NCBI RefSeq assembly: GCF_022346925.1
Contig: NZ_JAKRNJ010000003.1
Location: forward strand, 1 to 64,000
DNA from: Microvirga sp. ACRRW
Lineage (GTDB): Bacteria > Pseudomonadota > Alphaproteobacteria > Rhizobiales > Beijerinckiaceae
Length of the DNA: 64,000 nucleotides
Direction: 5' to 3'
Position numbers and translations under genes: made by a program. The notes under the pieces are model-generated. The model did not search any database and was not told where the DNA came from. It saw nothing but the letters and a program-made list of their open reading frames with translations. Below are positions 1 to 64,000 of this stretch, in pieces (the stretch's first letter is position 1; each line of letters opens with the position of its first letter).

Positions 1-1377
1 GGCTCGGGCGGCCTGTGGGTGGCGCAGAAGGACACGCAGCTTCTCGGAAAGCCCTCCGACGACAAGGTCATTGCCGATCTGGCGGAGAAGGCCAAGGCGT
101 CGCCCACCGGTTATGCGGACACGACCATCGCTGATGCCTCGGGCGCGGAGATCTACCGCGCCGTGGTTCCCGTCAACTTCCCCGGAATCCAGGAGCCGTG
201 GCTTCTCTCCATCTCAGCCCCGGCAGATGCCATGGTGTCCGGTGCCATCGAGGCGCGCAACCTGATGCTGCTGACCGCCGCCGGCCTGCTGGTTCTGGCC
301 CTGCTCGGCGCCTGGTGGGCCGCCCGTTCGCTCAGCCTGCCGATCACGCGTCTCACGAACACCATGAAGACGCTTGCACAGGGCAATACCGGCGTGCAGG
401 TCACCGACATCGAACGCGTCGACGAAATCGGCGCGATGGCGGGCGCGGTGCAGGTGTTCAAGGATGCGCTGATCGCGAAGAAAGAGGCCGACGAGGCCGC
501 AGCCATCGAAGCGGACGCCAAGACACGCCGCGCGCAAATGCTTGATCAGCTCACGAAGCAGTTCGAGGCCAATGTTTCCGCGCTGACCGGCGGCCTTTCC
601 TCCGCCGCCGCGCAGATGGAGACGACCGCTCAATCCATGACATCGGTGGCCGATCAGACCACGAGCCAATCGGTGAGCGTCGCTTCAGCCGCGGAGCAGA
701 CTTCGGCCAATGTGCAGACGGTGGCCGCAGCCACAGAAGAGCTGTCGATTTCTATCCGCGAAATCGCGTCCCAGGTCGGCCAGTCCTCGCGCATTGCCGA
801 ACAGGCCGTAGCGGATGCGCAGCGCACCAACGAGACCGTGCAGACGCTGGCCTCCTCGGCGGAGAAGATCGGCGACGTGGTGCAGCTCATCAACAACATC
901 GCAAGCCAAACCAATCTACTCGCGCTCAACGCCACCATCGAGGCGGCCCGCGCGGGCGAGGCCGGCAAGGGTTTTGCGGTGGTGGCAAGCGAGGTGAAGC
1001 ATCTCGCGACGCAGACCTCGAAGGCCACGGAGGAAATCTCGGCGCAGATCGCCTCCGTGCAGCAGGCGACGTCCGAAGCGGTGGAGGCCATCCAGGCCAT
1101 TGCCCGCACGATCAGCGACATGTCCCAGATCTCGGTTTCGATCGCGGCCGCCATGGAAGAACAGGGCGCCGCCACCGCCGAAATCTCGCGCAACGTGCAG
1201 GAAGCAGCGCGCGGCACGGAATCGGTGACCGGCAACATCAACGAGGTGCGTCAGGGCGCGAGCGAAACCGGAATGGCCGCAAGCAAGGTGCTGACCTCAG
1301 CGCAGGAGCTGACGCGGCATTCCGAGACGCTCACCCGCGAAGTCGGCTCGTTTCTGTCGGGCGTGAAGGCGGCATAA
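1..1377 (+). CDS. Methyl-accepting chemotaxis protein, 5' end outside the window
   Basis: The frame is open from base 1, so the N-terminus is missing. A hydrophobic membrane segment lies at about bases 259-330, after the remains of a periplasmic sensor domain. A HAMP linker follows, then a long cytoplasmic helical signalling domain. The conserved hairpin tip ([20 protein letters not shown], continuing into [17 protein letters not shown]) is intact. The protein should signal through CheW/CheA to flagellar motors or a related output. The ligand cannot be inferred because the sensor domain is truncated. No chemotaxis genes are adjacent, which is usual for dispersed receptors. The family is certain; the true start is unknown. 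Confidence 0.93.
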
Positions 1378-1403
1378 GCCCCTGCTTCGCATCAATGCGC
1401 AAG

Positions 1404-1434
1404 AGAGCCGGGCTCGATCAAGCCCGGCTCTTTT
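1404..1434 (+). terminator. Rho-independent terminator after the chemotaxis receptor
   Basis: Perfect 11-bp stem (AGAGCCGGGCT / AGCCCGGCTCT) with a 6-base loop, followed by a short T run. It lies 26 bases after the receptor stop codon and separates the receptor from the convergent RTX gene. Confidence 0.85.
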
Positions 1435-1449
1435 CGTCTTCAGCTCCGC

Positions 1450-4400
1450 TCAGACGACGAAGAAGTCGTTGAAGGCGATCTTCTTGTTCTTGCCGATATG
1501 GGCGAACACCACCTGACCGCCCGACTTGTTGCCGTTCGAGTCATACCAGAGATCGCCGGTTTTGCTGTTATAGCCGACGAAGTCGTCCTTATCGCCCGCC
1601 TTCGCGCCCAGCACGAAGTTGCCCTTCTTGAGCGCTCCCGCCTTCTTGAGCGCCGTGAACACCTTGTTCTCCAGGTGGATCACGTCGTCCTTGGCGACCC
1701 AATCCAAGATCTTGTCCTTGTTGGTCTTGGCATGGGCCTTTGTGTCGAACACGAACACATCTTTTCCCGCGCCGCCCCGGAGGATGTCGTTGCCGAGCCC
1801 GCCGGAGAGCGTGTCGTTCCCGGATGAGCCCAGGAGCGAGTCGTTGCCTGCTCCGCCTGTGATCTTGTCGTTGCCGGACGAACCGTCAATCGTGTCGTTG
1901 GAGGCACCGCCGACGAAAACATCGTCGCCGGAAGAGCCGAAAATGTTCTCCGGGTTCCGGTCGGTGACGGTGATGGTGAGGGCCTTCTCGAAAGCACCGC
2001 CCTTGCCGTCGGAGACCTTCACGCGGATCGTATGCGTTGCGGCCTGCTCGTGGTCGAGCAGCAGGCCATTCGTCGCGATGACCTTCTTGCCCGTTGCATC
2101 GAGGGCGAAGCGCCCTCCGGCATTGTCGATGAGTTCGTAGGTGAGGCTGGCACCGTCCTGATCGGTGGCCGACAGGGTGCCGACCTCGCCGCCGACAATT
2201 TCCGACACCGTCGCGTTGCTCAGCGCAATCTCCGTCGGCGCGCGGTTCGCGACAACGCTTTCGACATAGACCACGGTCCGGTCGGGGACAGGATGATCCG
2301 TATCCGTGACGGAGATCGTGAACTCCGTCACATGCTTGCTGCCCGCCTCGGCAAGTGGGCGTTCCACCGCATCGAATTGCAGCACGTCCATGATGATGGC
2401 GAGCGCATCGGGACGACCGGTGAAGGTATAGATCTTCCTGCCGTCCTTCTCCTCGAAGCCCGGCGCGGCAAGCCCTGCGGGAACGACTAGCCTGCCGTGG
2501 CTGGCATCGAAGGAAATCTTGACGGTCAGCACATCGTTCTCGTCGTCAGCGAAGACCAAGCCGCCGAAGGGGTTGACGAGAGGGCCGGTATCAACGGCGG
2601 ATGTGGTGTCCTTACCGGGCTCGACATCGACATCCGGTGCATCGTTGGTGACGGTCGGACTGAGATTGATTTTGGTGAAGACTTCCGCAATTCGGTCGTT
2701 GTCGTCGAAGAGCGTGATCAAAATCACTTTCTCAGCAACGGTCTCCGCTGCTGCCGAACTCCGGTAGGTTACAGCACGGAGGAGTTCCTGCACTAGAGCG
2801 GCGGTCGCATTTCCGTTGAAGTTGATACTGATGGTGTCTTTCGTCGTGAACGGGCTCAGTTCCCCGATCTCGATTTTTACGCCGGCACTATAGACGGACA
2901 CCTTGCTGCCAGGATCCAATCCATCGGAGAGTTCGATGTTTCCGGCGCTGAGGTCGATACCTAGATGGTCGGTTGCCGAGGGAACGCCCACACTGATCTC
3001 AAGCCCAATGAATTCCGTGCCATCGCCATGAGCCACGACGGCATTCGAGTCTTCATCGATGAAAACGGTGGTGCCTGCGGAGGTATCGACGGTATCCCCG
3101 TCGATATTGGAGATGTCGGGCGGAGTCGGCGGGCCGATGACGACATCGACCTCCTGAGTGACGGAGCCACCGTCCTTATCGGTCAGCGTGATTTCGATGT
3201 CACGCGTTCCGGTATGATTGGCGTTCGTATGGGTGTTCCAGTATCTGATAACGCGGATGAGCGCCTGAACCTGCGCGGCCGTCACGCCGTCAACGAAGGC
3301 AATGTCGAGGAGATGGTTGGTCGTATCGGCCGTGAACGTGCCGATCTCGGTCGTGCCCAGAAAAATCTTGGCTCCCGGCTTGACGACCCATCCGTCCACC
3401 CTGATGCCGCCCGCCACTGAATTGTGAATCTCGAGCAAATCGTCCGCATTATGCGCTTTCACGCGCACCGTGAGATGGCTGATGTTCTCGTCGCCATCCG
3501 CAACGACGGCGTCGCCATTCAGGTCGATATACTTACCGATCGTCCCGGCCCTGACCTGGATGCGGTCGCCGTCGAGATTGGCGATCGTCGGAGGCGTATT
3601 GCCTGCGTCCGGGGTCACGTCGAAGGTGACGGTTGCAGTCGCAAATCGGTGACCTGTATCGTGTGTGGTCACTTTGATGACGCCTGACGATGTATGGCCC
3701 TCGTCCGTAGCCGTGCTCGTCAATGTGATGGCACGGATGATTTGGGAAACGAATTCGGGCTCTGCTGCCGGTTCAAAGAGGAAGGCTATTTGATCTCCAT
3801 TGATCCAGACCAGCTCGCCGACTCTTATGCTATCGACATAGACTGGCTTGCCACCGCTGATCCCTTCCGGGAAGGTTACCCTTGTGCCAGCGACGTCGAT
3901 GCCGAGCACATGAGACAGATCACCTTCGGCGAGCTCAACTATCAGAATCTCGAGACCGTCGTCATCCGTGAGCAGGCTGTTCATTCCCACATCGACCCGG
4001 CTTTTGCCTCCGGGGGAGAGAGTGACGTGATCGCCGTTCAGATTGGCAAGGGTAGGAGCTGTATTCTCATACGTCTCTCCGCTGGCATCGGTGATGCGGT
4101 CGATTCCTTCATCGAATAGGGACTGACGTTGAGCCCTGGACAGCACGATCCCGTCGACGAGCAGATGATCCGTGAGATGCTCGCTGCCAACAATGAGGCG
4201 AGCGATGTCGAGATTGTCGATTCTGATCGTTTGGTTTTCGCTCCCAAAGAAAATGAAATCGAACCCCTCGATGACTTTGCCTCTCAGATCACTCATATCT
4301 CCGTGCAGAGCCAGTGTATCGTAGCCGTCGCCGCCATCGATCTTATTGATCCCAGCAAGCTGGGAGCCGTTTAGATCAATCGAATCCCATTCGTCCGTTC

Positions 4401-5745
4401 CTTGGATGACCTCGATGCTGTCCATGCTGATCCGGCGCAGATCGAAGCCACCGCGGCCGATCAGCTGAAGCGTATCGGTGCCGCCGTCGCCCTTGATCTC
4501 ATCGCCCACGTTGAGATCGGTACTCAACGCCACGAAGGTGTCGGCAGCCTCCGTGCCAGTTAGGTTGTCGACTCGAGCGGTCAGGTTTTGCGTCACGCCC
4601 ACCGTGCTGTCGTCGATCAAGGTCGTGACACCTTGCGCGCGCAGCTGCTCGCGCTCCTCCGGAGTGAATGTATCGCCCCGAAGGATGAGTTTTGTGCCCG
4701 CAACAGACGACCTGAGGAGCAATGCCGTGGCTTTATCCGCGAAGGTGATCGTTGCATCGGCATCGAGCACCTTGATGATGGAGAAACCGCGTACGGTGAC
4801 ATGAGTCAGATCGATGTCTCTGCCCTTGAAGGCCAGCTGATCGATGCTGGAGCCGTGCTGGCCGTCGATCAGCTTCACATCTTTGAGCTGATCGTCCCGC
4901 ATGCGGAGATAATCCGCCGAAGAGGCCGAACCGAGGATGGTCTCGACGCTTACGAATTTGTCGACGAGATCAAGCAGGTTGAAGCCTCGTCCGGAAAGGA
5001 GAAGCGTGTCGTCGCCGCCCCCTCCGTCGATTTCATCGCCTTCACCAAGCCCGGCACCGTCCGGCTGGCCGTAATCATAAGGCGCAGGGACACCGAAATA
5101 GTCGGACTTGTCACCGCCGACCATATGATCGGCATAATTGGTCAGAAGCTGCACCGCCTCCGGCGCAACGGCGATATTCACATAGGCTTCCGTCACCGAA
5201 TTATCGTGCGCTTCGATATAGAACCACGCGGTGCGGGCGATCATGAAGCTTTCGTCTTTGACCCCTCGATATGAAATGGATCGCAGGAAAAGCGCGAATT
5301 GCTCTTCCGTGATGCCGCCAACGAACGTGAAGCCGACGAAGATATTGCCGTGGGAAGGGTCTTCAGGGTTGGCATCGACAGTGGTGATCGTCGCAACGGG
5401 AGCGCCATCCACGAAGACAGTCGTTCCGGCCTCGAACTTTCCGGAGAGCGAAACGCGACCGCCCGAGGTATCGATCTCAATCGAATCGATGGCGGATCTG
5501 CCCTCCATGAAACTGACGAACATGGAGCGGGGTGCCGATCCTCCAAACGAGACGCTCACATCGCTGCCGGCATCGAGCTGAACCAGAGGCCCGCCGCTGC
5601 GGACTTGAACCCTGTCGTTGTGAAGATTTTCGAGCCTAATGGACCCGACCTGCGGGGCCGGATGCTCTGGCAGCGCAGCTGAGAGGGTTTGAACAGAGAC
5701 CGCTTCGACTGTGTCCGAAGCTTCACTGCTGGTTCTGATCGGCAT
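1450..5745 (-). CDS. Large RTX / cadherin-like secreted protein (1431 aa)
   Basis: Predicted extracellular calcium-binding protein. There is no N-terminal signal peptide. The C-terminal ~160 residues carry about six glycine/aspartate nonapeptide repeats (GGAGNDSLL, GGLGNDILR types) and end in NDFFVV, as expected of a type I secretion substrate. Upstream lie a cadherin-like domain (about residues 1165-1265, starting NRAP) and several ~145-residue beta-rich repeats that each open with N-[LI]-x-GD (LANLNGD, IANLDGD, ISNIDGD). Two further ~150-residue repeats near residues 240-560 carry EI-G-GGxDTL motifs. The start was moved from an upstream in-frame ATG to the one preceded by AAGGA at 6-base spacing. 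No secretion ABC transporter is nearby. Adhesin or biofilm protein is an inference. Confidence 0.85.
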   Translation of the reverse strand: MPIRTSSEASDTVEAVSVQTLSAALPEHPAPQVGSIRLENLHNDRVQVRSGGPLVQLDAGSDVSVSFGGSAPRSMFVSFMEGRSAIDSIEIDTSGGRVSLSGKFEAGTTVFVDGAPVATITTVDANPEDPSHGNIFVGFTFVGGITEEQFALFLRSISYRGVKDESFMIARTAWFYIEAHDNSVTEAYVNIAVAPEAVQLLTNYADHMVGGDKSDYFGVPAPYDYGQPDGAGLGEGDEIDGGGGDDTLLLSGRGFNLLDLVDKFVSVETILGSASSADYLRMRDDQLKDVKLIDGQHGSSIDQLAFKGRDIDLTHVTVRGFSIIKVLDADATITFADKATALLLRSSVAGTKLILRGDTFTPEEREQLRAQGVTTLIDDSTVGVTQNLTARVDNLTGTEAADTFVALSTDLNVGDEIKGDGGTDTLQLIGRGGFDLRRISMDSIEVIQGTDEWDSIDLNGSQLAGINKIDGGDGYDTLALHGDMSDLRGKVIEGFDFIFFGSENQTIRIDNLDIARLIVGSEHLTDHLLVDGIVLSRAQRQSLFDEGIDRITDASGETYENTAPTLANLNGDHVTLSPGGKSRVDVGMNSLLTDDDGLEILIVELAEGDLSHVLGIDVAGTRVTFPEGISGGKPVYVDSIRVGELVWINGDQIAFLFEPAAEPEFVSQIIRAITLTSTATDEGHTSSGVIKVTTHDTGHRFATATVTFDVTPDAGNTPPTIANLDGDRIQVRAGTIGKYIDLNGDAVVADGDENISHLTVRVKAHNADDLLEIHNSVAGGIRVDGWVVKPGAKIFLGTTEIGTFTADTTNHLLDIAFVDGVTAAQVQALIRVIRYWNTHTNANHTGTRDIEITLTDKDGGSVTQEVDVVIGPPTPPDISNIDGDTVDTSAGTTVFIDEDSNAVVAHGDGTEFIGLEISVGVPSATDHLGIDLSAGNIELSDGLDPGSKVSVYSAGVKIEIGELSPFTTKDTISINFNGNATAALVQELLRAVTYRSSAAAETVAEKVILITLFDDNDRIAEVFTKINLSPTVTNDAPDVDVEPGKDTTSAVDTGPLVNPFGGLVFADDENDVLTVKISFDASHGRLVVPAGLAAPGFEEKDGRKIYTFTGRPDALAIIMDVLQFDAVERPLAEAGSKHVTEFTISVTDTDHPVPDRTVVYVESVVANRAPTEIALSNATVSEIVGGEVGTLSATDQDGASLTYELIDNAGGRFALDATGKKVIATNGLLLDHEQAATHTIRVKVSDGKGGAFEKALTITVTDRNPENIFGSSGDDVFVGGASNDTIDGSSGNDKITGGAGNDSLLGSSGNDTLSGGLGNDILRGGAGKDVFVFDTKAHAKTNKDKILDWVAKDDVIHLENKVFTALKKAGALKKGNFVLGAKAGDKDDFVGYNSKTGDLWYDSNGNKSGGQVVFAHIGKNKKIAFNDFFVV

Positions 5746-5797
5746 GCGGTGTCCTTGCGACTGTCGCTGGCAGAGCTGCCAGGGCAATTGCAAGCAT

Positions 5798-5814
5798 AGG
5801 TAACTTAGTTACCT
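5798..5814. promoter_or_regulatory. Palindromic operator-like site upstream of the RTX gene
   Basis: AGGTAACTTAGTTACCT is a perfect inverted repeat with 7-base arms and a 3-base centre. It lies 52 bases upstream of the RTX start, where an operator would overlap the promoter. The size suits a small dimeric winged-helix repressor (MarR or HxlR type), but the cognate regulator is not visible. Confidence 0.5.
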
Positions 5815-5832
5815 TTTGCCAGGGCTTAGGTT

Positions 5833-6327
5833 TTATTCCCCGTCCGGCTCCTTCGCCGGGATTTCTTCACCATCAATCGCGATGAGCTTCTGGCGGACCC
5901 GCTCCAGACCTTGGCTGAGGCGGTCGAGTTCTTCGGCCATGGCGTCCTGCATGGCGGCGGCGGCGGTGGGGAATTCTTCCAGCACGCGGCGCATGAGGCT
6001 CGGGGTCACGCGGATGATTGTGGAGGCTTCCTGGGCTGTCGCGGTGGCGGGGCGGGCGATGCGGGTGAAGAGGGCCGCCTGGCCGATCAGGGAGCCCGGG
6101 CCTGCCAAGAAGGCGGCAGGCGAGCCTTCCTCGTTGGCGTCCAACGCGATGGCGCCCCGGCTCACAACATAGCCGCCATCGGAACGGTCGCCCTTGCGGA
6201 ACAGCACGTCGCCCTCGCGGAGCGAGCGACTTTCCGAGGCGAAGGCCACGAGGCGCAGGGCATCCCGCTCCAAAAGGTTGAACAGGGGCGCTTGCGAGAG
6301 GATCGCGATATCGTCGTCGAGAGCCAT
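5833..6327 (-). CDS. Cyclic nucleotide-binding domain protein (Crp-like fold, no HTH)
   Basis: 164 residues. About residues 10-120 form one cNMP-binding beta-barrel (hallmarks: FRKGDRSDGGYVVSRGAI, then a GPGSLIGQAALF phosphate-binding-cassette-like stretch). A helical tail of ~45 residues follows, with no DNA-binding domain. The expected Arg of a true cAMP pocket is not obvious, so ligand binding is uncertain. It starts 4 bases after the stop of the response regulator, so the two are almost certainly co-transcribed and may act in one signalling pathway. Confidence 0.8.
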   Translation of the reverse strand: MALDDDIAILSQAPLFNLLERDALRLVAFASESRSLREGDVLFRKGDRSDGGYVVSRGAIALDANEEGSPAAFLAGPGSLIGQAALFTRIARPATATAQEASTIIRVTPSLMRRVLEEFPTAAAAMQDAMAEELDRLSQGLERVRQKLIAIDGEEIPAKEPDGE

Positions 6328-6331
6328 GGTT

Positions 6332-7018
6332 TTACGGGATCAGCTTGTAGCCGCCCGGCTCGGTCACCAGGATGCGGGCATTGGACGGATCGGCCTCGAT
6401 CTTCTGGCGCAGCCGGTAAATATGCGTTTCCAGCGTATGGGTCGTGACGTTGGAATTGTAGCCCCAGACTTCGGTGAGCAAGGTATCGCGCCCCACCACC
6501 GCCTGACCGGCGCGGTAGAGATAGCGCAGGATCGCGGTTTCCTTCTCCGTGAGCTTGAGCTTCGAGCCCTTCTCGTTGGTGAGAAGCTTCGAGCCCGGGC
6601 GGAAGGTGTAGGGCCCGATCTGGAACACCGCATCCTCGCTCGCCTCGTATTGGCGCAGCTGCGCCCGGATGCGGGCGAGCAGCACGGCGAACTTGAAGGG
6701 CTTGATCACATAATCGTTGGCGCCCGCCTCCAGGCCCATCACGGTGTCACTGTCCGAATCCTGGCCCGTGAGCATGATGATGGGGCTGCGGAAACCGTTC
6801 TGGCGCATGACTTTCACGGCCTCGCGGCCATCCATGTCGGGCAGGCCCACATCCATGATGGCGAGGTCGATCCGGTCACCCTTCACCGCCTCGATGGCGG
6901 CGCCGGCCGTTTCCACGACGGTGACCTGGAATTCCTCGTGCAGGCCCAGCTGCTCGGACAGGGTGTCGCGCAGGTCCTGATCGTCGTCCACGACGAGGAG
7001 GCGGCTGGCATTCGACAT
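6332..7018 (-). CDS. OmpR/PhoB-type response regulator
   Basis: 228 residues. The N-terminal receiver has the acidic pocket (VVDDDQD), the phosphoacceptor Asp56 (AIMDVGLP) and the conserved Lys (VIKPF). The C-terminal winged helix (about 130-228) has the recognition segment THTLETHIYRLRQKIE and ends EPGGYKLIP. The start is the ATG preceded by AAGGG at 6-base spacing rather than an in-frame ATG six codons upstream. No histidine kinase is adjacent, so it is an orphan whose partner lies elsewhere. It resembles the conserved alphaproteobacterial envelope regulator CenR, but that assignment is uncertain. Confidence 0.88.
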   Translation of the reverse strand: MSNASRLLVVDDDQDLRDTLSEQLGLHEEFQVTVVETAGAAIEAVKGDRIDLAIMDVGLPDMDGREAVKVMRQNGFRSPIIMLTGQDSDSDTVMGLEAGANDYVIKPFKFAVLLARIRAQLRQYEASEDAVFQIGPYTFRPGSKLLTNEKGSKLKLTEKETAILRYLYRAGQAVVGRDTLLTEVWGYNSNVTTHTLETHIYRLRQKIEADPSNARILVTEPGGYKLIP

Positions 7019-7235
7019 CTCAAACCCTTCAAACAATGAACAACGAAGAAGCTGGGCAGCTCCCAGGGACGAACCCGCGTCCGTTCCCTGTCCTGAGGCG
7101 CAATCGTCAGCTCAATCGGCATAAGCTGTTGAAGCTCCGCCGCGGTGAAGCTTCACGCTTTCCGATCACGCTCGTTGCATTAGAGTAGTCATTCCCAGCT
7201 TGACAACAAGGGGCAGGGTCCGCCCTTCCACGGCT

Positions 7236-7769
7236 ATGAAGCGCACCAGCGTCAATGTGATCCGCGTCCACCGCTCCCCGCTCGACCATCGAAAGGGGCG
7301 GCTCACGGCCGGAAATCTCACCCTCCCCTGCGCCATCGGGCGCTCCGGAACGGTCCGCGCCAAGCGCGAGGGCGATGGCGGCTCTCCGGTCGGGCGGTTT
7401 CGGTTGCTCCAGGCCTTCTACCGGTCCGATCATGGCCCGCGCCCGCGCACCGGCCTGAAGCTGAAGCCGATCCGGCCTTCGGACGGCTGGTCCGACGATT
7501 CCTTGGACAGACGCTACAACACTCTCGTGCCGCTCCCCTGCCCCACGAGTCATGAGAAGATGTGGCGGGAGGATCATCTCTACGACGTGGTGATCGACAT
7601 CGCCTGGAACCGGGGACCGATCCGACGAGGGCGCGGCAGCGCCATCTTTCTCCACCTCGCCCGCCCCGGCTTCCTGCCCACCGAGGGCTGCGTCGCCGTG
7701 GAGCCGCGCATGATCCGGCGGCTTCTGGAACGGATCGGGCCACACACGCGCATCGAGATCGTCGGTTGA
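7236..7769 (+). CDS. L,D-transpeptidase (YkuD fold) family protein
   Basis: 177 residues. The catalytic signature of the YkuD fold is present: His140 in IFLHLARPG and Cys152 in PTEGCVAVE. Early strands (LPCAIGRSGTVRAKREGDGG, PVGRFRLL) also fit. Enzymes of this fold form 3-3 peptidoglycan crosslinks or attach lipoproteins. No signal peptide or membrane anchor is visible, so export is not obvious. The ATG at MKRT was chosen over an upstream TTG because the domain begins there; no strong ribosome-binding site is seen. It ends 4 bases before an ATP-grasp gene, implying one operon. Confidence 0.82.
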   Translation: MKRTSVNVIRVHRSPLDHRKGRLTAGNLTLPCAIGRSGTVRAKREGDGGSPVGRFRLLQAFYRSDHGPRPRTGLKLKPIRPSDGWSDDSLDRRYNTLVPLPCPTSHEKMWREDHLYDVVIDIAWNRGPIRRGRGSAIFLHLARPGFLPTEGCVAVEPRMIRRLLERIGPHTRIEIVG

Positions 7770-7773
7770 CCAC

Positions 7774-8622
7774 GTGATCCTGATCGCGACCTGTTCCGAG
7801 TACCCTCACCCGACGCCGAACCTGGAGGCACTGCTGGCGGCCTTGCGCGCGCTCGGCGCGAAGGCGGATTTCGTGCCCTGGAAGACGACCGATCTCGACG
7901 TCTTCACGGCAACTGACGCGGTGCTGCCCTTGTGCTGCTGGGATTATTACGACGATCCCGAGCGCTTTCTGCAATGGATCGATGCTCTCGAGGCAGCAGG
8001 CGCCAAACTGCTCAACACCCCTGCCCTGCTGCGCTGGAACTTCCGCAAGACCTATCTTCTGGAAATGGCAGCGGCGGGACTTGCGATTCCCAAGACCTTC
8101 CATCTTCCGGAAGCTCGTTCGCAAATGATTGCGCAACGGATGGAAGACGAAGGCTGGCAGACTGCTGTGCTCAAGCCCGTTTCCAGCCAAAGCGGCCATG
8201 GGGTGCAGAAGCTCGATATGTCCGAGCGCGACCGCTGGCCTGTCGACCCGCACGCCGGCGAGATGCTGCTGCAGGAATTCCAATCCGATATCGCCTCTCT
8301 CGGCGAGACGACGATGACCTTCATCGACGGTGTCTTCTCCCATGCGGTCCGGCGCGTGTTGCGGCCGGGCGAGTGGAGAGCCAATCCTCAATTCGGCATC
8401 ACCTACGAGCGCGTCTCGCCCCGCCAGGACATGATCGATGCGGGTGCGGCTTATGTCGTGCATCTTCCGCAAAAGCCGCTTTACGCGCGCGTCGACGGCA
8501 TCGCGCGTGAAAGCGGCTTCATGCTGACCGAGCTGGAGTTGATCGATCCCTATCTCTATCTCGAATTCGCACCAGGCAGCGCCGAGCGCATGGCCAGATC
8601 CATTCTCGGGAGAGTCGGATAG
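7774..8622 (+). CDS. ATP-grasp (RimK-like) ligase family protein
   Basis: 282 residues, GTG start. An N-terminal pre-ATP-grasp Rossmann-like region (MILIATCSEYPHPTPNLEAL; CCWDYYDDPERFLQWID) is followed by the ATP-grasp core. Visible core parts are the nucleotide-binding lysine segment TAVLKPVSSQSGHGV, the LLQEFQSDI strand, and the metal-binding end ELELIDPYLYLEFAPGSAER. The family ligates carboxylates to amino groups; relatives include D-cycloserine ligase-like and glutathione-synthetase-like proteins. The substrate is unknown. The tight link to an L,D-transpeptidase-fold gene hints at a peptide or amino-acid ligation pathway. Confidence 0.78.
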   Translation: MILIATCSEYPHPTPNLEALLAALRALGAKADFVPWKTTDLDVFTATDAVLPLCCWDYYDDPERFLQWIDALEAAGAKLLNTPALLRWNFRKTYLLEMAAAGLAIPKTFHLPEARSQMIAQRMEDEGWQTAVLKPVSSQSGHGVQKLDMSERDRWPVDPHAGEMLLQEFQSDIASLGETTMTFIDGVFSHAVRRVLRPGEWRANPQFGITYERVSPRQDMIDAGAAYVVHLPQKPLYARVDGIARESGFMLTELELIDPYLYLEFAPGSAERMARSILGRVG

Positions 8623-8650
8623 GAGAATGCGGAGTTGATCCGCACTCTCC
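8622..8650. terminator. Hairpin between convergent ATP-grasp and ABC-F genes
   Basis: GGAGA-a-TGCGGA / TCCGCA-c-TCTCC stem (11 pairs, one mismatch) around a GTTGA loop. There is no strong T run on either side, so it may be a bidirectional stabiliser rather than a strong terminator. Confidence 0.45.
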
Positions 8651-8658
8651 CTCTCGCA

Positions 8659-10173
8659 TCACCGGCTCACGGTTTCATAGAACATTTCAGGCGCATCGAT
8701 TTCCTTCAGCCTGCCCTTTTCGATGACGAGGAAGCGCGTGCCGATGGTTTTGACGAAGCTCCTGTCGTGGGACACCACGATGCAGGTGGCATCCGAATCC
8801 AGGATCTCCTCCTCGAGCTGCTCGCGCCCCGGAATGTCCACGTGGTTGGTGGGTTCGTCCATGAGATAGAAATTCGGATCGGACAGCCGCAGCGCGAGAA
8901 GCCCGAGTCGCGCTTTCTGGCCCGGCGAAAGCCGTTCGATACGCAATGTCTGACGCTCGATGGAAAAGCCTGCCTCCGCCAGAACCGCGCGGCTTCTCTG
9001 ATCACCAAGCCTGAAACGCGACAGGATGAAATCATGCGCCGTAGTGCTTTTCGGCAGCTGCGACATGTCCTGATCCACATAGCCGAGGGCAAGGCTTGGG
9101 CTCACACGGATACCGGACATTCCATTCTGCTGCGACATCGCCTGATGCAGCAGGCGGACGAATTGCGACTTGCCGGCTCCGTTCGGCCCGAGCAGTACGA
9201 TGCGGTCGCCTTGCGCGACTTCGAGCTTCGGGATCGTGAAGAGCTTTCGCTCGTCCGGCGCCTGCACCGTCACATTCTCTAGCGCGACGAGCACGCGCGC
9301 ATGAGTGCCGCGATTGGCAAGCCTGATCTCGCCATGCCGCTCTTTATGCGTGGCGCGAGCCGTCTGCTCCAGTGCATCGGCGCGGCGCTGAATCTGTGCG
9401 GATTTCACCTGCGCCGCGTCGCTGCCGCTGTTGATGCCCACATTGCGTAGCTCCGAGGCGCTCTGGCGCAGGCGCTTCACTTCGCGCAGCGTCTTCTCCC
9501 GCTGCGCTTTCGCCACCGCATCGTGTTCCTCCAGCAAGGCGCGGGCGCGCCTGTAGGGATGCGCGAAGGACAGGGATTCCTCCGGACGCAGGAAGAGCGT
9601 TTTCGTGGTGCAGGCGTCGAGAAAATCGCGGTCATGGCTCGCGATCACGATGGGCGTGGCATAGCCCGCATTGGCGATCCATTCCTCGAGCTGAAACAGC
9701 TTATCGAGATCGAGATGATTGGTGGGTTCGTCGAGCAGCAGCATGTCAGGCTCTGTGATCCAGGCCCGCGCGATCAGCGCAAGGCGCTGCCAACCGCCGC
9801 TGAGCGAGCGCACCGGCAGATGCCGCAGGTTCTCAGGCGTCTCGAACTGATCGAGCACCACATCCACGCGCCATTCCTGGCCCTCCCGCTCCTCAGGTGG
9901 AAGGGCCTGGAAAAGCGCCTCGTGAAAGGACAGGTCAAGCAGTTGCTCCGGCGCGTCCTGCTCCACGAAAGCGACGCGCAAGCCGCGCGAGCGCACGATC
10001 TCTCCATGGGTCGGTTCGGTGAGGCCTGCGAGGCATTTGAGAAGGGTCGATTTCCCTGCGCCGTTGGCGGCGACAAGGCCGAGGCGGTCGCCCTCGCTGA
10101 TGACGAGGTTCAGGTTCTGGAACAGGGGATTTTGGGCAATGACGGTAACATTGCGGAGGCTCAAGGAAGCCAT
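8659..10173 (-). CDS. ABC-F family ATP-binding protein
   Basis: 504 residues with two ABC cassettes and no membrane segments. Walker A motifs are AANGAGKSTLL and GPNGAGKSQFV. Signature motifs are SLSGGWQRLAL and a divergent LSPGQKARLGL. Walker B motifs are MLLLDEPTNHLD and FYLMDEPTNHVD. A charged linker (REKTLREVKRLRQSASEL) separates the cassettes. ABC-F proteins act on ribosomes (EttA/Uup-like translation factors or antibiotic protection). The upstream in-frame start was rejected; the chosen ATG begins MASLSLRNVTV, directly before the first beta strand. It is transcribed alone. Confidence 0.85.
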   Translation of the reverse strand: MASLSLRNVTVIAQNPLFQNLNLVISEGDRLGLVAANGAGKSTLLKCLAGLTEPTHGEIVRSRGLRVAFVEQDAPEQLLDLSFHEALFQALPPEEREGQEWRVDVVLDQFETPENLRHLPVRSLSGGWQRLALIARAWITEPDMLLLDEPTNHLDLDKLFQLEEWIANAGYATPIVIASHDRDFLDACTTKTLFLRPEESLSFAHPYRRARALLEEHDAVAKAQREKTLREVKRLRQSASELRNVGINSGSDAAQVKSAQIQRRADALEQTARATHKERHGEIRLANRGTHARVLVALENVTVQAPDERKLFTIPKLEVAQGDRIVLLGPNGAGKSQFVRLLHQAMSQQNGMSGIRVSPSLALGYVDQDMSQLPKSTTAHDFILSRFRLGDQRSRAVLAEAGFSIERQTLRIERLSPGQKARLGLLALRLSDPNFYLMDEPTNHVDIPGREQLEEEILDSDATCIVVSHDRSFVKTIGTRFLVIEKGRLKEIDAPEMFYETVSR

Positions 10174-10495
10174 GGGAATTCTCACTGGTGGGCGCGTTTC
10201 CGTTGAGGATGCGCAAAAGTCTTGAACGTGTCGGACGCGCCGCAATCACAGGGCGCGAATAAGCCGTTCAGAGCTGACCAGGAGAAAGATTGAAGGCGAG
10301 AAAGCGCCTAGATCCGTTCGATGGTCGGCCCTGCAACAAGCTGCTGCAGGGCGTGCCAGGGGCCGAACATGCGATGCTGGTATTGCTCACACATGCAGCC
10401 CTCCCTTGGTTCGAACGTTGAGCGATGAGTCGAAATTTACCGACAAAGGGGATGGGATGCAATCCCTATGGGACGCGTCTGAAGATTTCGGAGGC
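10174..10495. other. 322-base intergenic region between ABC-F and methyltransferase genes
   Basis: No conserved gene is recognisable. It contains one small candidate ORF with a strong Shine-Dalgarno sequence (listed separately), followed by a short GGCG/CGCC hairpin on the same strand. Nothing else can be supported. Confidence 0.4.
10308..10394 (-). CDS. Candidate 28-aa small protein
   Basis: ATG start preceded by an excellent AAGGGAGGG ribosome-binding site. Encodes a peptide beginning MCEQYQHRMFGPWHALQQL and ending TIERI, followed by TAG and a small hairpin. About 20 of 28 sense codons end in G or C, in line with surrounding genes. No family is recognised and there is no signal peptide or membrane segment. 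It could be a leader peptide or spurious. Confidence 0.35.
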   Translation of the reverse strand: MCEQYQHRMFGPWHALQQLVAGPTIERI

Positions 10496-11446
10496 TCAAG
10501 CCTCGCTTAACCGCTTGCGCGCAATCTCCACATAAGACTTCTCCGCCTCGAACCCGATGAAGCTGCGGCCCAGGCTTTTCGCGGCGACGAGCGTCGTGCC
10601 GCTGCCGCAGAAAGGATCGAGCACGATCTGGTTTTCGCGCGTGGTGAGCTCGATGAGTGCCTGCATCAGGCGAACGGGCTTTTGCGTCGGATGCAACCCG
10701 CCCTCCTTCGGCATGAAGCCGAGATCGAGCACGTTGTCTGGATCGGACATGTATTTCAGGAAAGCATCCTGATTGTATGCGCCGACGCCATGAATGAGCG
10801 CATTGTCCGCGAGCGTCGCGCCGATCTTGTAGGGTTTGGTGAGCCATAGAACCGGCTCGAAGGTGGGACGCAGGTTGCCGACGCGCCAGCCGTCCCATTC
10901 TCGTGCAGCGTCTTCATCGCCGCGCCGTTCATAGACCGCGCTCAGGCGTTGCGCGCGATGGGGCGCGCGCTCGCGCATCCAGGCGAGCATATCCTTGTAG
11001 GAGAAGCCTGAATCTTCCATCGCGGCGATGCAGCGGTGGGCGAGCCTACGGCCTGCAAAGACGAGCGCCGAACCTCCGGGCTTCAGCACGCGCAGCCATT
11101 CCGGCGCCCATGTGAGGCACCATTCGTAATATTCGCGCGGAATGGCGCGGTCCGCTTCCGACCAGCCGTTGATGGGCTTGCCGCGCTTCTTGAACACCGC
11201 GCCCGCCTTCGCCTGCGCAGGGCTCGAACCGAGATAGGCGGAATTGGTGTTGGTGTGGAGCACATCCCAATCCTCGGCGCCGATGCCATAGGGAATGTCG
11301 CTCAGGATCAGATGCACGCTCTCGTCGGGCAGCGTCTTGATGAGGTCGATGGAGTTGCCGGAGAGCACGTCATCGAGCGGCAATGCGCTTTCTCCAGCCC
11401 CAGGGGCTGGAACAATGCGACGGCGATGGACGGTATCGTGCCTCAC
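10496..11446 (-). CDS. Site-specific DNA methyltransferase, beta-class amino-methylase, orphan
   Basis: 316 residues as drawn. The catalytic motif SDIPYG (DPPY-type, motif IV) lies in the N-terminal third. The AdoMet-binding motif LDPFCGSGTTLVAAKSLGR lies at the C-terminus, so the order is that of beta-class N6-adenine or N4-cytosine methyltransferases. HPTQKPVRLMQALI and FIGFEAEKSYVEIARKRL are also typical. No restriction endonuclease or specificity subunit is adjacent. The GTG start lacks a good ribosome-binding site; a TTG at 11383 preceded by GGAG (protein starting LPLDDVLSGNSID) is a credible alternative. It is not CcrM, which carries DPPYN and a different C-terminal domain. Confidence 0.85.
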   Translation of the reverse strand: MRHDTVHRRRIVPAPGAGESALPLDDVLSGNSIDLIKTLPDESVHLILSDIPYGIGAEDWDVLHTNTNSAYLGSSPAQAKAGAVFKKRGKPINGWSEADRAIPREYYEWCLTWAPEWLRVLKPGGSALVFAGRRLAHRCIAAMEDSGFSYKDMLAWMRERAPHRAQRLSAVYERRGDEDAAREWDGWRVGNLRPTFEPVLWLTKPYKIGATLADNALIHGVGAYNQDAFLKYMSDPDNVLDLGFMPKEGGLHPTQKPVRLMQALIELTTRENQIVLDPFCGSGTTLVAAKSLGRSFIGFEAEKSYVEIARKRLSEA

Positions 11447-11612
11447 TTAAAAACTGCTTCAAACCAAGGAGATGTTGCGAGAAAGGATGCTCTTTCACTG
11501 CCCGTGAAGCTCTCAGCCGTCAATCTCGTTTGGTTTTGGTGGAGCCCTATCTTTGCAAGCCGGGGCTAGCATCCCCATCTCAAGTTCAGTTGAAACGAAA
11601 GGCTGCTCCCGC

Positions 11613-11813
11613 ATGCGTCTTCTGATCGCCTTGATCCTGCCCTGGCTGACCTTTTTCACCATCGGCCGGCCCTTTGCCGGTCTGATCTGCCTGATCCTGC
11701 AGGTGACCGTCATCGGCTGGCTTCCGGCGGCGATCTGGGCCGTCTATGCGCTGAGCCAGTTCAACACTGACCGCAAGATTGCCGACGCCCTGGGGCAACG
11801 GGCGCGCCGATAG
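11613..11813 (+). CDS. YqaE/Pmp3-family small membrane protein
   Basis: 66 residues with two hydrophobic segments (LLIALILPWLTFFTIGR and FAGLICLILQVTVIGWLPAA) and a charged C-terminal tail (FNTDRKIADALGQRARR). The double-hairpin layout with the P-W-L-x-x-F/G-W-L-P-A-A-I-W-A-V-Y-A-L pattern fits the YqaE/Pmp3 (UPF0057) group, which is linked to membrane potential and stress. An in-frame upstream GTG/ATG extension was discarded because the membrane segment begins at MRLL. It stands alone between convergent or divergent neighbours. Confidence 0.7.
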   Translation: MRLLIALILPWLTFFTIGRPFAGLICLILQVTVIGWLPAAIWAVYALSQFNTDRKIADALGQRARR

Positions 11814-11833
11814 CCGAAAAGGTCAGAACCGGC

Positions 11834-12514
11834 TCAATCCTTCTTCGACCTCGCCCCAAAAATCGCGCTGCCCACCCGCACATGGGTGGCGCCGAGCTGG
11901 ATCGCCTCGTCGAAATCGGCGCTCATGCCCATGGAGAGCACCTTCAGCCCGTGCTTCTTTGCTATGGTGTTGAGGAGCGCGAAATGCGGTGACGGCGGGT
12001 CCTCCGCCGGGGGAATGCACATGAGGCCCTCAATGGTGAGGCCGTACTTCGTGCGGCATGCCTCCAGGAAGGCATCGACCTCGCCCGGCGCGACGCCGCC
12101 CTTCTGCGGCTCCTCGCCCGTATTCACCTGAACCAGCAGGCGCGGCGCCCTGCCCTGCTTGGCGATCTCCTTGGCGAGCGCTTCGGCGAGCGACGACCGG
12201 TCGAGGGTGTGGATCACGTCGAAGAGTTCCACCGCTTCCTTCGCCTTGTTGGATTGGAGCGGGCCGATCATGTGCAGCTCCACATCAGGGAAGCGGCTCC
12301 GCAGATCCGGCCACTTGGCCTTGGCCTCCTGAACGTAGTTCTCGCCGAACACCCGCTGGCCTGCGGCAAGAACCGGCTCGATGGCCTCTGCCGGGAAGGT
12401 CTTGGAGACGGCCACCAGGGTGATCTCCGAGGGCGCGCGCTCGTAATCGGACGCGGCGCGGCGGATCGCCTCCCGCACCTCCTGCAGACCCTCAACCGGG
12501 TTGTTCTCGCTCAT
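11834..12514 (-). CDS. yggS: YggS/PLPBP-family pyridoxal-phosphate homeostasis protein
   Basis: 226 residues, the usual family length. The PLP-binding lysine is Lys38 in ITLVAVSKTF. Other family signatures are FGENYVQEAKAKW, HMIGPLQSNKAKEA, LVQVNTGEEPQKGG and the C-terminal MGMSADFDEAIQLGATHVRVGSAIFG that binds the phosphate. It has no catalytic activity in characterised homologues and buffers PLP. It is divergent from leuS, with 126 bases between the two starts that must hold both promoters. Confidence 0.93.
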   Translation of the reverse strand: MSENNPVEGLQEVREAIRRAASDYERAPSEITLVAVSKTFPAEAIEPVLAAGQRVFGENYVQEAKAKWPDLRSRFPDVELHMIGPLQSNKAKEAVELFDVIHTLDRSSLAEALAKEIAKQGRAPRLLVQVNTGEEPQKGGVAPGEVDAFLEACRTKYGLTIEGLMCIPPAEDPPSPHFALLNTIAKKHGLKVLSMGMSADFDEAIQLGATHVRVGSAIFGARSKKD

Positions 12515-12640
12515 GGGACCCTCTCAAAGCCGTCTTCGCACGCGCGAAACCGTTGACCGCGCGGGAGAGCTGTGTCCTAGTCCGCCGCAACCCGGCAGCG
12601 CAAGCTGCTTCGCTTATCAACGACGGATGTACTGAGAAAA

Positions 12641-15262
12641 ATGAGGCCTGAGCGCTATAACGCCAAGGAAGCCGAGCTGAAATGGCGGAAGGTCTGGAAC
12701 GACCGCAACCTGTTCAAGACCAACAACGACGACCCGCGTCCGAAATACTACGTGCTTGAGATGTTCCCCTATCCGTCGGGGCGCATCCATATGGGTCACG
12801 TGCGCAACTACACCATGGGCGACGTAGTGGCGCGCTACAAGCGGGCCAAGGGCTTCAACGTGCTTCATCCCATGGGCTGGGATGCCTTCGGCATGCCGGC
12901 GGAAAACGCCGCGATGCAGAACAAGGTCCACCCCAAGGAATGGACCTATGCCAATATCGCGACCATGCGCGCCCAGCTGCAGTCCATGGGCCTGTCCATC
13001 GACTGGAGCCGTGAGATCGCAACCTGCGATCCGAGCTATTACAAGCACCAGCAGCGCATGTTCCTCGACTTCCTCGAGAAGGGCCTGGTGGACCGCAAAA
13101 CGGCAAAAGTGAACTGGGACCCGGTGGACCACACCGTGCTTGCCAACGAGCAGGTGATCGACGGCCGCGGCTGGCGCTCTGGCGCGCTGGTGGAGAGCCG
13201 CGAGCTGACCCAATGGTTCCTCAAGATCACCGATTACGCACAGGACCTCGACGACAAGCTCGACACCCTCGACCGCTGGCCGGAGAAGGTGCGCCTGATG
13301 CAGCGCAACTGGATCGGCCGTTCGGAAGGCCTGCTGGTCCGCTTCGCCCTGAAGCCTGAGACCGCTCCCAACGGCGAGACCGAGCTCGAGATCTACACCA
13401 CGCGCCCGGACACGCTGTTCGGCGCGAAGTTCATGGCTGTCGCCCCCGACCACCCGCTGGCGAAGGCCGCTGCTGCGAAGAACCTGGAGCTTGCCGCCTT
13501 CATCGAGGAAGCCAAGCGCGTCGGCACGGCGCAGGAAGCCATCGACAAGGCGGAGAAGCTCGGATTCGATACGGGCGTGCGCGCCGTGCATCCGTTCGAT
13601 CCGAGCTGGACGCTGCCGGTCTATGTCGCGAACTTCATCCTGATGGAATACGGCACGGGCGCCATCTTCGGCTGCCCGGCGCATGACCAGCGCGACCTGG
13701 ATTTCGTGAATAAGTATGGCCTTGGCAACACCCCTGTCGTGTGCCCGCCGGATCAGGACGCGGCTTCCTTCGTGATCACCGACACCGCCTATGACGGCGA
13801 AGGCCGGATGATCAATTCGCGCTTCCTCGATGGCATGACCATCCCGGAAGCCAAGGAAGAAGTGGCCAAGCGCCTCGAGTCCGAAACGCGCAGCAACCGC
13901 CCCGTGGGCGAGCGCAAGGTGAATTTCCGCCTGCGCGACTGGGGCATCTCGCGCCAGCGCTATTGGGGCTGCCCGATCCCGATCATCCATTGCGACGATT
14001 GCGGCGTGGTGCCCGTGCCGAAGGAACAGCTGCCTGTCGTGCTGCCGGAGGACGTGTCCTTCGATGTGCCGGGCAACCCGCTCGACCGTCATCCTACCTG
14101 GCGGCATGTGAACTGCCCGACCTGCGGCAAGGCGGCCCGCCGCGAGACGGACACCATGGACACCTTCGTGGATTCGTCCTGGTACTTCGCGCGCTTCACG
14201 GACCCGACCCTCACCGACAAGCCGACGGATCGCGCCACGGTCGATTCCTGGCTGCCGGTCGATCAGTATATCGGCGGCATCGAGCATGCGATCCTGCACC
14301 TGCTCTATTCGCGCTTCTTCACCCGCGCGATGAAGAAGACGGGACATGCGGGCCTGGACGAGCCGTTCGCCGGCCTGTTCACGCAAGGCATGGTGGTGCA
14401 CGAGACCTACAAGGACGCGAAGGGTGGCTGGGTGCTGCCTTCCGACGTGCGCTTCGAGATGCAAGGCGCAAACCGCAAGGCCTTCCATGTGGAGAGCGGT
14501 GCGCCCATCGAGATCGGCTCCATCGAGAAGATGTCGAAGTCGAAGAAGAACACCGTCGATCCGGACGAGATCATCGCATCCTACGGCGCCGACACGGCCC
14601 GCTGGTTCATGCTCTCCGACTCGCCGCCCGAGCGCGACGTGATCTGGACCGAGGAAGGCGTTCAGGGCGCAGGCCGCTTCGTGCAGCGCGTATGGCGTCT
14701 CATCGGCGAGATTTCCGAGCGCCTGAACGGCGGCACCGGCGCTGCCGCTGAAGGCCCGATCGGGCTTGCCGTGCGCAAGGCCGCGCACAAGGCGCTTGCC
14801 GCCGTGGAAGACGATGTGGAGCGCCTGCGCTTCAACCGCTGCGTGGCGCATCTCTACGAACTCGCCAATTCCCTGCAGGATCTGGCGAACCAGGCAAAGA
14901 CTTCCGACGAGCCCGGCCTCTCCTCCGCTTTCGCGGAAGCCGGCCGCATCTTCGTGCAGCTGCTCGCCCCCATGATGCCGCATCTGGCGGAGGAATGCTG
15001 GGAATCCCTTGGCCAGGAAGGCCTCGTGACGGACACGGCCTGGCCCGTGCTCGAGCGCTCGCTGCTGGTCGAAGACACGGTCACCATGCCCGTCCAGGTC
15101 AACGGCAAGAAGCGCGCCGACGTCACCGTGGCCCGCGATGCCGATCAGGCCACGATCGAGGCCGCCGTGCTCTCGCTTGATGGCGTGCAAAAGGCTATGG
15201 AAGACAAGCCCGCCCGCAAGATCATCGTCGTTCCCCATAGGATCGTGAATGTCGTCGTTTAA
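12641..15262 (+). CDS. leuS: Leucyl-tRNA synthetase
   Basis: 873 residues. Class I synthetase charging tRNA-Leu in the cytoplasm. HIGH motif His50-Met-Gly-His53 follows PYPSGRI. The KMSKS motif is residues 630-634. The CP1 editing domain lies between them (about 230-420; [20 protein letters not shown]), along with a leucine-specific zinc-like segment ([18 protein letters not shown]). The C-terminal anticodon-binding and tail domains are complete. It overlaps lptE by 14 bases, the conserved leuS-lptE-holA arrangement of alphaproteobacteria. Confidence 0.98.
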
Positions 15263-15785
15263 TTTGAAGAGCCTGGCCCATCTCGCCGTTGTGGTGGGCC
15301 TCTCCCTTGGCATGACCGCATGCTTCAAGCCGCTTCATGGCCCCACGGCCTCGGGCGAATCGCTGCAGTCGGTTCTGGCTTCCATCGACGTTCCTGAAGT
15401 CAAATGGCCGGATAGTCAGGCGATGATGGGCCATTACGTGCGCAGCGAGTTGATCTATGCGCTGAACGGCTCGGGCTCCGATACGCCGAAGCGCTATGTG
15501 CTGAAGATCGCTCTCTCCAGGTCTCTCTCGACCCCCATCGTCGATACCGAGACGGGACGCGCCACCTCCGCCATTCTCAACGGCACGCTCAGCTATACGC
15601 TCACGAGCCTCGACGGAACGAAGATCCTCACTCAAGGGTCGGTTTCCAACTCGACCAGCTATGACCGGTATCAGCAGCGTTTCGCCACTCTGCGCGCGAA
15701 CCGCGATGCGGAAATCAGGCTCGCCAAGGTTCTGGTGGATCAGGCGAAAACCCGTCTGGCGGCGACGCTCTCCGCCGGCAGCTGA
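15249..15785 (+). CDS. lptE: LPS-assembly lipoprotein LptE
   Basis: 178 residues. The N-terminal signal sequence ends in a lipobox (LGMTAC), so Cys25 should be lipidated. The mature part is a small alpha/beta domain with strands such as RYVLKIALS and [15 protein letters not shown], fitting the LptE plug that pairs with LptD in the outer membrane. Sequence conservation in this family is low, so the call rests on size, lipobox, fold-like pattern and position between leuS and holA. Confidence 0.88.
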
Positions 15786-15792
15786 GGCCTTT

Positions 15793-15820
15793 CTCGCAAA
15801 AGCGTATCCGGTTTTGCGAG
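15793..15820. repeat. REP-like hairpin between lptE and holA
   Basis: CTCGCAAAA / TTTTGCGAG, a perfect 9-bp stem with a 10-base loop, 7 bases after the lptE stop. The GCAAAA...TTTTGC core resembles dispersed palindromic repeats common in this order. It is not followed by a T run, so it is more likely a repeat or RNA stabiliser than a terminator. Confidence 0.5.
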
Positions 15821-15846
15821 TGAACATGCGCCTCTTCGATGAGATC

Positions 15847-15868
15847 GGACGTTTGTCATGAAACGTCC
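15847..15868. repeat. Hairpin immediately upstream of holA
   Basis: GGACGTTT-gtcatg-AAACGTCC, a perfect 8-bp stem ending 19 bases before the holA ATG. It could partly occlude translation initiation or end transcripts from lptE. No experimental parallel is claimed. Confidence 0.4.
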
Positions 15869-15887
15869 TTCACGGGGAATGCATTAG

Positions 15888-16910
15888 ATGGTTGCCGTTA
15901 AAGCCGGTGATGTGGACGGGGTGCTGCGGCGCCCTGTCGATCCGCGCATCGGCGTCTATCTGTTCTACGGTCCCGATATGGGCCTCATCAACGAACGCGC
16001 CCGCGTCGTCGCGGAGCGCTCGGTGGATGATCCCGCCGATCCATTCCAGCTCATTCGCATCGATGGCGACGACATCGCCTCAGATCCCGCACGCCTTGCG
16101 GACGAGGCTGGCACCATGGGCCTGTTCGGGGGCAAGCGTGCGATCTGGGTGAAATCCACCTCGCGCAACATCGCACCCGCCGTCGATGCGGTTCTCAAGG
16201 GCGAGCTGATGGACACGGTCATCGTCATCGAGGGTGGCGATCTCCAGAAATCCTCGCCCCTGCGCACCCTCTGCGAGCGTTCGCAGAAGGCGCTCGCCCT
16301 GCCCTGCTATGCGGATACGGGCCGCGATCTCGGCGCAGTGGTGGACGACACGTTGAAAAACAACGGCTTTTCGATCACTCGCGATGCGCGCACCGCCCTG
16401 ATCGCCAGCCTCGGCGGTGACAGGCTCGCGACCCGGGGCGAGCTCTCCAAGCTCATGCTCTATGCGCATGGAAAGCGTGAAATCACGCTTGAGGACATCG
16501 ACGCGATCATGAGTGACGTATCGAGCCTTGCGATGGACGCAGTGGTCGATGCCGCTTTCGGCGGAGAAGGCACGAATCTGGAAATCGGCTCCCGCCGTCT
16601 CGCGGCTGAAGGCGTCCATGCCTCCGTGCTGCTGGGTGCAGCACTCCGTCATGCCCTGATGCTGCTCACCGCGCGCCTCACCGTCGAGGAAGGACGTCCC
16701 ATTCCGACGGTGATGGAAACCATGCGCAGCCTGCATTTCCGCAGGAAGCCGCTTGTGGAACGTCACCTTCAACGCTGGACCAGCGAGACCCTGAAGCAGG
16801 CCATCGCGCTGATCCAGGCAAGCCTTCTCGACACGCGTCGCATGGCCAATCTCGACGACACGATTGCTGCGAAAACATTGCTCGACCTCGCCCGCATGGC
16901 GCGGCGGTAA
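15888..16910 (+). CDS. holA: DNA polymerase III delta subunit
   Basis: 340 residues, typical for HolA. The N-terminal AAA+-like domain carries YLFYGPDMGLINERARVV, where the clamp-loader delta subunit has a degenerate P-loop. The segment GLFGGKRAIWVKST and the C-terminal collar helices (LDTRRMANLDDTIAAKTLLD) also fit. The protein opens the beta clamp in the replisome. Its position behind lptE supports the call. Confidence 0.93.
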   Translation: MVAVKAGDVDGVLRRPVDPRIGVYLFYGPDMGLINERARVVAERSVDDPADPFQLIRIDGDDIASDPARLADEAGTMGLFGGKRAIWVKSTSRNIAPAVDAVLKGELMDTVIVIEGGDLQKSSPLRTLCERSQKALALPCYADTGRDLGAVVDDTLKNNGFSITRDARTALIASLGGDRLATRGELSKLMLYAHGKREITLEDIDAIMSDVSSLAMDAVVDAAFGGEGTNLEIGSRRLAAEGVHASVLLGAALRHALMLLTARLTVEEGRPIPTVMETMRSLHFRRKPLVERHLQRWTSETLKQAIALIQASLLDTRRMANLDDTIAAKTLLDLARMARR

Positions 16911-16937
16911 CGCAGCAGCGCATCCATGTTGACGAGT

Positions 16938-17507
16938 CTAAAATAACAGCGGCTGTATCAACTTGCGACGTTCTGGGGGCAGCCCGAGGCGCCAGTCATG
17001 ATAGACCCACCCATCCTCATCATAAAGCGTGTCGAGAAAAGCCTCGAAGGATGGAGCTTGGGGCCAAAGCCGGTCATTGCCTTCTGTGCCCCAAATACTG
17101 GCTTCTTGTACCCAGCAGAAGACATGACCGTGATCGGCAGGCCTTAGTGACAAGAAAAGCGAAAGCCCGTCTGGATTACACCCAATTTCGATCATGTCAG
17201 GCGGTTTAGCCTTACCCCATATCCAGCCATGCCAATGGCGCTCGGCGATAGCCCAATCATAAAAGTGGCTGACAAACGTTGCATCTCCGCCATGGGGAGA
17301 TAATTCACGCGGAACCCCATGGCGGAAACTATCCGGATAGACGCATCCGCCATTGAACGCGATCATGAAGCGGCGATAGTCGTCCGGTAAGGATAAACCC
17401 GTCTCAGTCTCCCAGTGATCGATATCCTGCCTCGGATCCTTCACCGAAGACCACCCAGGCACGTCGGAGTACCAATGCTCTGGCAATGGCACGATCAAAC
17501 GCGGCAT
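16938..17507 (-). CDS. SMI1/KNR4 (SUKH) family protein, copy 1
   Basis: 189 residues. The SUKH core is visible: an N-terminal helix (IDHWETETGLSLPDDYRRFM), the FNGGCVYP turn, PPDMIEIGCNPDG, the strand HVFCWVQE, and a C-terminal helix SFEAFLDTLYDED. SUKH proteins are mostly immunity proteins of polymorphic toxin systems in bacteria. No toxin gene is adjacent. It is a diverged tandem duplicate of the next gene (same length, shared VKDPRQ, YRRFM.AFNGG.VYP, PPDMI.IGC). DNA here is AT-richer than its neighbours (31 G+C of 60 at 17101-17160), suggesting acquisition. Confidence 0.82.
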   Translation of the reverse strand: MPRLIVPLPEHWYSDVPGWSSVKDPRQDIDHWETETGLSLPDDYRRFMIAFNGGCVYPDSFRHGVPRELSPHGGDATFVSHFYDWAIAERHWHGWIWGKAKPPDMIEIGCNPDGLSLFLSLRPADHGHVFCWVQEASIWGTEGNDRLWPQAPSFEAFLDTLYDEDGWVYHDWRLGLPPERRKLIQPLLF

Positions 17508-17581
17508 GATCCCTCGCTCCCATCATACGACTGCCCCCGCAACGCTACGGATTCAACCGCAGACGCAAATAAGGACACAAC

Positions 17582-18151
17582 TTAAAACACGAGCAGCTTC
17601 GCGAGCTTGTCGTAACCCGGCCTACACCAGTTCTTATAATCAGACCCATCGGGCTCATCGAAGAGCGTATCGAGGAAGTTCTCGAAAGAGGCAGCTTGGT
17701 GCCAAAGTTGGTCGTTGCCATCGGTGCCCCACATATTCGTGCTGTGCACCCAGCAAAAAATTTGTCCATAATCTTCGGCACGGACCGACATGAGAATTTG
17801 TAGCCCACCCGGATCACAACCGATGAAGATCATGTCAGGCGGTGTACCTCTGCGATACACCTCTCCGCGCCAATATCGTTCAGCCGAATCCCAAGAATAG
17901 AATGGATTAACGACAGTAACAGGCTCAACGGAAGGATACCGCTTGAGAGGCACGTTGTAGCGAAAGATGCGCGGATAGACGCGCCCGCCATTGAAAGCCA
18001 GCATGAACCGGCGATAGCCATCGGGCAGTGTATGACCTGTCCTGCTCTCCCAAGCAGCAATGGCTTGACGCGGGTCCTTGACGAAAGACCAGTCGCGCTC
18101 GCCCTCGTTCCATTTCTCCGTCACGGGTATAATTAGCCTTCGGGCGGTCAT
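17582..18151 (-). CDS. SMI1/KNR4 (SUKH) family protein, copy 2
   Basis: 189 residues, paralogous to copy 1 by eye over the whole length (TGHTLPDGYRRFMLAFNGG; PPDMIFIGCDPGG; QIFCWVHSTNMWGTDGNDQL; SFENFLDTLFDE). Transcribed ahead of copy 1 on the same strand, with 74 bases between them. Base composition is distinctly low in G+C (28 of 60 at 17881-17940, against 40 of 60 at 18421-18480 in parB). An orphan immunity role is an inference from the family; no partner toxin lies in the window. Confidence 0.82.
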   Translation of the reverse strand: MTARRLIIPVTEKWNEGERDWSFVKDPRQAIAAWESRTGHTLPDGYRRFMLAFNGGRVYPRIFRYNVPLKRYPSVEPVTVVNPFYSWDSAERYWRGEVYRRGTPPDMIFIGCDPGGLQILMSVRAEDYGQIFCWVHSTNMWGTDGNDQLWHQAASFENFLDTLFDEPDGSDYKNWCRPGYDKLAKLLVF

Positions 18152-18180
18152 CTCCAGAAGCCCCGTGACTTATGCGCAGC

Positions 18181-19065
18181 TTACGGATTCAACCGCCGGC
18201 ACAGGCCATCGAGCTGCTCCAAGGTCTTGTAACTGATGCGCAATTCGCCGCCGCTGCCCTTGTGATCGATGGAGACGGTAAGGCCCAGAACATCCTGCAG
18301 CACGCGCTCCAGCGCGCGGGTGTCGGGGTCCTTCTGTACCTTGGGCTTTGCGGCGGATTTCGCATCGACCTTGGACGGTTCGGCGTTCTCCGTCTGCGCG
18401 ATGGATTCGACCTGACGCACGCTCAGGCCCTGATCCATCACCTGCTTGGCGACGGCCATCGGGTCCTTCACGGCCAGCAGCGCACGGCCGTGACCGGCAG
18501 AAAGCTTGCGTTCCACAAGCATCTTCTTCACCGGATCGGGCAGATCGGTGAGACGCATCATGTTGGCGATGTGGCTGCGACTCTTGCCGATGATTTTTGA
18601 GAGATTCTCCTGCGTGTAGGAGAATTCAGCCATCAGGCGCGCATAACCTTCCGCCTCTTCGATGGGGTTGAGATCGGCGCGCTGAACGTTTTCGAGAATG
18701 GCGTATTCGAGCGAGGTCTTGTCGTCGATATTGACGATGACCACCGGCACTTCGTGCAGGCCCGCCTTCTGCGATGCGCGCCAGCGGCGCTCGCCGGCAA
18801 CGATCTCATACGAATCCATTTTGTTCGGCAGAGGCCGGACGACGATAGGCTGGATGATGCCGCGATCCTTGATGGACTGGGTCAGCTCCTGCAGTTCCGT
18901 ATCCTCGAACACCTTGCGCGGATTGCGCGGATTCGGAACGAGGAACTCGACAGGCACCTTTTTCTGCCCACCCTTGTTCGCACCCTGCATGGTGCCGATT
19001 TCGGCGCCGACTTCGCCGATCAATGCGGCCAGGCCCCGGCCGAGCGACTTCGCTTCTTTTGCCAT
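18181..19065 (-). CDS. parB: Chromosome partitioning protein ParB
   Basis: 294 residues. It starts MAKEAKSLGRGLAALIGE, as expected for chromosomal ParB. The CTP-binding boxes (QPIVVRPL and IVAGERRWRASQKAG), the helix-turn-helix (FSYTQENLSKIIGKSRSHIANMMRL) and the C-terminal dimerisation domain (EQLDGLCRRLNP end) are all present. ParB loads at parS and slides as a clamp. The ATG was preferred over an upstream TTG. It lies 18 bases downstream of parA, with two parS sites within 4 kb. Confidence 0.97.
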   Translation of the reverse strand: MAKEAKSLGRGLAALIGEVGAEIGTMQGANKGGQKKVPVEFLVPNPRNPRKVFEDTELQELTQSIKDRGIIQPIVVRPLPNKMDSYEIVAGERRWRASQKAGLHEVPVVIVNIDDKTSLEYAILENVQRADLNPIEEAEGYARLMAEFSYTQENLSKIIGKSRSHIANMMRLTDLPDPVKKMLVERKLSAGHGRALLAVKDPMAVAKQVMDQGLSVRQVESIAQTENAEPSKVDAKSAAKPKVQKDPDTRALERVLQDVLGLTVSIDHKGSGGELRISYKTLEQLDGLCRRLNP

Positions 19066-19083
19066 TGCTTGTCTCAACTCTTT

Positions 19084-19923
19084 TTATGCGGCGCGCAAAG
19101 CGCGTTCACGCTGAATGATTTCGGATGCCAAACGGAGATAGGCCTGCGAGCCCGTGCACTTGATGTCGTAGAGCAGAACCGGCTTGCCGTGAGACGGCGC
19201 TTCCGACACACGCACGTTTCGCGGGATCATGGTCTCGTAGACCTTGTCGCCCATGAACTCGCGCACGTCGGCCACGACCTGGCCCGACAGGTTGTTGCGG
19301 GGGTCAAACATGGTGAGCACCACGCCGTGGATCGTCAGCTGCGGGTTCAGGGCCGAACGCACCTGTTCGACTGTCTTGAGCAGCTGGCTGAGGCCTTCCA
19401 GAGCAAAAAATTCGCACTGGAGGGGCACTAGAACGGCGTCAGCGGCGGTCAACGCGTTGATGGTCAGCAGATTAAGCGAAGGCGGACAGTCGATCAAGAT
19501 ATAGGTAAACACTTCGCTTACCTCTTCACTCATTAGAGATTGAATCGCTGTCCGGAGGCGATGAGCACGGTCTCGCTCGCTCGCAATCTCCAATTCGATG
19601 CCAAGAAGGTCGAGCGTCGACGGCGCAACGTAGAGACCGGGCACCACCGTCTCGGTGATGCTCTCGTTCAGCGAGGCTTCGCCGGCGAGGACGTGATAGG
19701 TCGAAACCTGACGGCTCTTACGGTCGATGCCAAGGCCGGTCGAGGCGTTGCCCTGCGGGTCGAGGTCGACGATCAGCACCTTCTCGCCGATGGCAGCAAG
19801 CGCCGTGCCGAGATTGATGGCCGTGGTCGTCTTGCCGACGCCGCCTTTCTGGTTGGCGAGCACGAGAATACGGGGCTTCACGCCACGCGCTCCAGCGGTA
19901 GGTTCGCTGCGGTCGGTCATCAT
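19084..19923 (-). CDS. parA: Chromosome partitioning ATPase ParA
   Basis: 279 residues. The deviant Walker A motif KGGVGKTTTAINLG, the switch region (DLDPQGNASTGLGI) and Walker B ILIDCPPSLNLLT identify a ParA/Soj ATPase. It binds DNA non-specifically as an ATP dimer and moves ParB-parS complexes. The start codon at MMTDRS overlaps the rsmG stop by 4 bases (ATGA), which argues for translational coupling and against a 28-codon upstream extension inside rsmG. Confidence 0.97.
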   Translation of the reverse strand: MMTDRSEPTAGARGVKPRILVLANQKGGVGKTTTAINLGTALAAIGEKVLIVDLDPQGNASTGLGIDRKSRQVSTYHVLAGEASLNESITETVVPGLYVAPSTLDLLGIELEIASERDRAHRLRTAIQSLMSEEVSEVFTYILIDCPPSLNLLTINALTAADAVLVPLQCEFFALEGLSQLLKTVEQVRSALNPQLTIHGVVLTMFDPRNNLSGQVVADVREFMGDKVYETMIPRNVRVSEAPSHGKPVLLYDIKCTGSQAYLRLASEIIQRERALRAA

Positions 19924-20546
19924 GAATGGCTCTCGATGGAGGTTATGCGAAGAATCCTGGCCTCGGAATCGGTGCGGCTTGGCAGGATATCTGCCTCGAA
20001 TGTCCACCTTTTCCGAGCCTCGGTCAATTCAGACTCGGCGTCTCGACCTTTGGGAAAGAGGCCGGTTGTCCCCGTTTTCAACATGGGCTCAGTCCATTCC
20101 AGCAACTGGGTTAACGAGGCGAGCGCCCGCGCGGAGACCACATCGGCTTGGCCAATGAAACCGGGAATCACGGTTTCAAGCCGGGCGGCATGAACAGTGA
20201 CAGAAGATTCCGTCAGCCGCGCAACATGGCGCAGGAAGGAGCATTTGCGGGAATTGCTCTCGACAAGACGGACCTTGAGCCCCCTTTCCTGCCCCGCAAT
20301 GGCGAGCACGAGCCCCGGGAAGCCGGCGCCAGAACCTAGATCAACCCAGGTTTTGGCCTCGGGCGCCAGTTCCAGAAGTTGGAGGGAATCGACGATATGT
20401 CGGTCCCAGATCTGGTCGAGCGTGGCGGGGCCCACGAGGTTCTTAATTGCCTGCCAACGGCGAAGCTCGCGCTCCAGAAGCTCAAGCTTCTCGTGCGTTT
20501 CACGTGAAACATTCAAAGCGGTGCGGGCGGATACGGTGGCGCTCAT
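19920..20546 (-). CDS. rsmG: 16S rRNA (guanine527-N7)-methyltransferase
   Basis: 208 residues. The AdoMet-binding motif is [16 protein letters not shown]. The N-terminal segment [20 protein letters not shown] and the later [17 protein letters not shown] fit RsmG (GidB). It overlaps mnmG upstream and parA downstream by 4 bases each. Its early codons (NVSRET) are written in a parS sequence, so the DNA serves both as coding sequence and as a ParB site. Confidence 0.96.
20496..20511. promoter_or_regulatory. parS: parS site inside rsmG
   Basis: CGTTTCACGTGAAACA contains the perfect 14-base palindrome GTTTCACGTGAAAC, the core of the widely conserved parS consensus TGTTTCACGTGAAACA (one outer mismatch). 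It lies 0.6 kb from parA. Confidence 0.93.
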
Positions 20547-22456
20547 GAGGCCACCGCATTCACATTGCGGGATCCGCGCGAAGAAGCCTTCTTGGCATGA
20601 GCGGCCAACAGGGTCAGCGCGGCAGGGGTGATGCCTTCGATGCGAGCGGCCTGACCGAGGGTCTTCGGACGCACCAAATCGAGCTTGGCCTTGATTTCGT
20701 TCGATAAGCCGGGAAGCCCCTGGAAGTCCAAGGTCTCCTCCAGCACGATCCCCTCGTCCCGGCGATAGGCGGCGATATCGGCCTGCTGTCGGTCAAGATA
20801 GACCGCATAGGTGGCGTCCGTCTCCAGACGCTCCTGAACCTGTGGGCTCACAGTGGCAAATTCCGGCCAAGCCTTGGCGAGGTCGCTCCAGGTGATCATC
20901 GGATAGGATAGGAGCTGATAGGCACTGCGACGGACACCGTCCTGGTTGAGGCTTAACCCATGACGAGACGCTTCCTGCGGCGTCAGGCTCATGCTCTGGA
21001 GCTTGTTGCGGATAGCATCCATCTCAGCTTGCGAACGGCGGAAATGCGCCTCGCGGGCCGAGCCGACACAGCCGATTTCCAGCCCCTTCCCCGTCAGGCG
21101 CTCGTCCACATTGTCGATGCGCAGGCTCAGGCGATATTCCGAGCGGGAGGTGAACATGCGGTAGGGTTCGCTCACGCCCCGGGTGATCAGGTCGTCGATG
21201 AGCACGCCGATATAGGATTCCGCCCGGTCGAAGATCACGCTCTCCTGCCCAGCCGCGCGGCGGGCGGCATTGATACCGGCAACAAGCCCTTGAGCGCCCG
21301 CCTCCTCATAGCCGGTCGTACCGTTGATCTGACCGGCCAGGAACAGGCCCTTCACAGCCTTGGTCTCAAGCCCGGCTGTGAGGTTTCGCGGGTCCACATA
21401 ATCGTATTCGATGGCATAGGCGGGCTGGATCATCCGCACGTTCTCGAGGCCGGGAATATGCTTCAGGAAGTCCAGCTGCACGTCCTCCGGCAGGGAGGTC
21501 GAGATGCCATTGGGATAGACGGTGAAATCGTCGAGGCCTTCCGGCTCCAGAAAGATCTGGTGGCCGTCGCGGTCGCCGAAGCGCACCACCTTATCCTCGA
21601 TGGAGGGGCAATAGCGCGGGCCGGTGCCCTGGATATCGCCAGAATACATAGCCGAGCGGTGAAGGTTGCCCCGGATCAGCTCATGGACCTTGGCCGTCGT
21701 GCGGGTGATGCCGCATTCGATCTGGGGTGTGGTGATCTTGTCCGTCAGGAGCGAGAACGGCACTGGCTCGTCATCCGCCGCCTGCTTGTCGACACCCGCC
21801 CAGTCAATGGTGCGGCCATCGAGGCGCGGCGGCGTTCCGGTTTTGAGGCGGCCAAGACTGAAGCCGAGACGGGCGAATGTCTTCGGCAAGCCGAGAGACG
21901 GGCGCTCGCCCATGCGGCCTGCGGGAATCTTCTTCTCGCCGATATGAATCAGGCCGGAGAGGAACGTGCCTGTGGTGATAACCACCGCGCCGGTTCTCAA
22001 CGTGCGGCCATCGGCCAGCAGGAGACCGGTCACGCGACCGTCCTGAACGACGAGGTCGTCCGCCTCCCCTTCCACGATGGTGAGGTTGTCGGTCTGGAGC
22101 AGCTCGGCCTGCATAGCCCGGGCATAGAGCTTCCGGTCAGCCTGGGTACGGGGTCCGCGCACGGCGGGGCCCTTGCGGCGGTTCAGGAGACGAAACTGGA
22201 TTCCGGCCTTGTCGGCGATACGACCCATCACGCCATCGAGGGCATCGATCTCGCGGACCAGATGACCTTTGCCGAGACCGCCGATGGCGGGGTTGCAGGA
22301 CATGGCGCCGATGGTAGCGAGCTTATGGGTCACGAGAGCCGTGCGCGCGCCCATGCGCGCCGAAGCAGCGGCTGCCTCGGCACCGGCATGGCCACCACCG
22401 ACCACGACCACATCAAAGATGTCAGGCGTCAAAATCTGACTCAAAGGAAACTCCAT
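20543..22456 (-). CDS. mnmG: tRNA uridine-5-carboxymethylaminomethyl modification enzyme MnmG (GidA)
   Basis: 637 residues. The FAD-binding motif [21 protein letters not shown] lies at residues 16-36. [20 protein letters not shown], the NAD-binding middle, [21 protein letters not shown] and the C-terminal MnmE-interaction domain are intact. With MnmE it modifies the wobble uridine of several tRNAs. It is the first gene of the mnmG-rsmG-parA-parB chain, and its upstream region holds a parS site and a GANTC cluster. Confidence 0.98.
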
Positions 22457-22501
22457 GCCTGGGGTCTATGGCCTCGTCGCGCAGAGGTCAAAAGGGCAAA
22501 A

Positions 22502-22517
22502 TGTTCCACGTGAAACA
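22502..22517. promoter_or_regulatory. parS: parS site upstream of mnmG
   Basis: TGTTCCACGTGAAACA differs at one position from the canonical parS consensus. It lies 46 bases upstream of the mnmG start, in the likely promoter region, so ParB occupancy could affect this operon. Confidence 0.9.
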
Positions 22518-22534
22518 TTCGCTCTGCCCACCGG

Positions 22535-22566
22535 TTCTGCACACGATTCCCACAGGCTGTGCAGAA
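22535..22566. repeat. 9-bp inverted repeat in the mnmG promoter region
   Basis: TTCTGCACA, 14-base spacer, TGTGCAGAA. No T run follows on either strand, so it is more likely a protein-binding site or RNA structure than a terminator. Confidence 0.6.
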
Positions 22567-22625
22567 TGGATTCAGCACCATTCAACCGATTCGTGAACAG
22601 GACTCATAAAGAGTCGCACAGATTC
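22545..22625. promoter_or_regulatory. Cluster of six GANTC (CcrM) sites
   Basis: GANTC occurs at 22545, 22569, 22588, 22601, 22611 and 22621, six times in 81 bases; about one per 256 bases is expected by chance. The pair at 22601 and 22611 forms GACTC-ataaa-GAGTC. In alphaproteobacteria GANTC is methylated by CcrM and read by GcrA, which couples promoters to passage of the replication fork. Confidence 0.7.
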
Positions 22626-22646
22626 GGCTTATCCTTACTCGAGCGG

Positions 22647-23963
22647 CTATTTGCCAATGCAGAAGCTGGAAAACAGGCGATCCAGCACATCCTCGACATC
22701 GACACGGCCTGTGATCTCTCCAACCGCGCGCGCCGCCAAGCGGACTTCTTCAGCGGCAAGCTCCAATGGGCCGTGCGTTACCAACAGGGTACGTCCGGCT
22801 TCCAGGGAATGATGAGCACGCTCAAGCGCCCTGCGGTGACGCTCTCGGGTCAGGATGGCATCGCCCAGGCCGATAGCAATCTCGGCCTCATGTTCCAGGG
22901 CGGCGATCAATTCAGGCAGCCCCTCCCCGGTGGAGGCCGATATTGCCAGGTCGCAATCGTGTCGGTTCCGATTCAAATCGGCTTTGGTCCCGACCTTGAG
23001 AAGACTGCGGGCCATGGGCGCTTCCGTCTCCGCTCCCTCCGGCGGGATGAGCCAAAGCACGAGGTCGGCATCCTGGGCACGGGCACGGGCACGAGAGACA
23101 CCCTCCTGCTCGATTACGTCGCCGCTGTCTCGAAGGCCAGCCGTATCCACGATCACCACTGGCAATCCGCCGAGGTCGCAATGCACCTCGATCACATCGC
23201 GGGTGGTTCCTGCGATGGGCGAGACGATGGCGACGTCTCTCCGCGCGAGCGCGTTCAGGAGAGTGGACTTGCCCGCATTCGGAGGCCCGGCGAGGACGAC
23301 GGTGAAGCCTTCGCGGAGGCGTTCGCCGCTGCGGTTCGAGAGCGCCTGCCCGATCTCGATATGAAGCGTTTCGAGCCGCTGCAGGATGTCAGCCTCCAGA
23401 TCCTCCGGCACGTCGCCCTCGTCGGAAAAGTCGAGGCTTGCTTCGAGCAAGGCAAGCGCCTGAAGCGTGCCCTCGCGCCAGCGCTCGGCGGCGTTGCCCA
23501 GGCGGCCTTCGAGCTGGAGCATCGCCTGCCGGCGCTGCGCCTCCGTCTCCGCATCGATCACATCGGCGAGGCCTTCGACCTGGGAGAGATCCATCCGGCC
23601 ATTGAGGAAGGCGCGGCGGGTGAATTCGCCTGCTTCTGCAGGACGGCAATGCGGGATGGTGCCGAGGGCTTTCAACACGGCTGCTCGTGTGGCGAGACCG
23701 CCGTGGATATGAAGCTCGGCTTGGTCCTCTCCCGTAAAACTGCGCGGTCCCGGCATCCAGAGCACGAGAGCCTGATCGAGGGGTTCTCCCGTTTCAGGCT
23801 CACGCAGGATGCGGACGGCAGCCTGACGGGGCTCGGGCACGGACCTGCCGAGGGTTTCCAGAATGGTTCGGCTCTGCGGCCCGCTGATGCGGATGATGCA
23901 CACGGCCGCGCGACCATGGCCGGAGGCAGTGGCGAAGATGGTGTCATCCGAACGCATGAGCAT
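22647..23963 (-). CDS. mnmE: tRNA modification GTPase MnmE (TrmE)
   Basis: 438 residues. The N-terminal tetrahydrofolate-binding domain starts DDTIFATASGHGRAAVCIIR. The inserted G domain carries GPPNAGKSTLLNAL (P-loop), the IAGTTRDV switch and DTAGLR. The C-terminus ends CIGK, the diagnostic C-x-G-K motif. Partner of MnmG in wobble uridine modification. Two in-frame ATG codons lie six bases apart; spacing from AAGG favours the second (23957), but the difference is two residues. Confidence 0.97.
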   Translation of the reverse strand: MLMRSDDTIFATASGHGRAAVCIIRISGPQSRTILETLGRSVPEPRQAAVRILREPETGEPLDQALVLWMPGPRSFTGEDQAELHIHGGLATRAAVLKALGTIPHCRPAEAGEFTRRAFLNGRMDLSQVEGLADVIDAETEAQRRQAMLQLEGRLGNAAERWREGTLQALALLEASLDFSDEGDVPEDLEADILQRLETLHIEIGQALSNRSGERLREGFTVVLAGPPNAGKSTLLNALARRDVAIVSPIAGTTRDVIEVHCDLGGLPVVIVDTAGLRDSGDVIEQEGVSRARARAQDADLVLWLIPPEGAETEAPMARSLLKVGTKADLNRNRHDCDLAISASTGEGLPELIAALEHEAEIAIGLGDAILTRERHRRALERAHHSLEAGRTLLVTHGPLELAAEEVRLAARAVGEITGRVDVEDVLDRLFSSFCIGK

Positions 23964-24095
23964 GAACCTTGTTGGACCTCTTGGGAGATCCGATGATTAT
24001 GGTTGAGGAACACTTAACGCGGGACGGACCAAGGATCGGTCTTGATCCGAATCGCTTGGCCGCACCCCGTGGACCGCCCCTTTGGAGCAACATCC

Positions 24096-26102
24096 ATGAA
24101 CCGCCTCGGGAATGCCAGTTCGCCCTATCTCCTGCAGCACCGGGACAATCCTGTCCATTGGTGGGAATGGGGACCGGAGGCGCTCGCCGAGGCGAAGCGC
24201 CAGAATAAACCCGTCCTCATCTCCATCGGCTATGCCGCCTGCCATTGGTGTCACGTGATGGCACACGAGAGCTTCGAGGATCCCGACGTGGCCGCCGTGA
24301 TGAACGAGCTTTACGTGAACATCAAGGTCGACCGGGAGGAGCGGCCCGATGTGGACCATGTCTATATGAGCGCGCTCCACCTTCTCGGCGAGCAGGGCGG
24401 CTGGCCGCTCACCATGTTCCTGACGCCGGAGGGTGAGCCGTTCTGGGGCGGCACGTATTTTCCGAAAGAACCGAAATTCGGCCGGCCTGGCTTCGTGCAG
24501 GTGCTCAATGAAATCAGCCGTCTCTATCACGCGGAGCCCGAGCGCATCCTCAAGAACCGGGACACGTTGAAAGCGCATCTCGCGAAAGGCGCGGAATCCG
24601 ACGGCGGCACATTGGGCCTTGCCGATCTCGACCGTATGGGCCTGCGCCTGTCGGAGCTCATCGACACGCAGCATGGCGGATTGCAGGGCGCGCCGAAATT
24701 CCCGAACCCGCCGATCCTCGAATATCTCCTGCGATACGCGCACCGCACCAACGACACCGATGCCCGCGCGAGATTTCTTCTCACGATGGAGCAGATGGCA
24801 CTGGGTGGAATCCGCGATCACCTCGGTGGAGGCTTCGCGCGCTACTCCGTGGACGAGCGCTGGCTCGTGCCGCATTTCGAGAAGATGCTCTACGACAATG
24901 CGCAACTCCTCGAACTCTATGCGCTGGCCTATGCTGAAACCGGACGCGCCTTGTTCAAGGATGCAGCCGAGGGCATCGTCCTCTGGCTCAAGCGTGAGAT
25001 GGTGACGCCCGAAGGCGCCTTCGCGTCGAGTCTCGACGCGGATTCGGAAGGCGAGGAAGGACGCTTCTATGTGTGGAGCCTTTCCGAGATCCGGGAGGTG
25101 TTGGGCGAAGAGGACGCCGCCTTCTTCGCAAAAGTCTATGACATCACGGATGAGGGAAACTTCGAGGGCCACAACATCCCGAACCGTCTCATCACCGGCG
25201 AAGCCCCTGCCCCAGTAGAAGAGCGTCTCGCGATCATGCGCGCGAAACTGCTGGAGCGACGTGCCTCGCGTGTGCGTCCTGGACTCGACGACAAGGTGCT
25301 GGCCGACTGGAACGGTCTCATGATTGCGAGCCTCGTGCGCGCAGCTCTCCTCCTCGATCATCCGGAATGGATCGACTTCGCCGGGCGCGCCTATCGTTTC
25401 ATCTCCGATTCAATGAGCCGCGATGGCAGGCTCGGACATTCCTGGCGCGAGGGCTCGCTGATCTTTCCCGGCTTCGCGCTCGACCATGCGGCCTTGATGC
25501 GCGCTGCACTCGCCTTGCATGAAGCCGCGAACGACGCTTCCTATTTGCGCGATGCGGAAACCTGGCGCGATGTGCTGCTCGATGAATTCATGATTGGGGA
25601 CAGTGGTTGCCTCGCCATGACGGCGAAGAGCGCCGATCCACTCGTGGTGCGCCCGCAGCCCACTCACGACGAGGCGGTGCCCAACGCCAATGGCGTATTC
25701 GCGGAAGCGCTCGTGCGGCTCGCACAGATCACGGAAACCGAATCCAATCACCGGCGTGCAACGCAGATCCTCGACCAACTCGTCGGCATCGCCCGCTCCT
25801 CCCCGCTTGGTCACACGTCGATCCTCAACGCGCTCGATCTGCACTTGCGGGGCTTGAGCATTCTCGTCACGGGAGACGATGCGGAAGCACTTCATGCGGC
25901 AGCTTTGCGCGTGCCCTATCTCGACCGAAGCGTGCGGTTGCTGCGCTCCGGCGAGATGCTGGATGAAAACCATCCGGCGAAAGCTCTCGCCTCATCGAGC
26001 ATGAATACACAAGCGCTCGTCTGCGCAGGTCAGCGCTGCTCGCTTCCTGTCAGCACGCCCGATGCTCTCGCGGTTCAGGTGAAAGAGATGCTGACGTCAT
26101 AG
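24096..26102 (+). CDS. Thioredoxin-domain protein (DUF255 / YyaL-SSP411 family)
   Basis: 668 residues. An N-terminal thioredoxin-like domain has Cys49-His-Trp-Cys52 in AACHWCHVM, preceded by the hallmark [22 protein letters not shown] long alpha/alpha-barrel domain resembling glycosyl hydrolases/epimerases follows ([20 protein letters not shown] region near residue 525). Function is unknown in the family. The ATG preceded by GGAG at 8-base spacing was chosen over one 18 codons upstream. It is divergent from mnmE, with a ~130-base gap. Confidence 0.92.
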
Positions 26103-26153
26103 GAACAGAGACGCGAGCCGGAGCTTTCACATCGGACAACGCTGGAAGCGACG

Positions 26154-26252
26154 ATGTTCTTTTTCTTCTCGAACCGGATCGGATGTTTGGGCTCGCTGCT
26201 GATCTCCGCCGGCCTGACGCTGCTGATCCTGTTCATGATGGGCGTGCTGTAA
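26154..26252 (+). CDS. 32-aa single-pass membrane peptide
   Basis: A GGAAG ribosome-binding site precedes ATG by 5 bases. The peptide begins MFFFFSNRIGCLGSLL and continues as one hydrophobic helix (ISAGLTLLILFMMGVL). The NR-GCLGS motif followed by a transmembrane helix recurs, from memory, in short hypothetical proteins of this order. It lies 51 bases after the DUF255 gene and just before a terminator, so probably co-transcribed. No function is known. Confidence 0.65.
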   Translation: MFFFFSNRIGCLGSLLISAGLTLLILFMMGVL

Positions 26253-26266
26253 ACCTCAAACAAAAA

Positions 26267-26294
26267 CCCCACCCTCTCGCGTGAGAGGATGGGG
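26267..26294 (-). terminator. Terminator downstream of rho (shared with the small membrane gene)
   Basis: CCCCA-c-CCTCTC / GAGAGG-a-TGGGG stem with a GCGT loop and one mismatch. On the minus strand it is followed by a T5 run, fitting the end of rho; read on the plus strand it can also end the convergent transcript. Confidence 0.8.
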
Positions 26295-26322
26295 CCAAAA
26301 TTCCGCAGCCGGACGTTCCGGC

Positions 26323-27588
26323 TTACGTGTTCATCGAGTCGAAGAACTCGCCGTTCGACTTGGTCTGACGCAGCTTGTCGAGCAGGAACTCGATCGCATC
26401 CACCGTGCCCATCGGGTTGAGGATGCGGCGCAGCACGTACATCTTCTTGAGCGTGTCGGCCGGAACCAGCAGCTCTTCCTTACGAGTGCCGGAGCGGGTG
26501 ATGTCGATGGCCGGGAAGGTGCGCTTGTCGGCAACCTTGCGGTCGAGGATGATTTCCGAGTTGCCGGTGCCCTTGAACTCTTCGAAGATCACTTCGTCCA
26601 TGCGCGAGCCGGTATCGATGAGCGCGGTTGCGATGATGGTGAGCGAACCGCCCTCCTCGATGTTACGAGCCGCACCGAAGAAGCGCTTCGGGCGCTGGAG
26701 CGCGTTCGCATCCACACCGCCGGTGAGCACCTTGCCGGAGGACGGAACCACCGTGTTGTAGGCGCGGCCGAGGCGCGTGATCGAGTCGAGCAGGATGACC
26801 ACGTCGCGGCCATGCTCCACGAGGCGCTTGGCCTTCTCGATCACCATCTCGGCCACCTGCACGTGGCGGGTCGCCGGCTCGTCGAAGGTGGAGGCCACGA
26901 CCTCGCCCTTCACGGAGCGCTGCATGTCGGTGACTTCCTCCGGGCGCTCGTCGATGAGCAGCACGATGAGGTAGCACTCAGGATGATTGGTGGTGATCGA
27001 CTGCGCCACGTTCTGCATCAGCACGGTCTTACCGGTGCGCGGCGGCGCGACGATGAGCGCACGCTGGCCCTTACCGATGGGCGAGACGATGTCGATGATG
27101 CGCGGCGAGAAATCCTTGCGGGTCGGATCCTCGATCTCGAGCTTGAAGCGCTCGTGCGGGAAGAGCGGCGTCAGGTTGTCGAAATGCACCTTGTGCCGGA
27201 TCTTCTCAGGGTCCTCAAAATTGATCGTGTTGACCTTGAGCAGCGCGAAATAACGCTCGCCCTCTTTGGGACCGCGGATCGGGCCGTCCACCGTGTCGCC
27301 GGTGCGCAGGCCGAATTTCCGGATCTGGCTGGGCGAGACGTAAATGTCGTCCGGTCCCGGCAGGTAGTTCGAATCGGCCGAGCGGAGGAAGCCGAAGCCG
27401 TCCTGCAGCACCTCGACGACGCCTGCGCCGATGATCTCCACCTCGCGCGCGGCAAGCTGCTTGAGGATGGCGAACATGAGCTCCTGCTTGCGCATCGTGC
27501 TCGCGTTCTCGACCTCGAGCTCCTCGGCGAAGGTGATGAGTTCGGTGGCGGATTTGGATTTCAGGTCTTGAAGTTTGATTTCCCTCAT
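26323..27588 (-). CDS. rho: Transcription termination factor Rho
   Basis: 421 residues. An N-terminal helical lobe ([20 protein letters not shown]), the cold-shock RNA-binding domain ([21 protein letters not shown]) and the RecA-type ATPase domain are present. The P-loop is [19 protein letters not shown], the Walker B region [14 protein letters not shown], and the C-terminal motif [20 protein letters not shown]. The upstream extension of 30 codons was rejected; MREIKLQDL is the universal start in the order. It is last in the hemE-hemJ-GNAT-like-rho direction. Confidence 0.98.
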
Positions 27589-27793
27589 CGGGGAACACTC
27601 TCGGGGTAAAATGCGCGGGCAGGATCGCTGTGCGCGGGGGGAGATCGGGGAAATATTCGACAGGGCCGCCCAGTTCACGAAGAGTGACTGTTAAGAGCCC
27701 TGTAGGCCCCCGTGCAGCGCAACCTGTCTTTTATGGAAGAGGACTTCTTTATAGCCGCGTTCGCGGGATTTCTCAAGTCCCTTCCAATCCGCA

Positions 27794-28516
27794 TTATTCA
27801 GGACGATGCCAGACGCGCAACGGGCCGATGGGCCGGAAACCATTCCTGCAAGCGGCGTCCAGGTCTTCCCCACGCTCATAGCCAACCAGAGGACAATCTG
27901 GGAAGCTCTCGTCAGCACACCCGATCAAGGCCTGCCAGACGGCATCCGTATCGGCTCCAACCGTGAAAACATTAGACAAGCCCACTACGCCTGCAGCCTC
28001 CGAGAGAATGCCTCCGCCGATGATCGTGCCTGATCGTTCGACCTGCACGAAACGAAGAGCAGGCTCTCGCAGGAGGGTGGATTTGAACGGAATATCGGCG
28101 GGTGAAACTCCCTCATTCCAGGCTTGAGACCAGATAACCAGCTCCGTCTCGTTGCGTATAATCCGAGCGGCGACGCCAAGATGAGAGTGATGTTCGGCAA
28201 GAGGATCGCAAGAGATCCACTCCGCATCGAACAGCTTCGTGAAACCAAGCGCAGCCAGATCGATGCAGGCGAAGCTGTCCTTCACCGCCCACCCACGTCC
28301 AGAATGCTCAGCCATGGCCGCAGAAATGGAATCGAGGATATCAGCGTCTGCCGCCGGACCGACAAGCGTCACGGCATCGGGATAGAACCGGGGCGTGCCA
28401 TGCTGGTTGAGCCAAAGCCCATCGTGAAACTCGCCACCTCTTCCATTGGCGCGGCAGATGACATCGCACCATTCTGCATTGTTGCGCGCCGCCAGCGCGA
28501 CAAGCTCTTTTCTCAT
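27794..28516 (-). CDS. GNAT-like acetyltransferase domain protein (putative)
   Basis: 240 residues. The C-terminal half has a GNAT-like pattern: VERSGTIIGGGILSEAAGVVGLSNVF (strands beta-4/5) then DCPLVGYERGEDLDAACRNGFRPIGPLRVWHR, resembling motif B. The N-terminal half (WCDVICRANGRGGEFHDGLW) is unrecognised and contains paired Cys residues. Starts 19 bases after the hemJ stop and is probably co-transcribed with it. Substrate unknown. Confidence 0.6.
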   Translation of the reverse strand: MRKELVALAARNNAEWCDVICRANGRGGEFHDGLWLNQHGTPRFYPDAVTLVGPAADADILDSISAAMAEHSGRGWAVKDSFACIDLAALGFTKLFDAEWISCDPLAEHHSHLGVAARIIRNETELVIWSQAWNEGVSPADIPFKSTLLREPALRFVQVERSGTIIGGGILSEAAGVVGLSNVFTVGADTDAVWQALIGCADESFPDCPLVGYERGEDLDAACRNGFRPIGPLRVWHRPE

Positions 28517-28535
28517 CGCGCCGCCGACAGCCGCC

Positions 28536-28961
28536 TTAGAACGGCTTCACGATCACGAGGATCACGATGCCGATCATCAGCACCGTCGGCACCTCGTTGA
28601 GGATACGGTAGTACTTCGCGGGCTTGGTGTTCTTGTCGGCGGCGAAGTCTTTCAGGCGGCGCACATAGACGCCATGCAGGCCGGACATGATCAGCACGAG
28701 GGCGATCTTGGCGTGCATCCAGCCGGAAACGTACCAGCCGCCGTCCCAGAGCAGGTAGAGGCCGAGCACCCAGGTGACGATCATGGCTGGGTTGATGATC
28801 GCCTTCAGCAGACGCCGCTCCATGATCTTGAAGGTCTCGGACTGGATCGAGCCCCTCGGCGTATCCGCGTGATAAACGAAGAGGCGCGGCAGATAGAGCA
28901 TGCCCGCCATCCAGGCGACGACGGCAATGACATGAAACGCTTTCAGCCACAAATACAACAT
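28536..28961 (-). CDS. hemJ: Protoporphyrinogen oxidase HemJ
   Basis: 141 residues with four hydrophobic segments. HemJ signatures are WLKAFHVIAVVAWMAGMLYLPRLFVYH (the conserved His coordinates heme), LKAIINPAMIVTWVLGLYLLW, WMHAKIALVLIMSGLHG and the closing RILNEVPTVLMIGIVILVIVKPF. It oxidises protoporphyrinogen IX to protoporphyrin IX at the inner membrane. It begins one base after the hemE stop, so both heme steps are in one operon. Confidence 0.95.
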   Translation of the reverse strand: MLYLWLKAFHVIAVVAWMAGMLYLPRLFVYHADTPRGSIQSETFKIMERRLLKAIINPAMIVTWVLGLYLLWDGGWYVSGWMHAKIALVLIMSGLHGVYVRRLKDFAADKNTKPAKYYRILNEVPTVLMIGIVILVIVKPF

Positions 28962-28962
28962 C

Positions 28963-30000
28963 TTAGGCCCCCCGGACGCGAGCGATCATCTGCTCGACAT
29001 GCGCGATCGGCGTCTCCGGCAGGATGCCGTGGCCGAGATTGAAGATATGCGGACGGCCGCGCACGGCCTGCAGAATGTGATCGACGCCATCCTCCAGCGG
29101 CTTACCCCCGGCAATCAGGGCCAGCGGATCGAGATTACCCTGGGTCGCGACCGTGCCCGGCAGGGTCGGCAGCACCAGAGCCGGATCGAGGGTCCAGTCC
29201 AGCGCCAGCGCATCGCCGATCCCGGCAGCGGCAAAGCGATGGAGATTGGCTCCGCCGCCACGCACGAAGACGATGACCTTGGCCTGGGGCCGGGCGGCCT
29301 TCAGCCCTTCGACCATCTTCCGGATCGGGTTGAGGGAGAGCCGGTCGAACAGAGCCGGCGGCAGGGCTGAGCCAAAGCTCTCGAAAATCTGGACGGCTTC
29401 CGCGCCCGCATCGATCTGGCGGATGAGATAGGCGGTCGAGGCCCGAACCAGCTTCTCGATCAGCGCATCCATGAAGGCCGGATCGCGATAGGCGGTGAGC
29501 CGGGCAGGCGCCTGGTCCGGGGTGCCCTTCCCCGCGATCATGTAGCTCGCCACCGTCCAGGGTGCCCCGCAGAAGCCGAGAAGGGTGGTTTCCTTCGGCA
29601 GCGACTGCCTCAGGCGGTCAAGGGTTTCGAAGACGGGCTCAAGCCGCTCCAGCGGCAGCTCATCGGCAAGCCTCGAAAAATCCTTTTCCGAAGTTACCGG
29701 ATCGAGCTTCGGACCCTCGTTCTCAACGAAGCGCACGTCCTGACCCAACGCATGGGGAATGACCAGGATATCGGAAAACAGGATCGAGGCATCGAAGCCG
29801 AACCTTTTGATCGGCTGTAGCGTTACTTCCTCGGCAAGCCTCGGCGTGTAGCAGAGATCGAGAAAGGAACCTGCTTGTTTCCGGGTCTCCCGGTATTCCG
29901 GCAGATAACGGCCTGCCTGCCGCATGATCCAGATCGGCAAGGGCCAGACCGGCTCGCCGTTCAGCACGCGGAGGATCGCTTTGGTGGGACGCTCGCTCAC
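28963..30000 (-). CDS. hemE: Uroporphyrinogen decarboxylase
   Basis: 345 residues. The N-terminal signature PIWIMRQAGRYLPEYRETR, DILVIPHALGQDVRFVENEGP, GFCGAPWTVASYMIAG and the C-terminal HIFNLGHGILPETPIAHVEQMI are diagnostic. It decarboxylates four acetates of uroporphyrinogen III. The GTG start follows GGAGAAGG at a 3-base distance; the 33-codon upstream extension into the origin region was rejected. Its 5' end borders the putative replication origin, as in Caulobacter. Confidence 0.97.
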   Translation of the reverse strand: MSERPTKAILRVLNGEPVWPLPIWIMRQAGRYLPEYRETRKQAGSFLDLCYTPRLAEEVTLQPIKRFGFDASILFSDILVIPHALGQDVRFVENEGPKLDPVTSEKDFSRLADELPLERLEPVFETLDRLRQSLPKETTLLGFCGAPWTVASYMIAGKGTPDQAPARLTAYRDPAFMDALIEKLVRASTAYLIRQIDAGAEAVQIFESFGSALPPALFDRLSLNPIRKMVEGLKAARPQAKVIVFVRGGGANLHRFAAAGIGDALALDWTLDPALVLPTLPGTVATQGNLDPLALIAGGKPLEDGVDHILQAVRGRPHIFNLGHGILPETPIAHVEQMIARVRGA

Positions 30001-30112
30001 AGGCCTTCTCCAATAAAGAAGAATTCTTGAATCTAAGAATCTGCTGTTTCTCTTGGGCCGTGAATCGCAAAGCCGCAACCCCGTCCACAACCCTTCCACA
30101 TCGCCCAGGCCG

Positions 30113-30128
30113 TTAACTGTTCATTAAC
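30113..30128. promoter_or_regulatory. CtrA-type binding site 1 in putative oriC
   Basis: TTAACTGTTCATTAAC matches TTAA-N7-TTAAC exactly. In Caulobacter such sites let phosphorylated CtrA silence the origin. Confidence 0.75.
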
Positions 30129-30171
30129 GATTGAGGCGAGGCTGCCCCATTCCTTTCCGAATTCTTAAACC

Positions 30172-30187
30172 TTAACAGCCCGTTAAC
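30172..30187. promoter_or_regulatory. CtrA-type binding site 2 in putative oriC
   Basis: TTAACAGCCCGTTAAC is a second exact TTAA-N7-TTAAC match, 44 bases after the first. An extra TTAA half-site lies at 30165 and another at 30204. Confidence 0.75.
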
Positions 30188-30340
30188 GAATTTGAACGGA
30201 AGGTTAACATTGGACTCGGGGGTGATTCGTGCCGGATTCCCCCAAGCGTGAGAATTGAGACTCACACAGCCCGCTGCCCTGTTGAAGGTTCTCCCGGCAG
30301 ATCACAGCCCCCTTCAACTGGACCTCGGAAAGCAAGCGTT

Positions 30341-30349
30341 CTATCCACA
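30341..30349 (+). promoter_or_regulatory. DnaA-box-like 9-mer in putative oriC
   Basis: CTATCCACA has one mismatch to the consensus TTATCCACA and is followed by an AT-rich TTTATC. Other candidates in the gap are weaker. Confidence 0.5.
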
Positions 30350-30411
30350 TTTATCGACTCCTATACCGACCCCTGCGCATCGATGAGACGCGCGAGCCTG
30401 GGAGATCCGCC

Positions 30412-31245
30412 GTGGCGGGACGCAGCTACTTTCATCTCCATCTCGTCTCCGACTCGACGGGCGAAACCCTGATCACCGTCGCCCGTGCCGTCGTGGCGCA
30501 ATATGAAGGGGTGGCCGCTATCGAGCATGTTTATCCGCTGGTGCGCTCCGCCACGCAGCTCGAGCGGGTGCTGACCGAGATCGAAACCGCGCCGGGCATT
30601 GTGCTCTACACTCTCGTGGACAGCGACTTGACGACCCGCCTGGAAGAGGTCTGCCGTGCCACCGGTTCGCCCTATCTTTCCGTGCTCGCGCCCGTGCACC
30701 AGATGATCTCGTCCTATCTCGGCACGCATTCGACCGCCCGGCCCGGCGCGCAGCACATGCTGAACGCGGAATATTTCAAGCGCATCGACGCCATGAACTT
30801 CACCCTCCTCCATGACGATGGGCACCTGCCCGACGATCTGAACGAGGCTGATGTGATCCTCATGGGCGTGAGCCGCACCTCGAAGACGCCGACGGCGATC
30901 TATCTCGCCAATCGTGGGTTGAAGACGGCCAATTTTCCTCTCGTTCCGGGAATGCCCCTGCCGCCGAAACTGGAGGGGACGAGAAAAGCCCTCATCGTCG
31001 GCCTCGTGGCGACGCCGGAACGCATCGTGCAGATCCGGCAGAACAGACTGCTCAGCCTGAAGGCGGATGACGATACAGCTTACGTGGACCGCGATGCGGT
31101 GGCGGAGGAAATCGCGGCCTCGCGGCGGCTTTTCGCGCGCCATGGCTGGCCGGTCATCGACGTGACGCGCCGCTCCATCGAGGAGACGGCGGCAGCCATC
31201 ATCGATCTTTACCGCGACCATCGCCTGAAATTCATCGCGGAGTAA
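30412..31245 (+). CDS. Pyruvate,phosphate dikinase / PEP synthase regulatory protein (DUF299)
   Basis: 277 residues, GTG start. Bifunctional ADP-dependent kinase and Pi-dependent phosphorylase that inactivates and reactivates PPDK or PEP synthase. The N-terminus [20 protein letters not shown] and the P-loop-like [18 protein letters not shown] are diagnostic, as is [18 protein letters not shown]. This is the RP001 homologue that flanks the origin in Caulobacter. It heads the chain with maf, aroE, coaE and dnaQ. Confidence 0.95.
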
Positions 31246-31249
31246 ATTC

Positions 31250-31867
31250 ATGCCCGCACTCTGGAGCCCAACGGAGAAACTGCTTCTTGCGTCCACCAGC
31301 ACGACACGTCTCACCCTGCTCGTGAGCGCGGGATTGTTCGTCGAGACCCAGAGTCCGAATGTGGACGAGCGCGCGATTGAACAAGCAGCGCAAAGCGAAA
31401 AGCTCGATCCACCCGGGTTGGCCGCGCGCCTCGCCGCCGAGAAGGCGCTGGCTGTCAGCCTTCGCCATCCGGAGCGCGTCGTGCTTGGCGCCGACCAGGT
31501 GCTCGCCTGCGGGGGCAAGGTGTTTCACAAGGCGGAGGATCGCGAGGCCGCGCACCGACAGCTGCAGGCGTTGTCTGGGAAAAGCCATTCGCTCCATTCC
31601 GCCGGCGCCATCGCCATCGGCGGCAAGGTGGTGGAGAGCTTCGTTGCAACCGCTACCCTCACCATGCGCCCACTGACCAATGATGCCATCGACCTCTATC
31701 TCGAACTTGCGGGGCCTGATGTGCTCCACAGCGTCGGCATTTATCAGTACGAGGGTTTTGGGGTTCACCTGTTCGAATCCGTGGAGGGCGATCACTCCAC
31801 CATTCTGGGGCTTCCCCTGCTCCCGCTTCTGTCCGCTCTGCGCCGTCTCGGCTGCCTTGCGCTTTAG
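31250..31867 (+). CDS. maf: Maf-family nucleotide pyrophosphatase
   Basis: 205 residues. The N-terminal signature LLLASTSTTRLTLLVSAGL, the SPNVDERAIE motif, VLGADQVLACGGKV and the C-terminal YQYEGFGVHLFESVEGDHST place it in the Maf/HAM1-like house-cleaning pyrophosphatases, probably acting on modified or canonical dTTP/UTP/CTP. It begins 4 bases after the DUF299 gene and precedes aroE by 12 bases. Confidence 0.92.
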   Translation: MPALWSPTEKLLLASTSTTRLTLLVSAGLFVETQSPNVDERAIEQAAQSEKLDPPGLAARLAAEKALAVSLRHPERVVLGADQVLACGGKVFHKAEDREAAHRQLQALSGKSHSLHSAGAIAIGGKVVESFVATATLTMRPLTNDAIDLYLELAGPDVLHSVGIYQYEGFGVHLFESVEGDHSTILGLPLLPLLSALRRLGCLAL

Positions 31868-31879
31868 GATCCTTAAGTC

Positions 31880-32728
31880 ATGACCAAGGCCTTCATCGTT
31901 GGCCATCCCATCAAGCATTCCCGCTCGCCGCTCATCCATGGGTTTTGGCTGAAAACACACGGCATCGCGGGCTCCTATGAACGCATCGACGTGGAGTCTG
32001 TGAACTTCGGTGATTTCTTGAAGAGCTTTCATGAGCAGGGCTTTGCCGGCGGCAACGTCACGATCCCGCACAAGGAAGCGGCTTTTTCCGGCGTTGCGCG
32101 CAGGACGGAACGCGCCGAGCGATTGAAAGCAGTCAACACGGTCTGGATCGAGAACGGCGTGCTGTGGGGCGACAACACGGATGTGCTCGGCTTCATGACC
32201 AATCTCGACCTCAGCTTGGGGACAGGCTGGGAACAGCATGTGGATAACGCGCTCATTCTCGGTGCGGGCGGTGCTGCGCGCGGCATTGTCGCGGGGCTTC
32301 AGGATCGTTCCTTAAAGCGCATTTTCATCGCCAACCGCACCATTGCGAAGGCCGAGGACATCGTGCGCGATTTCCAACGCTACAGCGCGGTCGAACTCGT
32401 TGCGCTCGCCTGGGACGATCTCGATTCCGCGCTCGGGCAGTCGCAGCTCATCGTCAACACCACGTCGCTGGGCATGGCGGGTCAGCCGCCGCTCAATCTC
32501 GATCTCGCAAAAGCGCCGGGCAACGCCATTGTCTCCGACATCGTCTATGTGCCGCTGAAAACGCCGCTGCTGGCGGCTGCCGAAGCGCATGGGCTGCGCA
32601 TTGTCGACGGGTTGGGAATGCTGCTGCACCAGGCGGTGCCGGGTTTCGAGCGCTGGTTCGGCGTGCGGCCTGAAGTGACGCCGGACTTGCGCGCGCTCAT
32701 CGTTGCCGATCTCGAGTCTTCGAAATGA
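31880..32728 (+). CDS. aroE: Shikimate dehydrogenase
   Basis: 282 residues. NADPH-dependent reduction of 3-dehydroshikimate. Substrate-binding Ser14 and Ser16 sit in [10 protein letters not shown]. The catalytic pair Lys65 ([11 protein letters not shown]) and Asp101 (GDNTDVLGF) is intact. The dinucleotide loop is [16 protein letters not shown], with IANRTIAKA for NADPH. The stop overlaps the coaE start by 4 bases. Confidence 0.96.
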
Positions 32729-33330
32729 CCTTCGTGCTCGGCCTCACCGGCTCCATCGGCATGGGAAAATCGGCGACCGCCGATCTCTTCCGGCGGCTCG
32801 GCGTTCCGGTGCACGATGCGGATGCCGCCGTCCACGCGCTCTATCGCGGGCGCGCAGCAGCGCTGATCGGGAAGGCCTTTCCTGGCACAGTTACCGACGG
32901 CATGGTGGATCGCCGCAAGCTCGGTGCGGTCGTGCTGGGTGATTCCCAAAAAATGAAGCAGCTTGAAGCCATCGTGCATCCGCTGGTGCGCGAGGAAGAG
33001 CAGTATTTCCTGTCCTCCGTCACGACGAACATCGCCGTGCTCGACATTCCGCTGCTGTTCGAAACCGGCGGCGAAAAGCGCTGCGACGCGGTGCTGGTGG
33101 TGACCGCGCCTGCGGAGGTGCAGCGTCAACGGGTCATGGCGCGCGATGGCATGACGGAGGAGACATTTCGTGCGATCCTGGCTAAACAGATGCCGGATGC
33201 GGACAAGCGTGCCCGCGCGCATTTCCTGGTCGATACCAGCCGTGGTTTCGATTCCGCGAAGGCGCAGGTGCAATCCATTCTCGCCTGTCTCGCCGGACGA
33301 CCGGGCCGCCGTAAATTTGTGAGTGTTTGA
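32725..33330 (+). CDS. coaE: Dephospho-CoA kinase
   Basis: 201 residues. P-loop [17 protein letters not shown] at the N-terminus, the [10 protein letters not shown] substrate region, and the lid segment [15 protein letters not shown]. Final step of coenzyme A synthesis. Together with coaA in this window it gives the first and last CoA enzymes. Coupled to aroE upstream and 2 bases from dnaQ downstream. Confidence 0.95.
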
Positions 33331-33332
33331 CG

Positions 33333-34058
33333 ATGTTGCGTGAGATTGTTCTCGATACCGAAACTACCGGCACCGATCACGCCAAGGGCGACCGGATCGT
33401 CGAAATCGGCTGCGTCGAGCTGCTCAATCATATTCCCACCGGCAAGACCTATCACGTTTACATCAACCCGGAATTCCCGGTTCATCCCGGCGCGCTCGCC
33501 GTGCACGGATTGAGCAACGAGTTTCTCGCCGACAAGCCGGTCTTCGCCGCTATTGCGGACGAGTTCTACGACTTCATCCGCGACGGTCGTCTCGTCATTC
33601 ACAACGCGCCCTTCGATATCGGCTTCATCAACGCCGAATTCGCGCGCACCGGCCATCCGCAGCTCAATCTGCCGGATGCGGTCGACACGCTCATCATGGC
33701 GCGCCGCAAGCATCCGGGTGCCGCGAACAATCTCGATGCGCTCTGCTCGCGCTACGGCATCGACAATTCCAAGCGCACCAAGCACGGCGCGCTGCTCGAC
33801 TCCGAAATTCTCGCGGAAGTCTATATCGAGCTGATCGGCGGACGGCAGGTCGGCTTCGATCTCGCCGCACAGCCCATGAAGGGCGGCGGCTCTTCCGCGC
33901 GCGGGGATACAGATGCATCGCGCGAGGCAAAACCACGCCCCATGATCTCTCGCCTCACGGATGAAGAGCGCGCAGCCCATGCGGCCTTCATCGAGCAGCT
34001 CGGCGCGAACGCGCTCTGGCGCGAATATCTCGGCGAAACTTCGCCGGAAGCGTCGTAA
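33333..34058 (+). CDS. dnaQ: DNA polymerase III epsilon subunit (proofreading exonuclease)
   Basis: 241 residues. DEDDh exonuclease: Asp8 and Glu10 in IVLDTETTGTD, the middle Asp in IHNAPFDIGFINAEF, and His/Asp in KHGALLDSEILAEVY. The C-terminal tail (SARGDTDASREAKPRPMISR) should bind the alpha subunit. The ATG at MLREIV was chosen over a TTG two codons upstream. The conserved maf-aroE-coaE-dnaQ order supports it. Confidence 0.95.
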   Translation: MLREIVLDTETTGTDHAKGDRIVEIGCVELLNHIPTGKTYHVYINPEFPVHPGALAVHGLSNEFLADKPVFAAIADEFYDFIRDGRLVIHNAPFDIGFINAEFARTGHPQLNLPDAVDTLIMARRKHPGAANNLDALCSRYGIDNSKRTKHGALLDSEILAEVYIELIGGRQVGFDLAAQPMKGGGSSARGDTDASREAKPRPMISRLTDEERAAHAAFIEQLGANALWREYLGETSPEAS

Positions 34059-34073
34059 GCAACCCGCTCAAAC

Positions 34074-34104
34074 AAAAAGGCGGAGCAGTTGCCCGCTCCG
34101 CCTT
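34074..34104 (-). terminator. Terminator between convergent dnaQ and secB
   Basis: GGCGGAGC / GCTCCGCC perfect 8-bp stem with an 8-base loop, flanked on the left by A5, so the minus strand reads into T5 (end of secB). It can also act on dnaQ transcripts. Confidence 0.82.
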
Positions 34105-34127
34105 CGATCTGAAAAACCAAAACCGTC

Positions 34128-34613
34128 TTACGACAGGGTCTGGCCGCCCTGCTGGCCCTGCATCTCGGCCGCGCGCTGGCGGTAGAGAGCCACGAAGTCG
34201 ATCGGGTCGATGTAAAGGGGCGGGAAGCCGCCGCTGCGCACCGCGTCGGCCACCATGTGGCGGGCGAAGGGGAAGAGCAGGCGCGGGCACTCGATCATCA
34301 CCACCGGATGAAGCTGATCGGCGGGGATGTTCTGCACGCGGAACACGCCGGAATAGGTGAGCTCGAAAGCGAACAGCACATCGTTACCGACCTTGGCATC
34401 GCCCTCAAGGGTAAGGTCGACTTCGAAATCGGCCTCGGCCAGCTGCTTGGCGTTCACATTGACCTGCAGGTTGATCTGCGGGCCTTCCGCCTGCTGCTGC
34501 AGGGAGCGGGGAGCATTGGGATTCTCGAACGAGAAATCCTTGCAGTACTGAGCGAGGGCGTTCAGCGCGGGTGCGCCGCCGGGCGCTCCGTTGTTTGCCG
34601 GGTTGTCGGCCAT
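34128..34613 (-). CDS. secB: Protein-export chaperone SecB
   Basis: 161 residues. Cytoplasmic holdase that delivers preproteins to SecA. The family core is clear: [83 protein letters not shown]. The start at MADNPANNG was chosen; 28 extra codons upstream lack family conservation. It is divergent from the Tim44-domain gene across 264 bases. Confidence 0.96.
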
Positions 34614-34877
34614 GGTTTCGTGCTCCGAAGAGAGGTCAATCGGTCGACCCGGACGGGGCGCTTCATGGATGAAGGCACCTGATCGGCAACGGGCCACGGA
34701 TTCCCCGCGCTATCATGTTTCCGGCTCGGGTGGCAAGATTTGCGCGTCTCCTTCGCTTGTCGCGGGGAGAGGTGGATGTTACGACCGGAACACCCCATAT
34801 GCAAAGAACACATCCTTCCACTTCGGGGTAATGCCCGGCGCCAGCTGGGTTTCCGGCAGGCTGACAACGGATCGACG

Positions 34878-35600
34878 ATGCAGGATTCCTTCGACATCAC
34901 GACCCTTATTTTCATCGTACTCGCCATCTTCGTGATCTGGCGTCTCCGCTCCGTGCTCGGTCAGAAGACCGGCAGCGAGCAGCCCCCCTTCGATCCGCTC
35001 TCGCGCCGCGATGCACCCCTGCGTCCCGGCAATCCGAACCCTGAGCCCGATCACAATGTGGTGCGCCTTCCCGGCGCCAACGGCGCCCGTCCTGCGCCTG
35101 AGGTTCAGACAGCCGAGCGCTGGAAGGGCTTTGCCGAGCCCGGCACGCCCATGGCGGCAGCCCTCGACAGCATCGCCCGCGCCGAGCCTGGCTTTGATGC
35201 CGCAACCTTCCTGGAAGGGGCCAAGGGCGCCTACGAGATGATCGTCACCGGTTTCGCCATGGGCGACCGCAAGACGCTGAAGGATCTTCTCTCCCGCGAA
35301 GTCTATGAAGGTTTCGAACACGCCATCACGGAACGCGAGCAGCGGGCTGAGAAGGTCGAGACCACTTTCGTCTCCATCGACAAGGCCGAGATGGCCGGTG
35401 CCGAGGTTGTCGGCAAGACCGCGCAGATCGTGGTGCGTTTCGTCTCGCAGCTCATCACCGTGACCCGCGATGCATCCGGTACGGTCGTGGATGGAAGCCA
35501 GGATCAGGTGGCCGAGGTCACCGATGTATGGACCTTCGCACGCCAGCTCGGCAGCCGCGATCCCAACTGGCAGCTCATCGCAACCGAAGCGGGGCAATGA
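34878..35600 (+). CDS. Tim44/TimA domain membrane-anchored protein
   Basis: 240 residues. One N-terminal membrane anchor (TTLIFIVLAIFVIWRLRSVL), a low-complexity linker, then a Tim44-like domain (about 95-240) with FLEGAKGAYEMIVTGFAMGD, LKDLLSREVYEGFEHAI and DVWTFARQLGSRDPNWQLIATEAGQ. Bacterial TimA-like proteins sit in the inner membrane; their role is unclear. The domain and the secB-Tim44-mltA-smr order are widely conserved in this class. Its stop overlaps the mltA start. Confidence 0.9.
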   Translation: MQDSFDITTLIFIVLAIFVIWRLRSVLGQKTGSEQPPFDPLSRRDAPLRPGNPNPEPDHNVVRLPGANGARPAPEVQTAERWKGFAEPGTPMAAALDSIARAEPGFDAATFLEGAKGAYEMIVTGFAMGDRKTLKDLLSREVYEGFEHAITEREQRAEKVETTFVSIDKAEMAGAEVVGKTAQIVVRFVSQLITVTRDASGTVVDGSQDQVAEVTDVWTFARQLGSRDPNWQLIATEAGQ

Positions 35601-36769
35601 GGCATGCCGGGCGAGCCCTCCTCGCGTGCTTTCTCGCCTGGACACTGACCATGCCGGAGGCGGAGGCCGCATCTCGTCTGTCCGCTCAGGCGCGTCTTGA
35701 GGCACTGTCCTTCAAGGATCTCGCCGCTTGGGCGGAAGATGACCATGCCGCCGCCTTCAAGGCCTTCCTGCGCTCCTGCCGGGCGCTCGATTCGAGTTCC
35801 GCCGAATTGCGGCCCGCGCAAAAGCCTGACCGCCAGCTACTCCCCGTTTGCCGCGTAGCCCTCCAGCAAGAAAACCTGTCGCGCTCGGAAGCGCGACGGT
35901 TCTTCGAGGCGCATTTCCAGCCTTTCGCGGTCGTTCCCCACTCCGGCAAAGGCTTTCTCACCGGCTATTACGAACCCGAGTTCCAGGGCTCCCGCACGCT
36001 GGACTCCCGCTACAAGGTGCCCCTGCTCGGCAGGCCCGACGATCTCGTAACGATTGCCCAGGGGCAAAGCCTTCCCGGCATCGACAAGGGCCTCCAGGCC
36101 GCGCGGCGCTCGGGACAAGGCTATGAGCCCTATCCCGACCGGGCCGCCATCGAGGACGGTGCCCTGGGACCGCTCGCGAAGCCGCTCGTCTATCTCCGCG
36201 AGCCAGGCGAGGCTTTCATCATTCATGTGCAGGGCTCGTCGCGCATCCGCCTCACGGACGGCTCGGTGATGCGCGTGGCCTATGCGGGTCGCAACGGCCG
36301 TCCCTACACCTCCATCGGCAAGGTGCTGGTGCAGCGGGGCGAGATGGACCTCGAATCCATGACGCTCGCCAAGCTGATGGGCTGGCTGAAGGATAATCCC
36401 GGCCCCGCCCGGGACCTGATGCGGCAAAACCAATCCTACATTTTCTTCCGCGAAGCCGACGAGCTGGCGCCCGAGGACGGGCCCATCGGTGGCGCCGGCT
36501 TCCCACTGGTGCCGGGCCGTAGCCTTGCCGTCGATCGCGGGCTGTGGGGCTATGGCCTGCCCTTCTGGCTGGAGGGCGAATTGCCCTTCACCCTCGACAG
36601 GTCTGAGCCGCTGCGCCGCCTGATGATCGCGCAGGATACGGGCTCGGCCATCGTCGGGCCGGCCCGGGGCGATTTCTTCTTCGGTAGCGGAGAGGAAGCG
36701 GGTATCCGCGCCGGCCTTTTGCGCCATACGACGCGCTTCGTGGTGCTCAAGCCCAAAGCGAAGCCATGA
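35597..36769 (+). CDS. mltA: Membrane-bound lytic transglycosylase A
   Basis: 390 residues with a signal peptide (MRHAGRALLACFLAWTLTM then EAEA-A). The MltA barrel (FLTGYYEPEFQGSRTLDSRY; YLREPGEAFIIHVQGSSRIRL) is followed by the C-terminal 3D domain with its catalytic aspartate in IAQDTGSAIVGPARGDFFFG. It cleaves glycan strands to 1,6-anhydromuropeptides. No lipobox is evident, so it may be soluble periplasmic rather than a lipoprotein. ATGA overlaps link it to both neighbours. Confidence 0.94.
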   Translation: MRHAGRALLACFLAWTLTMPEAEAASRLSAQARLEALSFKDLAAWAEDDHAAAFKAFLRSCRALDSSSAELRPAQKPDRQLLPVCRVALQQENLSRSEARRFFEAHFQPFAVVPHSGKGFLTGYYEPEFQGSRTLDSRYKVPLLGRPDDLVTIAQGQSLPGIDKGLQAARRSGQGYEPYPDRAAIEDGALGPLAKPLVYLREPGEAFIIHVQGSSRIRLTDGSVMRVAYAGRNGRPYTSIGKVLVQRGEMDLESMTLAKLMGWLKDNPGPARDLMRQNQSYIFFREADELAPEDGPIGGAGFPLVPGRSLAVDRGLWGYGLPFWLEGELPFTLDRSEPLRRLMIAQDTGSAIVGPARGDFFFGSGEEAGIRAGLLRHTTRFVVLKPKAKP

Positions 36770-37332
36770 CCAAGCGCCGTGGCCGAAATTTAAGCCCCGA
36801 GGAGCGGAGGCTCTGGTCGCATGTGGCCCGTCATGTGAAGCCCATGAAGGGCAAAACGCTTCCGCCGGAGCCCGAACCGGAGGAAGTCACCGCGACGGCC
36901 CCTGCTCCGCAGGTCAGGCTGGCTCTCCCAGCCCCTCTTCCTGCGCCCCAGCCGAAAAAGCCCTCGCTTCCGCCCCTTGCCCCCGTCGAGCGCAAGACGC
37001 TTCAGGCCCTGCGCCGAGGCCGGAAGGACGTGGACAGCGTCATCGATCTGCATGGAATGCGTCAGGAAGAGGCGCATTTCGCCCTCATCAGCTTCCTGCA
37101 CCGGGCGCAGAATTCCGATTACAGCGTCGTTCTCGTCATCACCGGCAAAGGCGGGCCGTCATCGGCTGGCGGGCTTTTCGACGAGCGCGGCGTGCTACGT
37201 CGCATGGTGCCGCATTGGCTCAGGCTTCCCGACCTCAGATCTCTTGTGATCGGCTTCGAGGAAGCCTCTCCCCAACACGGCGGTTCCGGTGCACTCTATG
37301 TCAGGCTCCGCCGCAGGCGGGGCGCGGGATAA
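36766..37332 (+). CDS. Smr domain protein
   Basis: 188 residues. A basic N-terminus and a proline-rich linker (PAPLPAPQPKKPSLPPLAPV) precede a C-terminal Smr domain with the DLHGMRQEEA motif, ITGKGG and a closing GGSGALYVRLRRR. Smr domains are metal-independent nucleases acting on RNA or DNA. It overlaps mltA by 4 bases and is followed 5 bases later by an HTH gene. Confidence 0.92.
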   Translation: MTKRRGRNLSPEERRLWSHVARHVKPMKGKTLPPEPEPEEVTATAPAPQVRLALPAPLPAPQPKKPSLPPLAPVERKTLQALRRGRKDVDSVIDLHGMRQEEAHFALISFLHRAQNSDYSVVLVITGKGGPSSAGGLFDERGVLRRMVPHWLRLPDLRSLVIGFEEASPQHGGSGALYVRLRRRRGAG

Positions 37333-37337
37333 TTTTC

Positions 37338-37745
37338 ATGACCCCCTTTGGCGAACGGGTGCGGCAGCTGCGCCGCGAGCGCGGATTGATGTTGAAGGAC
37401 ATGGCCGCCCATCTCGGCGTATCGAGCGCCTATCTCTCGGCGCTGGAGCGCGGCGAGCGCGGCAAGCCCACCTGGGCTCTTATCCAGGGCGTGCTGCAAT
37501 ATTTCCACATCATCTGGGACGAGGCGGACGAGCTGACGCGGCTTGCCGACCTCTCCGATCCGCGGGTGAAGATCGACACCGCCGGAAGCGACCCGAAGGC
37601 GACGCTGCTCGCCAACCGCCTCGCCCGCGAAATCCGCCATCTGTCGGAGAGCGAAATCGAGGACATGCTCGCCATTCTCGATCACGCCCAAAGCCGCGAA
37701 AGGCGCGCGCTTTTGCCGATCCAGGCCGTGCAGGACGCGGTCTAA
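37338..37745 (+). CDS. XRE-family helix-turn-helix regulator
   Basis: 135 residues. A Cro/CI HTH occupies about residues 5-62 (FGERVRQLRRERGLMLKDMA; HLGVSSAYLSALERGERGKP). The C-terminal part (LADLSDPRVKIDTAGSDPKA and a helical end) may mediate oligomerisation. It starts 5 bases after the Smr gene and is probably co-transcribed. The target is unknown; this gene position is conserved downstream of smr in the order. Confidence 0.88.
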   Translation: MTPFGERVRQLRRERGLMLKDMAAHLGVSSAYLSALERGERGKPTWALIQGVLQYFHIIWDEADELTRLADLSDPRVKIDTAGSDPKATLLANRLAREIRHLSESEIEDMLAILDHAQSRERRALLPIQAVQDAV

Positions 37746-37818
37746 TCAAGCTCAAGCCTTGACCGCGCGGGCCATGGATGCCAAAGCGCCCCATCCTTTT
37801 GCAACATCGTGGTCATCC

Positions 37819-38820
37819 ATGTCTCATACCCGCATCGACGTGCTCACGCTCGGCAACGCCATCGTTGACGTGCTCGCCCATACCGACGAGGCCTTCCTGC
37901 TCCAGAAGAAGGTGCACAAGGGCGCTATGCAGCTCATCGATGAGGCTCGCGCCGAGGAGCTTTATGGAGACATGGGCCCCGCCACCATCGTGTCGGGCGG
38001 TTCCGGCGCCAACACGGCGGCGGGCGCTGCTTCCTTCGGCGTGAAGGCGGGCTTCATCGGCAAGGTGAAGAATGACGAGACCGGCAAGCTCTTCGCGCAC
38101 GATCTCAAGGCCATCGACGTGCATTACGACGTGACCCCCGCGCAGGACGGTCCCGCTACCGCGCGCAGCTTTATTCTGGTGACGCCGGATGGCGAGCGCA
38201 CCATGAACACCTATCTCGGCGCATGCCAGAACCTCACCCCCGACGACGTGAACCCTGACACGGTGCGCGCTTCCAGCATCGTCTATCTCGAAGGCTATCT
38301 CTGGGATCCGCCGCTCGCGAAGGAAGCGTTCCGCAAGGCCGTGAAGATCGCTCACGAGGCTGGCAACAAGGTCGCGCTCACCCTCTCCGACGCCTTCTGC
38401 GTCGACCGTTATCGCGACGAGTTCCTCGGCCTCATGCGCGACGGCAGCCTCGACATTCTCTTCGCGAATATCCACGAGCTGCAGAGCCTCTACGGCACGT
38501 CTTCGGCGGATGCCGCGCTCGCCGCGTTGCGTGAGGAGAAGGTGCTCGGCGCCATCACCCGCTCGGCGGAAGGCGCACTGGTGGTGAGCCGTGGCGAGAC
38601 CCTCGCCGTTCCGGCCTTCCCCGTCGAGCGCGTGGTCGACACCACGGGCGCGGGCGATCTCTTTGCCTCCGGCTTCCTGGCCGGCCTGACGCAGAACCTC
38701 AGCCTCACCGATTGCGCCCGTCTCGGCGGCTTGGCGGCGGCGGAAGTCATCAGCCACCTCGGCGCGCGCCCGCAGACGAACCTGCGCGAGCTGGCGCAGC
38801 AGGAAGGCTTGCTCGGCTAA
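37819..38820 (+). CDS. PfkB-family carbohydrate/adenosine kinase
   Basis: 333 residues. Ribokinase fold: SHTRIDVLTLGNAIVDVLAH start, the GGSGANTAAGAASFG substrate motif and the catalytic anion hole DTTGAGDLFASGFLAGL with the conserved base Asp. The nearest recognised type is the adenosine kinase-like group common in rhizobia. The substrate (adenosine or another nucleoside/sugar) is unproven. The start was placed at MSHTR, which directly precedes the first beta strand. Confidence 0.9.
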   Translation: MSHTRIDVLTLGNAIVDVLAHTDEAFLLQKKVHKGAMQLIDEARAEELYGDMGPATIVSGGSGANTAAGAASFGVKAGFIGKVKNDETGKLFAHDLKAIDVHYDVTPAQDGPATARSFILVTPDGERTMNTYLGACQNLTPDDVNPDTVRASSIVYLEGYLWDPPLAKEAFRKAVKIAHEAGNKVALTLSDAFCVDRYRDEFLGLMRDGSLDILFANIHELQSLYGTSSADAALAALREEKVLGAITRSAEGALVVSRGETLAVPAFPVERVVDTTGAGDLFASGFLAGLTQNLSLTDCARLGGLAAAEVISHLGARPQTNLRELAQQEGLLG

Positions 38821-38823
38821 GCT

Positions 38824-39525
38824 TCAAGCCGACGCAGTCGGCAAATCGGCGATCCTGGCGGCGACCAGCTTTTGGAGCCGCCAGAGATTGCGGTCATGAA
38901 TGCAGTTCTCCTCCAGATGCATGACCGTGTTGTGGAGATATTCCGCACCTGAGCCCCAATGCCCGCAGGCCCTCGCCAGCATATCGGCGACATCCTCGGG
39001 CGCAAGCCGACCCACATAGGCGGGCGCCTGCCGGTTCATCACGAAGGCGATGGCGGTCACGGGTCCGCTCTCGGTCGAAACATTGATCCAGCGCGGCATG
39101 CTGTTGGCGGGTTTGACCGTGAATTCGCGGCGGAAAAGCCTGCCCAATTGCTCCGGAAGGGAGTGTGCGGGAAGCCGATAGAGGATCCCCCTGCACTGCC
39201 CGCCGCGATCCATCGCCATCATGAGACCGGGCTGTTCCCTCGTGGCGCGCCAGCGCGTGATCCGAAAGCAGAACGAGCGATGCCATCCATGCGCCGTGCC
39301 CCTGCGCGCTTCGACATGCTCCACCTCCGGTTTCCAGATCAATGATCCGTAGGCGAAAAGCCAAGCGTCCTGCCGAGGCGGATGCGTGGCCAGCATCCTT
39401 GCGACCACGGCGTCGTAATCCTCCGCCGTATGATAGACGAGGCCGGGCTCAGGCCCGGGATCCTCGAGAGAGCGATGCACGCGTGCCACGAGGTCGGGCG
39501 TCAGGGCCATCTGCCGGACTCGCAT
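38824..39525 (-). CDS. ChaC-like gamma-glutamylcyclotransferase
   Basis: 233 residues. The cyclotransferase fingerprint YGSL is in AWLFAYGSLIWKPEVEHVEA. RSFCFRITRWRATREQPGLM and GILYRLPAHSLPEQLGRLFRRE follow the ChaC pattern. ChaC enzymes split glutathione to 5-oxoproline and Cys-Gly. The ATG preceded by AGAGG at 5-base spacing was selected. It converges on the PfkB kinase gene with only 3 bases between their stop codons. Confidence 0.9.
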   Translation of the reverse strand: MRVRQMALTPDLVARVHRSLEDPGPEPGLVYHTAEDYDAVVARMLATHPPRQDAWLFAYGSLIWKPEVEHVEARRGTAHGWHRSFCFRITRWRATREQPGLMMAMDRGGQCRGILYRLPAHSLPEQLGRLFRREFTVKPANSMPRWINVSTESGPVTAIAFVMNRQAPAYVGRLAPEDVADMLARACGHWGSGAEYLHNTVMHLEENCIHDRNLWRLQKLVAARIADLPTASA

Positions 39526-39590
39526 GGACACCTCTTGCTCAGACTGCCATCGGCAAAGATTAGCTTAAGCCCCAGCGCCCGTCCAAGCTG

Positions 39591-40112
39591 TCAATTGCCG
39601 CCCGTTCGCCCGAACCACAACCCGAAGAGAGCCGCGAGCGAAACGAGCGCGAGGAAGCCGTTGAAGATCACCAGCAGATACGGCGGAAGCCGCTCTACGT
39701 CCGGGTGCGGCGGCTGCGCGCCCGTGAACAGCTGACGCCACACGGCTGCGGCGAAACAGAAGGCGCTGAACAGCACCAGCACGGAGCCGGTGGACACGAT
39801 CATCCATTCAGGCACCACGCCTTCGAGGAGCTTCTTCGCGCCGATGCCGGAGGCAAGCGAGGCAAGGCCCGTGCGCACCCAGGCGGCATAAGTCCGCTCG
39901 GCGGCAAAGACGGTGCGGTTGGCGGCCAGTTCCGTGCGCCGGTCCGCGCTGTCCTTCATCTGTACGCTGGCAACAGCCGTCGTTTGCGCGGCAGCCTGCG
40001 TATGCTCGGCGGCTTCCTGCGTGTTCTCAGCCGCTTCCTGAGTCTGTACCGCGGCTTCCTTCGCATGCTCGGCGCTGCGCTTGAGCTTTTCCTCGACGGG
40101 TGGCGTGGCCAT
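39591..40112 (-). CDS. DUF202 (YidH-type) membrane protein with heptad-repeat N-terminus
   Basis: 173 residues. The N-terminal ~50 residues contain five near-perfect 7-residue Ala/Gln/Thr/Glu repeats (AEHAKEA, AVQTQEA, AENTQEA, AEHTQAA, AQTTAVA; residues 14-48). A DUF202 domain follows: NRTVFAAERTYAAWVRTGLA, with three hydrophobic helices. DUF202 proteins are inner-membrane proteins of unknown function. It is transcribed alone, divergent from the DUF2279 gene. Confidence 0.85.
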   Translation of the reverse strand: MATPPVEEKLKRSAEHAKEAAVQTQEAAENTQEAAEHTQAAAQTTAVASVQMKDSADRRTELAANRTVFAAERTYAAWVRTGLASLASGIGAKKLLEGVVPEWMIVSTGSVLVLFSAFCFAAAVWRQLFTGAQPPHPDVERLPPYLLVIFNGFLALVSLAALFGLWFGRTGGN

Positions 40113-40285
40113 GCGTTCTCCCTCTTACGAAGGCACAACGCCCACGGTTGCGGATTGGTTGGCTGCTTTCCATTCCTTTGCCGCCATGTTCCAGCCCTAT
40201 GGCAGATAGCTTCCTCAAGGGGGATTGAGCTTCGGCCTTTGTCATAGGAAGATGCCGTCAAGGGGCGCAGAAGAGGATCGGGCCG

Positions 40286-41350
40286 ATGCGGGTGGCCATC
40301 TTCGTCGTTTGCCTGGCTCTTCTCGGGATCGTTTCGAGTCCAGAGGCCTCCCTGGCTCAATCGAATGAAATATCGAAATCCCGATCCGTGGCCCAAGCGA
40401 AAGGGCAACGTGCACGAACGCCTGCGAACTCAGCCACCACGGCTAGGCCGACCACGAAGGCAAATCCCGAGCCGACGCCGATCCCTCCGACATTCTACTC
40501 GGTCAACCAACTGGGCGATCATCTGCATGCGATCCGCTGGGAGCTCGCTGCGGTCGGGGCAGGCATAGCCATCGTCGGCTTCAAGGACTGGGATTGGGGC
40601 AACACGTCCGGGTTCCAGACCATCGAGGAAGGATGGTTCTCCAAGAACACCCGCCACGGCGGCATGGATAAGATCGGACACTCCTTCTCGACCTATGTCA
40701 TCGCCGACCTCCTGACGGATCGGATCCGGGCCAATGCCTCGAATCCCGCAGGCGCCCCGATCACAGCCGCGCTCGTCGCATTCGGGATCATGGGACTGAC
40801 CGAAACCATGGATGGGTTCACAGGCCGGCACCGCTTCTCGCGCGAGGACATCGTCGCGAACGGAGTCGGCGCGCTGTTCTCGGTCTTCCGGAGTTCCGTC
40901 CCAGGACTTTCGGAAAAGCTTGATTGGCGATTGCTCTACACACCCGCAAGCTATGAGCGTCCCGGCATCACTGGAGAGAACGGCATTCTCCCACCGTACG
41001 AGCGTCAGCGCTACATCATGGCGCTGAAGGGTAGCGGGTTCGAGACGCTCAAGAACACGCCCCTGCGCTACGCGGAACTTCATGTCGGCTTCGATGCGCG
41101 CGGCTTCGAGGAGAAGGAGCGCGCGCTCGGCTACCCGATCGAGCGATCATTCTATGTCGGGGTGGGATTGAACCTCAACGAAGTGCTCTTCGGAACAGGA
41201 CCCAACCCGAACTTCGCCAAATATCGGGATACGCTCCCAGGCTATGCCGCCCGCAAGACGCTTGAATACCTCCAGGTGCCCTACACCTCGGTTTACGCCG
41301 GGAGCAACTTCTCGACCGTACGCCGCGTCGGCACGACGTTTGAGGATTAG
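40286..41350 (+). CDS. DUF2279-type periplasmic/outer-membrane protein
   Basis: 354 residues. A signal peptide (MRVAIFVVCLALLGIVSSPE, cleavage near ASLAQ) and a Pro/Thr-rich linker to about residue 70 are followed by a conserved region with FKDWDWGNTSGFQTIEEGWF, HGGMDKIGHSFSTYVIAD and SREDIVANGVGA. The C-terminus reads ERSFYVGVGLNLNEVL and resembles a beta-rich outer-membrane end. It fits the DUF2279 family, whose function is unknown. Confidence 0.78.
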   Translation: MRVAIFVVCLALLGIVSSPEASLAQSNEISKSRSVAQAKGQRARTPANSATTARPTTKANPEPTPIPPTFYSVNQLGDHLHAIRWELAAVGAGIAIVGFKDWDWGNTSGFQTIEEGWFSKNTRHGGMDKIGHSFSTYVIADLLTDRIRANASNPAGAPITAALVAFGIMGLTETMDGFTGRHRFSREDIVANGVGALFSVFRSSVPGLSEKLDWRLLYTPASYERPGITGENGILPPYERQRYIMALKGSGFETLKNTPLRYAELHVGFDARGFEEKERALGYPIERSFYVGVGLNLNEVLFGTGPNPNFAKYRDTLPGYAARKTLEYLQVPYTSVYAGSNFSTVRRVGTTFED

Positions 41351-41378
41351 CACCTGGATGAACTTCTGGGCTGATGCC

Positions 41379-42353
41379 CTATAGCCTTCTCAACGCAACC
41401 GTCTCGATCCGGTGGCTTGCGCCTTTCGTCAGGATCAGGCTTGCGCGCTGGCGGGTGGGCACGATGTTCTCGCGCAGGTTCAAAAGGTTGATCCGGTTCC
41501 ACAGGCCGTCGGCGATGTTCATCGCTTCCGCCTCCGGCAGTTCCGCGTAGCGGCGGAAATAGGAGAGCGGATCGCGGAAGGCCGTGTGGCGCAACCGCAG
41601 GAAGCGATTCACGTACCAGCGGTGCAGGTCTTCCTCGGCGGCGTCGATATAGACGGAGAAGTCGAAGAAGTCGGACACGAAAGGAATCGCCTCGCCGTCC
41701 TTGGGCATGCGTGCGGGCTGGAGCACGTTCAGGCCCTCGACGATGAGGATGTCCGGCCGGTCGATGGTGGTTTCCTCGCCGGGCACCACGTCATAGACGA
41801 GGTGCGAATAGAGCGGCGCCTTCACGTTGCGCTTGCCCGCCTTGATGTCGGCGAGGAAGCGCAGGAGCTTGCCGGTGTCGTAGCTCTCGGGAAAGCCCTT
41901 GCGCTCCATGAGGTTGAGCCGCGTCAGCTCGGCATTGGGCAAGAGGAAGCCGTCCGTGGTGACGAGGTCCACCTTCGGGGTGTTGGGCCAGCGGGCGAGC
42001 AGCGCTTTCAGCACGCGCGCCGTGGTGGACTTGCCCACCGCCACCGAGCCCGCGACGCCGATGATGTAAGGCACCTTCTCCTCCTGCTCGGCGAGCAGGA
42101 AGCGCTGGGTCGCCTTGAACAGGCCTTGCGTCGCCGCAACGTAGAGAGAGAGCAGGCGCGACAGGGGCAGATAGATCGCCGCCACCTCGTCGAGCGAGAT
42201 CGGATCGTTGAGGGATTGCAGCGCCATCACCTCATCGGCGGTGAGCGTCATGGGCGCATCGGCGCGCAGTTTCGCCCATTCGTCGCGCGTGAAGCTGCGA
42301 TAGGGCGAGAGGCCATCATCGGTTTCGTGAGAAACTACGTTGGGCTGATCCAT
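41379..42353 (-). CDS. coaA: Pantothenate kinase (type I)
   Basis: 324 residues. First committed step of coenzyme A synthesis. P-loop [17 protein letters not shown] (residues 99-115), the [12 protein letters not shown] and RKGFPESYD substrate motifs, and the C-terminal [18 protein letters not shown] are typical. The start at MDQPNVVSH follows AAGGGGG. It is downstream of hisE on the same strand, the conserved hisE-coaA arrangement of rhizobia. Confidence 0.96.
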
Positions 42354-42387
42354 GCGAGCCCCCTTCTGTGAGGTCACGGCTTCAAGG

Positions 42388-42708
42388 TCACGACTTGCGC
42401 GCGGCCTTCTCGGCAAGCCCCGATTGCGCGGTGCGGCGTTCCAGTTCGGCCATAACGTCACTTAGAGGAATATTGGCGCCCTGCAACACGACCAAAAGGT
42501 GATACAGCACGTCCGCAGCCTCGGCGGTCAGGTTCTGCCGGTCGCCCTGGATGGCGGCAATCACCACCTCCACCGCCTCTTCACCGAGTTTCTTGGCGGC
42601 CTTCGCCGGCCCGTCGGCCAGGAGCTTCGCCGTATAGGATTCGGTGGCGGGAGCCGCCGCGCGCTCGGCGACGATGCGGGCGAGATCATTGAGAGTGAAG
42701 GAGGTCAT
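42388..42708 (-). CDS. hisE: Phosphoribosyl-ATP pyrophosphatase
   Basis: 106 residues. Second step of histidine synthesis. The all-alpha MazG-like fold has its metal-binding acids in [18 protein letters not shown] and [15 protein letters not shown]. It is detached from the main his cluster by three unrelated genes (map, an immunity-like gene, a racemase-like gene), all on the same strand. Confidence 0.95.
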
Positions 42709-42715
42709 GGTTGAA

Positions 42716-43465
42716 CTAGCCCGGCAGGGTTACGACAAGGGGTCCGTTACGGGTGGCTACGACCGTATGCTCGTATTGAACGGTTGGCGCGCGGGGCTCG
42801 CTGAGCAGCGTCCATTCATCATCGCCGTCCGTAGCAAAGGTCGCACCCAGCGAAAGGAAGGGCTCCACCGTGAAGACGAGGCCCTCGTTCATGATCCGCC
42901 GCTCGGAGCGGTCCGGCCAGGTGGGGATCTCTCCCGGCTCCTCATGAAGGGAATAACCGATGCCATGGCTCGCCAGGTTGCGGACCAGGGTATAGCCGTT
43001 CTTCTCGGCGAATTTCCCGATGGCCTGGCCGATCCCCGCGATAGGCTTGTTGGCGCCGACCTGGCGCAATCCCACCCACATGGCGCGGCGGCCATCCTGG
43101 CAGAGCCGTTTGGTGGCATTCGTGACCGGCGGAACGGCGAAGGAAGCGCCGGTATCGGCATAAATGCCGTTCTTTTCCGCCGAGATGTCGATGTTGACGA
43201 GATCGCCCGCCTCGATCCGGCGGGAGCCGGGAATGCCATGGGCGATCTGTTCGTTCACGCTGATGCAGGTGGCGCCGGGAAAATCGTAGACAAGCTCCGG
43301 TCCGGAACGAGCGCCAGCCTTTTCGAGCAGTTTACGGCCGATCATGTCGAGTTCCGCCGTCGTCATTCCCGGCTCAAGCGCCGCCGCCATGGCCTCGAGA
43401 GTGTTGGCGACGATCCTGCCGATCTCCTGGAGCTTGGCGAGATCATCCTCGTTGGAGACCGTCAT
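42716..43465 (-). CDS. map: Methionine aminopeptidase, type I (variant)
   Basis: 249 residues. All five metal ligands are present: Asp93, Asp104, His167, Glu201 and Glu232, as is the active-site His174. The usual GHGIG reads SHGIG here and the following segment is [13 protein letters not shown], a divergent form that suggests a paralogue rather than the sole essential enzyme. It lies 7 bases upstream of hisE on the same strand, an unusual place for map. Confidence 0.92.
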
Positions 43466-43543
43466 TCGGAAAATCCCTTTATTTGTCAGGAGCTACGGCG
43501 CAATGAGCCACGATGCAGGCGAAGCCGTCGAAGATGAACATGA

Positions 43544-44041
43544 TCATGGATGGGATGCTTTCAGATAGGCACGCCAGTCTACCGGAAAACAGAGGTCAAA
43601 AGTGCCGCGCCATGAGGCGATGCGCAACTCATGATCCCCTGTCGGCACACCCGCCAATCTTGCAAGGTCCGTGGGACGGGCGGTTGAACTCAGTTTCAGC
43701 CGCCCCTTGGTCCAGACCGATGCGATGACGATATCTTCATCTACTAAGGCTTGAACGAAGTCCATGACGCGGTCACGGTTATCGGACCCATCAAATCCAT
43801 CGGGCCATGGAAAATGGGTGTGAAAGTCTCCGAAGAAGACGGTGATTTCTTCGTCCCAGGTCGTGATCTCAAGCGGTTGCTGATGAGAGGTTTCCGCAGG
43901 GTTGGGGATTGTCAGTTTGATATAATCCAGCCCGTCCTCATCTTTAGAGATAAAGCGCGCATATTCGAGCCATTGCGGAAACCGCTCCTCGACATAACGG
44001 AGGAAATCCGCATTCAAGTCGGCTTGGCTGATATCGTACAT
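43544..44041 (-). CDS. Hypothetical protein, immunity-protein-like
   Basis: 165 residues. The central strand-rich motif EITTWDEEITVFFGDFHTHF, with FVQALVDEDIVIASVWTKGR, resembles small immunity-type proteins of bacterial toxin systems. No specific family can be named with confidence. The start at MYDISQADLN lies 17 bases after the racemase-like stop; 34 codons of upstream reading frame overlap that gene and look non-coding. DNA is visibly AT-richer than flanking his genes. No toxin gene is adjacent. Confidence 0.6.
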   Translation of the reverse strand: MYDISQADLNADFLRYVEERFPQWLEYARFISKDEDGLDYIKLTIPNPAETSHQQPLEITTWDEEITVFFGDFHTHFPWPDGFDGSDNRDRVMDFVQALVDEDIVIASVWTKGRLKLSSTARPTDLARLAGVPTGDHELRIASWRGTFDLCFPVDWRAYLKASHP

Positions 44042-44058
44042 GCCCACGAACCGATGCC

Positions 44059-44709
44059 TCAGACCGCCATCTCGGCGCGGCCTGCGGTTACGGCGGCTCT
44101 CAGCCCCGCACCGGGGCTCGTCAGAGGGCGCCCGGCGCGGCACAGATCCGCTGCCACCATCATCGAGGCCTGGGCGAGGGCGACGATTTCGAAACCTTCC
44201 GCGAAGGCGCGATCAGCCGCTTCGGCGATCATCGTCAGATAACCGTCCCTGTCGCCTGCCTTGAACAGGTCCCACGCTGTAAGGACGAGCCTGACCTCGA
44301 CGATTGCATTCTCCGCTTGAGCTGCATTGTCGAACAGAATCCGGGTCGGCTCCAGCGTCGTCGGGGCGGCACAGAGCGCGATGGCCCGCCCGCCGCTCTT
44401 GGCCGTCGCATGAGCCAAAGCCTCATCCACGCGCAGAACCGGAATGCGGGTTTGCGCTGCCGCCGTGGCAGCGGCAGGGCCGATGCTGGAACAGGTCAGG
44501 ACCACCGCATCGGCGTCGGCGGCGAGTTCCAGCAGGACGGCAACGACCTCATTTTCGAGCTGTGCGGTGAAACCGCCCTGCTCGACCTGTGCCAGCAGAT
44601 CGGGACGTACCGTATGCGTGAGTGCAACATGCGCGAAGGCATCGTCCTTCGCGGCATTCTCGAACACGGCGATGTTGCTGTCGGCGGTGTGCAGGCAGGC
44701 GATGCGCAT
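44059..44709 (-). CDS. Aspartate/glutamate racemase-family protein, second Cys missing
   Basis: 216 residues. The first catalytic-type cysteine is Cys73 in VVLTCSSIGPAA. The family's second cysteine position (usually L-x-C-x-x-M) is LAQASMM here, with Gln180-Ala181. The cofactor-independent two-base mechanism would therefore be broken, so it may be an isomerase, a decarboxylase-like relative or inactive. It sits 18 bases from hisF on the same strand and looks part of the his transcript. Confidence 0.78.
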   Translation of the reverse strand: MRIACLHTADSNIAVFENAAKDDAFAHVALTHTVRPDLLAQVEQGGFTAQLENEVVAVLLELAADADAVVLTCSSIGPAAATAAAQTRIPVLRVDEALAHATAKSGGRAIALCAAPTTLEPTRILFDNAAQAENAIVEVRLVLTAWDLFKAGDRDGYLTMIAEAADRAFAEGFEIVALAQASMMVAADLCRAGRPLTSPGAGLRAAVTAGRAEMAV

Positions 44710-44727
44710 GAAAACGGATCCTATCGG

Positions 44728-45516
44728 CTAAGCGCGGGCCGGCTCGTCGAGCCGCATCTTCAGTCCCTTCTCGGCCATGTAGCCTTTCGCCTCGCCGATG
44801 GTGTGCGTGCCGAAATGGAAGATCGAGGCGGCCAGCACGGCGCTGGCATGGCCCTTTTCGACGCCGTCGACGAGGTGGTCGAGATTGCCGACGCCGCCGG
44901 AGGCGATGACCGGCACGGACACAGCATCCGCAATGGCGCGCACGAGGGCGAGATCGTAGCCGCCCTTGGTGCCGTCGCGGTCCATGGAGGTGACGAGGAG
45001 TTCACCTGCGCCGAGTTCGGCAACCTGCTTGGCGAAAACGATGGCATCAATGCCGGTCGATGTGCGTCCGCCATGAGTGAAGATTTCCCAGCGCGGCTCT
45101 TCGCCTTCGCCTGAAACCTTCTTTGCGTCGATGGCGACGACGATGCATTGCGCACCGAACTTTTCGGAAGCCTCTCGCACGAAGTCGGGGTTCTTCACGG
45201 CAGCGGTGTTGATCGACACCTTGTCGGCACCAGCCAACAGGAGCTTGCGGATGTCTTCCACTGTACGCACGCCGCCGCCGACGGTGAGCGGCATGAAGCA
45301 CGCTTCGGCGGTGCGCTGCACCACGTCGAGAAGGATGCCGCGCGCCTCGTGGCTTGCGGTGATGTCGAGGAAGCAGAGTTCGTCAGCGCCGGCCGCATCA
45401 TAGGCCTTCGCCGCTTCCACCGGATCGCCCGCATCGACGAGATCGACGAACTGCACGCCTTTCACGACGCGCCCGTCCTTCACATCGAGGCAGGGAATGA
45501 GACGCACTTTCAGCAT
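44728..45516 (-). CDS. hisF: Imidazole glycerol phosphate synthase, cyclase subunit
   Basis: 262 residues. (beta/alpha)8 barrel with catalytic Asp11 ([11 protein letters not shown]) and Asp130 (CIVVAIDAK). Phosphate loops are [11 protein letters not shown] and [11 protein letters not shown]. It closes the imidazole ring using ammonia from HisH. It follows hisA across a 137-base gap filled by a palindromic repeat element. Confidence 0.97.
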
Positions 45517-45530
45517 GGTTCACTCTTAAT

Positions 45531-45668
45531 CACCTTCCCCTTGAGGGGGAAGGTCGGACCGCAAGGTCCGGGATGGGGTGGATGCGCGAGGCTTGCAGAA
45601 CGAGGCGTTTCCACCCCACCCCGCCGCTGCTCGCGCAGCGTCGACCCTCCCCCTCAAGGGGAGGATGG
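45531..45668. repeat. Compound palindromic intergenic repeat element between hisA and hisF
   Basis: Both ends are self-complementary (CCTTCCCCTTGAGGGGGAAGG and the related CCTCCCCCTCAAGGGGAGG) and complementary to each other. Inside lie a GGACCgcaaGGTCC hairpin, paired GGGATGGGGTGGA / TCCACCCCACCCC arms and GCTGCTCGCGCAGC. The whole can fold into a long cruciform. Similar GC-rich palindromic elements are dispersed in rhizobial genomes. The hisA stop codon lies inside it. Confidence 0.75.
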
Positions 45669-46409
45669 AACGGGCACTTTCTTCAGCAGCGCCAGTGCTT
45701 CTTCCGGATCGATGCGTCCGTCATAGAGCGCGCGGCCGGAAATGGCGCCGTTGAGCACGGCGCAATCGGGTTGCGTCAAGCGCTCGATATCGGCCATGGA
45801 GGCGAGGCCGCCAGACGCGATGACCGGAATCGAGACGGCGCGGGCGAGGCCAAGCGTCATCGGGAAGTTGAGACCCTTGAGAATGCCGTCGCGGGCGATG
45901 TCCGTGTAGATGATCGCGGCGACGCCCGCATCCTCGAAACGGCGGCCGAGTTCTTCCGCAGACAAAGTCGAGGTCTGCGCCCAGCCTTCAACGGCGACGA
46001 GACCGTCCTTCGCGTCGATGCCGACCGCAATCTTGCCGGGATGGAGGCGCGCAGCTTCCCGCACGAAAGCGGGATCGCGTACGGCGGCGGTGCCGATGAT
46101 CACGCGAGAGACGCCCTTCGACAGCCAGCCCTCGACGGTCTTCATGTCGCGAATGCCGCCACCGAGCTGCACGGGAATCTTCACGTGCTTGAGGATGTCT
46201 TCCACGGCGGACGCATTCATCGGCTTGCCGGCGAAAGCGCCGTCGAGATCGACCACGTGCAGCCACTCGAAGCCTTGGCGCTCGAAGGTCGCGGCTTGGT
46301 CGGCGGGATCATCGTTGAAAACCGTCGCCTGATCCATGTCGCCCTGGATGAGGCGAACGCAGCGGCCTTCCTTCAAATCGATTGCGGGATAAAGAATCAC
46401 GGGCGCCAC
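45654..46409 (-). CDS. hisA: Phosphoribosylformimino-AICAR ribotide isomerase
   Basis: 251 residues. Barrel isomerase with Asp11 ([15 protein letters not shown]) and Asp132 (AVGIDAKDG). Phosphate loops are [10 protein letters not shown] and IASGGLASM. The last codons (VPVPSSP) and stop are formed by the intergenic palindromic element, so the C-terminal tail may be lineage-specific. The start overlaps hisH by 13 bases. Confidence 0.96.
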
Positions 46410-47047
46410 CTTAGGAAATTGGCGATGAGCTTAAGGCCGAGGGCCTGGCTCTTTTCGGGGTGAAATTGCGTGCCGACGATGTTGTCGCGTCCGACGATGG
46501 CCGTCACCGGCCCGCCGTAATCGGTGGTCGCGACCACGTCCGACGGATCGGTGGCTTCGAGCGCGTAGGAATGCACGAAATAGGCATGCAGACCGTCAGG
46601 ACCGGTCGGAATGCCGTCCATCAACGGATGGGGCTTGGCCAGGGTCAGGGTATTCCAGCCCATATGCGGCACCTTCAGCGAAGGATCGCTGGGCGCAATC
46701 GCTTTCACGTCGCCGTGGATCCAGTCGAGGCCGTAGCTGGTGGTGTGCTCGAGGCCACGCGTCGCCATGAGCTGCATGCCCACGCAGATGCCGAGGAAGG
46801 GACGGCCCTCCTCGCGCACCACACGCTGCAGCATCTCCACCATGCCGGGCACGGAATCGAGGCCGCGGCGGCAATCGGCGAAGGCGCCGACGCCCGGCAG
46901 CACGATCCGGTCAGCCTTGGCGACGAGAGCAGGATCGGAGGAAACGGCAATGGTCTCGTCGAGGCCCGCCTCACGCGCCGCGCGCTCGAAAGCCTTGGCT
47001 GCGGAGTGCAGGTTGCCGGAACCGTAATCGATAATGACGACGCTCAC
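46397..47047 (-). CDS. hisH: Imidazole glycerol phosphate synthase, glutamine amidotransferase subunit
   Basis: 216 residues. Class I amidotransferase: nucleophile Cys88 in GICVGMQLM, with the His-Glu pair in [10 protein letters not shown]. The oxyanion strand is VLPGVGAF. Supplies ammonia to HisF. Coupled by overlaps to the DUF2628 gene upstream and hisA downstream. Confidence 0.96.
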
Positions 47048-47532
47048 CGGGAACGCTCCGCATCGGGGAAGAGGCCGATCACCGGATCGGGCCTCCGCGA
47101 GGTTGTCGGGACCGGCGTGGAGACCGGATTGCGAAGGGCAGCAGGGCGCGGCGCGAGCCAGCGGGCGAATGCCTTGGCCTCGGCCTCGTCCTTGTCGGCG
47201 GCCGTGACCGCGTCAGCCAGGACATATCCATGGCGCGACAATGTCCAGCGCCGGAGGCTGTTGGCCTCGAGGCCGATCAGGACCTGCAGGAGCAGACCCG
47301 CCACGGCACCTGCGGCCTCATGCACGTCCAGCAGCTGCATCAGCGCGCCGAAGGCCAGGACGAGCACCAGCACGCCGAGGCCTGCGAGCCAGAGGCGATG
47401 GAAGAAGAACCAGAGAAAGGTGAAGAAGAACGCGCCCCAGGAGAACGCATCCTTCACGAGCTCCGCCTCTTCCAAAGCAGCCGGATCACCCGGCCGCGCA
47501 TCGCGCGGAAGGTGCAGGGTATAGGTGGTCAT
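47044..47532 (-). CDS. DUF2628 membrane protein
   Basis: 162 residues. The hydrophobic core starts [19 protein letters not shown], with further helices ([41 protein letters not shown]), the DUF2628 layout. The C-terminal cytoplasmic tail has the family's [23 protein letters not shown]. Function unknown. It is wedged between hisB and hisH with a 4-base overlap to hisH, as in many rhizobia. Confidence 0.88.
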
Positions 47533-47601
47533 GGCGTCGTTTCCTCAAGCCTTGCCCGGGCAGCTGAAAACCTTGCCGGACAATGTGTCTCTTGGCTGAA
47601 T

Positions 47602-48192
47602 TTAGAGCGTGCCCTTGGTGGAGGGAACGCGCCCCTCTTCCCTTGGGTCCACGGCCACCGCTTGACGCAAGGCCCGTGCCAATCCCTTGAAACAGCTCTC
47701 GGCGATGTGGTGGCTGTTCTCCCCGTAGAGTGTCTCCACGTGAAGGGTCAGCCCTGCCTGCACGGCGAAGGCCTGGAAGAACTCGCGCACCAGCTCGGTG
47801 TCGAAAACGCCGATCTTCTCCGTGGGGAAGGAGGTGCGGAAGACCAGGAACGGGCGGCCGGAAATGTCGAGGGCGATGCGCGTCAGCGTCTCGTCCATCG
47901 GCAGATGGATGTCCGCATAGCGGGTGATGCCCTTTTTGTCGCCAAGCGCCTTCAGGATGGCCTGGCCCAGCGCGATCCCCGTGTCTTCCGTCGTATGATG
48001 CTGGTCCACATGCAGGTCGCCCGTCACTTTCACGGTCAGGTCGAAGAGACCGTGGCGGGCAAAGAGTTCCAGCATATGGTCGAGAAAGCCGACTCCCGTG
48101 GAGATCTCGGCCTTGCCGGTGCCATCGAGGGCAATCGACACAGCGACATCGGTCTCGGCGGTGCGACGGCTGACGCTCGCGGAGCGCATCAT
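47602..48192 (-). CDS. hisB: Imidazoleglycerol-phosphate dehydratase
   Basis: 196 residues, monofunctional. Mn-binding His/Glu clusters are [21 protein letters not shown] and [13 protein letters not shown]. The start at MMRSAS follows AAAGGA at 6-base spacing; 14 upstream codons were rejected. First gene of the his cluster on this strand. Confidence 0.96.
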
Positions 48193-48330
48193 GAATGTCC
48201 TTTTGCGGAGAGATAAGACGAGGCGTTCTAACAAGATGCACGGGAAAATGCCACCCGCAGCTCATGCTTCGAAGCGTCTCTTTTCATCTCTCCGCGAGGA
48301 CTAAGGAAACCGGATCGGGTTTCGAGGTCG

Positions 48331-48876
48331 TTAGGCAGCGGCGTCGGAGGGAAGCCGCCGGTCGTATTCGTCCCGCAGGCTGAGCCAGCCGCTCCAGAAC
48401 GGATGGGGCTCCCGGTCCGAGGCGCGGGCATCGAGAATATCGAGATGCATGTGCCAGCCCGCGCCGACCATCAGCATCGTCGCGCGGTCCGGCAGGCGGC
48501 GATGGATGAGGGTGAGGAGTACTTTCGTGCCGATGGGTTCAAGCTCGATGGAAACGTCGCCGCTGCCGCTCCAGGCAAAGCTGATCTTATGGGGCGGGTC
48601 GAGATCGGTGATCCGGCTCTGCATTCGCTGTTCCTCCGGAAAACCCTCGGGCCTGCTGGCCGACGGATGGGACAGCTCATCGTTGCGCCAGACGAACTCG
48701 AAAGGGGCGCCCACCTTCAGTTCCATCTCGCCGGAGGCCAGCCATTGGCGGCGCAGGTCGCTCTTGGTGAGATAATCCCAGATCCGCTCGATGGGACCAG
48801 GCAGGACGCGCTGGATCTGCAGCGTGGCAGGCTCGATCAATGTGCCGTAACGGTCCGGTGTTGCAAGGTCGGTCAT
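48331..48876 (-). CDS. SRPBCC (AHSA1-like) domain protein
   Basis: 181 residues. START-like cavity domain: IQRVLPGPIERIWDYLTKSD, WLASGEMELKVGAPFEFVWR, KISFAWSGSGDVSIELEP and a C-terminal long helix. Members bind hydrophobic ligands and often pair with ArsR repressors. The ATG preceded by AAAGGAGA overlaps the ArsR stop codon by 4 bases, so the two are translationally coupled. Confidence 0.92.
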   Translation of the reverse strand: MTDLATPDRYGTLIEPATLQIQRVLPGPIERIWDYLTKSDLRRQWLASGEMELKVGAPFEFVWRNDELSHPSASRPEGFPEEQRMQSRITDLDPPHKISFAWSGSGDVSIELEPIGTKVLLTLIHRRLPDRATMLMVGAGWHMHLDILDARASDREPHPFWSGWLSLRDEYDRRLPSDAAA

Positions 48877-49238
48877 GACTCGTCTCCTTTGGCGGGCGGG
48901 GTTTTTCGGGCGTCCTCCTCGCGGAGAAGCCGGTCGAGGGCATCCAGACGGTCGGTCCAGAAGCGTTCGTAGATGCCGAGCCACTCATGGGCGCTGGCGA
49001 GCGGCCCGGGATCGAGGTGACACAGATGGGTGCGGCCCAGGACCTCGCGACGGATCAGCCCGGCATGTTCCAGAGTCTTGATATGCTTCGAGGCTGCCGC
49101 GAGCGAGATCGCAAAGGGCTCGGCAAGCTGGCTCACACTCCGCGCGCCGTCTGAGAGCTCGCGCAACATCTGGCGGCGGGTAGCGTCGCCGAGAGCATGA
49201 AAAACGGTGTCGAGTTGGGGTGCTTGTAATTCAACCAT
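48873..49238 (-). CDS. ArsR-family repressor
   Basis: 121 residues. Winged helix with FHALGDATRRQMLRELSDG, the recognition helix SVSQLAEPFAISLAAASKHI and the wing LIRREVLGRTHLCHLDPGPL. No ArsR metal-binding cysteine box is seen, in line with the SRPBCC-linked subgroup. It should repress its own operon through the palindromes at and upstream of its start codon. Confidence 0.93.
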   Translation of the reverse strand: MVELQAPQLDTVFHALGDATRRQMLRELSDGARSVSQLAEPFAISLAAASKHIKTLEHAGLIRREVLGRTHLCHLDPGPLASAHEWLGIYERFWTDRLDALDRLLREEDARKTPPAKGDES

Positions 49239-49248
49239 GCGGTTGAAT
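49229..49248. promoter_or_regulatory. ArsR operator 1, overlapping the start codon
   Basis: ATTCAACC-atgc-GGTTGAAT, a perfect palindrome with 8-base arms. The start codon of the repressor lies in its spacer edge. Confidence 0.72.
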
Positions 49249-49270
49249 ATAAGGGGACGGATTTAGATAG

Positions 49271-49286
49271 TCAACCGATTGGTTGA
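49271..49286. promoter_or_regulatory. ArsR operator 2
   Basis: TCAACC-gatt-GGTTGA, a second copy of the same palindrome with the same spacing, 23 bases further upstream of the repressor gene. Confidence 0.7.
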
Positions 49287-49399
49287 ATAATATCGGGGAT
49301 GAGGTCAGAGCGCCGAGGGAGGTCCCACGTTGCTTTCGTGGGGCGAGTGATTAAGTCAGGGTTCGTAAGGCTTCCCTCCCCCGTTCGCTGGAGCTTCCC

Positions 49400-49951
49400 G
49401 TGTCCGAAGACGCCACACCCCGCATGCATGCCACAACGATCCTCATGGTCCGGAAAGGCAATCGCGTCGTCATTGGCGGCGATGGACAGGTCAGCCTTGG
49501 CCAGACGGTGGTAAAGGGCAATGCGAAGAAGGTGCGCCGCCTCTCCAAGGGCGGTGTCATCGGCGGCTTCGCCGGGTCGACGGCGGATGCGTTCACGCTC
49601 TTCGAGCGGCTGGAGGCGAAGCTCGAGCAATATCCCGGCCAGCTCACCCGCGCCTGCGTGGAGCTGACCAAGGACTGGCGCACGGACCGCTATCTTCGCC
49701 GTCTCGAAGCTATGATGCTTGTCGCCGACAAGGAGGTGGGCCTGCTGCTCTCGGGTGCCGGCGACGTGCTGGAGCCGGAAAACGGCATCATGGCCATCGG
49801 CTCGGGCGGCAATTACGCGCTCGCCGCCGCACGGGCGCTGGCCGATTCCGATATGGATGCGGAGACAATAGTCCGCCGTTCCCTCGCCATCGCGGCTGAG
49901 ATATGCGTCTATACCAATAGCAATATTGTTATAGAGAGCCTCGACCTATGA
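49400..49951 (+). CDS. hslV: ATP-dependent protease peptidase subunit HslV
   Basis: 183 residues. Threonine protease of the HslUV complex; the propeptide ends before Thr12 ([20 protein letters not shown]). The [20 protein letters not shown] and AAARAL segments are typical. GTG start. The leader holds a CCCACG/CGTGGG hairpin (49324-49342). The stop overlaps the next start by 4 bases. Confidence 0.96.
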
Positions 49952-51021
49952 TCACCGATGCCGTCCTCGAACAGGGAATTGTCCGAGGCATTGTGACGAA
50001 TGAGCAGGTGACGAGCCTGCGATCCTTGGCACGCGACATGGCCGCCGCAGCGGCCCCCGAGCCGGAGGACGACGAGAAGCTGCGCTTCGTCACAGGATTC
50101 AGCGATATTTTCGTGACCCTGGGACTCGGGCTGTTCCTGGGAGCGCTCGGGTATTTTGTGAAGGAAGCATCAGGGTTGGCGGCGATGTGGCTAGGGCTTG
50201 CCGTTTCAGCTTGGTTGCTTGCCGAATTTTTCACGCGTCACCGACGCATGGCATTGCCGAGCATCGTTCTGCTGGTTGTCTTTGCGGTGTCGGTCTTTGG
50301 CGCGGCCAATCACCTTCTGATCCAACAGACAGCTGAGTACATACCTGCTCTGTTCAGGTTTCTCGGCCTGCCAAAGGATCGTCCTGCAATGATCGCTCTA
50401 ACGGCCCTGATAACGTGCTCTGTCGTCGCGGTTCATTACATCAGATTCCGCATCCCAATCACAATTGCAGCCGGTACAGCGGCGCTGGCTGGTACGATGC
50501 TGGCGCTTCTGATGGCCGTCGCACCCGATTTCGCGAAAGCGCAGATCAGAACCATCATCTTTATCCTGGGAATCGCCGTCTTTGCTTTGGCGATGCGATT
50601 CGATCTCTCCGATCCCGAGCGCGTGACCCGTCGCAACGACATCGCCTTCTGGCTGCATCTGCTCGCCGCGCCGCTGATCGTCCACCCGGTGATCTCGCAG
50701 TTCGTCGGCGATCAGCTGCTGTCGCAGATCTGGACGGCGGTCGCGGTACTGGCCATCTTCGTGCTGCTCGGCGCGGTGGCGGTCATCATCGACCGTCGCG
50801 CCATCCTGGTTTCCGGTCTTGCCTATGCAGGCTATGCCTTCGCGTCCATCATCCGGCAGATTGGCCTCGAAGATCAGACGGCCCCCGCCACCCTGCTCGC
50901 TCTTGGCGCCTTCGTGCTCCTGCTCAGCGCGGGCTGGAGGCCTGTACGGACGGCGCTCTTGCGACTTCTTCCCGCCCATCTTGCACAACGATTGCCACAC
51001 CCCATTCTTTCAGCATCATGA
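49948..51021 (+). CDS. Polytopic membrane protein wedged between hslV and hslU
   Basis: 357 residues. The N-terminal ~45 residues ([20 protein letters not shown]) resemble the cytosolic start of DUF2157-type proteins. About ten hydrophobic helices follow, ending in a basic tail ([19 protein letters not shown]). No transporter signature is recognised. ATGA overlaps on both sides tie it translationally to hslV and hslU, so it is expressed with the protease. A role in membrane stress is possible but unproven. Confidence 0.75.
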
Positions 51022-52328
51022 CCAATTTCTCTCCCCGCGAAATCGTTTCCGAACTCGACCGTTACATCGTTGGCCAGAACGACGCGAAGCGCGCCGTCGC
51101 GATTGCGCTTCGCAACCGCTGGCGGCGCCAGCAGCTCGACGGCAGCCTTCGCGAGGAAGTCGCGCCGAAGAACATTTTGATGATCGGCCCGACAGGCTGC
51201 GGCAAGACGGAGATTTCCCGCCGTCTCGCCAAGCTGGCCAATGCGCCTTTCATCAAGATCGAGGCGACGAAGTTCACGGAAGTGGGCTATGTGGGCCGCG
51301 ACGTGGAACAGATCGTGCGCGATCTGGTGGAGATCGGCATTGGTCTCGTGAAGGACGAGCGCCGCCGCCAGGTGCAGGCGAAGGCCCATGTGGCGGCGGA
51401 AGAGCGCGTGCTCGACGCGCTTGTCGGCTCGACCGCGAGTGCCGCCACACGCGATTCCTTCCGTAAGAAGCTGCGCAACAACGAGCTCGACGACAAGGAA
51501 ATCGAGATCGAGCTGCAGCAATCGGGCGGGGGCGGCATGCCCATGTTCGAGATCCCCGGCATGCCGGGCGCTTCCGTTGGCGCGATCAACCTCTCCGACA
51601 TGTTCGGCAAGGCTTTCGGCGGCCAGCGCAAGACGCGCCGCACCACCGTGCAGGAAGCCTATGAGCCGCTGGTGACGGAGGAGGCCGACAAGCTTCTCGA
51701 CCAGGATGCCATCGTGCAGGAGGCGCTACGCCAGGTGGAGAACAACGGCATCGTCTTCCTGGATGAGATCGACAAGATCGCCGGCCGCGAGGGCCGCACC
51801 GGCGCGGACGTATCGCGCGAGGGTGTGCAGCGCGATCTGCTGCCGCTGATCGAAGGCACCACGGTGTCGACAAAATACGGGCCGGTGAAGACGGACCACA
51901 TTCTCTTCATCGCATCCGGCGCCTTCCATGTGTCGAAGCCGTCGGATCTTCTGCCCGAATTACAGGGCCGCCTGCCGATCCGTGTGGAGTTGTCCCCGCT
52001 CACTGTCGATGATTTCAAGCGCATCCTGACCGAGACGGAAGCAAGCCTGATCAAGCAATCCGTCGCGCTCATGAAAACGGAAGGCGTGGATCTGGTGTTC
52101 ACGGACGATTCCATCGATGCGCTGGCGCAGGTGGCGGTCGAGGTGAACAACTCTGTCGAGAATATCGGTGCGCGCCGTTTGCAGACGGTGCTGGAGCGCG
52201 TGCTCGACGATGTGTCCTTCACGGCGCCCGACCGTTCCGGCGAGACGGTGACCATCAACGCCGCTTACGTGCGCGGCGAGGTGGAAATGCTTGCGAAGAA
52301 CACGGATCTGAGCCGCTTCATCCTGTGA
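51018..52328 (+). CDS. hslU: ATP-dependent protease ATPase subunit HslU
   Basis: 436 residues. AAA+ unfoldase: [20 protein letters not shown] start, Walker [10 protein letters not shown] (57-65), the I domain (about 110-235; glycine-rich [16 protein letters not shown]), Walker [17 protein letters not shown], sensor-2 [18 protein letters not shown] and the C-terminal LSRFIL that docks into HslV. Confidence 0.97.
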
Positions 52329-52332
52329 TCGA

Positions 52333-52356
52333 ATGGGGCACCGCGCGGTGCCCCAT
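52333..52356. terminator. Terminator between convergent hslU and PACE genes
   Basis: ATGGGGCACC-gcgc-GGTGCCCCAT perfect 10-bp stem, followed on the plus strand by CATCGTCTTTT. It lies 4 bases after the hslU stop. Confidence 0.75.
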
Positions 52357-52365
52357 CATCGTCTT

Positions 52366-52800
52366 TTAGGCTGCTTCCAGCTTTCGCCATTCCGGCAGCG
52401 GAAACAGGCGGTCATAAGCCCAGTTGAAGACGAAAGCGTAGCCCATGTAGAAAAGGGCGAACGATACGTCCATCAGGAAGGCCTGCCACAGGCTGATGCC
52501 GAGATACCAAGCAATCGGCGGCAGCAGCACGATCAGGAGACCACCCTCGAACAGGACCGCATGCGCCATGCGGATCGGTGCGGTCTTCTGCGTGCTTCCC
52601 CTCACCCGCTGCATGACGCGGTCGAAGCCGAGATTGTAGATGTAGTTCCAAAGCGTGGCGATGGTCGCGCTGATGAGGCCGATCACCCCGATCTCGTGCA
52701 TGGGCATGCCGAAGACCCACGCGCCGAGGGGCGTGACGATGGTAAGGCCGATGATTTCGAAGCTGATGGCGTGACGGATACGGTCGCGTGTCGTGCGCAT
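52366..52800 (-). CDS. PACE-family efflux transporter (BTP domain pair)
   Basis: 144 residues, four transmembrane helices in two bacterial-transmembrane-pair units. The unit signatures are RDRIRHAISFEIIGLTIVTP and IRMAHAVLFEGGLLIVLLPP (R-x-x-HA-x-x-FE). Each unit ends with W-N-Y-I-Y-N-L-x-F-D or FNWAYDRLFP. Family members export chlorhexidine, acriflavine or polyamines by proton antiport. The ATG follows a GGGGG ribosome-binding site; longer upstream reading frame overlaps the next gene's promoter. Confidence 0.92.
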   Translation of the reverse strand: MRTTRDRIRHAISFEIIGLTIVTPLGAWVFGMPMHEIGVIGLISATIATLWNYIYNLGFDRVMQRVRGSTQKTAPIRMAHAVLFEGGLLIVLLPPIAWYLGISLWQAFLMDVSFALFYMGYAFVFNWAYDRLFPLPEWRKLEAA

Positions 52801-52962
52801 GAAAACCCCCAACGGGAAAAGTTCGGGTCGTCCCGAACGATCGTCCCAGAAGCTGGGGGAGGCCGTCCTCGCTTGGCTTCCATATAGGCGTGCCGCCTGC
52901 CGCGTACAAGCGAACTTGGTTTCGTGAGGGAACCCGCGAGTCTTCTCCCGACTTGAAAGCCC

Positions 52963-53736
52963 ATGAATCAGGATTTGCAGGACCTGAAAGCCAAGGCACT
53001 CGCGATCCACGAGCGTCTTTGCGCGGTCTATGGCTGTCCGATTCCCTACTTCCACACTCTCGATCCGTTGAGCGAGCTGATTTCCTCGCTTCTGTCGCAT
53101 CGCACCCGCAACGCCGATTCAGGTCACGCGTATAAAGCGTTGCGGGCGCGATATGCCGACTGGGCGGAGATGATGAACGCACCGTTGGAAGAGGTGGAAG
53201 AGACAATTCAGGGTGTGACATGGCCCGAGCAGAAAGCCCCTCGCCTGCAGGCAGTGCTACGCGCGCTTCAGGAACGCCATGGCGCCCTCTCTCTCGATTT
53301 CCTGAAAGACATGCCGGTTGAAGAAGCGCGCGCCTGGCTCGAGAGCATTCCTGGCATCGGGCCGAAGACGAGCGCTGCCGTTCTCTCCTTTTCCACGTTG
53401 CGCAAAGCCGCCCTCCCCGTCGATTCCCATCATCACCGCGTGGCTGTGCGCACCGGGCTGATCGCACGCAATGTGGCGGTCGGACCGTCGCATGCGGTTC
53501 TCTTCGCCCTCCTCCCATCGGAATGGGATGCGCAGACCGTCTACGACAATCATGAAGTGATGATGTTGCACGGCCAACGCTGCTGCTTCTTCAACAGCCC
53601 GGCCTGCGGGCGCTGCGCCATACTCGAACTCTGCCCGACCGGACAGGCGCGGATGCGCGGCGAGGATGCTCCTGTCGCAAAGCCGAGCCGGACCCAGCCC
53701 ATAGGAACGTCCTCACGTTATCGCGACGGCCCCTAG
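52963..53736 (+). CDS. Endonuclease III-like DNA glycosylase (HhH-GPD, 4Fe-4S)
   Basis: 257 residues. Helix-hairpin-helix LESIPGIGPKTSAAVLSF, then the catalytic Asp in LPVDSHHHRVAVRTGL. The C-terminal cysteine cluster CC-x6-C-x2-C-x5-C (CCFFNSPACGRCAILELC) binds [4Fe-4S]. A base-excision Lys is not obvious (ISSLLSHRTRNADS), so it may be a divergent Nth paralogue rather than the housekeeping enzyme. Confidence 0.9.
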   Translation: MNQDLQDLKAKALAIHERLCAVYGCPIPYFHTLDPLSELISSLLSHRTRNADSGHAYKALRARYADWAEMMNAPLEEVEETIQGVTWPEQKAPRLQAVLRALQERHGALSLDFLKDMPVEEARAWLESIPGIGPKTSAAVLSFSTLRKAALPVDSHHHRVAVRTGLIARNVAVGPSHAVLFALLPSEWDAQTVYDNHEVMMLHGQRCCFFNSPACGRCAILELCPTGQARMRGEDAPVAKPSRTQPIGTSSRYRDGP

Positions 53737-53755
53737 GCAAAAAAGGCCACGCCAG

Positions 53756-53780
53756 GGAACGACGTCTTGCGTGACGCGTT
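53756..53780 (+). promoter_or_regulatory. Sigma-EcfG-type (general stress) promoter
   Basis: GGAAC, 16 bases, CGTT: an exact match to the alphaproteobacterial general-stress promoter consensus, 38 bases upstream of the BA14K gene start codon. Confidence 0.72.
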
Positions 53781-53817
53781 CGCCTCACAACGCTCAAAAC
53801 CCTCCAAGGAGTTACCT

Positions 53818-54267
53818 ATGCGTAAGATGTTGATGGCTCTTGCTGCGACGGCAGCTCTCGGCACCGCAGCTTTCACGGCTCCTGCCTCGGCAGCCGAAGT
53901 GCAGAAGGCCCCGGTGAATGAACTCGTCGCCGCCGTTCAGAAGGGCGACGTGAAATCCGATTACGTGCAGTATCGCCGCTATTATCGCGGTGGCCCGCGC
54001 TATGTGGAGCGCCGTTATTACGGCCGTCCCTATTACGGCTCCCGTTATGGCTACCGCCGCTATGATCGCGGCAATGCTCTGGCAGCCGGCGCTATCGGCT
54101 TGGCCACCGGCGCCATCATCGGCGGCGCCATCGCGAATTCGCAGGCTCAGGCTGCTCCTGCATATGGCGGCAGCGCCGCTGCGTACTGCGCCCAGCGCTT
54201 CAGGTCCTATGACCCGGCTTCCGGCACTTATATGGGTTATGACGGCGTTCGCCGCTCCTGCCCGTAA
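53818..54267 (+). CDS. BA14K-family secreted protein
   Basis: 149 residues. Signal peptide MRKMLMALAATAALGTAAFT, cleaved near APASAA. The middle is Tyr/Arg-rich (YRRYYRGGPRYVERRYYGRP) followed by a Gly/Ala hydrophobic segment (LAAGAIGLATGAIIGGAIAN) and the BA14K signature AYCAQRFRSYDPASGTYMGY. BA14K proteins are immunoreactive, lectin-like surface proteins of Brucella and relatives. AAGGAG ribosome-binding site. Likely induced by general stress. Confidence 0.9.
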   Translation: MRKMLMALAATAALGTAAFTAPASAAEVQKAPVNELVAAVQKGDVKSDYVQYRRYYRGGPRYVERRYYGRPYYGSRYGYRRYDRGNALAAGAIGLATGAIIGGAIANSQAQAAPAYGGSAAAYCAQRFRSYDPASGTYMGYDGVRRSCP

Positions 54268-54289
54268 GACTAGCGAGTTTGGAAGGATC

Positions 54290-54317
54290 GAAGCGGGCTT
54301 TCGGCCCGCTTCTTTTT
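54290..54317 (+). terminator. Terminator after the BA14K gene
   Basis: GAAGCGGGC-tttcg-GCCCGCTTC perfect 9-bp stem followed by T5. Confidence 0.88.
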
Positions 54318-54330
54318 GGCCTGGAAGAGA

Positions 54331-54681
54331 TTACTTCGCCGCGATGACGGCGATCTCGACCTTGAACTGAGGTGCGGCGAGCTTCGCCTCGACGGTGGCG
54401 CGGGCGGGCGTGTTGCCGGCGGAGACCCAGGCATCCCAAACGGCGTTCATTTCCTGGAACGTGTTCATGTCGGTCAGCCAGATATTCACCATCAGCAGCT
54501 TCGACTTGTCGGTGCCGGCTTCAGTCAGCAGGCTGTCGATGATCGAGAGAATTTCCTGCGTCTGCTCGGTGACGCTCTTGCCGGCACTCTGGTTAGCGAC
54601 TTGGCCAGCGAGATAGACCGTATCGCCGTGAACGACGGCGCCGCTCATGCGGGGACCGGACTTGATGCGTTGAATCGTCAT
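54331..54681 (-). CDS. RidA-family protein
   Basis: 116 residues. Trimeric YjgF/RidA fold: GDTVYLAGQVANQSAGKSV, QEILSIIDSLLTEAGTDKSK and the C-terminal PARATVEAKLAAPQFKVEIAVIA with the conserved Arg and the closing E-I-A-V-x-A. Deaminates reactive enamine/imine intermediates in characterised members. It is the downstream partner of the Sel1-repeat gene by position only (56 bases). Confidence 0.93.
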   Translation of the reverse strand: MTIQRIKSGPRMSGAVVHGDTVYLAGQVANQSAGKSVTEQTQEILSIIDSLLTEAGTDKSKLLMVNIWLTDMNTFQEMNAVWDAWVSAGNTPARATVEAKLAAPQFKVEIAVIAAK

Positions 54682-54737
54682 GATGTGCCCCTTTCAAGAA
54701 GATTGCATTCGCTTCTCCAACGGGCGGACCCCGATGG

Positions 54738-55388
54738 TCAAGAGGGTTGCTTGAGGATGGTGCGGACCACGTTCTGATTGGGCTTGATGTAACGCTGGTA
54801 ATAGCTTCGTCCACGCCCTTGGGCCACCTGCATTTCCTCGCGATTCATGGTACTGGCGAGCTGTAGGGCATTGGTCAGCGCCTTATCGTCCATGATGTCC
54901 ATGTGCGTGCCCGTGTAGATCCAGGCGAAGCCTTCGATCTTGTCCGTCCTCACGCCCTTGCCTTCCACGTAGAGGATGCCGAGTTCGTTGCCTGCGCGAT
55001 AGTCGCCACGCTTGGCTGCAAATTCGTACCAGCGGGCGGCTTCTGTGTAATTCACGGCAATGCCCTCACCTTTGCGATAAGCTTGACCCAGGTTGAAAGC
55101 CGCCAGTACGCTCCCCTTCTCCGCACCACGCTTATACATGGCAAAGGCCTGTTCCAGGTTCCGGGGCTGCGCCTTCCCCTCCTGATAAAAGATGCCGAGG
55201 TTGTAATAAGCCTGGGCGTCGCCGACCCTGGCTGCCTGATCGAGTTCTTTAAAGGCCGTCACGTAATCGCCTTGTTGGTAGGCGGCGATGCCCTTTCGGG
55301 TGTCGGCTTCGGCTTTCGAGCCGAACAGAGCTGAGAGAACGATTCCCAAGACCATGAGCAGCCTTTGAGCTGTGCCGAAAACAGGCAT
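54738..55388 (-). CDS. Sel1-repeat (TPR-like) secreted protein
   Basis: 216 residues. A signal peptide (MPVFGTAQRLLMVLGIVLSA, cleavage near SKAEA) is followed by about four Sel1/TPR repeats (AYQQGDYVTAFKELDQAARV; AYYNLGIFYQEGKAQPRNLE; AAFNLGQAYRKGEGIAVNYT; AGNELGILYVEGKGVRTDKI). Expected periplasmic protein-protein adaptor. The ATG preceded by GAGG was chosen over a GTG four codons upstream. Confidence 0.88.
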   Translation of the reverse strand: MPVFGTAQRLLMVLGIVLSALFGSKAEADTRKGIAAYQQGDYVTAFKELDQAARVGDAQAYYNLGIFYQEGKAQPRNLEQAFAMYKRGAEKGSVLAAFNLGQAYRKGEGIAVNYTEAARWYEFAAKRGDYRAGNELGILYVEGKGVRTDKIEGFAWIYTGTHMDIMDDKALTNALQLASTMNREEMQVAQGRGRSYYQRYIKPNQNVVRTILKQPS

Positions 55389-55406
55389 GACGGACCTCAC
55401 TTGAAT

Positions 55407-55419
55407 GATACTGAGTATC
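55407..55419. promoter_or_regulatory. Palindrome upstream of the Sel1-repeat gene
   Basis: GATACT-g-AGTATC is a perfect 13-base palindrome, 18 bases before the start codon. Operator-like; no regulator can be assigned. Confidence 0.4.
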
Positions 55420-55451
55420 TCTAAAGGCCACGTTTCATGGGAGCAAGGGAC

Positions 55452-56066
55452 TCAGTAGAGCGTCGTCTTCTGCCGCTCGGGCAGCCCCTTGTCGTAGGCC
55501 TCTCCGTCGAAACGGTTCTGGGTCACGGCCGCCAGGATCTGCCCAGCGCTCGGCAGGTCCCCTCGCACCACATGCTTCTGCGGATTCCACAATTCCGAGC
55601 GCAGGATGGCGCGGGCGCATTGGAAGAAAACCGTTTCGACCGTGACCGCGATGACGGATTTCGGCGCCTTGCCGTCGACCGCGAAGCTCTCGAGCAGATC
55701 AGGTTCGACCGAGATGATTGCCCGCCCGTTCACCCGCAGCGTCTCGCCGATGCCGGGGATCAGGAAAAGCAGGGCCATATGCGGGTCGCGCACGATGTTG
55801 CGAAGCGAGTCGAGGCGGTTGTTGCCGCGCCGGTCCGGCATCAGCAGGGTCTTGTCGTCCTGTACCCGCACGAAGCCCGGCCCGTCGCCACGCGGCGAAC
55901 AATCGAGGCCTTCCGGGCCGCGCGTTGCCAGGGCCGCGAAGGGTGCTGCCTCGATGAAGGCACGGTATTCGGGAATGATGTGGGTGACTTCCTTCAGGAG
56001 CGAGGCTTCGGCAGGCGATCCGTAGAGCGCTTCGAGTTCGGCGATGCTGGAGATCGTGGCCGGCAT
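55452..56066 (-). CDS. Pyridoxamine 5'-phosphate oxidase-family FMN protein
   Basis: 204 residues. Split-barrel flavin fold: PFAALATRGPEGLDCSPRGD, VQDDKTLLMPDRRGNNRLDS, NIVRDPHMALLFLIPGIGET and LRVNGRAIIS. The layout matches the MSMEG_1061-type FMN-dependent group, not true PNPOx. Conserved C-terminal QCARAILRSELWNP. Substrate unknown. Confidence 0.88.
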   Translation of the reverse strand: MPATISSIAELEALYGSPAEASLLKEVTHIIPEYRAFIEAAPFAALATRGPEGLDCSPRGDGPGFVRVQDDKTLLMPDRRGNNRLDSLRNIVRDPHMALLFLIPGIGETLRVNGRAIISVEPDLLESFAVDGKAPKSVIAVTVETVFFQCARAILRSELWNPQKHVVRGDLPSAGQILAAVTQNRFDGEAYDKGLPERQKTTLY

Positions 56067-56198
56067 GAAATGCCTCTCCCGATGGTGACGGAAGCCAAGG
56101 CATAACCCTGCCTCACGCTAACCGCAACGGTGGGATGCAACACGCCGCCTTGTGCCTATGCAGCCGGTGTGGAAGAGGTGTCCGCGAAGGATCTCCGC

Positions 56199-57137
56199 AT
56201 GACCGCCTCCATCGACACCGCCGCCAAGGACGCCAAGCGCCCGCCTTACATGGGCTATGCCATGGCGGCGGCGGGCGCGACGCTGTTCTCCACCAAGAGC
56301 ATCCTCATCAAGCTCGCCTATGCCCAAGGCATCGATGCGGAGACGACGCTTGCTCTTCGCATGATCCTCGCCCTGCCCTTCTATCTCGTCATCGGCATTC
56401 ACGCCTTCAGCAGCATGAAGGCTGCCGGAAAAGAGATGCCGGATGCAAAGCTGTGGCTGCGCATGATCGGCGTGGGTCTCGTCGGCTACTGGACTTCGAG
56501 CTATCTCGACTTCAAGGGGCTCGAATATATCTCCGCGCATTTCGAACGGCTGATCCTGTTCACCTACCCGCTCTTCGTGGTGCTCATCGGCGCGGCTTTC
56601 TTCCGCCAGCGTATCAAGCTGAAGGCGCTGCTCGCTTTTGCCGTAAGTTATGCGGGCCTGGCGCTGATGTTCGCGCAGAACTTTTCCGCTTTGGGCGCGA
56701 GCGCGATGACGGGCACGCTCTTCGTGCTCTCCGCCGCCGTCACTTTCGCGCTCTATCAATTGCTGGCGAAGCCCCTGATCATGACAATCGGCCCGCAGCT
56801 GTTCACCTGCATCGCCATGAGCGCTGCGGGCGTGGCCGTCATCCTGCAATTCCTGGTGACGCATCCCATCGAGAATCTCTTCGTCTCGACGCCCTTGTGG
56901 GGCCTGAGCCTTGCGCTGGCCTTCGGCGCGACGGTGCTGCCGTCGTTCTTCATGAGCGCGGCCCTGAAGCAGATCACGCCTCAAGCCAACGCCACCATCG
57001 GCATGATGAGCCCCGTGGTCACCATCGTGCTCGCCATGGCGATCCTAGGCGATGCGATCGGCATTGCGGATTGGCTGGGCGCCGCCCTCGTCATCCTCGG
57101 CATCGGCTGGTTCACGCTCTCCGAGCGCAAGGGCTGA
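56199..57137 (+). CDS. DMT-superfamily (EamA) transporter
   Basis: 312 residues with ten hydrophobic helices in two EamA halves (MAAAGATLFSTKSILIKLAY; LSAAVTFALYQLLAKPLIM; ending LGAALVILGIGWFTLSERKG). Probably exports small metabolites or amino acids. The ATG at MTASID follows AAGGA; a 23-codon extension upstream was not accepted. Confidence 0.9.
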   Translation: MTASIDTAAKDAKRPPYMGYAMAAAGATLFSTKSILIKLAYAQGIDAETTLALRMILALPFYLVIGIHAFSSMKAAGKEMPDAKLWLRMIGVGLVGYWTSSYLDFKGLEYISAHFERLILFTYPLFVVLIGAAFFRQRIKLKALLAFAVSYAGLALMFAQNFSALGASAMTGTLFVLSAAVTFALYQLLAKPLIMTIGPQLFTCIAMSAAGVAVILQFLVTHPIENLFVSTPLWGLSLALAFGATVLPSFFMSAALKQITPQANATIGMMSPVVTIVLAMAILGDAIGIADWLGAALVILGIGWFTLSERKG

Positions 57138-57267
57138 TCCGCGCAAGTCCAACGATCGTGATTTGACAATCGCTCGGCCGAGGGCGCTGCCTGTCCCGGA
57201 CTAAAGCCCGCTCTACCTTGAAAGGATCGCCGTCTTTTCAGGGGAGGGTGGTCGCTCAAGGAGGCGC

Positions 57268-58956
57268 ATGCAGCATCATCAACCAGGCCCGGCTTCTCAG
57301 GCGGCCTTCACCTCCATCCCGTTCCGGTGGCGCGAAGTACGCCTCGTGACGGGCCTCGTGCTCGGTCTCTTCCTGCTCACCCATTTCAGCAATCACGCGT
57401 TGGGTCTCATTTCCATCGAGGCGATGGAGAAGGGTAGGGCGTGGTTCAATCTTCTCTGGCGCAATCCTCTCGGTACATTCCTGCTCTACGGCTCGCTGCT
57501 GACGCATTTCCTCATGGCGCTCCAGGCGCTCTATCGGCGGCGCACTCTGCGCATGCCTTGGCGCGAGGCGATGCAGATGACCTTGGGACTCTCATTGCCG
57601 TTCCTCGTGATTTCGCACGTGGTCGGAACGCGGATCGAATGGAGCCTGACCGGCTGGGCATCGGGCTATCCCGAAGTGGTGCGCAATCTCTGGATCCGCT
57701 CGCCCGAGATCGGCTTGCGCCAGACCATCGCGCTTATTATCGCGTGGCTTCACGGGTGCTTGGGCATCTTCTTCTGGCTGCGGGCGAAAACCTGGTTCCC
57801 GCGCTATGCGCTGCTGCTCTACACGGGCGCCATTCTCGTGCCGGTTCTGGCGCTTCTCGGCTTCGCATCGGCGGGCAAGGAGATCGCGCGAGCGCCGGAG
57901 CATTTCGGTTCCGCCATGCGGGTTTCCTCCTCGGTGGCGGAGACGCTGGCGAACATCAACACCGGCCTTTACGCGACGTTTGCCGCCCTCGTGTTCGGTA
58001 CATTCGCGGCGCGGCTTGCGCGCAGGGGCCTTTTGCAGTCGCAGAGCATCCGCATCATTTATCCCAACAATCAAACGGTGAGTGTGCCTTCAGGCTTCAG
58101 CGTACTGGAGGCAAGCCGCATCGCAGGCATCCCGCATATTTCCGTCTGCGGCGGGCGAGGGCGCTGCTCCACCTGCCGCGTGCGCATCGTCGATGGAGAA
58201 GAGGGACAGCCGCCTCCGAGCGGTCAGGAGCGCGGAACGCTCGCGCGCATCAAGGCCGGACCGCATGTGCGGCTCGCCTGCCAGTTCAGGCCCGTGCACG
58301 ACGTGGTGGTGGTGCCGATCCTGTCCACGGGACGCCAGGGCGTGACGTCCCTCGTGCGCGGCGGCAAGGCGCAGGGACAGGAGCGTGAGATCGCGGTGCT
58401 CTTCTGCGACCTGCGCGGCTTCACGAGTCTCGCGGAACACCATCTGCCCTTCGATACGGTCTTCATCCTCAACCGCTATTTCGAGATGGCGGGCGAATGC
58501 GTTGAGAATGCCGGCGGCTATATCGACAAGTTCATCGGCGATGGCGTGCTCGCGCTCTTCGGCCTGAAGAACGCACCGCAGGAAGCCGCGAAACAGGCGG
58601 TCGATGCGGCTTTGAGAATTCACGCAGGTCTCACTCTGCTCAACAGGCAATATGCGAGCGAGTTCGCAACGCCCCTGAAGATCGCCATGAGCCTTCACGC
58701 GGGCTCGGCCATCGTTGGCGAGATGGGCTATGGGCAGGCGACGAGCCTCACGGCTGTCGGCGATACCATCAACGCCGCAAGCCGCTTAGAGGGCCTGGCG
58801 AAGGAGCTCGATGCGGAACTTGTGATCTCCCACGACATCGCGATCCGCGCAGGCCTCGACCTTTCAAGCCGCGAAAGGCGCACCGTGTCCATCCGGGGCA
58901 GGGCGGCGCCGCTCGACAGCTGGATCATTCCTGAAGTGGCTGATCTGGTGCGCTAG
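57268..58956 (+). CDS. Membrane / [2Fe-2S] ferredoxin / class III adenylate cyclase fusion
   Basis: 562 residues. Residues 1-255 form a polytopic membrane domain rich in helix-associated histidines (His39, 43, 80, 117, 162), resembling a b-type cytochrome or succinate-dehydrogenase anchor. Residues 260-350 are a plant-type ferredoxin with Cys294, 300, 303 and 338 (VCGGRGRCSTC). Residues 375-555 are a class III cyclase: metal Asp381 and Asp425, adenine-selecting Lys421 with Thr495, transition-state Asn502 and Arg506, all present. This suggests redox or quinone state controlling cAMP. Strong AAGGAGG ribosome-binding site. Confidence 0.9.
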   Translation: MQHHQPGPASQAAFTSIPFRWREVRLVTGLVLGLFLLTHFSNHALGLISIEAMEKGRAWFNLLWRNPLGTFLLYGSLLTHFLMALQALYRRRTLRMPWREAMQMTLGLSLPFLVISHVVGTRIEWSLTGWASGYPEVVRNLWIRSPEIGLRQTIALIIAWLHGCLGIFFWLRAKTWFPRYALLLYTGAILVPVLALLGFASAGKEIARAPEHFGSAMRVSSSVAETLANINTGLYATFAALVFGTFAARLARRGLLQSQSIRIIYPNNQTVSVPSGFSVLEASRIAGIPHISVCGGRGRCSTCRVRIVDGEEGQPPPSGQERGTLARIKAGPHVRLACQFRPVHDVVVVPILSTGRQGVTSLVRGGKAQGQEREIAVLFCDLRGFTSLAEHHLPFDTVFILNRYFEMAGECVENAGGYIDKFIGDGVLALFGLKNAPQEAAKQAVDAALRIHAGLTLLNRQYASEFATPLKIAMSLHAGSAIVGEMGYGQATSLTAVGDTINAASRLEGLAKELDAELVISHDIAIRAGLDLSSRERRTVSIRGRAAPLDSWIIPEVADLVR

Positions 58957-59940
58957 TCAGGCATTCCCGATCAGCACGCCAGCTGCGAACACCAGTGCTC
59001 CGCCAAGCACGACCTGGAAAGCCGCGCGCAGGAAGGGCGTCTCCATGTAGCGGTTCTGGATGAAGGCGATGGCCCAGAGTTCCACGAACACCACGGCGGC
59101 GGCGATGATCGTCGCGGTCCAGAAATGCGGGATGAGATAGGGCAGGGCGTGGCCGAGGCCGCCGATGGCGGTCATGATGCCGGAGGCGAAGCCCCGCTTG
59201 ATGGGCGAGCCTCTGCCTGAGAGCTTGCCGTCGTCGTGGGCAGCTTCCGTGAAGCCCATGGAGATGCCTGCGCCCACCGAGGCCGAGAGGCCGACGAGGA
59301 AGGTCTGCCACGTATCCTGCGTGGCGAAGGCTGCCGCGAAAATGGGTGCGAGCGTCGAGACCGATCCGTCCATCAGGCCTGCCAGGCCCGGCTGGACATA
59401 AGTGAGGATGAATTGCCGCCGCTCGGTCTGGGCTTCCTCCTCCTTCACCGATTCCGGCGTATGGGTGAGGCCGAGGCGGCGGGCGAGGGATTCATGGGCC
59501 ATTTCCGCCGCCGCCAGATCGCCGAGGAGCTTTCGCGTGGAGGCGTCAGTGGTGCGCTTGGCGGCCTCCACATAGAAGCGGTGGGCCTGCGCTTCCATGG
59601 TCTCGGCGGCGGTCCGCACCTTCTCGATGCCGAGCGGACGCACCAGCCAATCGGGCTTTCGCTCATAATAGCCGCGCACATGCTCGCGCCGGATCAGCGG
59701 AATCGTCTCGCCGAAACGCCGCCGGTGCAGTTTGATCAGGGATGCCCGGTGCCCGTCCTCCTCAACCGCCATCTCCTCAAAAACCTTGGCCGATTGGGGA
59801 AACTGTTCGCGCAAGCCTTCCGCATAGGAACGGTAGATCCGCGCATCGTCCTCCTCCGAGGAAATCGCGAGGGCGAGAATTTCCTGTTCGCTGAGAGAAT
59901 CGAAGGGGCGGCGGTCGAAGCCGAACACGCGGGAGAGCAT
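58957..59940 (-). CDS. mbfA: Membrane-bound ferritin/VIT1 iron exporter MbfA
   Basis: 327 residues. An N-terminal ferritin-like diiron domain (about 15-160; ISSEEDDARIYRSYAE, EEMAVEEDGHRASLIKLH, ETMEAQAHRFYVEAAKR, AAEMAHESLARR) is fused to a C-terminal VIT1-type membrane domain (GLAGLMDGSVSTLAPIFAAA, SASVGAGISMGFTEAAHDDG). In rhizobia MbfA exports iron and is repressed by Irr. The operator upstream fits. AAGGA ribosome-binding site at 7-base spacing. It converges directly on the cyclase gene, with no bases between the stop codons. Confidence 0.94.
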   Translation of the reverse strand: MLSRVFGFDRRPFDSLSEQEILALAISSEEDDARIYRSYAEGLREQFPQSAKVFEEMAVEEDGHRASLIKLHRRRFGETIPLIRREHVRGYYERKPDWLVRPLGIEKVRTAAETMEAQAHRFYVEAAKRTTDASTRKLLGDLAAAEMAHESLARRLGLTHTPESVKEEEAQTERRQFILTYVQPGLAGLMDGSVSTLAPIFAAAFATQDTWQTFLVGLSASVGAGISMGFTEAAHDDGKLSGRGSPIKRGFASGIMTAIGGLGHALPYLIPHFWTATIIAAAVVFVELWAIAFIQNRYMETPFLRAAFQVVLGGALVFAAGVLIGNA

Positions 59941-59953
59941 AGCAGAGTCCTTG

Positions 59954-59970
59954 TTTAGAATAATTCTAAA
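59954..59970. promoter_or_regulatory. Irr box (iron control element) upstream of mbfA
   Basis: TTTAGAATAATTCTAAA, a 17-base palindrome with perfect 8-base arms, starting 14 bases upstream of the mbfA start codon. It fits the known ICE-type target of Irr in rhizobia. Confidence 0.85.
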
Positions 59971-60107
59971 TAACCTCAGTTCTCTGGCAGGTCAATTTTG
60001 CCGAGCTTGGGTTTCTCCTGAAAAGAACAATGAGGGACGCCAGAACAGCAGGATTTATCAAAGCCTCTCCGCTTAGGGTTAGGCAAATAGTCAGTCGAGG
60101 GCAGGCC

Positions 60108-60956
60108 ATGGAGCAACCGGTTTCAGAGACTTACGCGAAGCGCCTCATGCGCGTTTCGGCCTATATCCACGATCATCTGGATCAGGATCTCAGTCTCGAT
60201 GTCCTGGCCGATATCGCCTGCCTGTCGCCCTATCACTGGCACCGCATCTACCACGGCTATTTCGGTGAAACGGTCGCAGCGACCGTGAGGCGCCTGCGGT
60301 TGCAGCGCGCCGCCGCCGATCTCGCCCATACCGAAAAGTCCATTCCGGAGATCGCGACGCGCGCCGGATACGACAGCCAGGCCTCGTTCACCCGCGCCTT
60401 CAGCGCCGCCTTCGGATTGCCGCCCGCGAAATACCGCGAGGTCGGCAGCCATTCGGTCTTCAAAGATTCAACGCCTCAGGACATCCAAGCCATGTATGAC
60501 GTCGCCATCACTCACGTTCCCGCCACGGATTTGATCGCGGTCGATCATCGTGGCTCCTACATGGGCATCGGCAAGAGTTTCGATCTTCTGTTCACGACGC
60601 TGGCTTCGCGCAATCTCATCAAACCGAATTTGCGCATGATCGGTGTCTATTTCGACGATCCGACGAGCGTGCCCGAATCCGAATTGAAATCTCAGGCCGG
60701 TGTTGCTGTCACTGATATGGATGCTGTCGATACACCTCTTCTGACGACGCACATTCAGGGCGGCGATTATGCGGTCCTGAAATACAAAGGCCCCTACGGC
60801 GACATGCGCGTGGCCTACGATTGGCTCTTCGGCCAGTGGCTTCCCGCATCAGGCCGCGAAGCCGCCGATGCGCCGGTCTTCGAGGACTATCTCAACAGTC
60901 CGCGCGACACCCCGCCGACCGAGCTGCGGACGGATATTTATCTGCCGCTGAAATGA
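60108..60956 (+). CDS. AraC-family regulator with GyrI-like effector domain
   Basis: 282 residues. The AraC double HTH is N-terminal (about 10-110; LSLDVLADIACLSPYHWHRI and IPEIATRAGYDSQASFTRAF). The C-terminal GyrI-like (SOUL/Rob-type) domain carries VDHRGSYMGIGKSFDLLF and GGDYAVLKYKGPYGDMRVAY. The order is that of Rob/SoxS-linked multidrug sensors. The ATG preceded by GAGGGCAGG was chosen over one 26 codons upstream. Confidence 0.92.
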   Translation: MEQPVSETYAKRLMRVSAYIHDHLDQDLSLDVLADIACLSPYHWHRIYHGYFGETVAATVRRLRLQRAAADLAHTEKSIPEIATRAGYDSQASFTRAFSAAFGLPPAKYREVGSHSVFKDSTPQDIQAMYDVAITHVPATDLIAVDHRGSYMGIGKSFDLLFTTLASRNLIKPNLRMIGVYFDDPTSVPESELKSQAGVAVTDMDAVDTPLLTTHIQGGDYAVLKYKGPYGDMRVAYDWLFGQWLPASGREAADAPVFEDYLNSPRDTPPTELRTDIYLPLK

Positions 60957-60979
60957 GCCTGATTGTTCCAGACAAAGAA

Positions 60980-61005
60980 AAAGGCGCGGTCGAAACCGCG
61001 CCTTT
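60980..61005. terminator. Bidirectional terminator between the AraC gene and pnp
   Basis: AAAGGCGCGGT-cgaa-ACCGCGCCTTT perfect 11-bp stem flanked by A-rich and T-rich ends, so it can act on both convergent transcripts. Confidence 0.88.
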
Positions 61006-61031
61006 CTTATTCTTGGATCAAGCCTTGAGGC

Positions 61032-63209
<2,178 letters not shown>

Positions 63210-63450
63210 GTTTCGTCTTTCATGACAGCAGGAGCGGGGGCTCGATGCCATGAGCAAGACGGCAAGAGGCTCATGCGGCGGAACGATCCGCTCACCCAAG
63301 CCCCTTGCGATCCTGCCATGGTCATCGCGTCATCCGTCTCCTCAAAGGGACGCCGGGACTTTTCTTAGTCTTGACCGGCGCCGGAGCGAACTTGCCGGAT
63401 TTATCTCATCCGATCCGTTCGGGAAGACCGGAGGGGATCTCCGGGAAAAA

Positions 63451-63475
63451 CCGTCCGGAGCCGTGCTCCGGACGG
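63451..63475 (-). terminator. Hairpin between rpsO and pnp
   Basis: CCGTCCGGAGC-cgt-GCTCCGGACGG perfect 11-bp stem followed on the minus strand by T5. It ends rpsO or attenuates read-through into pnp, whose coding sequence begins ~240 bases later. Confidence 0.85.
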
Positions 63476-63488
63476 AAAGGTCAAAAGC

Positions 63489-63758
63489 TTAGCGGCGGAT
63501 GCCGAGCTTCTCGATCAGGGTCTTGTAGCGGCTCTCGTCCTTCTTCTTCAGGTAGTCGAGAAGCGAACGGCGCGACGAGACGAGCTTCAGGAGGCCACGG
63601 CGGGAATGGTTGTCCTTGTTGTGGGTCTTGAAGTGACCGGTCAGGTTGTTGATCCGCTCGGTCAGAATGGCGACCTGCACCTCGGGGGAGCCCGTATCGC
63701 CAGCCTTCTGCGCGAATTCCTTCACAAGCGCGTTCTTGCGCTCAGCAGTGATCGACAT
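63489..63758 (-). CDS. rpsO: 30S ribosomal protein S15
   Basis: 89 residues, exact family length. [40 protein letters not shown] and [20 protein letters not shown] are diagnostic. It binds 16S rRNA helices 20-22. AAAGGA ribosome-binding site. The usual upstream neighbour truB would lie just beyond the window. Confidence 0.98.
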
Positions 63759-64000
63759 CGCATATCCTTTCAGGTTTGCTTTTTCATAAGAGACCTTGGC
63801 CTTGTGAGGCTTGAAAGGTCGGTTTCGTCAGGGAAAGGCCGGGCCGGGATGTCGTCCAGCGCGGTCGTATCGTCCGACGAATTCCCCAGGCAGCGCCTAT
63901 GGGAAGTGGCGGCACCATACACGAAAACGATCCGAGTTCCAGAGATTTCGCTTTTGTGTTGCCGTAGCGCCGAGCTTTGGCGACGAAGCTCTTTGACAAT
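63759..64000 (-). other. rpsO leader region, no gene supported
   Basis: 242 bases. A weak TTG-initiated frame of 71 codons runs here but has no recognisable family or ribosome-binding site. A five-codon mini-ORF (MKKQT) lies just ahead of the rpsO ribosome-binding site. The rpsO promoter and any autoregulatory leader structure should be here; none could be fixed by eye. Confidence 0.4.

Follow-up and report, generated by a model that had tools for sequence, protein, structure and literature searches.

Does the 190-bp gap between mnmE and mnmG of Microvirga sp. ACRRW, in which a parS site stands beside six GANTC sites, tie transcription of the partitioning genes to replication of the locus itself? 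The question arises from a preliminary description of the 64,000-nucleotide stretch of DNA that contains the gap (hereafter, the window), which proposed that the expression of these genes may be timed by CcrM/GcrA methylation state and by ParB binding. In alphaproteobacteria, the coupling of segregation to replication has mostly been worked out in Caulobacter, around CtrA, DnaA, and CcrM-responsive promoters. Our comparison of the locus across related genomes determined that the GANTC cluster is real and conserved within Microvirga, and that it recurs in some other lineages without being universal. We give a probability of about one half to the reading that the gap controls the mnmG-rsmG-parA-parB operon through methylation sensing of the CcrM/GcrA type, as part of a set formed with oriC and dnaA.

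Gene order, parS sites, and candidate promoters

The window represents the origin end of a Microvirga-like chromosome. On its minus strand, the gap (22457 to 22646) separates mnmE (trmE; 22647..23963; NCBIfam NF003661, E 2e-171), the upstream neighbor, from mnmG (gidA; 20543..22456, as listed from ATG 22456; TIGR00136, E 3e-243), which is followed on the same strand by rsmG (gidB; 19920..20546 in the ORF list; TIGR00138, E 5e-36 on 20003-20546), overlapping the mnmG stop, by parA (19084..20007), a Soj-type ATPase gene named from its context and from ParA/MinD/RepA-type matches below the cut-offs, and by parB (18181..19077; TIGR00180, E 7e-60). The ORF list and the family matches place these four genes head to tail in a tightly packed chain, which bears out the earlier statement that mnmG leads them and leaves the gap as their promoter region. 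The parB product is the only ParB_N match of the genome, and parA and parB adjoin the parS region, as in a ParABS system; the genes found here are mnmG-rsmG-parA-parB, not a repABC operon. Downstream of parB, in the same orientation, lie two adjacent and similar 189-aa ORFs (16938-17507 and 17582-18151) that look SMI1/KNR4-like by eye.

For comparison, 153 loci were collected, and the 146 with a found mnmE end were retained, 7 being left out. A match to mnmG is present in 47 of the 48 genus members, the remaining one being without a match, and these 47 gaps were counted for Microvirga. Two loci, L062 and L063, come from Microvirga genomes that had been counted before and were kept out of the group counts and of the 97 non-Microvirga loci.

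The parS site, TGTTCCACGTGAAACA, occupies 22502..22517 and is a 16-bp palindrome with 0 mismatches to TGTTYCACGTGRAACA. Its core is perfect in 47/47 Microvirga gaps, and a parS with at most one mismatch occurs in 137 of the 146 mnmE-mnmG gaps (two of the 146 being the repeat genomes). The single parS described earlier is thus present in the gap, but it has a companion to be added: a second parS-like site, CGTTTCACGTGAAACA, at the 5' end of rsmG (20496..20511). A further parS-like site, with one mismatch, is located ~428 kb from the gap (G000, contig C14:450840-450853).

Judged from its sequence, the best-supported candidate promoter of mnmG-parB is P1 (22463..22491, minus strand), with a -35 TTGACC (22491-22486), a 17-nt spacer, and a -10 TAGACC (22468-22463), just downstream of parS and 10 bp away from it. 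TTTGACC is found in 44/47 Microvirga gaps, and in 44/44 of these a TA follows TTGACC at exactly 17 nt. Upstream of parS, a putative promoter P2 (22569..22597, minus strand) would combine a -35-like TTCACG (22597-22592), a 17-nt spacer, and a -10-like TGAATC (22574-22569) preceded by TG at 22577-22576. Both elements of putative P2 are overlaid by GANTC sites, 19 bp apart, and it is only here that GANTC falls on core elements; P1 has one GANTC over the start codon that it would serve. Two features count against methylation-sensed control: 53 bp separate the -35 of P1 from the nearest upstream GANTC, and the TGAATC of P2 is a poor sigma-70 match. A simple E. coli-type promoter scan reported no promoter in 22400-22700, P1 included. 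GcrA helps RNA polymerase at weak promoters.

Translation of mnmG probably starts at TTG 22444 and not at ATG 22456, to judge from an alignment of starts in which relatives have GTG or ATG at this place, with TGGAG just upstream. With this start, a seventh GANTC (22438..22442) overlaps the start codon. The start-codon GANTC is present in 24/47 Microvirga gaps with AGT, ACT, ATT, or AAT as the second codon, encoding four different residues; it is seen in 0/98 other loci (L062 and L063 included, one further row without a start being left out) and in 4/613 crude control starts. That the residue changes while the GANTC is kept points to selection on the methylation site, although common ancestry reduces how many independent events this retention can represent.

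GANTC sites in the gap and their conservation in Microvirga

The six GANTC sites of the gap begin at 22545, 22569, 22588, 22601, 22611, and 22621 and fall within 81 bp. The most conserved (22588..22592), in the plus-strand context CGATTCG, is found in 34/47 Microvirga gaps, followed by the site over the P2 -10 (22569..22573; 30/47) and the one at 22621..22625 (23/47). At 22611..22615, the middle base varies, being C in 8 and G in 7 of the 15 relatives that have the site. The site at 22545..22549, abutting a DnaA-box-like TGTGGG (22554-22549), is shared with only a few relatives, and the one at 22601..22605 was not seen at the same position in the close relatives aligned. This pattern, in which the middle base or an encoded residue changes and GANTC stays, is as expected if the CcrM site itself were under selection.

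Dinucleotide shuffles of the gap contain a mean of 1.0 GANTC and reach six in 1/5,000 cases, in a window that is depleted in this word overall (144 found versus 375.5 expected) and in which the gap holds the densest cluster; the earlier assertion of a density far above chance is therefore confirmed. Across the genus, the 47 gaps contain 178 GANTC, compared with 75 +/- 8 in shuffles and a maximum of 99 in 500 shuffles. This corresponds to 13.4 per kb, against 2.9 in whole loci (4.7x), while seven control pentamers reach 1.0-1.5x. In some rows of these per-group gap counts and shuffles, and of the locus set behind the parS counts, the gap end runs 15 nt too far into mnmG, owing to a gapped alignment start.

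A tree built from mnmG coding DNA delimits a clade of 33 genomes with support of 100/99, and our claim of conservation for the P2 block, CACGAATCG, rests on this independently chosen clade. The block is found in 32/33 of its members and in no genome outside it; the 33rd, L030, has the different context GGATTCG with a GANTC at the same place, so that this GANTC is present in 33/33. The 32 genomes were chosen by CACGAATCG itself, and its invariance among them is a product of that selection; in these genomes the TT before the block is also invariant, TGAATC follows at a fixed distance, and a second GANTC is found in 30/32, always 19 bp on. For comparison, 0/75 fourfold-degenerate mnmG sites are invariant in the same 32 genomes, the mean frequency of the commonest base being 0.70. 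The absence of the P2 block from 15/47 Microvirga counts against the main reading. In L029 and L034, the P2 block stands 11-12 bp, or about one helical turn, closer to parS than it does in the window, which hints that the phase between the two may matter.

Such a conserved block could also be a fixed site for a protein, TTCACGAATCG...TGAATC and TGTGGA/TGTGCAG being bound by DnaA or by an unnamed regulator, with methylation incidental. We consider this alternative unlikely, even though the conservation around 22588 reaches past the GANTC itself (TTCACGAATCG occurs in 32 of the 33-genome clade) and two of these words are frequent, with 25 occurrences of TGTGGA across the 47 gaps where the loci predict 5.6, and 24 of TGTGCA where they predict 1.2. 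Unrelated words are raised too, for instance AGGTGT (8 versus 1.5) and GTGTGA (8 versus 1.0), because the genomes share descent. Moreover, other GANTC of the gap, the one over the start codon included, keep GA.TC while the middle base varies, and in the 15 Microvirga that lack the block GANTC is nonetheless 3.6x enriched. Both observations argue against a fixed site.

Two further elements of the preliminary description are present in the gap but poorly conserved. The 9-bp inverted repeat (TTCTGCACA at 22558-22566 and TGTGCAGAA at 22535-22543) has fully paired arms in 4/32 relatives examined, and in 20/32 the arms pair at 4-6 of the 9 positions, its better conserved arm being the right-hand one, TGTGCAG. 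L023, a single genome in which both arms are changed and still pair, favors the repeat; the poor pairing elsewhere led us to reject it as an operator or RNA hairpin. No terminator-like hairpin was found, and no Rfam match in 20000-31000. Similarly, GACTC-ATAAA-GAGTC is found at 22601-22615, but the spaced pair occurs in 1/47 Microvirga gaps, that of the genome studied here, and its pairing is trivial, any GACTC reading as GAGTC on the opposite strand; it was discarded as a special element. The inverted repeats are largely incidental.

Occurrence in other lineages and elsewhere in the genome

The preliminary description called for a count of GANTC in the homologous gaps across Hyphomicrobiales, and the outcome is divided. 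Enrichment extends to the Brucella/Ochrobactrum gaps (7.4x in 8 genomes, control pentamers 0.8-1.7x; 38 GANTC versus 16.6 +/- 3.9 in shuffles) and to Stappia (5.8x in 2 genomes, where one control pentamer itself reaches 4.3x), and a mixed set of 31 other genomes stands at 2.7x. In contrast, the gaps of Bradyrhizobium/Afipia/Rhodopseudomonas (25 genomes) and those of other genera of the same family (31 genomes) are not enriched, both at 1.0x. These two large groups rule out the cluster as a feature of Hyphomicrobiales as a whole, and that they do without it also counts against the main reading.

The arrangement around parS also differs between lineages. In the Ochrobactrum group and its kin, parS is followed by CTGTGGAATC (or by CTGTGGAAT, which lacks the C) and then by TTGACTC and ATGAGTC, with GANTC typically at +20, +39, and +58 from parS, whereas the Microvirga sites lie mostly on the other, upstream side. 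Among the Ochrobactrum/Brucella loci and their kin, L092, L094, L097-L099, L101, L126, L083, and L093 show parS followed by CTGTGGAAT(C) and more GANTC, with pairs 19 bp apart and ingredients like those of Microvirga placed beyond parS. A 19-bp GANTC pair is found in 15/97 non-Microvirga loci. A P2-like promoter was sought by eye in the Ochrobactrum group and rejected: the 19-bp steps recur, but no matching -10 was found. Taken with the groups at 1.0x, the different layouts about parS indicate that the combination exists in more than one arrangement and is absent from many genera.

Because parS has GANTC sites beside it in several lineages (chiefly upstream in Microvirga, chiefly downstream in the Ochrobactrum group), these sites might serve partition and not transcription, methylation beside parS altering ParB loading, ParB spreading, or origin handling, with the promoters as bystanders. 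A precedent comes from the repABC-Ch2 replicon of A. tumefaciens, where, according to an excerpt of PMC11514494, one of the GANTC sites was proposed to function in partitioning, since it lies nearer parS. Such a role is distinctly unlikely in our estimation: the conserved Microvirga pair has promoter-like geometry, parS itself contains no GANTC, and many genera have a parS here without a GANTC cluster.

On the genome scale, GANTC is rare, with 2,318 sites in the 1,228,300 bp that we scanned (the window's own contig, window included, and two others shown to be long by earlier matches; ~31% of the assembly). Only four places in this 1.228 Mb hold at least 4 GANTC in 120 bp. The gap has 6 sites within 81 bp, a stretch at 315266-315374 on its contig has 6 within 109 bp, the oriC region described below has 4 within 51 bp, and the fourth place, 267096, is inside an open frame. 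Clustering alone is not special: each of seven control pentamers of the same build forms between 5 and 30 clusters of this kind, one of them, TCNGA, which is almost double GANTC in frequency, has a cluster of six, and random uniform placement of as many sites produces six in 120 bp in 2/200 trials. What stands out is the location of the GANTC clusters, par, oriC, and dnaA accounting for three of the four.

Passive clustering, whereby GANTC is depleted in coding DNA, tolerated between genes, and left to accumulate near the origin, seems quite improbable to us as an account of the gap. GANTC does occur at 3.2 per kb outside ORFs of at least 100 aa compared with 2.0 inside (450.8 kb), and the text available from PMC3973325 describes it as generally commoner in intergenic than in coding DNA of the class, as it does for similarly built pentamers, a bias that also weighs against the main reading. 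Against passive clustering stand the 4.7-fold excess of the Microvirga gaps, which the control pentamers do not share, and the fixed spacing of the sites throughout the genus.

An oriC-type region was recognized from its place between hemE and ppsR (30000..30411) and from its boxes, with 8 GANTC, 3 TTAA-N7-TTAAC boxes, and 3 TCCACA/TGTGGA; alphaproteobacterial oriC is usually found at this place. The region lies ~7.7 kb from the gap. The region was readable in 46 of the 47 Microvirga loci and in 92 of 146 over all groups. All 46 Microvirga regions contain 6-12 GANTC, two of them at fixed columns in 46/46, and enrichment amounts to 3.5-8.4x in every readable group (46, 8, 1, 21, 2, and 13 loci). 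The control pentamers do not exceed 2.0x in Microvirga or 3.2x in the other groups with at least 2 loci, and reach 5.9x in the group that consists of one locus.

The cluster at 315266-315374 (G000, contig C14; L185) lies upstream of dnaA (313318-314868, minus strand), in the spacer that separates it from rpsT (315867-316139, minus strand); both genes, and the dnaN that comes after dnaA, were named by eye from the sequence. The dnaA query has a single match per genome in 48/48, and 41 of the 48 genus genomes entered the comparison (all except G018, G033, G035, G040, G041, G043, and G044). Three GANTC columns are present in 41/41 of them and two more in 40 and 38, and at one of these sites, three of the four preceding bases are shared by fewer than half of the genomes. 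Conserved DnaA-box-like words, TTATCCACA and CTGTGGAC, were observed near the array. Upstream of dnaA, GANTC number 4-6 per 105 bp in Microvirga (41 genomes) as against 0-4 per 110 bp in 25 further alphaproteobacteria. The two ranges meet at 4, and Microvirga has the strongest array, which led us to set the array aside as a general alphaproteobacterial trait. Steps of 10-12 bp in the dnaA array and of 11 in oriC were seen, but helical phasing is not claimed, given shared descent and the steps of 10, 10, 13, 19, and 24 at mnmG in the window.

Dense methylation-site arrays are thus found both at oriC and upstream of dnaA, as in the Dam/SeqA type of system. We give little credence to a SeqA-like sequestration, in which a protein on hemimethylated GANTC arrays would tether oriC, dnaA, and the mnmG-par region to one another once initiation has occurred: the three arrays do parallel the GATC arrays of E. 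coli, where the gidA promoter beside oriC is probably partly co-sequestered (PMC5835720, in the portion consulted), but such a protein is not needed if hemimethylation in Caulobacter is explained by the absence of CcrM, as is thought in the excerpted PMC3973325, and the dnaA array weakens outside Microvirga.

Proposed methylation-sensed control and its kin systems

The genome encodes the factors that a methylation-sensed control region would use. Its CcrM has 398 residues, with Caulobacter CcrM as the best solved match (over 351 residues, E 8e-148), and is encoded beside an rnhB-like gene (named by eye); a single PF07750 protein (E 3e-55) corresponds to GcrA. A second gene of the N6_N4_Mtase family (PF01555) lies at 10517-11317 of the window, ~20 kb from oriC. 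The word CGATTCG at 22588 (plus strand), kept in 32/33 of the clade, fits the GcrA activation motif YGAKTCK. In the passages available to us, GcrA is held to activate promoters with this motif (PMC7987155) and to bind methylated GANTC better (PMC3667746, PMC7987155), and the ctrA, dnaA, ftsZ, and mipZ promoters are said to respond to CcrM methylation (PMC4287350, PMC3708114). In excerpts of PMC3973325, origin-near GANTC are hemimethylated in about 80% of Caulobacter cells of a mixed population, and Caulobacter GANTC are thought to remain so until the predivisional stage, CcrM being absent. As for parS itself, Ardissone et al. 2016 describe, in the part consulted, GANTC methylation at the Caulobacter parS locus as not significantly altered by methylase expression or by the lon mutation (PMC5172544).

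From this anatomy, we infer an operon served by P1 together with an upstream methylation-sensed element that acts as a second promoter or as a control. The housekeeping promoter P1, 10 bp downstream of parS, would transcribe the operon, and P2, upstream of parS with both its -35 and its -10 under CcrM sites, may contribute to it. Before replication, CcrM would keep the sites of the gap fully methylated. Owing to its ~7.7 kb distance from oriC, the gap would turn hemimethylated very soon after initiation, at the same time as the oriC GANTC array, and the dnaA array would follow later, on arrival of the fork. A methylation-sensing factor, for which GcrA acting with sigma-70 RNA polymerase is the likeliest candidate, would bind there and raise or lower operon transcription, presumably until late in the cycle, when CcrM would return the sites to full methylation. 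ParB at parS may additionally act on P1, directly or by spreading.

The proposal that the partitioning genes are timed by CcrM/GcrA and ParB is therefore upheld in part: the gap is a promoter region, CcrM and GcrA are encoded, GANTC is conserved in the genus, parS lies 10 bp from P1, and YGAKTCK is matched, but the arrangement is not general in Hyphomicrobiales. Since a methylation cluster like those of oriC and dnaA occupies the parS gap, segregation and replication may share a timing mark. If true, a methylation-sensed, parS-containing promoter region driving parAB would put the segregation genes under the replication-passage clock of dnaA, and the conserved sites, the intervals between them, and both promoters offer concrete bases to mutate, which makes the idea directly testable. 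A wider version, in which GANTC at oriC, dnaA, and the parS/mnmG-par promoter form a three-part circuit that couples origin firing, initiator supply, and expression of the centromere genes, as a CcrM counterpart of Dam/SeqA reached again in Ochrobactrum/Brucella and Stappia by other layouts, such as GANTC series beside parS in 19-bp steps, is doubtful.

What is new here is the placement of a CcrM-type promoter architecture at a chromosomal parS; by title and abstract, no paper among the matches listed is about a GANTC cluster at a chromosomal parS/mnmG gap. The parS consensus and the mnmG/rsmG/parA/parB neighborhood are those of chromosomal ParABS systems, with parS beside parAB near oriC, and the GANTC cluster beside parS is what sets the Microvirga gap apart from them. 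Like the CcrM/GcrA promoters of Caulobacter (ctrA P1, dnaA, ftsZ, mipZ), the gap has conserved GANTC in or beside promoter elements, in a genome that encodes CcrM and GcrA, and a fit to YGAKTCK. Unlike them, it gathers six to seven sites in one short region, includes parS within the promoter region, and precedes an operon of tRNA/rRNA-modification and partition genes.

The repABC-Ch2 promoter of A. tumefaciens, whose GANTC sites matter for its activity or for ori2 maintenance according to the text at hand (PMC11514494), similarly places GANTC in a partition-gene promoter near parS of a CcrM/GcrA organism; it belongs, however, to a secondary replicon with RepABC, whereas Microvirga has a chromosomal ParABS near a DnaA-type oriC. 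The Dam/SeqA system of E. coli, in which gidA and mioC adjoin oriC, shares the adenine-methylation arrays at oriC and before dnaA, as well as the position of gidA (mnmG) near the origin; excerpts of PMC5835720 give 9 GATC in 225 bp for the dnaA promoter region and about ten times the expected GATC density for oriC and dnaA. In contrast to E. coli, Microvirga uses GANTC and CcrM instead of GATC and Dam, carries a separate array at the mnmG region, and has a parS there.
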